NCBI GenBank assembly: GCA_023701285.1
Contig: JAMPXH010000035.1
Span: 1-34,919 of the forward strand
From: Candidatus Didemnitutus sp.
GTDB lineage: Bacteria > Verrucomicrobiota > Verrucomicrobiia > Opitutales > Opitutaceae
Direction of reading: 5' to 3'
Length of the DNA stretch: 34,919 bases
The notes below the pieces were generated by a model that searched no databases, had not been told where the DNA came from, and was given only the letters and a program-made list of their open reading frames with translations. The position numbers were made by a program, and so were the translations under genes. Of the stretch, positions 1-34,919 are shown piece after piece; the stretch's first letter is position 1, and each line of letters opens with the position of its first letter.

Positions 1-328
1 CCGAGAGCAACGTCATGAGGATGACGATCTGCACCGCCACGCTCATCTGCGCCGGACCGTTCGTGCCCTCGAGATTGATCGAGAGCCGCAGCGGGTCCGC
101 CGGCGCGGCGGCCACGGGCGGCGTCGCCGCAGGCGTTTCCACCGCCGTCGCCGCGGTTGGCGGCGGAACAGTCGCCGCCTCCTGCGCGAAGGCCGCCGGA
201 GCGACTCCGAGCAGAAGCACCATCAGGAAAAAGAGGGGCGCGGCCCCGACTTTGCCGAACTGAACCGCGCCCCAAGCACGCAACGGATCGCGACCGCGTG
301 GACGCACGGTCTGAACCAGCCAATCCAT
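1..328 (-). CDS. fliP: Flagellar export-gate protein FliP, N-terminal part (runs off the window)
   Basis: FliP is a core membrane protein of the flagellar type III export gate (FliP-FliQ-FliR). Only the first ~109 residues are visible; the gene continues past position 1. The N-terminus has a long hydrophobic segment ending in an Ala-rich AFAQE-like signal cleavage region, as FliP commonly has. An Ala/Pro-rich stretch follows, and then the start of the conserved core (PAQMSVAVQIVILMTLLS), which matches the beginning of the first conserved FliP segment. It directly follows fliO, which supports the call. The start used is ATG at 328. An in-frame GTG at 349 overlaps the fliO stop codon (GTGA) and is equally plausible on coupling grounds. 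Neither has a clear Shine-Dalgarno sequence. Confidence 0.85.
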   Translation of the reverse strand, partial: MDWLVQTVRPRGRDPLRAWGAVQFGKVGAAPLFFLMVLLLGVAPAAFAQEAATVPPPTAATAVETPAATPPVAAAPADPLRLSINLEGTNGPAQMSVAVQIVILMTLLS

Positions 329-345
329 GCTGCGTAAAATGAAAC

Positions 346-777
346 TCACGCCGCACCGTCCTTCTTCCCGCTTTCGAGCGGCGTGAGCAGTTCGATGCGG
401 CCCGGGCAGACGCCGAGCAGGAACTTGCGGCCGTCGTAATCGACGACGAGCAGATGCTGGCGGTTGCCGAGCGGCCGGCTCTCGGCGATGGAGAGTTTGC
501 GCGCGGCCCCGGCGGCGGAGCCGCCGCCCTGCCGTTGCCGCCAGAGCAGCCAGCCGCCGGCGGCCGCCGCGGCGACCGCGAGCACGATGAGCAGGCGATT
601 GGATTCCTCCGGGCGCGCCGGCGCGGCCGGGGCGTCGGCGGGCGCGGCGTTGCGCGGATAGATCATCCCGTCGCCGGCCGCCTTCTCCTGCGCGAGGCCG
701 GACCCGGCGCAGGCGCACAGCAGCGCGAGAATCGCGAGCGCGGAGCGGAGCGACCGGAACTGCGCGGGGCGTTTCAC
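346..777 (-). CDS. fliO: Flagellar biosynthesis protein FliO
   Basis: FliO is a small bitopic membrane protein that helps assemble the FliP ring of the export gate. The 143-aa product has an N-terminal hydrophobic signal-like segment (about residues 12-30, ending GLAQE). A Pro/Ala-rich periplasmic stretch follows, then a membrane segment (about residues 63-80, ending WLLWRQRQ). The cytoplasmic tail carries the typical FliO pattern of 'LLVVDYDGRKFLLGV' followed by 'IELLTPL'. Sequence conservation in FliO is generally weak, so the call rests on topology, this tail motif and position between fliN and fliP. It overlaps fliN by 4 bp (ATGA), implying translational coupling. Confidence 0.85.
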   Translation of the reverse strand: MKRPAQFRSLRSALAILALLCACAGSGLAQEKAAGDGMIYPRNAAPADAPAAPARPEESNRLLIVLAVAAAAAGGWLLWRQRQGGGSAAGAARKLSIAESRPLGNRQHLLVVDYDGRKFLLGVCPGRIELLTPLESGKKDGAA

Positions 778-1037
778 GGTTTGGTGCTGCCGACGAGCTC
801 GGTGATCTTGATGCCGAAGTTGTCCTCGACCACCACCACCTCGCCGTAGGCGACGAGCTTGTCGTTCACGTAGAGGCCGACGGGGTCGCTCGCGTGCTGG
901 TTGAGTTGCACGACGGAGCCCGGGGAAAGCTCGAGCACGTCGCGCATCGGCAGCAGGCAGGAGCCGAGCTGCACGGTGACTTTCACCTTCACGTCGAGGA
1001 CGATATCAAGAGCCTTTTCTTCCATCAGATTTGCCAT
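774..1037 (-). CDS. fliN: Flagellar motor switch protein FliN
   Basis: FliN is the C-ring protein at the base of the motor; with FliM it sets rotation direction and helps dock export cargo. The 87-aa product is nearly all SpoA/FliN domain. It shows the classic run 'DIVLDVKVKVTVQLG', then 'LSPGSVVQLNQ', then 'DPVGLYVNDKLVAYGEVV' and 'FGIKITEL', the hallmark of the family. It lacks the long N-terminal extension seen in some FliN/FliY proteins. The start is ATG 1037, preceded by GGAGG about 9 nt upstream. This makes it overlap the end of fliM by 32 nt, while its stop overlaps the fliO start by 4 nt. An in-frame upstream extension exists but is a shadow of fliM. Confidence 0.95.
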   Translation of the reverse strand: MANLMEEKALDIVLDVKVKVTVQLGSCLLPMRDVLELSPGSVVQLNQHASDPVGLYVNDKLVAYGEVVVVEDNFGIKITELVGSTKP

Positions 1038-2070
1038 GGGAGGAGTCCTCCGCCTGGGCGGGGATTTTGCGGGTGAGCTGGACGGCGACGCGGTCGGAAT
1101 CGAGTCCGACGGTGCCGATGAACTTGGGGGTGCCGTTGAGCAGCAGGCGGGTCTGCTGCACGAGCGAGGCGGGCAACTCGACGACGTCGCCGACGCGCAG
1201 GCTGGCGACCTCGCGCAGGGGCAGCTCGAAGGCCTCCCACTCCGCGCGCACGGGCAGCGAGATGTGGTCGTAGGACTTCTGCCATGCGGCCTTCTTCTGC
1301 ACGACGCCGACGGCACTGTCCTGCTGGCGCTGGGCCTGCATCTTCTTCACCAGCGGCTCGATCGTGTAATAAGGCACGCCGATGCGCATCTGCTCGGAGC
1401 AGTCGCCGAAATTCACCTCCAGCTCGAGCGCGAGCACGATGGCGTCCTTCGGCGAGGTCTGGAGGAAGCGGCCGTTGTTCTCGTGACCGAGGATGAGCGG
1501 GCGCAGATCCTTCTCGCCCTTCCACTGGCCGCACCATTCCTCGAGGATGATGACGATGACATCCTCCATCAGCGCGACTTCGATCTCGGTGAGGTAGCGC
1601 TCGGCCTTCACGGAGTGGCCGCGCCCGCCGAGGATGCGGTCGGCGATGGTGAGTGCGAGACGCGGATTGATGTCGAGGATGCCGACGCCGATGAGCGGCT
1701 CCGCCTTGAAGAGGCAGATGTGCGTGGGGCTGGGCAGCGACTCGGTGAACTTGGTGTAGCTGACCGTGGTGAGCTTGGCCATCTTCAGGCCGAACTCCAT
1801 GCGCAGAAACAGCGAGAGGCGCGCGCTGAGGTAGCGCACGAAATCCTCCTGCACGAGGCGCAGGCGGCGCAGCTCGATCTCGGAGAGGAAGGCCGGGTTA
1901 CGGAAGTCGTAGGCCTCGACCTTGCTGGCGGCGTTCTCGTCGCCGCGGCGGCCATCGGCGCGCAGCACGAGCGGGCGCGCAGTCGTTTCGACGGCGGCCT
2001 GCGCGAGCAAACGATCGATCTCGGACTGGTCGAGAAAGTCGCTGACCGCCTTGTTCGGATCTTCCGCCAT
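1006..2070 (-). CDS. fliM: Flagellar motor switch protein FliM
   Basis: FliM is the middle C-ring protein; it binds phosphorylated CheY and transmits the signal to FliG. The 354-aa product is of normal length. The N-terminal segment 'LDQSEIDRLLAQ' (about residues 13-24) is the CheY-P-binding motif. The middle CheC-like domain follows (about 50-240, with 'RYLSARLSLFLRMEF' and a GGRGHSV motif near the place of the usual GG loop). The C-terminal SpoA domain follows (about 265-340, with 'LPLREVASLRVGDVVELP'). Because a CheY-binding peptide is present, this motor should respond to a CheY, although no separate cheY lies in the window. It follows fliL with a 6-nt gap and overlaps fliN. Confidence 0.95.
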   Translation of the reverse strand: MAEDPNKAVSDFLDQSEIDRLLAQAAVETTARPLVLRADGRRGDENAASKVEAYDFRNPAFLSEIELRRLRLVQEDFVRYLSARLSLFLRMEFGLKMAKLTTVSYTKFTESLPSPTHICLFKAEPLIGVGILDINPRLALTIADRILGGRGHSVKAERYLTEIEVALMEDVIVIILEEWCGQWKGEKDLRPLILGHENNGRFLQTSPKDAIVLALELEVNFGDCSEQMRIGVPYYTIEPLVKKMQAQRQQDSAVGVVQKKAAWQKSYDHISLPVRAEWEAFELPLREVASLRVGDVVELPASLVQQTRLLLNGTPKFIGTVGLDSDRVAVQLTRKIPAQAEDSSHGKSDGRKGS

Positions 2071-2076
2071 GGGCGC

Positions 2077-2649
2077 TTACTGGATGACGAAGTCCGAGAA
2101 ATAGACCTGGTCGACGAGGCGCTTGCCGAGCACCTGATTATAGGTGCCGACGAGCTTCTCGCGCAGGACGTTCTTGGCGCCGGGCTCCTCGAGGTCGGCG
2201 AGCGTGAGCGAGGAGAGGACGCTGAGCGTGACGTCGGTGAGGCGCGCCTTGTCGGCTTCGATGACGGCCTTCACGTTCTTGCCGGTGACGATGAAACTCG
2301 TCTTGAGGTAGCGCGTGCCCATCGTGCCGGCGAGATTCACGACGACATTGCTGAACTCGTAGGTGGTGACGGGCAGGTCCTTGCCGTCCTTGTCCTTCTC
2401 GGCACTTTCGCCGCCGGCGTGGCCGGGGGCCGCGGGCGCGGCGACGGCCGGGAGGGCGAGCCGCTCCTGCAGGCGCGGCAGGAGGACGAATTCCGCCACG
2501 GCGAAGGTGGCGACGGGCGCGAGCACGATCGCGAGCACCGCGGGCAACCACGCCCGGATGATGCCGCCGCGCGCGGAGGCGGGCGCGGACTCCGCCGGGG
2601 CGGCGGGCGCGGATTCCTTGGGTTCCTTCGGATCGGGCTTGGCGGCCAT
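2077..2649 (-). CDS. fliL: Flagellar basal body-associated protein FliL
   Basis: FliL is a single-pass inner-membrane protein that surrounds the stator and supports torque. The 190-aa product begins with a Lys/Pro/Glu/Ala-rich cytoplasmic stretch (about 1-30). One membrane helix follows (about 33-55, 'WLPAVLAIVLAPVATFAVAE'), then a periplasmic domain. That domain contains the family pattern 'YEFSNVVVNLAGTMGTRYLKTSFIV', a helix with 'ARLTDVTLSVLSSLTLADLEEPGAKNVLREKL' character, and the terminal 'VYFSDFVIQ' that FliL proteins typically end with. It lies between flgE and fliM with short gaps, the usual position in many flagellar operons. Confidence 0.93.
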   Translation of the reverse strand: MAAKPDPKEPKESAPAAPAESAPASARGGIIRAWLPAVLAIVLAPVATFAVAEFVLLPRLQERLALPAVAAPAAPGHAGGESAEKDKDGKDLPVTTYEFSNVVVNLAGTMGTRYLKTSFIVTGKNVKAVIEADKARLTDVTLSVLSSLTLADLEEPGAKNVLREKLVGTYNQVLGKRLVDQVYFSDFVIQ

Positions 2650-2665
2650 GGGAGGAAGACCGGGC

Positions 2666-3538
2666 TCAGCTGCGCTTCAGGTTGACGATGTCCTCGAGCA
2701 CGGTGTCGGACACCGTGATGAGGCGGGAGCCGGCCTGGAAGCTGCGCTGGGTGGTGATGAGGTCGGAGAACTGCGCGGTGAGATCGACGTTGGAGGACTC
2801 GAGCACGCCGGACTGCACGTTGCCGAGGCCGGCCTCGCCCGGGTCGTTGTTGCCGGCGAGGATGCCGCCGCCGAGCGGACCGGCGGCCTCGAGGCCCGAG
2901 TAGAGGTTGTTGCCCTCGCGCATGAGCGCGGAGGTGTCGTTGAAATTCTGGAGCTGCAGCTTGTTCGTCGTGGCCGAGGTGCCGTCGGAGTAGAACTCGA
3001 TCAGGTTGCCCTGGCGGTCGATGCTGATGGATTGGAGCTCGGCGCCGGCGGGCATGTTCTGGCCGATGCGGAGGTCGCCCAGCGTGGAAGGCGCGCTGCC
3101 GGCGGCGCCGCCGGTGAGGCCCTGCACGCGCATGCCGGCTTGGGTGACGAGGTAGCCGTTGTCGTCGATGCGGAACGAGCCGTCGCGCGTCGCGTAGTTC
3201 ACGTTGCTGGTGGGATCGTTGACGATGAAGAAGCCGCGCCCGGAGATGCCGAGGTCGGTGGTCACGCCGGTGCTGGTGAGCGCGCCCTGCGAAAAGTTGG
3301 TCGTGATGCCCGCGAGCTGCACGCCGGTGCCGACCTGCGCGCCGGGCTGGCTGGAGGCGCTGCCGTTCGACGGGGCGGAGCCGCGCAGCGTGTTGCTGAA
3401 GCTCTCGGCGAAGCTCGCCTGCGAGGACTTGTAGCCCGTCGTGTTGATGTTGGCGATGTTGTTGCCAATGACTTCGAGGCCTTTGCTGAACGTGCGCAGC
3501 GCGCTGACGCCGGAGGTGAGGGTGCCGATGAGTGCCAT
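2666..3538 (-). CDS. flgE: Flagellar hook protein FlgE (short form)
   Basis: This is an axial hook/rod-family protein. It has the N-terminal rod signature 'SGVSALRTFSKGLEVIGNNIANINTTGYK' (given in part), then 'GVQLAGITTNFSQGALTSTG', the beta-rich core motif 'DLGISGRGFFIVND', and the C-terminal coiled segment 'SNVDLTAQFSDLITTQRSFQAGSRLI'. Position after flgD and before fliL argues for FlgE rather than FlgF or FlgG. At 290 aa it is shorter than enterobacterial FlgE (about 400 aa) and must lack much of the outer domain. Short hook proteins are known in other phyla. It is secreted through the flagellar export apparatus, so no Sec signal is expected or seen. Confidence 0.88.
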   Translation of the reverse strand: MALIGTLTSGVSALRTFSKGLEVIGNNIANINTTGYKSSQASFAESFSNTLRGSAPSNGSASSQPGAQVGTGVQLAGITTNFSQGALTSTGVTTDLGISGRGFFIVNDPTSNVNYATRDGSFRIDDNGYLVTQAGMRVQGLTGGAAGSAPSTLGDLRIGQNMPAGAELQSISIDRQGNLIEFYSDGTSATTNKLQLQNFNDTSALMREGNNLYSGLEAAGPLGGGILAGNNDPGEAGLGNVQSGVLESSNVDLTAQFSDLITTQRSFQAGSRLITVSDTVLEDIVNLKRS

Positions 3539-3595
3539 GGGAGTGCGGGTTGGGTTTTTGGGAGTTGGGAAGCGGGGACGCGGACGCGGCCGGGC

Positions 3596-4045
3596 TCAGG
3601 GGGTGTCGTCGTTGGGTGAAGGGGTCGGGGTCGGCTCGATGCGGCGCACGGCCGCGAGCGGATAGGATTGATCGCCGATCTGAAGGAAGATGCCGTCCTC
3701 GGCGTTCTCCAGGGCGGAGACGACGCCGGTGACCTCGTTGCCCTCGGCGTTCTCCACCGTGACGGTGCGGCCGAGGTAGCCGTTGCCCATGATGAGCTGC
3801 TGCTCGGCGCGGAGGCGCGCCATCTCGAGCGTCATCGTGTTGGTCTGCTCCAGCGAGGTGAACTGCGCCATCTGCGCGATGAACGCGGTGTCCTCCATCG
3901 GCTTCATCGGGTCCTGCGATTGGAACTGCACCGCGAGCAGCTTCATGAAATCGGCCGAGTCGAGGGACTTCTTGGCCGTGCGCGCCGGGGTCGCGCCCGT
4001 GGAGTTGTAGAGATCGGAATAACCGGAGGTGGCGGAGACGTTCAT
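3596..4045 (-). CDS. flgD: Flagellar hook-cap / hook assembly protein FlgD (short form)
   Basis: FlgD caps the growing hook and guides polymerisation of FlgE. The 149-aa product contains the defining N-terminal motif 'LDSADFMKLLAVQFQSQDPMKPMEDTAFIAQMAQFTSLEQ' (residues about 28-67; quoted in part), near-identical in pattern to other FlgD proteins. A helix and a short beta region (about 90-135) follow. It is shorter than the ~220-aa enterobacterial form, so the full C-terminal Ig/tudor-like module is reduced; short FlgD forms are known elsewhere. The start is ATG 4045; an in-frame extension upstream is only a shadow of fliK. fliK ends 2 nt upstream, implying coupling. Confidence 0.93.
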   Translation of the reverse strand: MNVSATSGYSDLYNSTGATPARTAKKSLDSADFMKLLAVQFQSQDPMKPMEDTAFIAQMAQFTSLEQTNTMTLEMARLRAEQQLIMGNGYLGRTVTVENAEGNEVTGVVSALENAEDGIFLQIGDQSYPLAAVRRIEPTPTPSPNDDTP

Positions 4046-4047
4046 GG

Positions 4048-6165
4048 TCAGGCGACGGCGGAGAGACGGTGCGCCCCGAGCGGAGCGACGATGGCGGACG
4101 GCGCAGCCACGCTCGCCGGCGCAGCCGGGAAGCGGCGCCCGACGCGGCCGAAAATTTCCGGCGCTTCGCGGCCCGCGGCGTGTTGCTGGTGCTGGGATTG
4201 CTGCTGCTGTTGCGAGGAAGACTGGCCGGAGTGCGAAGAGAAACCCGACGCGGAAGAGCCGTCCGACGTGCCGCTCGCGGGGGCAAAGACCGCCTCGGCC
4301 GACCGCAGCGCCGAATCGGGGCGTGCCGTGACGGCGCGCCATTCGTGAGCGACGGCGGTGCGCCACTCCTCCGAATCCGTGCGAAACTCCGTATGCACCT
4401 GGCCCGCGCGCCACTCGATGCGCACCGCCAGCTCCTCGTGCCCGGCGCGGAAGCGCAACGCGACGCCCGGTGTCGGTTCGAGCCGCGCCGCGGCCTGCGC
4501 GTCGACCACCGTCTCGACGGCTTCGACCGCGCGATGAGCGAGCGCCGCGCCGGTGGACGGCGCCGCCGGTTCACCTGTCGGGAACGACGTCGGCGCCACC
4601 GGCAACGCGATCGCCTCCGCCCGCACCGCGCTCGCAGGCGCAGCGGGATTCGGGGCGATGACGGCGGAAGACATGGCGGACTGCTCCTGAGCAACGGCGA
4701 TGCCAGCTTCCGCAGTCGCCGGCTTAACTGACGCGCCGCGAGGCGTTAGAGACTTTTTTTCTGCGACGGAAACAGCGGCTTTCTCCGCGGACGCGGCCGC
4801 AACGGCCGGCGCGGCAGAAATTGCCGGGCGCTCCGGATCGCCGCGGCGAACCTGCCCGGACACCGGCGCTGCGGCGCGCAATAAAGCCGTGTAGCCCTGC
4901 GGATGCGCCGCCGCAGCCGGGCTGGCGGGCGGATTCGCGTGCGTATCCGCGCCTGCGCTCGACGCTGCCGGCACGGAGGCCTCCACCGCGGCTGGTGCCA
5001 GCGGCGACGCGCTCGCCGGCGGGGTCGACGTTGCGCGCGCAGCAGTCACGGGCCGCTCGGCCGCGGAAGACGCGGGCAGCAAGCTCGCAAAGATGTGAAT
5101 GCCCTCGGGCGTATCGACCGCCACCGATGGCTGCGTGGCCGTCGCCGCGGAATTCGCGCCCACGCTGGGTGCGCGGAAAATTTCCGCCGACGAATGTGGA
5201 AACGCCGAAAAACGTGTGGCCGCCGCCAGCGCAACGTCCGTGCGGGCGGCTTCCGCCGGACCTGCACCCGTCGCAGGCTCACTCGGGAGCGCGGCCGGCA
5301 ACACGTCGCTCGCGGCGGGCGCGGCGGGGGCGTGCTCTGCCGCATCCGGTGACGCGGACGCAGCGGCGGTCGTCACGCGAGAACACGTCGTGAGCAAAAC
5401 ATCCGCCGACTCCGAGCGCGGCTGACCGGGCGCGACTGACTCGCCGCCCATTTGGCCACGCACGAGCGGGGACGCGGTGGGTGCGACCGCCGTGCCGGCG
5501 GCCGGCGTGCCGGACGGCACAGGGCGGACGAACTCTCCCGCCCTGCCTTCGCCGCGCGTGAGAGCAGGAGCGGGTGCGAGTTCGGGTGCGGATGCGGATG
5601 CTAGTGCGGGTGCGGACGCAACGGGCGACCAGGAGCCCGCCGTCCGCGGGTTGGCGGAAGGAGCCGATTCGTCCCCGGAGTCGGTGCGCGGAAGAATTTC
5701 TCCGTCGCCGGCAATCGCGCGAGTATCCGCGCTTTCCCCGGCGACCGGGCACGGCGCGACGGGCGTGCCGAGTTGCAGCAACGGGGCGAGCAGCGCGCAG
5801 GCCGCTTCGATTTCCGCGCGGTCAGGCTGATCCTGCACCGGCATCGCGTTAGCCAAGTCGGGCGCAACCGGTGTTTCCGACGCGGTGGCCGGGCGGACCG
5901 AGGCAAAATCGGCGGAGCGCGAATCGGCGGGGGTTACGGTCGGCCGCGTGAGCGTCGCGGACACGGCCCGCGGTGTGGCCACGGCCACAGACGCGACCGC
6001 GACCGGCGCAGACGATCCGAGCCATTGCGCGAAGGCCGCCGCGGACGGCGCCACGACTCCGCCTTCAAGCGCGGCGCTCGCCGGCCAAACGGTTGCCGCA
6101 ACAGACGGAGTCTGGCCGCCACTGGCGACGCATTCGGGGGAGACGGAAGGAAAGGAAGGGATCAT
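4048..6165 (-). CDS. fliK: Flagellar hook-length control protein FliK-like
   Basis: FliK measures hook length and switches export specificity to filament subunits. The 705-aa product is extremely Ala/Pro/Ser/Thr-rich and low in complexity for about 560 residues, as expected for a disordered secreted ruler. A more ordered C-terminal part carries 'GVALRFRAGHEELAVRIEW' followed by 'VHTEFRTDSEEWRTAVAHEW', consistent with the FliK C-terminal switch domain pattern. A Ser/Gln/His-rich tail then follows. Homology is weak, so the call leans on composition, this domain and position between motE and flgD. The start is ATG 6165, with a strong AAGGAGG at 6177-6183. A longer in-frame reading from a TTG at 6219 ignores that site. 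Confidence 0.8.
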   Translation of the reverse strand: MIPSFPSVSPECVASGGQTPSVAATVWPASAALEGGVVAPSAAAFAQWLGSSAPVAVASVAVATPRAVSATLTRPTVTPADSRSADFASVRPATASETPVAPDLANAMPVQDQPDRAEIEAACALLAPLLQLGTPVAPCPVAGESADTRAIAGDGEILPRTDSGDESAPSANPRTAGSWSPVASAPALASASAPELAPAPALTRGEGRAGEFVRPVPSGTPAAGTAVAPTASPLVRGQMGGESVAPGQPRSESADVLLTTCSRVTTAAASASPDAAEHAPAAPAASDVLPAALPSEPATGAGPAEAARTDVALAAATRFSAFPHSSAEIFRAPSVGANSAATATQPSVAVDTPEGIHIFASLLPASSAAERPVTAARATSTPPASASPLAPAAVEASVPAASSAGADTHANPPASPAAAAHPQGYTALLRAAAPVSGQVRRGDPERPAISAAPAVAAASAEKAAVSVAEKKSLTPRGASVKPATAEAGIAVAQEQSAMSSAVIAPNPAAPASAVRAEAIALPVAPTSFPTGEPAAPSTGAALAHRAVEAVETVVDAQAAARLEPTPGVALRFRAGHEELAVRIEWRAGQVHTEFRTDSEEWRTAVAHEWRAVTARPDSALRSAEAVFAPASGTSDGSSASGFSSHSGQSSSQQQQQSQHQQHAAGREAPEIFGRVGRRFPAAPASVAAPSAIVAPLGAHRLSAVA

Positions 6166-6191
6166 GCATGGGCTTCCCTCCTTGGAATGAA

Positions 6192-6213
6192 GGCCCGCCT
6201 TCCGTGGCGGGCC
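6192..6213. other. 8-bp perfect hairpin between motE-like gene and fliK
   Basis: GGCCCGCC (6192-6199) and GGCGGGCC (6206-6213) are exact reverse complements around a 6-nt loop. It lies in the 63-nt gap between the motE-like stop codon and the fliK start, just before the fliK Shine-Dalgarno sequence. No T-run follows on either strand, so it is not a classical terminator. It could be an RNA-processing or mRNA-stability hairpin inside the operon transcript. Function is inferred only. Confidence 0.6.
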
Positions 6214-6228
6214 GCGCAAAGCGGTGAA

Positions 6229-6846
6229 CTAGGACGCGGCCGGCTTGTTGGATTTCATCAGCCGGAGTTTTTCGGAAAGGGTGGCGGCGCGCTTGGCGAG
6301 CGTGCCATCGCCGGTGCCCGAGGGCGTGCGGCTCATCTCCTCGAAGATCGGGCTCACGACGTCGGGTTTCATCAGCGAGAGGATCTTCACGATGGTGATG
6401 TCGTCGAGTTCGCGGAGGATGGCGACGGCCGCGCGGGGCGTGAGCGCGCTGTAGGTCTGGGCCAGTGCGCGGAGGTTCTTCGCCTCGTCGGCGTTGATCT
6501 CGATCACGCGTTCGCCGATCTCGCGGCGCATGCGCTCGAGCTCGGCGCGCAGCTTGTCGAGTTCGCCCTGCTCGGCCGAGAGGCGCGCGGAGCGCTGGTC
6601 GACCTGCTCCATCGCTTTGCGCAGGCGCTCCTTCTCGTCCTTCAGCTCCGAGGCGAGGTTGTCGATCTCGATAGTCCAGAAATCCCAGCCGCGCGTCTTC
6701 TCCTGCTTGGCCGCGACGGCGCGTTGCGCGGCGATGGCGGCGACGAGGTGTTCGGCCGTGCGCCAGAACCAGCCGAGGCCGATGACCGTGGAGACGGCCA
6801 GCGCGATGAGCGTGACGAACGCGGGAGGGAGGAGCGAGCGGGTCAT
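6229..6846 (-). CDS. MotE-like flagellar protein (MgtE N-domain family)
   Basis: The 205-aa product has one N-terminal membrane helix (about residues 8-28). A long charged coiled coil follows (about 60-125, rich in Glu/Lys/Arg/Leu). The C-terminal helical domain has 'LTPRAAVAILRELDDITIVKILSLMKPDVVSPIFEEM' character (quoted in part). That domain matches the MgtE intracellular N-domain, which resembles the FliG armadillo repeats. Such proteins are found beside fliJ/fliK in many flagellar operons; in alphaproteobacteria MotE acts with the stator and MotC. Here it overlaps fliJ by 4 bp. The exact role is inferred from architecture and place. Confidence 0.75.
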   Translation of the reverse strand: MTRSLLPPAFVTLIALAVSTVIGLGWFWRTAEHLVAAIAAQRAVAAKQEKTRGWDFWTIEIDNLASELKDEKERLRKAMEQVDQRSARLSAEQGELDKLRAELERMRREIGERVIEINADEAKNLRALAQTYSALTPRAAVAILRELDDITIVKILSLMKPDVVSPIFEEMSRTPSGTGDGTLAKRAATLSEKLRLMKSNKPAAS

Positions 6847-7295
6847 GACAGGACGGGACGGCGGCCGTGGCGCAGGCCGGCGAATTCATCGAGCGCGGCC
6901 TGCTCGGTGCGGTTGGCCTCGGTGCGGTGGGCGGCGCGGGCCTTTTCCTCGAGGCGGTTGACCACCTTCAGCTCGCGGTGCGCGTCGAAATATTCCTGGC
7001 GGCGGCGGGTCATCAGCTCGCGCGCCTCGAACACCTGGCGCTCCTCGCGCAGCTCCTCGCCGCACTCCGCCCGGTAGGCGCGGAACATGGCGGCGGCCTC
7101 GAGCGCGGCGAACGCGCCTTCGCGGTGCTCGTGCAACGCCTCGGCCAGCCGGGCGACGCGCGCGCGGGTGGCGGCGAGGTGTTCCTCGGCCGTGACGTAG
7201 GCGTGCACGGCGGCGGCGAAGATCTCCTTCGCGCGCATCTCCCGGTGCGCGCGCAACACGGCCACGGGCCGGAGGGGAAAGCGGAAACGTTTCAT
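6843..7295 (-). CDS. fliJ: Flagellar export protein FliJ
   Basis: FliJ is the coiled-coil stalk of the export ATPase complex: it fits into the FliI hexamer and couples it to the export gate. The 150-aa product is almost entirely helical and charged. It starts with 'MKRFRFPLRPVAVLRAHRE', which matches the typical FliJ opening, and ends with a conserved-type 'RLEEKARAAHRTEANRTEQAALDEF' helix (quoted in part), the pattern of the FliJ C-terminus. It overlaps fliI and the motE-like gene by 4 bp each. Sequence identity in this family is low; position directly after fliI makes the call firm. Confidence 0.9.
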   Translation of the reverse strand: MKRFRFPLRPVAVLRAHREMRAKEIFAAAVHAYVTAEEHLAATRARVARLAEALHEHREGAFAALEAAAMFRAYRAECGEELREERQVFEARELMTRRRQEYFDAHRELKVVNRLEEKARAAHRTEANRTEQAALDEFAGLRHGRRPVLS

Positions 7296-8614
7296 TTGGC
7301 GATGATCTCCTTGAGCCGGCGGAAACTCTCCGCGCGGGGCGTGTGCTCATCCACGCTCTGGCGGAGGAATTGGCGCAGCGGCTCGTGCAGGGCGATGGCC
7401 CGGTCGAGCGCGGCGCTGGCGCCCTTCTGGTAGGCGCCGATCGAGACGATGTCCTCGTTGCGCCGGTAGAGCGCCAGCATCTCGCGGGCACGGGCGGCGA
7501 GCTCCACCTCGTCCGGCGTGCAGACGTCGCGCGTGAGACGGCTCACGCTCTCGAGCACGTCGACGGCCGGGTAGTGGTTGAGGTGCGCCAGTTGGCGCGA
7601 AAGCACCAGGTGTCCGTCAAGGATGCCGCGCACGGCGTCGGCGACGGGTTCGTTCATGTCGTCGCCCTCGACGAGCACGGTGTAGAGCGCGGTGATGGCG
7701 CCGGCCTCGCCCGCGCCGGCGCGTTCGAGCAGGCGCGGCAGCAGCGCGAAGACAGACGGCGTATAGCCGCGCGTCGCGGGCGGCTCGCCGATGGCGAGGC
7801 CGATCTCGCGCTGCGCCATGGCGAAACGCGTCACGGAATCCATCATCAGCAGCACGCTCTTGCCCTGGTCGCGGTAGGCCTCCGCGATCGCCGTCGCGGT
7901 GAAGGCCGCGCGCAGGCGCAGCGGTGCGGGCGTGTCGGAGGTCGCCACGACCACGATGGAGCGTTTCAGGCCTTCGGGGCCGAGGTCCTTCTCGATGAAC
8001 TCGCGGACCTCGCGGCCGCGCTCGCCCACGAGCGCCACGACCACGACGTCCGCCGTGCAGCCGCGCGCGATCATGCCGAGCAAGGTCGATTTGCCCACGC
8101 CGGAACCGGCGAAGAGACCAATGCGCTGGCCGCGGCCCACAGGAGTGAAGGTGTCGAGCACGCGCACGCCCGTCTGCATGGCCTCGCGGATGCGCTGGCG
8201 CCGCAGCGGATGCGGCGGCACGCCTTCGCGCTCGGTGCGGTCGACCGGCAGCAAACCGAGCGCATCGAACGGACGGCCCAGCGCGTCGAGCACGCGGCCG
8301 AGCAATTCCGGACCGGGACGCGGCAGCGGCGGCCGGGACGCAGCCGCGACCTCGCAGCCCACGTGCAGCCCGGCGATCTCGCCCAGCGGCATGAGCAGCA
8401 CACGGTGTTCGCGGAAGCCCACGACCTCCGCGCGCACCGCGAAATCCGTGCGCGGCGAGCGGACATTGCACAGTTCGCCCAGGCCGACGTTCGGGCCTTC
8501 CGACTCGATGATGAGCCCCGCCACGCCCGTGACCGCGCCCACGCGCTGCACCGACGGCACATGCCGCACCTGGGAGCGCAGGACCTCGACGAGCGGTGCG
8601 ACCACGGGGTTCAC
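7292..8614 (-). CDS. fliI: Flagellum-specific ATPase FliI
   Basis: FliI is the hexameric ATPase that unfolds and delivers export substrates. The 440-aa product has normal length. It carries an N-terminal beta-barrel domain, Walker A 'GSGVGKST' (residues 170-177), the 'VVALVGERGREVREFI' segment, Walker B 'SVLLMMDSVTRFA' (Asp259), and the 'GEPPATRGYTPSVFALLPRLLERAG' motif (quoted in part) typical of type III ATPases. The start is GTG 8614 with GGAG about 9 nt upstream. Unlike the other junctions in the operon, 137 nt separate it from fliH; that gap holds a duplicated palindrome (see the repeat entry). Confidence 0.97.
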   Translation of the reverse strand: MNPVVAPLVEVLRSQVRHVPSVQRVGAVTGVAGLIIESEGPNVGLGELCNVRSPRTDFAVRAEVVGFREHRVLLMPLGEIAGLHVGCEVAAASRPPLPRPGPELLGRVLDALGRPFDALGLLPVDRTEREGVPPHPLRRQRIREAMQTGVRVLDTFTPVGRGQRIGLFAGSGVGKSTLLGMIARGCTADVVVVALVGERGREVREFIEKDLGPEGLKRSIVVVATSDTPAPLRLRAAFTATAIAEAYRDQGKSVLLMMDSVTRFAMAQREIGLAIGEPPATRGYTPSVFALLPRLLERAGAGEAGAITALYTVLVEGDDMNEPVADAVRGILDGHLVLSRQLAHLNHYPAVDVLESVSRLTRDVCTPDEVELAARAREMLALYRRNEDIVSIGAYQKGASAALDRAIALHEPLRQFLRQSVDEHTPRAESFRRLKEIIAK

Positions 8615-8629
8615 GTTGAAACTCCAGTC

Positions 8630-8704
8630 TTACTTAATACGTAAAGATGCCACGCACGTCTGCACGGTGCGCGCCCGGGCACCTTTACGTAATACGTAAA
8701 GATG
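8630..8704. repeat. Duplicated palindromic element in the fliH-fliI gap
   Basis: Read on the minus strand, a unit beginning CATCTTTACGTATTA occurs twice, at 8704-8685 and 8649-8630, with 19 of 20 bases identical and starts 55 nt apart. The copy nearer fliH is part of a perfect inverted repeat with 9-bp arms (CTTTACGTA 8683-8691, TACGTAAAG 8693-8701) around one base. The copy nearer fliI has decayed on one side. Between them lies a GGTGC...GCACC hairpin. The AT-rich units stand out in GC-rich DNA. They could be an operator pair, an internal promoter region for fliI, or a dispersed intergenic repeat. Confidence 0.75.
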
Positions 8705-8751
8705 GCTTGGGCGGGGGACGGTTGGAGCGAAGGGGACACTTGAGGAGGAAA

Positions 8752-9330
8752 TCAGGTGCCGGTGAGGCCTTGGGCGAGGGCGGCGAGCTTGGTCTGCTGG
8801 CGGGCGTCGGTGAGGCCGAAGCGGGAGCGCACGAGGCAGTCGCCGGGGGCGAGCGCGGCGTCCGTGCGGATGCGCAGGTCGGGGTAACGGAGAAGCCAGT
8901 CGGGATTGAGGGACTGGAGGAGCTCGGCGTCGCGCGCGCAGAGGGAAATCTCGAGGCCTTCGCGTTCGGGGAAAAGTTGTTCGAGCGATTCGCGGCAGAG
9001 CTGCTCGACGACGGCGGCGGGCGGTTCGTAGCCGGCGAGGAGCCGGCGCGCGATCTCGATGGCGAGACCGGGGAGCGCGTCGCGGAGCTGGGTGGTGAGC
9101 GCGGCGTCGAGGCCGGAGAGTTTCTCGAGCACGCCGTGGCTGAGTTGTTCCATGTCATGGCGCAGCTCGACCATCTGGTGGTCGGCGACGGCGCGGGCGG
9201 CGTCGACGCCCTGACGGTAGCCTTCCTGCACCTTGGCGGCGACCTCGGCCTCGGAGAACCGGCTGCCGCGACCGGGCAACACCGCACCGGCGAGCGCGCG
9301 GTCGAAGGCGATGAGCTTGAGGTAGGCCAT
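8752..9330 (-). CDS. fliH: Flagellar assembly protein FliH
   Basis: FliH binds FliI as a dimer, keeps it inactive until docking, and anchors the complex to the C ring through FliN. The 192-aa product has an Ala/Glu/Gln-rich helical middle ('EAEVAAKVQEGYRQGVDAA', then a long helix). A C-terminal domain follows, with 'LAIEIARRLLAGYEPPAAVVEQL' (quoted in part), 'RDAELLQSLNPDW', and a beta strand ending 'ALAPGDCLVRSRFGLTDA' where FliH/YscL proteins usually carry a GGC-like segment. The start is ATG 9330; the in-frame extension upstream is Arg/Pro-rich shadow sequence. It lies 11 nt downstream of a small ORF. Confidence 0.9.
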   Translation of the reverse strand: MAYLKLIAFDRALAGAVLPGRGSRFSEAEVAAKVQEGYRQGVDAARAVADHQMVELRHDMEQLSHGVLEKLSGLDAALTTQLRDALPGLAIEIARRLLAGYEPPAAVVEQLCRESLEQLFPEREGLEISLCARDAELLQSLNPDWLLRYPDLRIRTDAALAPGDCLVRSRFGLTDARQQTKLAALAQGLTGT

Positions 9331-9341
9331 GGTGGGAGCGA

Positions 9342-9533
9342 TCAGCGCCGGGCGGCGGGACGCGCACGCGAGCGCGACGGGCGCGGCCGGCGCGCGGGCA
9401 CGACGGCGGGGCCGGCGGGCACGGCGCGGTGCGCCATGAAGGGAGGCGTGCCGTCGTCGAAGCTGCGCATGACGGCGCGCATGACTTCGTTGGGGAGCGG
9501 GGCGGCGGCAGCGTAGGGGAAGTGGTCGGGCAT
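9342..9533 (-). CDS. Unrecognised 63-aa protein between fliG and fliH
   Basis: I do not recognise this product. Its ATG lies 5 nt after the fliG stop codon, and its stop lies 11 nt before the fliH ATG. It therefore fills exactly the 208-nt gap that would otherwise be the second longest in the operon. About nine of ten codons end in G or C, as in its neighbours, and the first half has ordinary composition (MPDHFPYAAAAPLPNEVMRA, then SFDDGTPPFMAH). The last 20 residues are Arg/Pro/Ala-rich, so it would be a small basic, probably soluble protein. It could be a true operon member, or a decayed or alternative N-terminal part of FliH. Confidence 0.55.
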   Translation of the reverse strand: MPDHFPYAAAAPLPNEVMRAVMRSFDDGTPPFMAHRAVPAGPAVVPARRPRPSRSRARPAARR

Positions 9534-9538
9534 GGCGG

Positions 9539-10555
9539 TCAGGCGACGAGGGCTTGCGACTCGGAATCGAGGGAGATCTGGCCTTCCTCCTCGAGCCGGC
9601 GGACGGCCTGGATGATGACATCCTGCGCGGCCTCGACGTCCTTGAGCCGGACGGGCCCGAGGAGTTCGATCTCCTCGCGGAGGCCTTCGGCGGCGCGCTT
9701 GGAGAGGCCGGCGTAGATCTTGGTGCGCAGGGCCTCGCTGGCGGATTTCATGGCGATGGCCAGGTTGCCGGAATCGACCTCGCGGAGGACGCGCTGCAGG
9801 TCGGCGGCGGCGAGGCGGTTGAGGTCCTCGAAGCTGAAGAGTTTCTTGCGGATCGCGGCGCCGAGGGTGGCGTTGCGCTCCTCGAGGCGGGCGAGGAGGG
9901 CCTTGGACATTTCCTTGTCGAGCGAGTTGAGCAGGCCGGCCACGGCGCGCACGCCGCCGCTGTGGTGGAAGGCGGGGCGCATCTTGCTGTCGAAGTGCTT
10001 GCCGAGGGAGCGGACGATCTTGCTGACGAGCTCGAGCGAGGTGGAGTCGATGGTGCCGAGGCGCTCGATCACTTCCTCGCGGAGTTCGGGGCTGAGCAGG
10101 CCGAAGACCTCGGCGGATTTCGTGGGATCGAGATAGGAAAGCACGAAGGAGATGGTCTGCGGCTGCTCGTGCTTGATGAGGTTGTAGACCTGCCGGCCTT
10201 CCATCTCGGCGATGTCGCTCATGACCTCGACGGAATTGCCGACGGGGCCGACGCGGCTGATGATGGAGGAGGCCTTGTAATCGCCCTTGGCGATCTCGAG
10301 CGTGCGCTGCGCGAAGGCGATGCCGCCGAGCGCGGAGCCGACGCTCCCGGCGATGACGGAGGAGAATTCGTCGATCGCCTGCTTCTGCACCTCAGCCGGG
10401 ATCATCGGAAAGGTCGACATCTCGCGGCAGAGCAGCTCGACCTCGCCGTCGTCGAACTGCTTGAGCACCTCGGCCGCGGCCTCGGGGCCGATGCAGATGA
10501 GGAAGACGGCGAGCTTCTGCTGGCGGGAGAGCTTGGAGTAATCGAGATCGGCCAT
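9539..10555 (-). CDS. fliG: Flagellar motor switch protein FliG
   Basis: FliG is the C-ring protein that contacts the stator and generates torque. The 338-aa product is of normal length. The N-terminal domain begins 'LSRQQKLAVFLICIGPEAAAEVLKQF'-like (quoted in part) and binds FliF. The middle armadillo domain carries the FliM-binding region as EQPQT (about residues 130-134), where the usual motif is EHPQ. The C-terminal domain has the charged torque helix around 'LKDVEAAQDVIIQAVRRLEEEGQI' (in part). It follows fliF with a 21-nt gap. The His-to-Gln change in the EHPQ motif is the only oddity seen. Confidence 0.97.
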   Translation of the reverse strand: MADLDYSKLSRQQKLAVFLICIGPEAAAEVLKQFDDGEVELLCREMSTFPMIPAEVQKQAIDEFSSVIAGSVGSALGGIAFAQRTLEIAKGDYKASSIISRVGPVGNSVEVMSDIAEMEGRQVYNLIKHEQPQTISFVLSYLDPTKSAEVFGLLSPELREEVIERLGTIDSTSLELVSKIVRSLGKHFDSKMRPAFHHSGGVRAVAGLLNSLDKEMSKALLARLEERNATLGAAIRKKLFSFEDLNRLAAADLQRVLREVDSGNLAIAMKSASEALRTKIYAGLSKRAAEGLREEIELLGPVRLKDVEAAQDVIIQAVRRLEEEGQISLDSESQALVA

Positions 10556-10576
10556 GGCGGAGCGGACGGGGCGGCG

Positions 10577-12175
10577 TCAGTTCTTGCTCGCAGGCGTGCC
10601 GACCCAGTCGCGAAGGGCGGTGCCGACGTTGGCGGGTTTCTGGCGGACGAGCTGGTTGATCATGTCGGCCGTGAGCACCTGGCCGCTTTGCAGGGAGCGG
10701 GCGGCGAGCTCGGGCGGCATCGCGAAGACCTCGACCGGCACGGGCTCGGGCTTCTGCCGCGAGAGCAGGCGGAGGAAGATCAGCAGCACGATGGCGGCGC
10801 CGGCGACGGCGGCCCAGCGGGCGGCGACCTCGATCCATCCCTGGATGCGCGTCTCCTGCTGGATGGTCTCGACGGTCTGCGCGACGGGCTCGGCGGCGAA
10901 CGGCATCTCCTGGAGCGTGACGATGGCGTCGAGCGGCTGGCCGGCGACGGGCTTGAGGCCGAGGGCGTTGACGACGACCTGGCGGAGGGTGTTCAACTCC
11001 TCGGGCGTGCGGCGTTGCTCGGTGGGCGCGGTGCCTTCGGGGGCGCCGGCGGGCGGCGGCACGAGGCGCGGGGCGATGAGGACGGAGGCGGTGACGTTGC
11101 GGATGGAACCGGGATTGCGCGTGACGTTGGTCGTGGTGCGGTTGATCTCGTAAGCGGTCGTGCGGTTCTTGCGGTTCTGCTCGGAGGTGGAGACGGGGCG
11201 GGCGGCGGCCTGCTCGGGCGCGACCTTCTCGGGGACGTTGGCGCTGACGCCGGTGGCGCCGCCAGAAGTGCGGGTCTCGGCGGTGTTGGAAACATCCTCG
11301 GTGATGGTCTGAGAACGGATGACCTGGCCGTCGGGGTCGTAGCGTTCCTGCACCTGCGTCATGGCCTCGGTTTCGATCTCGGCGGAGACGCGGACGACGG
11401 CCTGGCCGGGGCCGATGACGAGGCCGAGCATGGACTCGACCTTGCGGGCGAGGTAATCCTCGACCTGCTGGCGGTAGCGCATCTGGGAGGAGGCGGAGCC
11501 GAGCGTCGGGTCCTGGCGCAATTCCTCGGAGAGCACGCGGCCGCGGTTGTCGACGACGGCGACCTGGTCGGCGACGAGGCCTTGGACGGAGTTGGCGACG
11601 AGGTGGCGGATGGCGTTGACCTGATCGAGTTCGAGGCGGCCGCCGCCGACATCGACGAAGACGGAGGCGGTGGGGCGCACGCCGGTGTCGGTGAGGAGCA
11701 GGCGGTTTTCCGGCTGCACGATCATGACGCGCGCGGCGCGGACGCCCTGGACCTGACCGATGGTGCGGGCGAGTTCGCCCTGGATGGCGCGGAGGTAATT
11801 GGTGCGCTGGACGAAGTCGGAGAGGCCGAACTGGCCCTTGTCGAAGATCTCGAAGCCCACGCCGTCGCCGCCGGGGAGGCCCTTGCCGGCGAGTTCCATG
11901 CGGAGCTTGTGCACCTGGTCGGAGGGCACCTGCACGGCGCTGCCGCCGGAGGTGACCTGGTATTTCACGCCCTGCGTCTGGAGATGGCTGATGATGGCGG
12001 CGGAGTCCTTGTCGCCGAGGCGCGCGTAGAGCAGCTGGTAATCGGGGCGGCGCGCCCAGAACGTCACGGCCACCATGCCGCCGATGACGGCGACGGTGGC
12101 GACGATGAGCGAGACCCGCTGGTTGAGACCGAGCTGGTTCCAGAGCGTGAGGAGCGAGGTGAGGAAATTCTTCAT
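10577..12175 (-). CDS. fliF: Flagellar MS-ring protein FliF
   Basis: FliF builds the membrane MS ring on which the C ring and export gate assemble. The 532-aa product has a first membrane helix at about residues 20-42. A periplasmic YscJ/FliF domain follows, with 'YQLLYARLGDKDSAAIISHL' and 'RTNYLRAIQGELARTIGQV' patterns. The ring-building region follows, and a second membrane helix near residue 460 ('VAGAAIVLLIFLRLL'). A cytoplasmic tail ending 'NVGTALRDWVGTPASKN' forms the FliG-binding peptide. All expected parts are present. It sits 16 nt after fliE and 21 nt before fliG. Confidence 0.97.
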   Translation of the reverse strand: MKNFLTSLLTLWNQLGLNQRVSLIVATVAVIGGMVAVTFWARRPDYQLLYARLGDKDSAAIISHLQTQGVKYQVTSGGSAVQVPSDQVHKLRMELAGKGLPGGDGVGFEIFDKGQFGLSDFVQRTNYLRAIQGELARTIGQVQGVRAARVMIVQPENRLLLTDTGVRPTASVFVDVGGGRLELDQVNAIRHLVANSVQGLVADQVAVVDNRGRVLSEELRQDPTLGSASSQMRYRQQVEDYLARKVESMLGLVIGPGQAVVRVSAEIETEAMTQVQERYDPDGQVIRSQTITEDVSNTAETRTSGGATGVSANVPEKVAPEQAAARPVSTSEQNRKNRTTAYEINRTTTNVTRNPGSIRNVTASVLIAPRLVPPPAGAPEGTAPTEQRRTPEELNTLRQVVVNALGLKPVAGQPLDAIVTLQEMPFAAEPVAQTVETIQQETRIQGWIEVAARWAAVAGAAIVLLIFLRLLSRQKPEPVPVEVFAMPPELAARSLQSGQVLTADMINQLVRQKPANVGTALRDWVGTPASKN

Positions 12176-12191
12176 CTAGCGAAGGCGGGCG

Positions 12192-12548
12192 TCACACCTG
12201 CAGGCGCATGAGCTCCTGGTAGGATTCGACGAGTTTGTTGCGGACCTCGACCATCAGCGTGAACGCGACGGAGGCCTCCTGCATGGCGATGACGGATTGG
12301 TGCAGCTGGTCGGACTCGCCGAGGAGCACGCGCTGGGTGAGTGCGCCGGCCTCGGCCTGCTTGGTGCCGACGGTCTCGACAAGCCCGTCGAGCATCGTGC
12401 TGAAGCCGTTGGCGGGCGGCGCGTCGGCGGCGCGGACGGAATCCGGCAGCGGCTGGGCGAGACCGGCGGGGGATTTCTCGCGCAACGCATCGGCGCGCGC
12501 GAGCGCCTGGGGGATGAGGCTGGAGTAGACGGAGCCGACGGGGGACAT
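12192..12548 (-). CDS. fliE: Flagellar hook-basal body complex protein FliE
   Basis: FliE is the adaptor between the MS ring/export gate and the proximal rod. The 118-aa product has a variable N-terminus. Its conserved C-terminal half has 'FSTMLDGLVETVGTKQAEAG', 'LLGESDQLHQSVIAMQEASV' and the closing 'LMVEVRNKLVESYQELMRLQV' (quoted in part), the standard FliE signature. It is exported by the flagellar apparatus, so no Sec signal is expected. Its position flgB-flgC-fliE-fliF is the textbook order. Confidence 0.96.
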   Translation of the reverse strand: MSPVGSVYSSLIPQALARADALREKSPAGLAQPLPDSVRAADAPPANGFSTMLDGLVETVGTKQAEAGALTQRVLLGESDQLHQSVIAMQEASVAFTLMVEVRNKLVESYQELMRLQV

Positions 12549-12572
12549 CGAGGGAGGCGCGGGGCGGCGGGG

Positions 12573-12986
12573 TTACTTGCCGATCTCGAGCGTTTTCATC
12601 GCGAGGTTGCGGCCGTTCTTCACGACGGAGAGGTTGGCCTCGTAGGCGCGGGTGGCGGTGATGAGGTCGACCATCTCGAAGGCGAGGTTGACGTTGGGCA
12701 TGCGGACCATGCCGTCCTCGCCGGCGTCGGGGTGCTGGGGATTGTAGACGGACTGGCCGGGCGAGCGGTCGTTGGTGACGCCGCCGATGCGGACGGACTG
12801 GAGCGAGGTGCCTCCGGCGCGTTTGACGAGTTCCGTCTCGAAGGAAACGACCTGCCGCAAATAGGGTCCGCCGTCGGCGGTGCGCGTGGTCTGGGCGTGG
12901 GCGATGTTCTGCGCGACGATGTCGAGCCGCATCTTCTGCGCGGAGAGGGCGCTCGAGGTGACGGCGACGGCCGGGATGAGATTCAT
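12573..12986 (-). CDS. flgC: Flagellar proximal rod protein FlgC
   Basis: FlgC is one of the proximal rod subunits. The 137-aa product shows the rod-family N-terminal helix ('ALSAQKMRLDIVAQNIAHAQTT'-like, with the NIAHAQTT variant of the usual NIANAxTT). It then has 'GGPYLRQVVSFE', the 'YNPQHPDAGEDGMVRMPNVNLAFEMVDLI' segment (quoted in part) and a C-terminal helix with 'TRAYEANLSVVKNGRNLAMKTLEIGK' (in part). These are diagnostic of FlgC. It lies 26 nt after flgB and 24 nt before fliE. Confidence 0.97.
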   Translation of the reverse strand: MNLIPAVAVTSSALSAQKMRLDIVAQNIAHAQTTRTADGGPYLRQVVSFETELVKRAGGTSLQSVRIGGVTNDRSPGQSVYNPQHPDAGEDGMVRMPNVNLAFEMVDLITATRAYEANLSVVKNGRNLAMKTLEIGK

Positions 12987-13012
12987 GGGGTGGCGGGGCG
13001 AAGGCGCGCGGC

Positions 13013-13396
13013 TCAGACGGAGCGGCCGGTGATGGCCATCTTGAGCTGCTTGATGTTCCGGGAGACGACGTCGGTGAGGAACTCGTATTCGACCGCGTTG
13101 CGGTTCATGGCCAGCAGCTCGGTCTCGATCTCGACGGTGTTGCCATCAGGGCGGACGGTGCGCGCCTGCGGGTCCTCGATGAGGCGCGGCTGGAGGCCGG
13201 CGGGGCTGACGAGGCTGCCGGACTGGACGCTCGCCTTGAGTTGGGCGGCGAAGTCGGGGTTCACGTCGAGGCGGCGGTAGCCCGGCGTCTCGGCGTTGGC
13301 GATGTTGGCGGCGATGGCTTCCTGCCGCAGCGCAGCGGCATCGAGCATTTTTCGGGCGATCTGGTAATTCGGGGACTGGAAGATCGGATCGACCAT
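13013..13396 (-). CDS. flgB: Flagellar proximal rod protein FlgB
   Basis: FlgB is the first proximal rod subunit and here the first gene of the operon. The 127-aa product has the rod signature 'RQEAIAANIANAETPGYRRLDV' (quoted in part), a middle 'DGNTVEIETELLAMNRNAVEYEFL' segment with the conserved NxVxxE/MxxNxxxY pattern, and a terminal helix ending 'KQLKMAITGRSV'. The ATG at 13396 has no strong Shine-Dalgarno sequence. A 276-nt divergent region separates it from cheR and presumably holds the operon's main promoter. Confidence 0.97.
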   Translation of the reverse strand: MVDPIFQSPNYQIARKMLDAAALRQEAIAANIANAETPGYRRLDVNPDFAAQLKASVQSGSLVSPAGLQPRLIEDPQARTVRPDGNTVEIETELLAMNRNAVEYEFLTDVVSRNIKQLKMAITGRSV

Positions 13397-13468
13397 GCGT
13401 CGCGCAATAACACGCGCCGTGCCAGTGCGCGCCCCGCCCGCGTAATCAACCGGGGCTCAGCGAAATAA

Positions 13469-13498
13469 ATTACTCTTTGTCGCGGACGCGCCGATCAA
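13469..13498 (-). promoter_or_regulatory. Possible sigma-70-type promoter for the flagellar operon
   Basis: On the minus strand a TTGATC (13498-13493) is followed after 18 nt by AGTAAT (13474-13469), a 4/6 match to each of TTGACA and TATAAT. It lies in the most AT-rich part of the flgB-cheR divergent region, about 70 nt before flgB. No good sigma-54 or sigma-28 site was found for this direction. The match is modest and could be chance. Confidence 0.35.
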
Positions 13499-13530
13499 CG
13501 CACCGGAGCCGGTGCGCGGCGGCGGCGCGG

Positions 13531-13550
13531 GCGGCAGAAATTGCCGGGCG
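13531..13550. repeat. 20-nt exact repeat shared with fliK (4811-4830)
   Basis: The 20 bases at 13531-13550, core GGCAGAAATTGCC, occur identically and in the same orientation at 4811-4830 inside fliK. The flanking bases differ on both sides. The core is a short imperfect palindrome (GGCA...TGCC). It may be a shared binding site or coincidence. Confidence 0.5.
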
Positions 13551-13630
13551 ATTCCCACGCGCGGCGAACAACGGGGAAAAGCAACCCGCCGCACGCGGCG
13601 ACAATTTATCCGCAAAAGACCGGCCGCGGC

Positions 13631-13657
13631 TTAATCGCGGCCGCGAACGGCCGATGA
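13631..13657 (+). promoter_or_regulatory. Predicted sigma-28 (FliA) promoter of the cheR operon
   Basis: TTAA (13631-13634), 15 nt, then GCCGATGA (13650-13657) match the flagellar sigma-28 consensus TAAA-N15-GCCGATAA with a 7/8 -10 element. The expected transcription start near 13664 leaves only about 9 nt before the cheR ATG at 13673, an unusually short leader with no Shine-Dalgarno. The -35 lies in the 7-nt loop of an inverted repeat with 8-bp arms (13621-13628 and 13636-13643), a possible operator. Confidence 0.6.
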
Positions 13658-13672
13658 AGTTGGTTGCCTCCG

Positions 13673-14509
13673 ATGAGGGAAAAGGAATTCGAGTTCATTC
13701 GCACCCTGGTTTACGAGCACAGTCGCATCAACCTCGGCCCCGACAAACGGGAGCTGGTGGCGGCTCGGCTCGGCAAGCGACTGCGCGCGCGCCAACTGAC
13801 GACCGTCCAGGATTACTGCACGCTGCTGCAGCAGGACCGCGACGACGAAGAGCTCGCGCACCTGATCGACGCCATCTCCACCAACCACACGTTCTTCTTC
13901 CGCGAGAACGCGCACTTCGATTTCGTGCGCACGCAGATCGTGCCGGAGATGCTCGCGCGGCGGACACAGGACCGCGCGCCGGCATTCAACGCGTGGAGCG
14001 CGGCCTGTTCCTCGGGCGAGGAGCCCTACTCGCTCGCCATCACGCTGCACGAGGCCCTGCCCGAGTCCGGCCTCTGGCCTTGGAAGATCGAGGCCACCGA
14101 CATCTCGCACCGCATCCTCGCGAAGGCGCGCGCCGGCATCTATCGCAGCGACGTCGTGGAAAAACTGCCGCCCGCGATGCTGAAGACATATTTCCAGCGC
14201 GGCGTCGGCCCGCAGGAGGGCAACTACCGCATCCGGCCCGCGATCGCCGCCCGCGTCTCCTACCAGCACCTCAACCTGCTCGACGGCGAGCCGCCGTTCA
14301 CCGCGCCGTTCCACGTCATCTTCTGCCGGAACGTCATGATCTACTTCGACCGCCCGACGCAGGAGGAACTGGTGAACAAGCTCACGCGCCGGCTCCTGCC
14401 CGGCGGCTACCTGCTCGTCGGCCACTCGGAAAGCCTCACCGGCATCCGCCACCGCCTGCAGATGGTGCGGCCCGCCATCTACCGTCTGCCGCCCGGCGTC
14501 ACGCCATGA
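13673..14509 (+). CDS. cheR: Chemotaxis protein methyltransferase CheR
   Basis: CheR transfers methyl groups from S-adenosylmethionine to glutamates of chemoreceptors for adaptation. The 278-aa product has the N-terminal helical domain ('FEFIRTLVYEHSRINLGPDKRELVAARLGKRL', in part), then 'ISTNHTFFFRENAHFDF'. The SAM-binding motif 'AWSAACSSGEEPYSLAI' follows, and 'FHVIFCRNVMIYFDRPTQE', the last the conserved CRNxxIYF motif. No C-terminal TPR or receptor-tethering pentapeptide-binding extension is obvious. The start is ATG 13673; a TTG at 13664 is in frame but lies at the predicted transcription start. It overlaps cheB by 4 bp (ATGA). Confidence 0.95.
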   Translation: MREKEFEFIRTLVYEHSRINLGPDKRELVAARLGKRLRARQLTTVQDYCTLLQQDRDDEELAHLIDAISTNHTFFFRENAHFDFVRTQIVPEMLARRTQDRAPAFNAWSAACSSGEEPYSLAITLHEALPESGLWPWKIEATDISHRILAKARAGIYRSDVVEKLPPAMLKTYFQRGVGPQEGNYRIRPAIAARVSYQHLNLLDGEPPFTAPFHVIFCRNVMIYFDRPTQEELVNKLTRRLLPGGYLLVGHSESLTGIRHRLQMVRPAIYRLPPGVTP

Positions 14510-15618
14510 ACCCGCGCAAGATCCGCGTCCTGATCGTCGACGACTCCGCCGTCGTCCGCAAACTGGCCAGCACCGCGCTCGCCGCCGATCCGGAGATCGA
14601 GGTCGTGGGCACGGCCGCCGATCCCTACGCCGCCCGCGATCTCCTGCGCGAACTCTCGCCGGACGTGCTGACGCTCGATCTCGAGATGCCGCGAATGGAC
14701 GGTCTCACCTTCCTGCGCCTGCTGATGGAGCGCCGTCCGCTGCCCGTGGTCGTGATGAGCTCGCTCTCGCAACGCGGCTCCGAATACGCGCTCGAGGCCC
14801 TGCGACTCGGCGCCGTCGACGTGCTCGGCAAGCCGGGCGGCTCGTATTCCTTCGGCGACATCGGCCCCGTGCTCTGCGCCAAGGTGAAAACCGCCGCGCA
14901 CGCCCGTCCGCGCCCCGCCTCCGCCGCCCTCGCGGCCGCGGCCATCGCCCGCGCCTCCGCCCCGCCCTTCGCCCCGCCGGTCCGCGAGACCGTGTCCGCC
15001 CGCCGCTTCGATCCGCGCGCCCTTTTCCTGCTCGGCGCCTCGACCGGCGGCACCGAGGCGTTGCGCGACGTGCTCACCGCGCTGCCCGCCGATCTGCCGC
15101 CGATCGCAATCGTGCAGCACATCCCCGCCACCTTCTCGAAGGCCTTCGCCGACCGCCTCAACACCCTCTGCGCCTTCGAGGTCCGCGAAGCCGTGGACGG
15201 CGACGTGCTCCGTCCCGGCCTCGCCCTCGTGGCCCCGGGCAATTTCCACCTGCTCGTCGCCTGGACCGGCGCGCACTACCGCGCCCGCGTCATCACCGGA
15301 CCGCCCGTGTGGCACCAACGCCCCGCGGTCGACCTGTTGTTCAAATCCGCCGCCGACTGCGGCGCCGCGCCGCACAGCGTCGCCGGCATCCTCACCGGCA
15401 TGGGCCGCGACGGCGCCGAGGGTCTCCTCAAGCTGCGCGAGAAAGGCGCCTCCACCTTCGCGCAGGACGAGGCTTCGTGCGTCGTCTACGGCATGCCCAA
15501 GGCCGCTTGGGAATGCGGCGCCGCCCAAACCCAGCTCTCTCTCCCGCGCGTGGCCGCCCACCTCGTCGCCCGCGCCGAGACGCTCGCCCGCCCCACCCCG
15601 CCCGCCGTCCCGACATGA
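14506..15618 (+). CDS. cheB: Chemotaxis response regulator methylesterase CheB
   Basis: CheB removes methyl groups from (and deamidates) receptors when phosphorylated by CheA. The 370-aa product has an N-terminal receiver domain ('RVLIVDDSAVVRKL', phospho-Asp in 'LTLDLEMPRMDGL', Lys in 'DVLGKPGG'). A ~45-aa Ala/Pro linker follows, then the methylesterase domain with its catalytic triad: Ser in 'LLGASTGGTEAL', His in 'IVQHIPATFS' and Asp in 'LTGMGRDGAEG'. All functional residues are intact. It overlaps both cheR and the next response-regulator gene by 4 bp, so the three should be translated together. Confidence 0.97.
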   Translation: MNPRKIRVLIVDDSAVVRKLASTALAADPEIEVVGTAADPYAARDLLRELSPDVLTLDLEMPRMDGLTFLRLLMERRPLPVVVMSSLSQRGSEYALEALRLGAVDVLGKPGGSYSFGDIGPVLCAKVKTAAHARPRPASAALAAAAIARASAPPFAPPVRETVSARRFDPRALFLLGASTGGTEALRDVLTALPADLPPIAIVQHIPATFSKAFADRLNTLCAFEVREAVDGDVLRPGLALVAPGNFHLLVAWTGAHYRARVITGPPVWHQRPAVDLLFKSAADCGAAPHSVAGILTGMGRDGAEGLLKLREKGASTFAQDEASCVVYGMPKAAWECGAAQTQLSLPRVAAHLVARAETLARPTPPAVPT

Positions 15619-16877
15619 CTTCCGCCTCCGCCACCCCCATCCTCATCGTCGATGACGAGCCGCTCGTGCTCGGCATGCTCAAGGAAACCCTCGAGCGCGA
15701 GAAATACCAGGTCGTCTCCTGCCCGAGCCCGGTGAAGGCCCTCGCGTTGCTCGAGGAGCGCGAGTTCGGCGTCATCATCTCCGACCAGCGCATGCCCGAG
15801 ATGTCGGGCCTCGATTTCCTCGTCGAGAGCCAGAAGCACTCGCCCAACGCCTCGCGCATCCTCCTCACCGCGGCGCTGTCGCTCTCGACCGTCGTCGACG
15901 CCATCAACAAGGGCGAGATCTTCCGCTTCGTCGCCAAGCCCTGGCTGCGCGAGGAACTGCTCGCGACCGTGCGCAACGCCATCCAGCGCCACGACCTCGT
16001 GCGCCAGAACGAGGAACTCATGGCCCGCACGCAGCAGCTCAACGCCCAGCTGCTCGTCGCCAACGGCGAACTCGAGAAACAGCTCGTCACCGTCGAGCAG
16101 AAGCGCGCCAAGCTCGACGAGGCCAACAGCGAGCTCACCACCCGCTACGAACATTCGCTCGAGCTCTGCCGGCGCATCCTCACCGCCTACGACCCGATCC
16201 TCGGCGGCCAGGCGAAGGCGCTGGTCGAGTTTGCCAGCAAGATGGCCGAGAACGGCCCGTTCAGCGAAGCGGAGGCCCACGCGCTGCGCTCCGCCGCCTG
16301 GCTGAGCGACCTCGGCCTCATCGGTGTCTCGCGCGAGCTCATGCGCAGCTTCCGCACCAACCCCGGCCAACTCACCGAGCGCGAGCGCGCCACCATCCGC
16401 AACCACCCCATCTACAGCCAGACGCTAGCCAGCCTCGTCGATCCGCGCCCCGACGTCGGCGAGGTCATCCGCGCACACCACGAGCACTTCGACGGCAGCG
16501 GCTATCCCGATGGCAAGGCCGGCGGTGAGATTCCCTGGGCGGCACGCTGCCTCGCGGTCGCCGTCGGCTTCGTCGAGTCCTCCGCGCCCAAGCAGACCAC
16601 GCTCGACGCCATCCTCGCCCGCGCCGGCACCAAATACGATCCCGAGGCCGTCCGCCTCTTCCTCAAGGTCACGCAGCTCGTCAACCTGCCGCGCCAGGTC
16701 CGCGAGATCCTGCTCAGCGAACTCGAGCCCGGCATGGTGCTCGCCAGCGGCATCTACAGCCCGCACGGCCTCCTCCTCATCGGCGAGGGCCAGTCGCTCG
16801 GGCCGGCCGCCATCGCGAAGATCCGCGACCACAACCAGATCGCGCCGATCGCCCAGCGGTTGCTCGTCTACAGCTGA
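15615..16877 (+). CDS. Response regulator: receiver domain plus degenerate HD-GYP domain
   Basis: The 420-aa product has a receiver domain (residues 8-125, phospho-Asp57 in 'VIISDQRMP', Lys108). A coiled coil follows (about 130-180) and then an HD-GYP-like domain (about 185-385). Normal HD-GYP proteins hydrolyse cyclic di-GMP. The GYP motif HHEHFDGSGYP (288-298) is present, but the canonical metal ligands are not. The 'GH..R' His is Gln199, the HD pair reads Ser231-Asp232 in 'WLSDLGLIG', and the late 'aDvyDAL' Asp is replaced in 'AVAVGFVES'. It is probably a catalytically inactive, possibly ligand-sensing or scaffold protein. It overlaps cheB by 4 bp. No separate CheY is present here; this is the only other receiver. 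Confidence 0.9.
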   Translation: MTSASATPILIVDDEPLVLGMLKETLEREKYQVVSCPSPVKALALLEEREFGVIISDQRMPEMSGLDFLVESQKHSPNASRILLTAALSLSTVVDAINKGEIFRFVAKPWLREELLATVRNAIQRHDLVRQNEELMARTQQLNAQLLVANGELEKQLVTVEQKRAKLDEANSELTTRYEHSLELCRRILTAYDPILGGQAKALVEFASKMAENGPFSEAEAHALRSAAWLSDLGLIGVSRELMRSFRTNPGQLTERERATIRNHPIYSQTLASLVDPRPDVGEVIRAHHEHFDGSGYPDGKAGGEIPWAARCLAVAVGFVESSAPKQTTLDAILARAGTKYDPEAVRLFLKVTQLVNLPRQVREILLSELEPGMVLASGIYSPHGLLLIGEGQSLGPAAIAKIRDHNQIAPIAQRLLVYS

Positions 16878-16914
16878 ACCCCGCCGTGCCCTCCCCGCTT
16901 GCAGCGACCGACGT

Positions 16915-16941
16915 TAAAGTCCGGCCCGAAAACGCCGTTGA
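16915..16941 (+). promoter_or_regulatory. Predicted sigma-28 (FliA) promoter of cheD
   Basis: TAAA (16915-16918), then 15 nt, then GCCGTTGA (16934-16941) match TAAA-N15-GCCGATAA with a perfect -35 core and 6/8 at -10. It lies in the 146-nt gap between the response-regulator stop and cheD, leaving an ~75-nt leader. Its spacing equals that of the cheA, cheW and cheR sites. Confidence 0.55.
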
Positions 16942-17023
16942 GACAGGACGGTCACCCGTGCCTCCGCTGCCATTTTCTTTTCCCTTCCGTCCGTCCGCCC
17001 CGCCGCGCGGCGCCGCCTGAACC

Positions 17024-17545
17024 ATGTCCGGCTCCCCCAGCATCGGCGCCCTCTTCGTCCAACGCGTGGTCATCGGCGTCGGGGACATGGCCGTCTCCAA
17101 CAACGCGCAGATGGTGCTCAGCACCTACGCCCTCGGCTCCTGCATCGGCGTGATCGCCTACGACCCGGCCGTGAAGGCCGCCGGCATCCTGCACCTCATG
17201 CTGCCGGAATCCTCCATCGCGCCGCACAAGGCCGGCTCGCAGCCCGCGATGTTCGCCGACACGGGGCTGCCCCACTTTTTCAAGGCGCTGGCCGGCCTCC
17301 GCGCCGAGCGCGCGCGCGTGCGGATCATGGTCGCCGGCGGCGCGAGCGTCATCGGCGGCACCGACCCCTTCAAGATCGGCGAACGCAACACGCGCTCGAC
17401 CCTCGACTGGCTCGCCCGCGAGCGGCTCAACGTGCGCTTCACGGACGTCGGCGGCGCGGTCAACCGCACCGTCCACCTCGACGTCAACACCGGCGGCGTC
17501 ACGCTCAAACTCCCGGCCGGCACCTCCACGCACTCGCTGGCCTGA
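17024..17545 (+). CDS. cheD: Chemoreceptor glutamine deamidase CheD
   Basis: CheD converts receptor glutamines to glutamates and in many bacteria works with the phosphatase CheC. The 173-aa product keeps the papain-like catalytic set: Cys in 'STYALGSCIGVIAYDP', His in 'GILHLMLPES' and the Thr just before the Cys. It also has 'KAGSQPAMFADTGLP', 'MVAGGASVIGG' and 'KIGERNTRSTLDWLARE'. Length is normal. No cheC or cheX is present in the window. It has its own predicted sigma-28 promoter and is followed by a convergent 323-nt gap. Confidence 0.96.
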   Translation: MSGSPSIGALFVQRVVIGVGDMAVSNNAQMVLSTYALGSCIGVIAYDPAVKAAGILHLMLPESSIAPHKAGSQPAMFADTGLPHFFKALAGLRAERARVRIMVAGGASVIGGTDPFKIGERNTRSTLDWLARERLNVRFTDVGGAVNRTVHLDVNTGGVTLKLPAGTSTHSLA

Positions 17546-17868
17546 GTCGGACTCATGCCGTTGGACGCGATTCCCGACTGCTGAACTCCTGACCATGGGG
17601 TGGTCGCCGCTGTCCCAGCGGCGACAGGCGTCGGTCGGGACACCGACGCCCACCTCCGGCACGATCCCGGCTGAGCTGCGCACGAAGGCCGGCGCGGCCG
17701 CGATCGTCAGCGGACCGGTGCGCGCCGTGTGCTCGCACGAGAAGTCAGTCTCCCGGGGCGCGAGCGAGCTCGCCGTCTACCCGGACCGCACATCGGCTGC
17801 CCCTGTCGCCGCGGGTGGCGCGCAGGCCAGACGCGGCTCCCGATCCGCGGCCCCTCATCCCGGCACGC
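17546..17868. other. Convergent intergenic region between cheD and the HDOD gene
   Basis: This 323-nt stretch lies between the 3' ends of cheD and the HDOD gene. I see no credible gene in it. The only structure found is the cruciform-like element at 17597-17656. The remaining ~210 nt (17657-17868) show no promoter, no terminator with a T-run and no recognisable gene remnant. Confidence 0.7.
17597..17656. repeat. Cruciform-forming palindromic element (three-way junction)
   Basis: Two perfect hairpins lie side by side. The first is GTCGCCGCTG (17603-17612) with its complement at 17616-17625, around a 3-nt loop. The second is GGCGTCGGT (17627-17635) with its complement at 17642-17650. A 6-bp outer stem (GGGGTG 17597-17602 with CACCTC 17651-17656, one G-T pair) closes both into a Y shape. 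It sits between converging genes and has no T-run. It resembles REP-type intergenic elements; the family assignment is inference. Confidence 0.75.
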
Positions 17869-18744
17869 TCAAAGCGCGAGCGGCCCGGTCGTGAGCCGGT
17901 CGCCGAGCCGGGCGGAGACGCGCTCCAACACGACGGGCATGGCCGCCTCGAGGATCTCCGGCGTGAAGCCCCATTCCTGCAGGAACGCGCCGTGCACGCC
18001 CGCGAGAAAATTGTCCTCCGCCGCACCCGGCCCGAGCGAGGAAGCGAGGTATTTCGCCGCGTGCACATGCGCCAGCACGGGAGCGGCCTCGACAGGTGCC
18101 TCGTGCGGATGGGTGAGGAACTCCGCCGTCTGCACGAGCAGCGGGGGAAAATTCCAGGCGGCGAGCAGCTTCTGATTCACTTCGCCGTGATGATAGCCGA
18201 GCACGGCGCGCTCCGCCTGCTCCCAAGTCGTCTGCATGCGCTCGCGATACGCGCGCACCGCGGGCAGGAAATCCGCGCAGCCGTGCGCCATGGCCAGCTT
18301 GCCGAGATCGGTGACGAGACCGGCGGTGTAGGCGAGCTGCGGGGCGCAGCGCTCCGTCGCCTCCGCGAGCACTTCCGCCGCGACGGCGGTGCAAAGTGCG
18401 TGACGGCTGAAATCGCCCGCCTCGCGGCCGGCGGCCGGGGCGCCATCGCCCCAACGGCTCACGAGCACGAGGGCGGCGAGCCGGTAGATTTCCTTCGCTC
18501 CGAGGCGGAACACCGCCGCCTCGACCGTCTCCACCGTGCCGCGGCCGAAGTAGGCCGAATTGGCCAGCCGCAGCGTCGCGGCCGCCAGCGAGGCGTCGAG
18601 CGTGATGAGTTTCTCGATCTGCGCGGCGGAGGCCTCGTCGCTCTGCAACGCCGCGGCGAGCCGCGGCAGCATGGCGGGCGAGCACGGCAAACGCAGGGCG
18701 CGCTCGCAAAGGACGTCGAGAGTCGGAGGGACGTTGTCGGGCAT
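17869..18744 (-). CDS. HDOD domain protein in the cheA operon
   Basis: The 291-aa product is an HDOD-domain protein. It has 'LPRLAAALQSDEASAAQIEKLI', 'LDASLAAATLRLANSAYFGRG', 'VEAAVFRLGAKEIYRLAALVL' (quoted in parts), 'YTAGLVTDLGKLAMAHG' and 'GYHHGEVNQKLLAAWNFP'. These are the ordered signatures of the family, which is related to HD hydrolases but generally non-catalytic. Here the HD His is also replaced (VTD instead of LHD). HDOD proteins often act as regulators downstream of two-component or chemosensory systems. The ATG is 11 nt after the cheA stop, so it is probably co-transcribed with cheA from the sigma-28 site. Confidence 0.9.
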   Translation of the reverse strand: MPDNVPPTLDVLCERALRLPCSPAMLPRLAAALQSDEASAAQIEKLITLDASLAAATLRLANSAYFGRGTVETVEAAVFRLGAKEIYRLAALVLVSRWGDGAPAAGREAGDFSRHALCTAVAAEVLAEATERCAPQLAYTAGLVTDLGKLAMAHGCADFLPAVRAYRERMQTTWEQAERAVLGYHHGEVNQKLLAAWNFPPLLVQTAEFLTHPHEAPVEAAPVLAHVHAAKYLASSLGPGAAEDNFLAGVHGAFLQEWGFTPEILEAAMPVVLERVSARLGDRLTTGPLAL

Positions 18745-18755
18745 GGCGGCGGGGC

Positions 18756-20849
18756 TCAGGCGGCCTGAAGCAACGAGGCCGGGTCGAGGATCAGCGCGAT
18801 GTTGCCGTCGCCGAGAATCGCGCCACCGGAGACGCCGGGCAGACCCTGCATGAAGGCGCCGAGGTTCTTGATCACGACCTCCTGCTTGCTGACCATCTCG
18901 TCCACCAACAGCGCGGAGACGCGGCCCGAGTGCTCCACGATGACGACGATGCCGTCCCACGGCTGGGTGGCGTCGGCCGGGATGCCGAAGCGGCGGTGCA
19001 GGCGGTGCAGCGGGAGGATTTTGCCGCGCAGTTCCAGCACTTCGCCGGTGCCGTGCACCGTGGTGATCGCCTCGCGCGGCGGGCGCAGCGCCATCTGCAC
19101 GGAAGTGCTCGGCAGGATGAATTTGTCCGCCCCCACGCGCACGACGAGACCGTCGATGATGGCCATGGTGAGCGGGAGCTTGATCTTGAAGGTGGAGCCC
19201 TGGCCGATCTCGGAGGCGATCTCGATCTTGCCGCGGAGTTTCTCGATGTTGCGCTTCACGACATCCATGCCGACGCCGCGGCCGGAGACGGCGGTGACTT
19301 TCTCCGCCGTGGAGAAACCGGGCGCTAAGATGAGGGCGAAGATCTCCTCGCGCGAGAGCGCGGCACTCGGGGCGACGATGCCCTTCTCCACCGCCTTGCG
19401 GAAGATGCGCTCGGGATCGATGCCGCGGCCGTCGTCCTGGAGTTCGATGACGATGTTGCTGCCCTGGTGGTAGGCGCGGAGGTGGACACTGCCCTGCTCG
19501 GGTTTGCCGGCGGCGGCGCGCGCGGCCGGCGGCTCGAGCCCGTGGTCGAGCGCGTTGCGCACCATGTGCACGAGCGGATCGCCGATCTCCTCCACCATCG
19601 TGCGGTCGAGCTCGGTGTCCTCGCCGCCGACCTGGAACGAGACCTTCTTGCCGAAGCTGTGGGCGAGATCGCGCGCGAGCCGCTCCATCTTTTGGAAGGT
19701 CGGCTTGATCGGGATCATGCGCAGCGACATCGCGGTGTGCTGGAGTTCCTTGGCGATGCGGGAGAGCTGGGCGACGTTGCGCTGGAGCGGCGAGCCCTCC
19801 TCGGCCAGCGAGCGGGCGGACTCGATGAGCTGGCTCTGCACGATCACGAGCTCGCCCACGACATCCATGAGCGTGTCGAGCTTCTCGATGTTCACGCGCA
19901 CGGTCTGGCTGCCGAGCGCGGGTTTGCCCGCGGCCTGTTGCTCGATGGCGTTGGCCGCGGGACTGCCGCCGGCCACGGGAGCCTCGGCGTCGGCTGCAGC
20001 AGCGGCGGAAGTCGGCGCCGGGGCGGCGGCGCCGGGAGCGGGGCGGTTCTGCGCGAGCTGTTTCACGGCCGCGATGAGGTGGCGCACCGGCACGATCGAG
20101 CCGGGCAACTGGCCGCGCTCGAGCGCGACGGCGATCTGCTGGGTGAGGACTTGCAACGCATCGCGGCTGCGCAGGATCTCAGTGACGATCACCGGCGTGA
20201 GTTGCAGCTCGCGGTTGCGCGCGAGATCGAGCAGCGACTCGACCTCGTGGGCGAGCGTGTGCATCGGCACGAGGCCGAGGAAGCCGGCGTTGCCCTTGAT
20301 GGTGTGGAACGAGCGGAAAAGGGAGTTCAGCGCCTCGGGATCGTCGGGCCGCTGGTCGAGGATGAGCAGCGCGGCCTCGACCTGCTGCAAGTGATCGACG
20401 GCCTCCGCGTGAAACTCCACCAGCAGTTCCTGGTTCTCGGCGAGATTGAGTTCGAGCAGCACATCCTCGGCGGGGGCTTCGGCGCTGTCGGCCGCGGGCG
20501 CGACGTGGTCCGGAGCGGCGGCCGGGGCGACTTCGAAGGGCGCGCGGGACTTGCCGGCGCGCAAGGCGGTCAAGGCATCCGGCAGCCACGCGACGAGGCG
20601 GCTCAGCGCCGTGAGCGACGCCGCATCGAAGGGTTGGGCGCGGTCCAGCAATGCGTCGAGCTGGGTGTGCACGGCCACGATCGGCGCCTGCAACTCCGGC
20701 ACAGCGGCGCAGAGATCGCGCAACTCGCCGAGCAGGCTGTAAGCGGGGATGAGACCGTCGTCGCGGCCCGGTTGGGCGAGGATGAACTCCGCGGCGAGGC
20801 GGCTGAGCGTGTCGTCGAAGGCTTGGGAAAAGTCCGGTGCGAAAGCCAT
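18756..20849 (-). CDS. cheA: Chemotaxis histidine kinase CheA
   Basis: CheA is the receptor-coupled kinase that phosphorylates CheY and CheB. The 697-aa product has an Hpt (P1) domain at about residues 135-245 with phospho-His182 in 'FRSFHTIKGNAGF'. An Ala/Pro linker (about 268-312) follows, then the dimerisation domain ('VNIEKLDTLMDVVGELVI'). The ATPase domain has N-box 'HMVRNALDHG', G1 'DDGRGID' and 'SGRGVGMDVV'. A CheW-like P5 domain (about 560-697) ends the protein. Two features are unusual: about 130 residues precede P1, including a helical stretch at 1-100, and no P2 CheY-docking domain fits in the linker. It heads an operon with the HDOD gene. Confidence 0.97.
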   Translation of the reverse strand: MAFAPDFSQAFDDTLSRLAAEFILAQPGRDDGLIPAYSLLGELRDLCAAVPELQAPIVAVHTQLDALLDRAQPFDAASLTALSRLVAWLPDALTALRAGKSRAPFEVAPAAAPDHVAPAADSAEAPAEDVLLELNLAENQELLVEFHAEAVDHLQQVEAALLILDQRPDDPEALNSLFRSFHTIKGNAGFLGLVPMHTLAHEVESLLDLARNRELQLTPVIVTEILRSRDALQVLTQQIAVALERGQLPGSIVPVRHLIAAVKQLAQNRPAPGAAAPAPTSAAAAADAEAPVAGGSPAANAIEQQAAGKPALGSQTVRVNIEKLDTLMDVVGELVIVQSQLIESARSLAEEGSPLQRNVAQLSRIAKELQHTAMSLRMIPIKPTFQKMERLARDLAHSFGKKVSFQVGGEDTELDRTMVEEIGDPLVHMVRNALDHGLEPPAARAAAGKPEQGSVHLRAYHQGSNIVIELQDDGRGIDPERIFRKAVEKGIVAPSAALSREEIFALILAPGFSTAEKVTAVSGRGVGMDVVKRNIEKLRGKIEIASEIGQGSTFKIKLPLTMAIIDGLVVRVGADKFILPSTSVQMALRPPREAITTVHGTGEVLELRGKILPLHRLHRRFGIPADATQPWDGIVVIVEHSGRVSALLVDEMVSKQEVVIKNLGAFMQGLPGVSGGAILGDGNIALILDPASLLQAA

Positions 20850-20879
20850 GGTGGGTGCAGGGAGAATGCGCGCCTCTCC

Positions 20880-20906
20880 TTATCGGCCCGCCACGGACGA
20901 ACTTAA
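20880..20906 (-). promoter_or_regulatory. Predicted sigma-28 (FliA) promoter of cheA
   Basis: On the minus strand, TTAAGTTC begins at 20906. It is followed after 11 nt by GCCGATAA (20887-20880), a perfect 8/8 match to the FliA -10 with a 6/8 -35 (consensus TAAAGTTT) at exact spacing. It lies about 30 nt before the cheA ATG (20849). A GGAG follows directly after the -10 element. It is divergent from the equally good cheW site. Confidence 0.8.
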
Positions 20907-20939
20907 CTGTTCGCACGATGGAATCTGCGGGCCCCGCAT

Positions 20940-20968
20940 CCCGGTCGGTCGGCCCCGCCTCGACCGGG
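20940..20968. other. Inverted repeat between the cheA and cheW promoters
   Basis: CCCGGTCG (20940-20947) and CGACCGGG (20961-20968) form a perfect 8-bp inverted repeat with a 13-nt loop. It lies midway between the two divergent sigma-28 sites (20880-20906 and 21019-21045). It could be a shared operator or a chance GC-rich hairpin. Confidence 0.4.
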
Positions 20969-21018
20969 CCGAATGGTCGGAAGCGGCCGGGATTCGCGAC
21001 GATGCGCGTTTTCCGCGC

Positions 21019-21045
21019 AAAAGATTTGGCCTCGCGTGCCGATAA
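21019..21045 (+). promoter_or_regulatory. Predicted sigma-28 (FliA) promoter of cheW
   Basis: AAAAGATT (21019-21026), then 11 nt, then GCCGATAA (21038-21045) give a perfect -10 element and a 6/8 -35 at the exact FliA spacing. The cheW ATG is at 21120, so the leader would be about 65-70 nt. The bases after the -10 (GGAGG) repeat those after the cheA -10 (GGAG). Confidence 0.8.
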
Positions 21046-21119
21046 GGAGGGCCGACACCTGCGGCGGGGACCCGGCTTCCTGCCTCGCCACCTCCATTCC
21101 TCCGCCAACTCCTCCATCC

Positions 21120-21623
21120 ATGAGCAATCCGACATCCGCCGCCCTCACCCGCTCCGGGCACGCGGGCAAATACCTCACGGTCGTCCTCGAAAGCGAGGCC
21201 TACGGCATCGCTGTGCTGAAGGTCCGCGAGATCATCCGCATGCAGAAGATCACCCCGGTCCCGCAGATGCCGGAGTTCGTCAAGGGCGTCATCAATTTGC
21301 GCGGCCGCGTCATCCCGGTCGTCGACCTGCGCGTCAAGTTCGGCCTCAAGGCCGATTTCACCGAGCGCACCTGCATCGTCGTCGTCCAGGTCAAGCTCGC
21401 CAACGAGTCCGTCGTGCAGATGGGCCTCATCGTCGATTCCGTTGAGGAGGTCGTTCATCTGCCGTCCGACGAAATCGAGCCCACGCCCGAGTTCGGCGCG
21501 CGCGTCGACACCAGCTATCTCCTCGGCATGGCCAAGGTGAAGGGTCAGGTGAAGACGCTCCTCGATATCGACCGCGTCGTCGCGCCCGAGACCATCCAGC
21601 AAATCGCCGCCGCCGCGCCGTAA
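21120..21623 (+). CDS. cheW: Chemotaxis coupling protein CheW
   Basis: CheW links receptors to CheA. The 167-aa product is a single CheW domain. It has 'KYLTVVLESEAYGIAVLKVREII' (in part), 'ITPVPQMPEFVKGVINLRGRVIPVVDLRVKFGL' (in part, with the hallmark GVINLRGxVxPVxDLR), 'CIVVVQV', 'GLIVDSVEEVVHLP' and 'LLGMAKVKGQVKTLLDID'. Length is normal. The start is ATG 21120; upstream in-frame sequence is promoter region. It is divergent from cheA and presumably a single-gene transcript ending in the structured junction at 21640-21691. Confidence 0.97.
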   Translation: MSNPTSAALTRSGHAGKYLTVVLESEAYGIAVLKVREIIRMQKITPVPQMPEFVKGVINLRGRVIPVVDLRVKFGLKADFTERTCIVVVQVKLANESVVQMGLIVDSVEEVVHLPSDEIEPTPEFGARVDTSYLLGMAKVKGQVKTLLDIDRVVAPETIQQIAAAAP

Positions 21624-21639
21624 GCGCGGACGGCCCCGG

Positions 21640-21691
21640 GTGGACAGCGGGGAGTCTCCGCGAACGCTGCCACGGTGCCTTGCGTTCGCGG
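21640..21691. repeat. Competing hairpins at the cheW / pseudouridine synthase convergent junction
   Basis: CCGCGAACGC (21658-21667) pairs perfectly with GCGTTCGCGG (21682-21691) around a 14-nt loop. An overlapping alternative pairs GTGG-a-CAGCG (21640-21649) with CGCTGCCAC (21665-21673). Both cannot form at once. The element lies between the stop codons of two converging genes and has no T-run. It may terminate or protect both transcripts, or be a REP-like element. Confidence 0.65.
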
Positions 21692-21699
21692 TGTCGTTG

Positions 21700-22323
21700 C
21701 TAGCGCGCGCAGGTTCCGGGCGCGGCGAAGACCGCGGCGCGTTCGGCGGGAGTGAGTTCGCGCCAGCGGCCGGGGCCGAGCGCGAGCGACGCGAGGGACA
21801 GCGCGCCGATGCGCGCACGCACGAGGCGCAGCGTCGGGTGGCCGATCGCGGCAGTCATGCGGCGGACCTGCCGGTTCTTCCCTTCGGTCAGCTCGAGCGC
21901 GAGCCAGCAATCGGGCACGCTCGGGCGCACGCGGATCGGCGGATCGCGCGGCGGCAGCGACGGCGTGGGATCGAGCCGGCGCACGGCGCAGGGTTGCGTG
22001 CGGTAGCCGCCGATCGTGACGCCGCGCGCGAGTGCGTGCAGCGCCGCATCGGTCGGGATGCGCTCGACCTGCACCCAATACTCGCGCCGGTGTCCGTGCG
22101 CGGGATCGAGCAGGCGTGCGTTCAGGCCGGCCTCGTCGCTCAACAGCAGCAAGCCCTCCGAATCCGCATCGAGCCGGCCGAGCGCATAGACCGCGGGCGG
22201 CAGCGAGAAATCCGCCAGCGTCCGCCACCGCGAGCCGGGCTCGGGCGTGAATTGCGACAGGAAGCCGTAGGGTTTGTGCAGGGCGAGGAGCACTCGCCGG
22301 CCATTCCGAACGATTGCCGCCAA
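21700..22323 (-). CDS. rluE: 23S rRNA pseudouridine synthase, RluE type
   Basis: This is a member of the RsuA/RluB/E/F family, which isomerises specific uridines in rRNA. The 207-aa product has the opening 'LLALHKPYGFLSQFTPEPG' typical of RluE, the catalytic Asp in 'ALGRLDADSEGLLLLS', 'EYWVQVERIPTDAAL' and 'LELTEGKNRQVRRMTAAIGHPTLRLVR' (in part). It lacks the N-terminal S4 RNA-binding domain, which fits RluE. The start is uncertain: TTG 22323 follows an in-frame stop closely, and GTG 22293 is the next candidate. Assignment to RluE over RsuA is from the short form and N-terminal motif. Confidence 0.88.
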   Translation of the reverse strand: MAAIVRNGRRVLLALHKPYGFLSQFTPEPGSRWRTLADFSLPPAVYALGRLDADSEGLLLLSDEAGLNARLLDPAHGHRREYWVQVERIPTDAALHALARGVTIGGYRTQPCAVRRLDPTPSLPPRDPPIRVRPSVPDCWLALELTEGKNRQVRRMTAAIGHPTLRLVRARIGALSLASLALGPGRWRELTPAERAAVFAAPGTCAR

Positions 22324-22417
22324 AAGTCACAAAAAATGTGCTCGAAGCGCCGCCGGAAACGGACGGCTATAACCGCCCCGCCTTCCCGACCGCCGCGGCC
22401 GACTTTTCGAATTCCTC

Positions 22418-23602
22418 GTGACCACGCCTCCGACCGTCCCGCAAATCTTCGCCGCCGCGCTGCGGCTCGGGTGCACCTCGTTCGGCGGGCCGGTCGCGCA
22501 CCTCGCCTACTTCCGGCGCGATTACGTGGAGCGACGCGGCTGGTTGAGCGATCAGGACTACGCCGAGCTCGTGGCGCTGTGCCAGTTCCTGCCCGGGCCG
22601 GCGAGCAGCCAGGCGGGCTTCGGCATCGGCTACCGACTGCAAGGCTGGGCCGGCGGTCTGGCGGCGTGGGTGGGCTTCACGCTGCCGTCGGCGGTGCTGA
22701 TGATCGGCTTCGCGCTCGGCCTGTCACGGCTGGACGACCTTGCGTCGTCGGGCTGGCTGCACGGCCTGAAACTCGCCGCGATCGCGGTCGTCGCGCACGC
22801 CGTGATCGCGATGTGGCGCGCGCTGGCGCCGGATGCGGTGCGCTCCGCCTTCGTCGTGGTGGGCGCGGCGGCTTTGCTCGCGTGGCCGCAGGCCTGGGTG
22901 CAGGTCGCGGTGCTCGCGCTCGGCGCGGGCGCGGGGTGGCTCGCGTTGCGGCGCGATCACGCGACCGCAGCGAAGTCCGCCGTGGAAATCGGTTCCGCTC
23001 CGGGCTCGCTGCGCGCTTCCGTGCTGCTGTTCGCAGGGTTTCTCGTGCCGCTGTTGATGCTCCCGGTGCTCGCGCGCGAGGCGACTGTCTGGCCTTTGCA
23101 ACTCGCCGACACCTTCTACCGCACCGGCGCGCTGGTCTTCGGCGGCGGTCACACCGTGCTGCCCTTGCTTGAGCGCGAACTCGTGGTGCCGGGCGGCATC
23201 ACGCCCGATCAGTTTCTCGCGGGTTACGGCGCCGCGCAGGCGATGCCGGGGCCGCTCTTCACCTTCGCGGGTTACCTCGGCGCCGTGCAACACGGCGTGG
23301 CCGGCGGAGTGTGGGCCTTGGCGTGGATTTTTTTGCCCGGCTTGCTGCTCGTCCCGGTGGCGCTGCCGGTGTGGAACCGGTTGCGCCAACAGGCCGCGAT
23401 GCAGGCGGCGCTGCGCGGGGCGAATGCCACCGTGGTGGGCCTGTTGCTCGCGGCGTTGTTGCCGCCGCTCGGAACGGTGGCCGGGCGCGACTGGCTTTCC
23501 GCGCTGCTGACCTTGGCGGGTTTTGCACTGCTGCATGTGCCGCGCGTGCCGGCCTGGGCCGTGGTGCTCGCTTGCGCCGCGGCCGGCGCGATGCTGGCCT
23601 GA
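22418..23602 (+). CDS. chrA: Chromate transporter ChrA family protein
   Basis: CHR-family proteins are inner-membrane transporters, best known for chromate efflux. The 394-aa product is the two-domain form. The first half has 'LRLGCTSFGGPVAHLAYFRRDYVERRGWLSDQDYAE' (in part) and 'CQFLPGPASSQAGF'. The second has 'RTGALVFGGGHTVLPLLERE' and 'YGAAQAMPGPLFTFAGYLG'. These paired FGGP/PGP motifs define the family, and multiple hydrophobic helices lie between them. The start is GTG 22418. The next gene begins 4 nt after its stop, so the two are probably co-translated. Substrate is inferred from the family; sulfate-like oxyanions are possible. Confidence 0.93.
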   Translation: MTTPPTVPQIFAAALRLGCTSFGGPVAHLAYFRRDYVERRGWLSDQDYAELVALCQFLPGPASSQAGFGIGYRLQGWAGGLAAWVGFTLPSAVLMIGFALGLSRLDDLASSGWLHGLKLAAIAVVAHAVIAMWRALAPDAVRSAFVVVGAAALLAWPQAWVQVAVLALGAGAGWLALRRDHATAAKSAVEIGSAPGSLRASVLLFAGFLVPLLMLPVLAREATVWPLQLADTFYRTGALVFGGGHTVLPLLERELVVPGGITPDQFLAGYGAAQAMPGPLFTFAGYLGAVQHGVAGGVWALAWIFLPGLLLVPVALPVWNRLRQQAAMQAALRGANATVVGLLLAALLPPLGTVAGRDWLSALLTLAGFALLHVPRVPAWAVVLACAAAGAMLA

Positions 23603-23606
23603 GCCG

Positions 23607-24797
23607 ATGGCCCTGCCCGCGTCCGGTCCCGCTCTGCTCGTCGCCGTCGTCGGTCCGACGGCGGAGCGCACGGCCGTGACGACCGCGGCCGCGGCAGAGT
23701 TGCAGACGGCCGGACGCACGGTGGAAATCTGGAACGAAGCCGGTGCGAACGCGGCGCCGCTGATCGAGCGCTGGCCCGCGCTGGTGGAGGCGGACATCGT
23801 GCTCTGCGCGCTGAGCCGCGAAGGCGTGGCCGCCGCGGAACGCGAGCTGGGCCGGAGTTTCGATCTTCAGGTGGATGCGACAGAGCCCGGCGCCGCGGCG
23901 ACGCTGCGGGCGGCCTGTGCGGATTTCGGCGAATGGACGCGGCTGGGCCTCTGGGGCGGTGCGGCGGGCGGTGTGGAAGTGGGCGTCGGCTCGGCGCTGC
24001 ATGCGTTGCGTGTGCCGTTGCGCGGGCTGGCGCTGTGCTCCACGCAGGCGGCGATGCTGACTTTCGCCTCGCAGGGCCTGCAACGCCCGGGCCGGGTCGC
24101 GTGGGTGAGCTTCATCGCGGCGGGGCTGAAGGCGTTCTCGCCCGGCGGCGGCCGGTTGCGTCCGATGGCGGCGATCACGCTGCAGGGCGCGCTCTACGCG
24201 GGTTGCGTGCAGGTGATCGGCCGGAACCTCGCGGGCCTCGCGTTCGGCGGCGCGTTCATCGGGGCATGGGCGGCGCTGCAGGGATTTTTTCTCCAATATC
24301 TGCTGCTCGGCACCGATCTGATCGTGGCCTATGACCGCGTGGTCGAATGGCTCGCCACGCGCTGGCAGATCGTGGCGCCGAGCATGCCGGTCGTGCTCGC
24401 CGCGTGGGCCGCGCTGCACATGGCCGCGGCGGCCGCGAGCGCGCTCGTGGCGTGGCTCCTGCGCACGCCGCCGCGCCGCGCGCAGGAGCTGCTCGCCCGC
24501 GACGACGACGCGATGTCCGCGCCTGCGGCGACGCGCAGCTGGCCGGCGCGGATCGGGCGTGAGTTCCTGCGCTGGCAGTTCTGGCTGCCGTTCGTCGTGG
24601 TGGCGGCGGTGCTCACGGCCAGCGGCGGCAGCGGAGAACACATTGCCTGGCTGGCGTTGCGCTTCGTCGCCGTCGGTTTTCTCGTCGTGACGCTGCTCTC
24701 GCTCGTGCAGCCCGCGTGGCTCGCGGAGCGGTTGCGGCGCCGCGGCTGGTGGGGTCCGGCGCTGGCGCTGCAAGCCGCGCGACGCCGCCGGCGCTGA
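23607..24797 (+). CDS. Membrane protein of unknown function with an N-terminal alpha/beta domain
   Basis: I cannot name this 396-aa product. Residues about 8-100 look like a soluble alpha/beta nucleotide-binding fold ('ALLVAVVGPTAERTAVTT', 'EIWNEAGANAAPLIERWP', 'ADIVLCALSREGVAAAERELG'). The glycine loop, however, lacks the GKS/T of a working P-loop. Residues about 150-390 are hydrophobic with roughly five membrane segments and the string 'VAWVSFIAAGLKAFSPGGGR' followed by 'AAITLQGALYAG', recalling small transporter components. It ends in a very basic tail (QAARRRRR). It lies 4 nt after chrA, so a role with it is plausible but not shown. Confidence 0.75.
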   Translation: MALPASGPALLVAVVGPTAERTAVTTAAAAELQTAGRTVEIWNEAGANAAPLIERWPALVEADIVLCALSREGVAAAERELGRSFDLQVDATEPGAAATLRAACADFGEWTRLGLWGGAAGGVEVGVGSALHALRVPLRGLALCSTQAAMLTFASQGLQRPGRVAWVSFIAAGLKAFSPGGGRLRPMAAITLQGALYAGCVQVIGRNLAGLAFGGAFIGAWAALQGFFLQYLLLGTDLIVAYDRVVEWLATRWQIVAPSMPVVLAAWAALHMAAAAASALVAWLLRTPPRRAQELLARDDDAMSAPAATRSWPARIGREFLRWQFWLPFVVVAAVLTASGGSGEHIAWLALRFVAVGFLVVTLLSLVQPAWLAERLRRRGWWGPALALQAARRRRR

Positions 24798-24822
24798 GCG
24801 GGCGGGCTGCACGGAACGGAAT

Positions 24823-25272
24823 TTGAGCCGAATCAAGCTTCGCCGGGAAATCGCTTGCCCCGCGAGGCCGACGCGCGCCACCGTGCGCGTGTTGCGCCGC
24901 CACGTCTCAGTTTTCGCGCTCGTTCTCGCCTGGCTCTTCGCCAACGGCGCGGTGTGGAACATCGTGCAGGTGGTGGCGTGGGCGAAGATGTTCCAGGACT
25001 ACGCCCAAGTCATGCCGGTGGACGAGGCGCTGCGCGTCACCTTCGAGGGTGAAGCGTGCCAGCTCTGCCATGTCGCGCAGAGCGGCGCCGACACGGCGCG
25101 CGAACAGTTGCCGCAAAGCGACTCCTTCGGCGGCAACGACCGTCTGCTCCTTGTTTTCCAGGCCGCGCCGGCCGTCGTCGTGACGGCGCCGGACTTCGCC
25201 TGGCCGGGCCTCGTGCACGAGGCCGGCCTCACGCGCACCGACGCGGTGCCCGTGCCTCCGCCGCGCGCCTGA
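24823..25272 (+). CDS. Small DUF2946-like protein with CxxC motif
   Basis: The product is up to 149 aa. It has a basic N-terminus and a hydrophobic signal/anchor ('VFALVLAWLFANGAVWNIV'), then a short domain with 'EACQLCHVAQSGAD', the CxLC pattern seen in DUF2946 proteins. Members of that family are commonly encoded beside TonB-dependent copper receptors, as here, suggesting a metal-related periplasmic role. The start is uncertain: the longest reading uses TTG 24823, while GTG 24883 would begin right at the signal segment (MRVLRRHVSVFA) and may be the true one. Family assignment is by pattern, not alignment. Confidence 0.75.
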   Translation: MSRIKLRREIACPARPTRATVRVLRRHVSVFALVLAWLFANGAVWNIVQVVAWAKMFQDYAQVMPVDEALRVTFEGEACQLCHVAQSGADTAREQLPQSDSFGGNDRLLLVFQAAPAVVVTAPDFAWPGLVHEAGLTRTDAVPVPPPRA

Positions 25273-25400
25273 GGCGCGCCGCTCCGTTCCACGCCAATCC
25301 ACCGACGCGCGCCGTTTGCGCCGCGTCTCTGGCGTTCCTCCGCCGTCGCGCCGTCGCGCGCGCTGCGGTCCTTGTCCGTCCGCATCCCTTTCCCTTTTCC

Positions 25401-27491
25401 ATGCCCTCCATTTTCTCCTCCCGTCTCTGTCTTGCACTCTCACTCGGCACCCTGGGCCTGACCGCCCGGCTCGCCGCCGCACCCGCGACCGAAGGTCCGC
25501 CGGTGGAATTGCCTCCGGTCGTGGTCACCACGCCCAAGTCCTCGCAACCGCTCGTCGTCGTCGCTGATCCGCGCGCGCCCGCCCAACCCGTGCCGGCGCA
25601 CGACGGGGCCGACGCGCTGAAATCCGTCCCCGGCTTCGCCGTCATCCGCAAGGGCGGCACCGACGGCGACCCCGTCCTCCGCGGCCTCGCCGGCTCGCGC
25701 CTCGGCGTGCAGATCGACGGCCAGCACATCTTCGGCGGCTGCGGCAACCGCATGGACCCGCCCACCGCCTACGTCTTCCCCGCCGCCTACGACCGCATCA
25801 CGATCGTGAAGGGCCCGCAGTCCGTCCTGCACGGTCCGGGCAACAGCGCCGGCGTCGTGCTCTTCGAGCGTTCCTATCGCCGCCTCGCGCAAAACGAGGC
25901 CGCGCTCTACGGCTCGCTCACCGCAGGCAGCTTCGGCCGCTTCGACGCCGTCGCCGATGTCCGCGCCGGCACGCCGGCGTGGCAGGTCCGCGCCACCGGC
26001 ACCGTGACCCGCGCCGACGATTACGAGGACGGCGCCGGCCGCTCCGTCCACAGCGCCTACGAACGCTGGAGCGCCAACGCCGCGCTCGCCTGGACGCCCG
26101 ACGCGCACACCTTCGTCGAACTCTCCGCCGCCGCGAGCGACGGCGAGGCTGCCTACGCCGACCGTGCGATGGACGGCGTGAAATTCGCCCGCGACAACTA
26201 CGCGCTGCGCCTGCGTCGCGAACAGCTCTCGCCGCTCGTCTCCGCGGCTGAGCTCCGCGCGTTCCACAACTACGTCGACCACGTGATGGACAACTACTCG
26301 CTCCGGCCGTTCGCCGCGTCGGCGATGATGCCCAACCCCTCCGTCTCGAACCCCGACCGCGAGACGCGCGGCGCCGTCGCGCAACTCGAACTGCTCCCGC
26401 TCGACTCGCTCCGCGTCACACTCGGCGCCGACACGCAGACGAACACGCACACGCTCCGCTCGTCGATGAACCAAACCACGATGCCCTATGAGACGAAGGC
26501 CCGCGTGCGCGATGCACGCTTCGCACAACGCGGCCTCTTCGGGGAGGCCGCCGCCACGCTCGCACCGGGACACCGCCTCTTCGCCGGCGCCCGTCTCGAC
26601 CGCTGGGAGGCAACCGATTCCCGCAACGCCGTCGCGCTCTCGATGATGAGCACCGCGCCGAATCCGAGCGCCGGCCGTGTGCGCACGAGCGATCTCGCCA
26701 GCGGCTTTGTCCGTTATGAGCACGACCTCGCTGCCGCGGAGCGCGCGCCGGTAACGCTCTTCGCCGGCCTCGGCCGCGTGCAGCGCTTCCCGGATTACTG
26801 GGAGCTGATCAAGAACGAGAGCGCCACGAGCGTCAGCGCCTTCGGCACCGAGCCGGAGACGACGACGCAGCTCGACCTCGGCGCGCTCTGGCGCACGGGC
26901 GCGCTCGAGTTGAGCCTCTCGGCCTTCGCCGCGCGGATCGACGACTTCATCCTCGTGCAAAGCGCCTTCGCCAAACCGGCGGGCATGATGGGCACGCGCG
27001 CGGCGGTCATCACGCGCAACATCGACGCCACCACCCGCGGTGGCGAGGCCGGCCTCGCGTGGCGCTTCGCGACTGATTGGAAGTTCGACGCTTCACTCGC
27101 CTACGTGCGCGGCGAGAACGACACCGACGCGCGCCCGCTCGCGCAGATCCCGCCGCTCGAGGCGCGCCTCGCCCTCGCCTACACGCGGCCGACGTGGTCC
27201 GCCGGCGCGCTCGTCCGCGCCGTCGACGCGCAGGACCGCATCGCGCTCAACCAGGGCAACATCGTCGGCCAGGATCTCGGCCGCAGCGCGGGCTTCGCGG
27301 TGTTTTCGCTGCACGGCAGCTGGAAACCCACCGCCCGCACGCGCCTGTCCGCGGGCGTCGACAACCTCTCCGATCGCGCCTACGCCGAGCACCTCAGCAA
27401 GGCCGGCGCGATGATCGCCGGCTTCGTGCAGACCACCCGCGTCAACGAGCCCGGCCGCACCTTCTGGGTGAAACTCGACGCCTCCTACTGA
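25401..27491 (+). CDS. TonB-dependent copper receptor (OprC/NosA type)
   Basis: This is an outer-membrane TonB-dependent receptor of 696 aa with a signal peptide (about 1-26, ending RLAAAPA). The plug domain has 'DALKSVPGFAVIRKGGTDGD' and 'PVLRGLAGSRLGVQIDGQ'. Copper-receptor signatures are present: CxxxM in 'GGCGNRMDPPTAYVFP' (Cys114, Met118) and an HxM in 'YVDHVMDNYSLRP'. In Pseudomonas OprC the equivalent pairs bind copper. The C-terminus ends in an aromatic-terminated barrel strand ('RTFWVKLDASY'). It is flanked by the DUF2946-like gene and two metal-motif proteins. The start is ATG 25401; in-frame sequence upstream is not signal-like. Confidence 0.95.
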   Translation: MPSIFSSRLCLALSLGTLGLTARLAAAPATEGPPVELPPVVVTTPKSSQPLVVVADPRAPAQPVPAHDGADALKSVPGFAVIRKGGTDGDPVLRGLAGSRLGVQIDGQHIFGGCGNRMDPPTAYVFPAAYDRITIVKGPQSVLHGPGNSAGVVLFERSYRRLAQNEAALYGSLTAGSFGRFDAVADVRAGTPAWQVRATGTVTRADDYEDGAGRSVHSAYERWSANAALAWTPDAHTFVELSAAASDGEAAYADRAMDGVKFARDNYALRLRREQLSPLVSAAELRAFHNYVDHVMDNYSLRPFAASAMMPNPSVSNPDRETRGAVAQLELLPLDSLRVTLGADTQTNTHTLRSSMNQTTMPYETKARVRDARFAQRGLFGEAAATLAPGHRLFAGARLDRWEATDSRNAVALSMMSTAPNPSAGRVRTSDLASGFVRYEHDLAAAERAPVTLFAGLGRVQRFPDYWELIKNESATSVSAFGTEPETTTQLDLGALWRTGALELSLSAFAARIDDFILVQSAFAKPAGMMGTRAAVITRNIDATTRGGEAGLAWRFATDWKFDASLAYVRGENDTDARPLAQIPPLEARLALAYTRPTWSAGALVRAVDAQDRIALNQGNIVGQDLGRSAGFAVFSLHGSWKPTARTRLSAGVDNLSDRAYAEHLSKAGAMIAGFVQTTRVNEPGRTFWVKLDASY

Positions 27492-27560
27492 CCCATTCCG
27501 CGAGACGGCGCGGCGCACTTTCGCTCGCGCCGCCGCGCCTGACCCGTTCTGCTGCCGCCC

Positions 27561-28808
27561 ATGACACGCTTCCACGCCGCGTTGTTGTTCTGCCTGGCTC
27601 CGCTCGTTGCCGTCGCCGTCACGGTGCGCGAGCTTCCCTCGCCCGCCGGTCCAGGCGCGCTGGGCTCCTCGCTCAGCGCGACGCCGGACGGCTCGGTCCT
27701 GCTCTCCTGGCTCGAACCGCGCGCAGGCGCGGTCGATTCCTGGCAGCTGAAATTCAGCCGGCTCGACGCCGCCGCGCTGCGCTGGAGCGAGCCGCGGACC
27801 ATCGCGGGCGGCACCGGCTGGTTCGTCAACTGGGCGGATTTCCCCAGCGTGACCCCGCTTGGCAACGGCCACCTGCTGGCGATCTGGTTCGTCGAAAACC
27901 AGCCCGCAGCCGGCGCGACGGGCGATCACGGTGACGGTTACCGCGCCGTCACCAGCCTGAGCGCGGACGACGGCCAAACCTGGCGCGACCCGCAGCCGCT
28001 GACGGGCGAGAGCGGCGCGACGGAGTTCGCCGCCGCGCTTGCGCTCGGGCGAAACGAACGGGCGCTGGTCGCGTGGCTCGACGGCCGGCAGCGCTCCGCG
28101 ACGGCACACGGTCACGAACATGCGCACGACGCCGGCGATGCGCAGGCGCTCTACGCGCAGACCTTGCTGGCCTCCGGCCCCGACCGGAAAGTCGACGGCT
28201 CCGTCTGCGACTGTTGCCAGCTCTCGCTCGTGCGCGTGGGCGACGAGGCCTTGCTCGCCTACCGCGGTCGCACGGCCGGCGAAGTGCGCGACATCCGTCT
28301 CGCCCGCTGGCGCGACGGCGAGTGGTCCGAGCCGCGGATGTTGCACGACGACGGCTGGGAGATCGCCGCCTGCCCGGTGAACGGCCCGCGGCTCGCCGCG
28401 CACGGCCGCACCGTGGCCGCGGTCTGGTTCACCGGCGCGCAGGGCCGGCCGCGCGTGCAGGCAAAGCTCTCGACCGACGGCGGCGAAACCTTCGGCCCCG
28501 CGCACCGGCTCGATCTCGGCCGCCCGCAGGGACGCGTCGACGCCGTCGTGCTGCCCGATGGGCGCGCCGTTCTCACCTGGCTCGAAAACCGCCCGCGCGA
28601 CGGCACGACGAACGCCGGCGGACTCTACCTGCGCCAGCTCGACGCCGCCGGCCAGCTCGGCGAACCGGTGTTGCTCGCCGACAGCTCGACCGCGCGCGCC
28701 AGCGGGTTTCCCCGCCTCGCCGTGCTGGGCGATGGCCGGCTCGTCCTCAGCCACACCCTCGCCGGCCCGACCTCGCGGGTTGCCACCTTGCTCCTCGACC
28801 TGAAATGA
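27561..28808 (+). CDS. Secreted sialidase-like beta-propeller protein with His-rich loop and CDCC motif
   Basis: The 415-aa product has a signal peptide (about 1-20) and repeated beta-propeller blades of the BNR/sialidase type ('TSLSADDGQTWRDPQPL', 'AKLSTDGGETFGPAHRL'). Sialidase catalysis is doubtful, since no clear FRIP-type arginine motif is seen. Two features suggest metal binding: 'TAHGHEHAHDAG' (about 181-192) and 'VDGSVCDCCQLSLVRVG' with CDCC at 216-219, plus a further Cys271. It sits 69 nt after the copper receptor and overlaps the CusF-like gene by 4 bp. I infer a periplasmic or surface copper-related role. Confidence 0.85.
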   Translation: MTRFHAALLFCLAPLVAVAVTVRELPSPAGPGALGSSLSATPDGSVLLSWLEPRAGAVDSWQLKFSRLDAAALRWSEPRTIAGGTGWFVNWADFPSVTPLGNGHLLAIWFVENQPAAGATGDHGDGYRAVTSLSADDGQTWRDPQPLTGESGATEFAAALALGRNERALVAWLDGRQRSATAHGHEHAHDAGDAQALYAQTLLASGPDRKVDGSVCDCCQLSLVRVGDEALLAYRGRTAGEVRDIRLARWRDGEWSEPRMLHDDGWEIAACPVNGPRLAAHGRTVAAVWFTGAQGRPRVQAKLSTDGGETFGPAHRLDLGRPQGRVDAVVLPDGRAVLTWLENRPRDGTTNAGGLYLRQLDAAGQLGEPVLLADSSTARASGFPRLAVLGDGRLVLSHTLAGPTSRVATLLLDLK

Positions 28809-29224
28809 ATAACCTCCATCCCATGAAAATCCGACTGCCCCTGCTGTTTTCCGTCCTCCTCGCGCTGCTCAGCCCCGCCGCGCTTCTCGCCGCCGACAAG
28901 GCCAGGAATTGCGGCTGTGACTGCTGCAAGGGCAAGGAAGTCTGCTGCTGCCACGCCGATGAAGCCGCCACTGCCGCGGCGCCCGCACCCGGTTTCCACG
29001 CGCTCACCGGTGTCGTCACGAACGTCCTCGCCGAGCGCCAGGCGCTGATGGTGAAGCACGACGAAATCCCCGGCGTGATGAAGGCGATGACGATGATGTT
29101 CCTCGTCGAGCCCGAGGTCCTCGCGACCGTGAAGAAGGGCGACGCGATCAAGGCGCACATGGGCCGCGACGAGAACAACAAGTGGATCCTGCGCCACGTG
29201 CAGGTCGTCCCGCCGGCGAAGTAA
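28805..29224 (+). CDS. Cys-rich CusF-like copper-binding periplasmic protein
   Basis: The product is 139 aa (or 133 aa from ATG 28823, which begins directly at the signal peptide MKIRLPLLFSVLLALL). After the signal comes a Cys-rich segment, 'NCGCDCCKGKEVCCCHAD', with seven Cys in 14 residues. The CusF-like domain follows: 'FHALTGVVTNV', 'LMVKHDEIPGVMKAMTMMF', 'LATVKKGDAIKAHMG' and 'WILRHVQVV'. His85, Met92, Met95 and Met97 match the copper ligands of the family, with Met in place of the CusF tryptophan. The extra Cys cluster is unusual for this family. The overlapping ATGA with the preceding gene suggests coupling. Confidence 0.9.
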   Translation: MNNLHPMKIRLPLLFSVLLALLSPAALLAADKARNCGCDCCKGKEVCCCHADEAATAAAPAPGFHALTGVVTNVLAERQALMVKHDEIPGVMKAMTMMFLVEPEVLATVKKGDAIKAHMGRDENNKWILRHVQVVPPAK

Positions 29225-29255
29225 GCGCCACGCCAATCCAGACGAAGCCGCGACG

Positions 29256-29280
29256 GGCGGGGCGCAGGCCCCGCCTTTTT
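29256..29280 (+). terminator. Intrinsic terminator of the copper gene run
   Basis: GGCGGGGC (29256-29263) pairs perfectly with GCCCCGCC (29268-29275) around a 4-nt GCAG loop, followed at once by five T. It lies 31 nt after the CusF-like stop codon and is the clearest rho-independent terminator on the plus strand. Confidence 0.92.
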
Positions 29281-29354
29281 GCTGCGCCCGCGCTGCGCAC
29301 GGGCGGGTTTGATTTTGAACGTGCCGGCCGGGCCGCGCGCCGTAGCGTCGCAGG

Positions 29355-30755
29355 ATGCGCTCCGTCCTGTCCGCCCTGCTCCTCCTCGCCCTCGCCGGCC
29401 CGCAGCTGTGCGCCGCGCTCGTGACGCGCGGTCCCTGGGTCGGCGCCGTGACGGAGAACAGCGCGGTGCTCGTCGCCCGGCTGGAGGTGCGAGCCGACGG
29501 CGCCTGGCTCGAGGTGAGCGAATCGCCCGATTTTCGCGGCGCCCGGCGCATCGAGCCGGCGACTCCGCCCTCCGAAGAGACGCCGCCGGAGCTGGTGCGG
29601 TTCACCCTCACCGATCTTCGCCCGCAGACGCTGCAATACTACCGCGTGCGTCACCCTTCGGACGCGGGCCGGCCCGACGAGGCCACCGCCGCGGGCTCGT
29701 TCCGCACCTTCCCGCGCGCGGGCGAGACGGCATCCTTCCGTTTCGCCTTCGGTTCCTGCGCCAGCACCGGGTCGGCGCATCCGGTATTCGAGCAGATCCG
29801 CGCGCAACAGCCGGCGTTTTTCCTCACCATCGGTGACCTGCACTACGAGAACATCGCGGAGAACCGCCGCGAGCGCTTCCACGCCGCCTACGACGCCGTG
29901 CTCGGCTCGCCCACGCAACGCGCGCTCTACCGCGTCGTGCCGGTCGTTTACACGTGGGACGACCACGATTTCGGCCCGAATGATTCCAACCGCCACTCGC
30001 CCAGCCGGCTGGCCTCGCTCGCGGCCTACCGCGACTATGTGCCGCATCACCCGCTGCCCTGGGATGCGGAGCAGGCGACCACGCCCGACCAGCGCAAGGA
30101 CGGGCCGATCGCGCAGGCCTTCACGCTCGGGCGCGCGCGTTTCCTCGTGCTCGACACGCGCAGCGAACGCGACGCGGTCCGGGTCCCCGACTCCGCCGCG
30201 AAGACCATGCTCGGCGCGTGGCAGAAGGCCTGGTTGCAGCGCGAGCTGCTCGCGGCCAAGGACAAGTTCCCGCTCATCTTCATCGTCAGTTCGGTGTCGT
30301 GGGTCTCGAACGAGACGGACAAGCGCGACAACTGGGGCCGCTTCGCGACCGAGCGCGCGGAGCTGAGCGACTGGATGGTCGCGCACGGCATCACCGGCGT
30401 GTGCTTCGTCAGCGGCGACGCGCACATGCTCGCCGCGGACGACGGGCGGCACAACGCCTACGCAAGGCACGGCGGGCCGCACTTCCCGGCGCTGCAGGCC
30501 GCTCCGCTCGATCGCGGCGGCTCGATCAAGGGCGGGCCTTGGTCCGTCGCCCCGGTGCTGCCCGACCAAGGCGAAGGCCAATTCGGGTTGGTCGACGTGA
30601 CCGACCGCGGCGACCGGCTCGACGTGCTCTTCCGCGGCCTCAACCAGGACGGCCGCGAGAAACTGCGCCTGGAATTCAGCGTGCCGGCGGCGGCGGGCGC
30701 TCGTTCAGATCACGCGCTTGACGCGCACCCAGGCGCCGTCGGGCATCAAAAATAG
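29355..30755 (+). CDS. PhoD-like alkaline phosphatase / phosphodiesterase
   Basis: PhoD-family enzymes are secreted calcium/iron-dependent phosphatases or phosphodiesterases. The 466-aa product has a signal peptide (about 1-20), an N-terminal Fn3-like PhoD_N domain (about 24-125) and a metallophosphatase domain. Metal-ligand motifs visible include 'FGSCAS', 'TIGDLHYENI', 'TWDDHDFGPNDSN' and 'FVSGDAHMLAADDG'. No twin-Arg signal is seen, although many PhoD proteins use Tat. The last ~17 codons (after 'LEFSVPAAAG') lie antisense over the end of the next gene and look like a late stop rather than conserved sequence. Exact substrate is unknown. Confidence 0.9.
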   Translation: MRSVLSALLLLALAGPQLCAALVTRGPWVGAVTENSAVLVARLEVRADGAWLEVSESPDFRGARRIEPATPPSEETPPELVRFTLTDLRPQTLQYYRVRHPSDAGRPDEATAAGSFRTFPRAGETASFRFAFGSCASTGSAHPVFEQIRAQQPAFFLTIGDLHYENIAENRRERFHAAYDAVLGSPTQRALYRVVPVVYTWDDHDFGPNDSNRHSPSRLASLAAYRDYVPHHPLPWDAEQATTPDQRKDGPIAQAFTLGRARFLVLDTRSERDAVRVPDSAAKTMLGAWQKAWLQRELLAAKDKFPLIFIVSSVSWVSNETDKRDNWGRFATERAELSDWMVAHGITGVCFVSGDAHMLAADDGRHNAYARHGGPHFPALQAAPLDRGGSIKGGPWSVAPVLPDQGEGQFGLVDVTDRGDRLDVLFRGLNQDGREKLRLEFSVPAAAGARSDHALDAHPGAVGHQK

Positions 30756-31211
30756 TTTCCAGGAGCCAAAGGAGGCGGGGCGGATCTCGACCGCAGGATT
30801 CTGACGCGGGGAAAAGACGCGGACGTCCGAGCCTTTCTCAACCTGCCAACCCTGTCCGTTTTCCATGCGGATGATCGTGCCCGGCGCCCAGCGGCGCAAC
30901 TCGCCGGCGATGCGGGTCCGGATGGTGTCGGCTTCGGTCGGCTCATCGAGGAAGCCGACGCGCGCCTTTCTTTCGGCTTCCATTTTCGACTTCACCTCGG
31001 CCCGCGCGCGCTCGCTGGCGGCGGTGACGACATGCACGGTCTGCGTCTTGAGGTATTCCTGCGCCAGGGCATCGAGCGCGGCCCGCTGGCTCTCGCTCAG
31101 CTGGTCGACGCCGGCAAGCGCCCGCTGTTCGGACGTGAGTCCGGCCCAGAAGCTCTCGGCTGCACCAAGGGAGACCGCGGTCAGGCAGAACCACACGAGA
31201 AGTTTCTTCAT
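30705..31211 (-). CDS. Small secreted protein of unknown function
   Basis: I do not recognise this 168-aa product. It begins with a good signal peptide (MKKLLVWFCLTAVSLGAAES). A charged helical region follows (about 30-100, with 'LDALAQEYLKTQTVHVVTAASERARAEVKSKM' character, in part), then a C-terminal beta-rich segment ('IIRMENGQGWQVEKGSDVRV', 'SFGSWKLFLMPDGAWVRVKRVI'). The latter reads like a small SH3-like or barrel fold. The start is ATG 31211; longer readings lack a signal. Its 3' end overlaps that of the PhoD-like gene by 51 nt, tail to tail. Confidence 0.78.
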   Translation of the reverse strand: MKKLLVWFCLTAVSLGAAESFWAGLTSEQRALAGVDQLSESQRAALDALAQEYLKTQTVHVVTAASERARAEVKSKMEAERKARVGFLDEPTEADTIRTRIAGELRRWAPGTIIRMENGQGWQVEKGSDVRVFSPRQNPAVEIRPASFGSWKLFLMPDGAWVRVKRVI

Positions 31212-31315
31212 GGCGCCTTTCAAGCAGCTGGGGCGGCCGGGCTCCACCCGAATTTTGCGCGAAGCGTTCTCCACTTTCGGGTGGCGGTGGGCGCGGAGCT
31301 GGGTTGGGTGAAGGG

Positions 31316-31873
31316 ATGATGACGTCGCGGCTCTTTGTCGGGATCGCGCTGCCGGAGGCGGTGCGCCGCGATCTCGCCGGTGTGCTGGAGGGGTTGGAGG
31401 GCGTGCGTTGGTCGCCGCCCGAAAACCTGCATCTCACGCTGCGCTACATCGGCGAGACGGAGCCGGAGCGGCAGGAGCGCATGGAGGAAGCGCTGGGGCG
31501 CGTGCGGGTGGAGCCTTTCGTGCTGCCGGTCGAGGGCTTGGGGCTCTTCCCTTCCCGCGGCGCGGCGAAGGTGCTGTGGGCGGGGCTCGGCGGGGCGCAC
31601 ACCCGGCTGTTCCAGCTGCGCAAGCAGGTCGACGAAGCGCTGCTGACGGTGGATCTGACCCTCGAGGTGCGGAGCTTCCAGCCGCATGTCACGCTCGGGC
31701 GGCTGACGGAAACGCATGAACGGAAGGCGCTGGAGAGATTCCTGCGGCGGCACGCGGATTTCGAGGCGGCGCCGTTCCGTGTGGCGGAGTTTCAGTTGTT
31801 TTCCAGCGACGGCGGCGGCGCGGGGCGTGCACCGCGCTACCGCGTCCTGCGGAACTTCGCGCTGGAGAAGTGA
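31316..31873 (+). CDS. thpR: RNA 2',3'-cyclic phosphodiesterase ThpR (2H family)
   Basis: ThpR, formerly called 2'-5' RNA ligase, hydrolyses 2',3'-cyclic phosphate ends of RNA. The 185-aa product has the two HxT motifs of the 2H superfamily: 'ENLHLTLRYIGE' and 'FQPHVTLGRLTE'. It also has the opening 'RLFVGIALPEAVRRDL' and 'LPVEGLGLFPSRGAAKVLWAG' (in part), all typical. The start is ATG 31316 or 31319, with AAGGG directly upstream. It is divergent from the small secreted protein across a 104-nt gap in which I see no clear promoter. Confidence 0.94.
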   Translation: MMTSRLFVGIALPEAVRRDLAGVLEGLEGVRWSPPENLHLTLRYIGETEPERQERMEEALGRVRVEPFVLPVEGLGLFPSRGAAKVLWAGLGGAHTRLFQLRKQVDEALLTVDLTLEVRSFQPHVTLGRLTETHERKALERFLRRHADFEAAPFRVAEFQLFSSDGGGAGRAPRYRVLRNFALEK

Positions 31874-31931
31874 GGCGGCGAGGTGCGGCCCCGGCGTCTT
31901 GCGCGCGCGTCGGTCCGCCGGCACAGGATGC

Positions 31932-31960
31932 AAAAAAGCGGAGCCGCACGGGCTCCGCTT
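31932..31960 (-). terminator. Intrinsic terminator of the DUF481 gene
   Basis: On the minus strand, AAGCGGAGCC (31960-31951) pairs perfectly with GGCTCCGCTT (31945-31936) around a 5-nt loop, followed by further T residues to 31932 (six T in all). It lies 34 nt after the stop codon of the minus-strand DUF481 gene. As A-run plus T's it may also act weakly for thpR. Confidence 0.92.
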
Positions 31961-31994
31961 GGGGGAGAGAGAAAGTTGTTCCGACGGGACGCGC

Positions 31995-33053
31995 TTACTT
32001 CCAGCTCAGGATGAGCGCGGTGAAGTAGGTCGTGTCGAGCTTCTCGATGCCGCCGGCGGGCTGGCTCTGGTAGTCGTTGTTCACGCCCATGCGGAGCTTC
32101 CAGAACTCGCCGGTCTTGATCGGCAGGTCGAAGCTGGTCTCGTGCACGAGGCGGTAGTTGGCGAAGTCTTCGAAGGAGGGCGTCCAGGTGATGGCGTTGT
32201 TCATCTTCGCCCAGCCGAGGGTCATGCTGTTGAGGAAGGCGACGTCGAGACCGGCGGACTCGAAGTCCGGGGCGCCGGTGGTGTAGGTCTCGTAGAGATA
32301 GCCGAGACCGAAGCGGATCTCCGTGTCGCGCGTGTCGGTCTTGGCGAGTTTCCAGCCGAGACCGAAGGCGGAGTTGGAGCGGAGGTCGATGGCCTTGATC
32401 TTGTCCTTGGCGAGTTCGGTGCGGGCATACCAGACGGCCTTGCTGCTGAAGAACGAAGAGTAATCGACGCCGGCCTTCCAGTCGTTGGCGGTCTGGTTGC
32501 CATTTTCCTGGGCGCGGTTGACGGCGCCGTAGAACTGGAGCTTGTCCTGGGCGCCTTCGAGGGTGGCCTTCACGCCGACGGAACCGGCGAATTTCTCGGA
32601 GCCGCCGGTGCGGCCCGTGATGGCGGCGGAGGCCTCGTAGGCCCAACCGCGGCGCGCCTTGGCGACGGCTTCCTTCGCGGCGCGGACCTCGGGGCTGTCC
32701 GCGCCCGGACGCCAGACCGCGACGACGTTGGCGGCGCTCGAGGCCATCTGGCCGTCGGCGGCGACGACCGCGATGCCGGCGTCGGTGGCGGCGACGGTGC
32801 CGAGCACCTGCGTGCCGGCCTTCAGGCCGACGTGGATCGGATCGTCGGTGGAGAAGCTCTTGATCTTGCCCTGGTCGATGTCGAGGGTGCCGGCGAAGGA
32901 GGTCTCGAGCTTGAACTTGCCACCCTCGGCGGAAAGGAGCTTGCCGTGCAGGACCGAGCCATCGGTCAGCTCGATGCGGTCCGCCAGCACGGGCGAGACC
33001 AAGGTGAGCGCCAGCAACGCACTCAGGAGACGGGAGGACAGGGAGGTGTTCAT
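31995..33053 (-). CDS. DUF481 family outer-membrane protein
   Basis: The 352-aa product has a signal peptide (about 1-24, ending SPVLADR). An N-terminal beta region follows ('IELTDGSVLHGKLLSAEGGK', 'LDIDQGKIKSF') of the kind that precedes DUF481, and then a series of amphipathic beta strands. These include 'KLQFYGAVNRAQENGNQTAND', 'TEIRFGLGYLYETY', 'FRLVHETSFDLPI'-like strands and a terminal 'YFTALILSWK'. This matches a small outer-membrane barrel of unknown function. The start is ATG 33053; the in-frame extension to 33215 is not signal-like. It is a single-gene unit with its own terminator. Confidence 0.88.
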   Translation of the reverse strand: MNTSLSSRLLSALLALTLVSPVLADRIELTDGSVLHGKLLSAEGGKFKLETSFAGTLDIDQGKIKSFSTDDPIHVGLKAGTQVLGTVAATDAGIAVVAADGQMASSAANVVAVWRPGADSPEVRAAKEAVAKARRGWAYEASAAITGRTGGSEKFAGSVGVKATLEGAQDKLQFYGAVNRAQENGNQTANDWKAGVDYSSFFSSKAVWYARTELAKDKIKAIDLRSNSAFGLGWKLAKTDTRDTEIRFGLGYLYETYTTGAPDFESAGLDVAFLNSMTLGWAKMNNAITWTPSFEDFANYRLVHETSFDLPIKTGEFWKLRMGVNNDYQSQPAGGIEKLDTTYFTALILSWK

Positions 33054-33207
33054 AGAAAAGGAGCGACACTTGAAACAGGAGGAATTACCTAGTTCAACTC
33101 TTAAACCATGCGCGCGCCCGCGCCGCGCCCTGCACTCGCCCTGCCACGCGGAGGGCGCATCCGGCTTCCCGGTTGCAGCCCGGGCGGCGGGCGCCCAATA
33201 AGGCCTC

Positions 33208-33825
33208 ATGCCCACCCGCGCCTGGTTCCCGACCTACCTGTATCACGAGCCGCTGCAAAAAACCGGACTCGAACGCTTTAACACCGAACTGGCCGACGAG
33301 TGCCACCGCATCCGCGACTACGACGAGGCGGGCCGGAAGTGGTCGGCTAAAAACTACCCGGGCGGCTACACCTCCTACGCGTCGCTCAACCAGCTGCACG
33401 AGTTCTCATCCACGTTCGCCGGCCTCGAGCGCAAGATCACCGCGCATGTGCGGAAGTTCGCCCGCTCGCTCGACCTGGATCTGCGCGGGCGCGAGGTGTT
33501 CATGACGGATTTCTGGGTCAACATCATGCCCGAGCACGCCGCGCACAGCCTGCACCTGCACCCGAACGCCTTCATCAGCGGCACCTACTACGTCGTCACG
33601 CCGCCCGGCTGCCCGGGGCTGAAGTTCGAGGACCCACGCCTGAGCAAGTTCATGGCCGCGCCTCCGCGCCTCCCCGGCGCGCGCCCGCACAACCTGCCGC
33701 ACATCACCTATCCCGCCAAAGCCGGCTGGCTGCTCCTCTTCGAAAGCTGGCTCCGCCACGAAGTCGCCACCAACCGCACGAACGCGGAACGCATCAGCGT
33801 CAGCTTTAACTACAACTGGCGCTGA
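33208..33825 (+). CDS. Putative 2OG-Fe(II) oxygenase (TIGR02466 type)
   Basis: The 205-aa product matches the pattern of the TIGR02466/2OG-FeII_Oxy_5 family of putative Fe(II)/2-oxoglutarate oxygenases. It has 'FWVNIMPEHAAHSLHLHPNAFISGTYYVVTPPG' (in part), with the HxH-type metal site followed by SGxYYV. It then has 'LKFEDPRL', 'GWLLLFESWLRHEV' (second metal His), and the co-substrate Arg in 'ERISVSFNYNWR'. Substrate is unknown. The start is ATG 33208. It stands alone between the divergent DUF481 gene and a convergent NAD(P)-binding protein. Confidence 0.85.
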   Translation: MPTRAWFPTYLYHEPLQKTGLERFNTELADECHRIRDYDEAGRKWSAKNYPGGYTSYASLNQLHEFSSTFAGLERKITAHVRKFARSLDLDLRGREVFMTDFWVNIMPEHAAHSLHLHPNAFISGTYYVVTPPGCPGLKFEDPRLSKFMAAPPRLPGARPHNLPHITYPAKAGWLLLFESWLRHEVATNRTNAERISVSFNYNWR

Positions 33826-33876
33826 GCCGCAGTCGGCACGCCAGCGCACAGGGGCATCCTCGCACCCGCTCCCGAC

Positions 33877-34560
33877 TCAAGCGCGCTCGCTCTCGCCCGG
33901 TCGGCCGAGATCCTGGATCGCATCCGACTCGAAGACGGTCGTGCCCTGTGCCATCACGTCGGACGCCGCGACGCGCACCATCGCCCGCGCGACCCGCGCC
34001 GCGGGGATCGCCCGGTATTTGCGCCAGCCGCCGATCAGCAGCGGTGCCGCCAGCGCGAGCCCGACCGCGCCGAGGCGTTCGCCGAAGCGATATTCCGCCC
34101 GCGGACCGAGCAGCAACCCGGGCCGGAAAATCCCCAGCGTGTCGAACCCCAGCACACCCAGCGCCTGCTCCGTCTCGCCTTTCACGCGGTTGTAGAAGAG
34201 GCGCGCACCCGGGTCCGCGCCCAGCGCCGACACGGCGAAGAACCGCCGCGCTCCCCCGCGCCGCGCCGCCCACGCGAAGGCCAGCACCGCACCGTGGTCG
34301 ACGGCGCGGAACGCCTCACGTGAACCGGCCCGGCGCAGCGTGGTGCCGAGGCAGCAGAACGCATCGTCGCCCCGCAATGGCTCCGGCAACCGGTCGAGCG
34401 CCGCGAAATCCGCCACGACCTCCACCAGCTTCGGGTGCTGCACCTCCAGCGGCCGGCGCGTCACCGCGACGACGCGGTCATAGCCGGCCGCGCCCACGAG
34501 TTGATCGAGCAGGCGGTTGCCAACGAGTCCGGTTGCTCCGGCGATGAGCGCGGTGGCCAT
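33877..34560 (-). CDS. NAD(P)-binding protein, atypical SDR / HTATIP2-like
   Basis: The 227-aa product has an N-terminal Rossmann motif 'ALIAGATGLVGNRLLDQL' (GxTGxxG). It then has 'VVAVTRRPLE', 'DDAFCCLGTTLRRAGSREAF', 'FFAVSALGADPGARLFYNRVKGETE' (in part, with the YxxxK-like YNRVKG) and 'LGIFRPGLLLGPRAEYRFGE'. This order matches oxidoreductases of the HTATIP2/TIP30-like atypical SDR group. No substrate can be inferred. The start is ATG 34560; the longer in-frame reading upstream is Arg-rich shadow sequence. Confidence 0.87.
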   Translation of the reverse strand: MATALIAGATGLVGNRLLDQLVGAAGYDRVVAVTRRPLEVQHPKLVEVVADFAALDRLPEPLRGDDAFCCLGTTLRRAGSREAFRAVDHGAVLAFAWAARRGGARRFFAVSALGADPGARLFYNRVKGETEQALGVLGFDTLGIFRPGLLLGPRAEYRFGERLGAVGLALAAPLLIGGWRKYRAIPAARVARAMVRVAASDVMAQGTTVFESDAIQDLGRPGESERA

Positions 34561-34637
34561 GCCCCGACGGTGCGCGCCGCGCCGGCGGAGGCAATCGCGC
34601 ACTGGCAAACGCGGCGCATCGGGCTTAGTTCGCGCGC

Positions 34638-34841
34638 ATGCTCGTGATCCGCCGCCTCGACGATGGCAAACGCTCCTACACCGCCCTGTTTCTCCCGGGC
34701 GAGGAGCCGCGCATCTTCCCGACCAGCGACCAGGAGCACGCTCGCATCCTGCAAATCTACAAGCAGGACAAACCCTACGAGGGCGTGTGGAACGATTTCG
34801 TGGAATTCCAGATCGGCCGCGACGTGGGCGGCCCCCGGTAG
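34638..34841 (+). CDS. Small hypothetical protein, 67 aa
   Basis: I do not recognise this product. It is a soluble-looking 67-aa protein with balanced composition ('MLVIRRLDDGKRSYTALF', 'PTSDQEHARILQIYKQDKP', 'VWNDFVEFQIGRDVG'). Its codon use matches its neighbours and it has no signal peptide, so it is probably genuine. It is divergent from the NAD(P)-binding protein with a 77-nt gap. Its stop codon lies inside the first of two CCGGTAGGGCG copies. Confidence 0.7.
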   Translation: MLVIRRLDDGKRSYTALFLPGEEPRIFPTSDQEHARILQIYKQDKPYEGVWNDFVEFQIGRDVGGPR

Positions 34842-34919
34842 GGCGCTTCCGGTAGGGCGAGTTCTCCGAACGAGCCGCTCGGACATCATTCACGCAGCGT
34901 TTGACGGCTCGTTCGGAGA
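34835..34919. repeat. Tandem 11-mers and a 15-bp inverted repeat at the window edge
   Basis: CCGGTAGGGCG occurs at 34835-34845 and again at 34849-34859. It is followed by TCTCCGAACGAGCCG (34863-34877), whose exact reverse complement lies at 34905-34919 with 27 nt between. The window ends at the last base, so the element may continue. Its build recalls dispersed palindromic intergenic repeats; there is no T-run, though it could still end the small gene's transcript. Confidence 0.75.

Follow-up and report, generated by a model that had tools for sequence, protein, structure and literature searches.

Gene Content and Organization of the Locus

The window analyzed here (the whole stretch of 34,919 nt) carries four consecutive plus-strand genes at coordinates 24823 to 29224, as a preliminary description made from the sequence had stated: a leader ORF, oprC, a beta-propeller gene and a CusF-domain gene. 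The longest leader frame (24823-25272) opens at TTG 24823, with the likely start at 24883-24892 (candidates TTG 24892, GTG 24889 or GTG 24883), so that the product is 126 to 149 aa long according to the start chosen; its core, as delimited by an alignment of 34 leaders (A3), is 24892..25272. It is followed by oprC (25398..27491), the gene for a TonB-dependent copper receptor, by the propeller gene (27561..28808), whose product has a signal-like N-terminus, and by the CusF-domain gene (28805..29224), whose first 4 nt are shared with the end of the propeller gene. The single terminator previously placed at the end of the module is there as an intrinsic terminator-like hairpin with a T tail (29255..29276, plus strand; 9 pairs, 8 of them GC); as such sites showed no excess in the scanned region (5 found vs 5.5 expected from shuffles), the case for this hairpin rests on its own quality. 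The upstream context outside the module includes a chromate transporter gene (22418..23602, plus strand; TIGR00937, 312.9 bits), and this apart, no efflux pump or multicopper oxidase family was found among the ten window proteins scanned. We conclude that the four genes and the terminator-like hairpin are a real copper module. All of the motifs on which the preliminary description had relied are present, and CxLC, CxxxM-HxM, CDCC and H...MTM are kept in relatives, whereas HGHEHAHD is not.

The OprC Receptor and the CusF-Domain Protein

The second gene encodes, by sequence criteria, a true OprC. Its product scored 698.8 bits against the OprC/NosA model TIGR01778 (curated cut-off 472.45) and matched the sequence of the OprC crystal structure with an E-value of 7.3e-184; the four CxxxM-HxM ligands (C116, M120, H296 and M298 in the numbering of P0002), the motifs that had suggested an OprC-type receptor in the first place, align with those of the crystal-structure sequence and are conserved in 45/45 OprC loci. 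These 45 loci came from 44 genomes, G061 having given two, and G077 was left out because it was over the cut-off only with neighbours in frame. OprC is described as an importer (PMC8610252), and the P. aeruginosa oprC is described there in an operon with a FoxB-like putative reductase gene, whereas that of the window is followed by the propeller and CusF genes.

The product of the fourth gene scored 40.2 bits against CusF_Ec (PF11604; gathering cut-off 27), in keeping with its earlier labelling as CusF-like, and the H...MTM motif that accompanied that label recurs in 45 of 50 distinct CusF-domain stretches of at least 50 bits. E. coli CusF binds metal through a His, a Trp and two Met, with the Trp acting as a metal cap; the His and both Met are aligned in gene 4, whereas the Trp is not kept. 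A further departure from E. coli CusF is an added N-terminal cluster of seven Cys, NCGCDCCKGKEVCCC (28907-28951), with similar clusters in several relatives.

A direction towards copper uptake is well supported by the predicted OprC with intact ligands, by CusF and by fusions between propeller and CusF genes described below. CusF is known from an efflux system, as reflected in its PDB name as well, and this, together with the Cys cluster of the CusF-domain protein, would suit a module protecting against copper excess by binding or export rather than import; we consider this improbable, since all ligands of the importer OprC are kept and the ten window proteins scanned include neither of the families named above.

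A Beta-Propeller with Conserved Cysteines

Gene 3, which had been described as a His/Cys beta-propeller, does encode a beta-propeller, probably one of seven blades. Its product scored 42.3 bits against the BNR_2 profile (cut-off 31.4) and was modelled by AlphaFold2 with a pLDDT of 91.2. The model matched the folds of sialidases, PLL lectins and a rhamnose-glucuronate lyase, the best matches by Z being CylK and PLL lectins (Z 29.6), which we take to be seven-bladed. The likeness to BNR_2 or sialidase-like propellers is one of fold and profile, the sole match among PDB sequences being a chance one (E 1.4), and the window propeller differs from them in carrying CxCC and CPVNG motifs and in its best Z-scores being to CylK and PLL lectins. 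The first motif, VCDCC (28203..28217, plus strand), holds C216, C218 and C219, and the second, CPVNG (28371..28385, plus strand), holds C271. All four cysteines are invariant in both of our alignments: A1 (17 sequences), composed of P0003 and 16 of its 19 strongest whole-protein relatives, the short matches L044, L045 and L046 being left out, and A2 (74 sequences), composed of P0003 and 73 of 80 loci (L051, L059, L071, L101, L104, L107 and L111 left out), where the invariance is partly by construction because the 80 loci were found with patterns containing CPVNG or VC[DT]CC, one pattern sufficing per locus. Two propeller-like fusions (L044 and L046) among the 19 relative loci have lost the cysteines. 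The histidine-rich HGHEHAHD (28107..28130, plus strand), in contrast to the CDCC named alongside it in the preliminary description, belongs to a variable insertion and shows no conservation in A1; we dropped it as a functional copper site.

The propeller lies close to CusF in 18 of the 19 relative loci, and the two occupy one stop-to-stop frame at 24 loci (L043 stands twice in a list of 25), including at least two duplicates. The family as a whole is present in at least eight phyla (as labelled). At 62 loci of propellers from other groups neither a CusF match nor an OprC match of more than 300 bits was found, and thioredoxin-like proteins were the commonest nearest neighbours (16-17 of 104; on either side of a locus the closest called gene was taken, excluding those of <85 aa, of >850 aa or without whole codons); we count the absence of a CusF/OprC link in these 62 loci, like the loss of the cysteines in L044 and L046, against the operon model proposed below. 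The fold matches, and the annotation of relatives on Roseobacter plasmids as 'sialidase family protein', would fit a glycan-active or lectin-like propeller that merely shares the locus. We give this reading little credence in view of the single-frame fusions to CusF, the 18 of 19 loci near CusF, and the copper genes found within 4.5 kb of the propeller in all three Roseobacter plasmid loci opened, of 63 matching records. We found no description of the function of this propeller in the open-access PMC literature, supplementary lists aside, which agrees with the earlier remark that its role is undescribed.

Co-Occurrence of the Four Genes

The conservation of gene set and order, which the preliminary description had named as its check, is borne out for parts of the module. 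The leader lies upstream of oprC, on the same strand and within 700 nt, in 38 of the 45 OprC loci. At three of the other loci (L162, L188 and L196) the contig extends only 25, 45 and 445 nt upstream, at L180 a leader is present 1,179 nt away, and at L167, L174 and L190 there was no leader within the stretch fetched. Against these figures and the propeller-CusF pairing stand lower counts at oprC: a CusF match was found within 6 kb, on either side and either strand, in 22 of 45 loci (three of them weak, at 30-42 bits, and two of those three on the other strand); the propeller was matched within 6 kb in 16 of 45 (one match of 26 bits). The leader and oprC are thus the conserved core of the module, and the full gene set and its order are not fixed.

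The Leader ORF

The preliminary description had taken the first gene for a DUF2946-like part of the copper module, and this assignment failed every DUF2946 profile test. Gene 1 (P0001) had no Pfam match at E≤0.1; the window leader had none at E≤10, nor was there a DUF2946 match at E≤10 among 34 leaders, and none of 200 genomes of the host's family had a DUF2946 protein over the cut-off, in a search whose Caulobacter positive control worked. These profile searches rule out DUF2946 membership of the leader. An hhalign comparison of the leader with DUF2946 gave a probability of 0.6 percent; since the search for a partner, in 11 genomes and then in 56 genomes of the same class, had yielded just one DUF2946 protein over the cut-off, a distant homology to CruR may still exist. 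Gene 1 is probably not a copper-handling protein.

The alignment of 34 leaders (A3) nevertheless upheld the CxLC motif noted earlier: both cysteines of CQLC (C56 and C59; 25057..25068, plus strand) are invariant, and we propose this CxxC as a copper-sensing site. A hydrophobic N-terminal stretch precedes it in the aligned leaders, as judged by eye, and the region that follows is variable as far as a proline motif at the C-terminus, PPPRA-stop in the window (25255..25272, plus strand), which we propose as a ribosome-arrest motif. CxxC together with PP[RKQ] near the stop was found in 98 of 101 leaders, the tail being missing in three; PPP[RK] occurs in 85 of the 101, the proline motif lies 0-8 residues from the stop, and its spacing from the CxxC is 59-65 residues in 79 of the 98 leaders with both motifs. 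L173, one of the 38 leaders ahead of oprC, has a frame that continues without the usual tail, and because it passes the usual end it was excluded from the 101-leader counts (tail, gap C>G, CGCG box and stop hairpin). Between two close relatives of the leader 21 of 29 base differences fall at third codon positions (16 codons synonymous, 10 not), a bias indicating that the leader is kept as a protein.

Leaders of this family share no Pfam match. They were found in 153 of 200 genomes of the host's family, in 97 of 387 genomes of its phylum and in 9 of 199 genomes of another phylum, labelled Planctomycetota; none were found in 198 genomes of the phylum of L077 or in 11 genomes from mixed other phyla, such empty results being by themselves weak proof of absence. 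A single match in 200 genomes of the phylum of L088 was a frame with three stops, which we judged spurious. At 60 further loci, hand-picked from the upper hit lists (40 within the family and 20 outside) and thus not random, with gene starts assigned by a script that frequently placed them too far upstream, 35 of the next genes carried a TonB plug and one each NosL, CusF, cytochrome c or DUF4198, while those with no known copper link were three with an N_methyl motif, two SBP_bac_10, one DJ-1/PfpI and one lactonase. A TonB-copper match at E≤1e-8 was obtained for 6 of the 60, most of the TonB receptors behind leaders being of unknown ligand. The next genes that have no known link to copper, the predominance of receptors of unknown ligand, the three leaders missing the tail and the frame of L173 are points that we count against the sensor model.

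Based on the CxxC, the proline motif at the stop codon and the position ahead of many different genes, the best reading of the leader is that of an arrest-peptide uORF which senses copper, analogous to CruR and CutF, rather than of a handling protein. An exported working protein, that is, a periplasmic copper chaperone whose proline tail is structural, would account for the hydrophobic N-terminal stretch and for the CxxC, a common copper site (PMC9426467). Such a chaperone is quite unlikely, however, given that the constants are the CxxC and a near-stop proline motif at near-constant spacing with a variable stretch between them, and that the gene precedes oprC at 38 of 45 loci and, elsewhere, many unrelated genes.

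Comparison with Known Copper-Responsive uORFs

CruR (DUF2946, PF11162), a copper-responsive uORF of Bordetella pertussis, is described as needed in cis, its regulation not being restored in trans (PMC9426467), and as undergoing arrest in vitro (PMC12992588). Like CruR, the leader is a short ORF ahead of a TonB-receptor gene, has a CxxC and a proline motif near its C-terminus, and is followed by a long C-rich gap before the receptor gene (162 nt for CruR, 125 nt in the window). Of the features that mark CruR it thus has the CxxC and the placement, with a long gap, ahead of metal-uptake or copper genes, and it lacks RAPP about 45 residues after the CxxC: it ends in PPP[RK], its spacing is about 63 residues vs 45, and it has no DUF2946 profile match. 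The failure to detect a relation to the one DUF2946 protein compared, the lack of RAPP and the different spacing were all counted against the sensor model. RAPP/RGPP uORFs ahead of TonB-related and copper-related genes have been reported from many phyla (PMC12992588), and the leader resembles them in being a small ORF that ends in an arrest-type motif and precedes TonB-receptor or copper genes; the published survey took RAPP and RGPP as its basis, neither of which is present in the window leader. CutF, which has a CxxxC and activates a multicopper oxidase (PMC9973294), shares with the leader a Cys motif, a proline-rich end, an export-type N-terminus and placement ahead of copper genes, and differs in its CxxxC (CxxC in the leader) and in the oxidase that it activates. 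The filters described for CutF-like ORFs were <150 aa, PP among the final 15 residues, a signal peptide and a next same-strand gene within 1,000 nt (PMC9973294); the leader has 126-149 aa, a PPPRA end, oprC 125 nt on and, by eye, a signal peptide. The main text of that paper, supplementary lists aside, makes no mention of Verrucomicrobiota. While copper-sensing uORFs are a published concept, we did not find the leader family in print, with no description in the open-access PMC literature (including PMC12914433, PMC10987492 and PMC13038864), supplementary lists aside.

The intergenic region between leader and oprC (25273..25397, plus strand; 57 C, 34 G, 28 T, 6 A) is 125 nt long, richer in C than in G and purine-poor, and is a candidate zone of Rho-dependent attenuation. 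The C>G excess after the leader (mean 0.102 for 101 leaders; controls, 51 genes, mean 0.056; one-sided p 0.005) speaks for the sensor model, its modest size against it. A conserved CGCG box after the leader stop was considered and rejected, there being no enrichment (23/101 vs 44/216 control genes). A 7-bp hairpin (25263..25279, plus strand) has the leader TGA stop as its loop, and stop-codon stems of at least 5 bp were found in 29 of 101 leaders vs 19 of 216 other genes; as the same test at eight offsets within leader sequences gave 12 to 22 of 101, the hairpin is only suggestive as a real feature. The segment 25240-25430 gave a better fold than shuffled sequences did (z -2.52; equalled by 4 of 200).

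This hairpin and this folding, and the fact that CutF ends in a proline-rich motif other than RAPP (PMC9973294), would be compatible with a copper uORF that works in the opposite or in another way, like CutF, and in which copper prolongs stalling and opens a stem-loop hiding the ribosome-binding site of the next gene. We regard this as rather unlikely, though less so than a chaperone: the genes behind leaders are mainly receptors (35 of 60, and oprC), expected to be repressed and not induced by copper, and the 125-nt gap taken alone folds hardly above chance (z -1.15; equalled by 30 of 200 shuffles).

Proposed Control of Copper Acquisition

We think it likely that the module is an operon for copper acquisition under the control of a nascent-peptide copper sensor. 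When copper is scarce, a ribosome translating the leader would stall on the C-terminal Pro-Pro-Pro-Arg, immediately ahead of the stop codon; the stall would let transcription or translation proceed into the genes for OprC, the propeller and CusF. Once enough copper is present it would bind the leader CxxC, which at about 63 residues from the arrest motif should already be outside the ribosome tunnel, and the arrest would be released; the downstream genes would then be turned off, through Rho termination in the C-rich gap or through RNA structure. Copper transport across the outer membrane would be the task of OprC, with the CusF-domain protein receiving the metal in the periplasm, where the CxCC and CPVNG cysteines of the propeller may help to receive, reduce or hand copper to CusF.

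Copper-responsive control by a nascent peptide is described as experimentally shown for CruR and CutF, both from Proteobacteria (PMC9426467, PMC9973294). We tentatively put forward, with a slight leaning against its holding in full, that an undescribed family of arrest peptides (CxxC and a terminal PPP[RK], not RAPP) controls genes for copper and other TonB-dependent uptake in much of Verrucomicrobiota and part of Planctomycetota (as labelled), and that the CxCC/CPVNG propeller is a new periplasmic copper-handling partner of CusF. Should the proposed mechanism hold for the leader, much of another phylum would perform this task with a peptide that looks unrelated and has another proline motif, and there would be a simple in vitro test of how a polyproline stall is released when metal binds outside the ribosome. 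In that case many TonB receptors whose ligand is unknown would also be marked as probably metal-controlled, given the TonB plug in 35 of 60 next genes. Fusions of the propeller to CusF, for their part, provide a first functional handle on a 'sialidase family protein' that is widespread. Among the second genes behind leaders, 33 of the 47 of at least 100 aa were scanned, 14 having been dropped as too distant or unlikely genes, and these included 12 CusF, 9 BNR_2, 4 PepSY_TM and 3 SCO1.

Gene content and conservation of the copper module

The four plus-strand genes claimed in the preliminary description were all found, in the order given there: a leader ORF (24823–25272 as the longest frame, 24892–25272 as aligned), oprC (25398–27491), a beta-propeller gene (27561–28808) and a CusF-domain gene (28805–29224), the last two overlapping by 4 nt and followed by a terminator-like hairpin (29255–29276). 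Our analysis indicates that this module is an operon for copper uptake, headed by an unusual leader. The reading of the second gene as an OprC-type receptor with CxxxM and HxM motifs was borne out; it scored 698.8 bits against TIGR01778 (cut-off 472.45) and matched the sequence of the OprC crystal structure (E-value 7.3e-184), the residues of both motifs coinciding in the alignment. The copper ligands of OprC, given as Cys143, Met147, His323 and Met325 in excerpts of PMC8610252, are retained as C, M, H and M in 45/45 OprC loci (44 besides that of the window; 44 genomes in total). TIGR01778 matches at E ≤ 0.001 occurred in 178 of 200 genomes of the host's family, only 45 of which had a match above the cut-off.

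The leader and oprC form the core of the gene set. A same-strand leader homolog lies within 700 nt upstream of oprC in 38/45 loci; in three of the seven others the contig extends just 25, 45 and 445 nt beyond oprC on that side, a fourth has its leader at a distance of 1,179 nt, and the sequence retrieved for the last three contains no leader. The set as a whole is not fixed: a CusF match within 6 kb of oprC, on any side or strand, was found in only 22/45 loci, and a propeller match, on the same terms, in only 16/45. The order seen in the window, with the propeller at most 200 nt from oprC and CusF behind it, recurred among the 45 loci only in L159 and L186, where one frame holds both propeller and CusF; a further relative, L028, also has a window-like order, with these as separate genes. 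A chromate-transporter-type gene (22418–23602) is located upstream of the window's leader; in the same-genus relatives L037, L039 and L040 such a gene is the leader's immediate upstream neighbor.

A leader family with a CxxC motif and a proline-rich end

The first gene had been described as DUF2946-like, a reading that we do not retain: it had no Pfam or NCBIfam match at E ≤ 0.1, and there were no DUF2946 matches among 34 leaders scanned at E ≤ 10, a scan in which no single Pfam family matched more than two leaders (best E-value 0.0017, for one member). DUF2946 was above its cut-off in 0/200 family genomes and below it in 22/200; one such below-cut-off match (G117:C715) is likewise followed by a TonB-receptor match. 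An alignment of the 34 leaders has nine invariant columns, including both CxxC cysteines as well as two of the terminal motif's prolines. CxxC together with PP[RKQ] near the stop was present in 98 of 101 leaders (a set omitting L173, whose frame continues past the usual end), with 0–8 residues following the motif, and the full PPP[RK] in 85/101. The leaders of two close relatives differ at 29 bases, 21 of them third codon positions, with 16 changed codons synonymous and 10 not.

Searches with the 34-leader alignment found the family in 153/200 family genomes, 97/387 genomes of the host's phylum and 9/199 genomes of the phylum of locus L075 (Planctomycetota by record title), besides one match, probably spurious as its frame is broken, among 200 genomes of the phylum of L088; there were none in 198 genomes of the phylum of L077 or in 11 mixed others. 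The window's own genome has a single copy.

The leader has the same plan as known copper uORFs. Excerpts of PMC9426467 describe CruR as a DUF2946 uORF, first in a copper TonB-receptor operon, in which copper is sensed by a CXXC, expression requires a C-terminal RAPP 45 residues from it, and copper leads to Rho-dependent termination ahead of the receptor gene; a later study, as excerpted, demonstrated the arrest in vitro and placed RAPP/RGPP uORFs before TonB-related and copper-related genes in many phyla (PMC12992588). CutF, which combines CxxxC with a proline-rich end, has the opposite sign to CruR (PMC9973294, in part). The window leader differs from CruR in its profile, in having no RAPP, and in its spacing, which is 59–65 residues from CxxC to PP[RKQ] in 79/98 leaders (range 58–82). 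Control by a uORF of this kind is a known principle; the leader family, its motif and its spacing are undescribed as far as our literature searches reach.

By analogy, we suggest that the leader acts as a copper-sensing uORF of the CruR/CutF plan. Copper would then repress the operon through the leader, a sign that we infer because uptake genes stand behind it. The 125-nt gap between leader and oprC contains 57 C, 34 G, 28 T and 6 A, and the C minus G fraction over the 120 nt past the stop averages 0.102 for 101 leaders versus 0.056 for 51 control genes (one-sided p 0.005), which lends modest support to a candidate Rho-type terminator. In the window a 7-bp hairpin has the leader's TGA stop as its loop; stems of at least 5 bp at the stop occur in 29/101 leaders versus 19/216 other genes, and in 12 to 22 of 101 at eight offsets in the same sequences.

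Genes behind the leader

We called by script, and then profile-scanned, the next same-strand gene behind 60 further leaders hand-picked from hit lists (40 from the family, 20 from other orders and classes). The first genes comprised TonB plug (35), Phenol_MetA_deg (5), N_methyl (3) and SBP_bac_10 (2), with DUF4198, DJ-1/PfpI, cytochrome c, NosL, YHS, CusF and lactonase, among others, once each; 6/60 had a TonB-copper match at E ≤ 1e-8. Second genes (33 chosen from 47) included CusF (12), BNR_2 (9), PepSY_TM (4) and SCO1 (3). From these tallies, the leader is constant while its cargo varies, consisting mostly of metal-uptake-type receptors and copper-delivery genes. CSVCGCS-like cysteine runs open several first genes (L247, L262 and L265, among L246–L305). 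Small ORFs of another kind, containing His/Cys and ending in RAPP/RGPP (C-termini GRAPPAA, PERGPPVSVA and PERGPPMMG), precede another TonB receptor type at L029 (2363–2740, minus strand), L034 (2362–2787, minus) and L053 (8576–8938, plus), in the last two directly behind propeller-CusF genes.

The CusF-domain protein and the propeller

The fourth gene proved CusF-like as proposed, scoring 40.2 bits against CusF_Ec (cut-off 27); aligned to E. coli CusF it retains the His and both Met but lacks the Trp. Among the 50 distinct CusF stretches that score at least 50 bits, 45 show the H...MTM pattern. In 13/50 stretches at least four Cys lie within the 40 residues preceding the domain, and in several of them the Cys form a block similar to NCGCACCKGKEVCCC. 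The NCGCDCCKGKEVCCC block ahead of the window's CusF domain (28907–28951) resembles a metallothionein and occurs again in a number of separate CusF proteins from relatives; the sole Pfam match across it is Orexin, below cut-off.

The propeller had a BNR_2 match (42.3 bits) and no relative among PDB sequences. Its AlphaFold2 model (74 sequences; pLDDT 91.2, pTM 0.91) has a predicted fold resembling CylK, PLL lectins and a rhamnose-glucuronate lyase (Z 28–30), the best of which are seven-bladed, and sialidases (Foldseek E-value 1.9e-11, TM 0.49). Residues invariant among the 74 sequences (from eight or more phyla, judged by record titles) include C216, C218, C219, C271, R235, E241, R243, D244, D264, W266, N274 and G275. 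For residues within CPVNG and VC[DT]CC this invariance is partly built in, as 73 of the 74 sequences come from loci found by patterns containing these motifs, although one pattern sufficed for each locus. An alignment of 17 sequences chosen without a pattern shows the same four cysteines to be invariant, and CDCC is thus borne out by conservation; HGHEHAHD, also put forward as a copper-type motif, falls within a variable insertion and is absent from all 16 relatives in that alignment.

The closest named relatives of the propeller belong to the Opitutaceae (Opitutus, Didemnitutus and Lacunisphaera). In 18/19 loci from Opitutaceae-type relatives a CusF match lies close to the propeller. Both profiles fall within one stop-to-stop frame in 24 loci, of which at least two are duplicates; seven fused C-termini were read directly. 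Two short fusions (L044:9208–10257 and L046:8512–9630) keep FRGR...RDIQVA but no longer have the cysteines of CxCC and CPVNG. Of the 62 propeller loci of other groups none had a CusF match, nor was there any OprC match scoring over 300 bits; thioredoxin-like proteins were the commonest nearest neighbors (16–17/104). Of 63 plasmid records matching the propeller, three Roseobacter-group loci were opened, and each has copper genes no more than 4.5 kb away: a copper oxidase and plastocyanin in the first, fragments of multicopper oxidase close to a mercury operon in the second, and CopC/CopD in the third. Based on the fusions and proximity to CusF and on these plasmid neighbors, we speculate that the propeller may receive or reduce copper and then pass it to CusF. 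At the proteobacterial loci L084, L088, L093 and L114, a TonB-receptor gene lies near the propeller gene on the opposite strand, accompanied in the last three by genes judged PepSY-like by eye, an arrangement that recalls CrtA copper operons.
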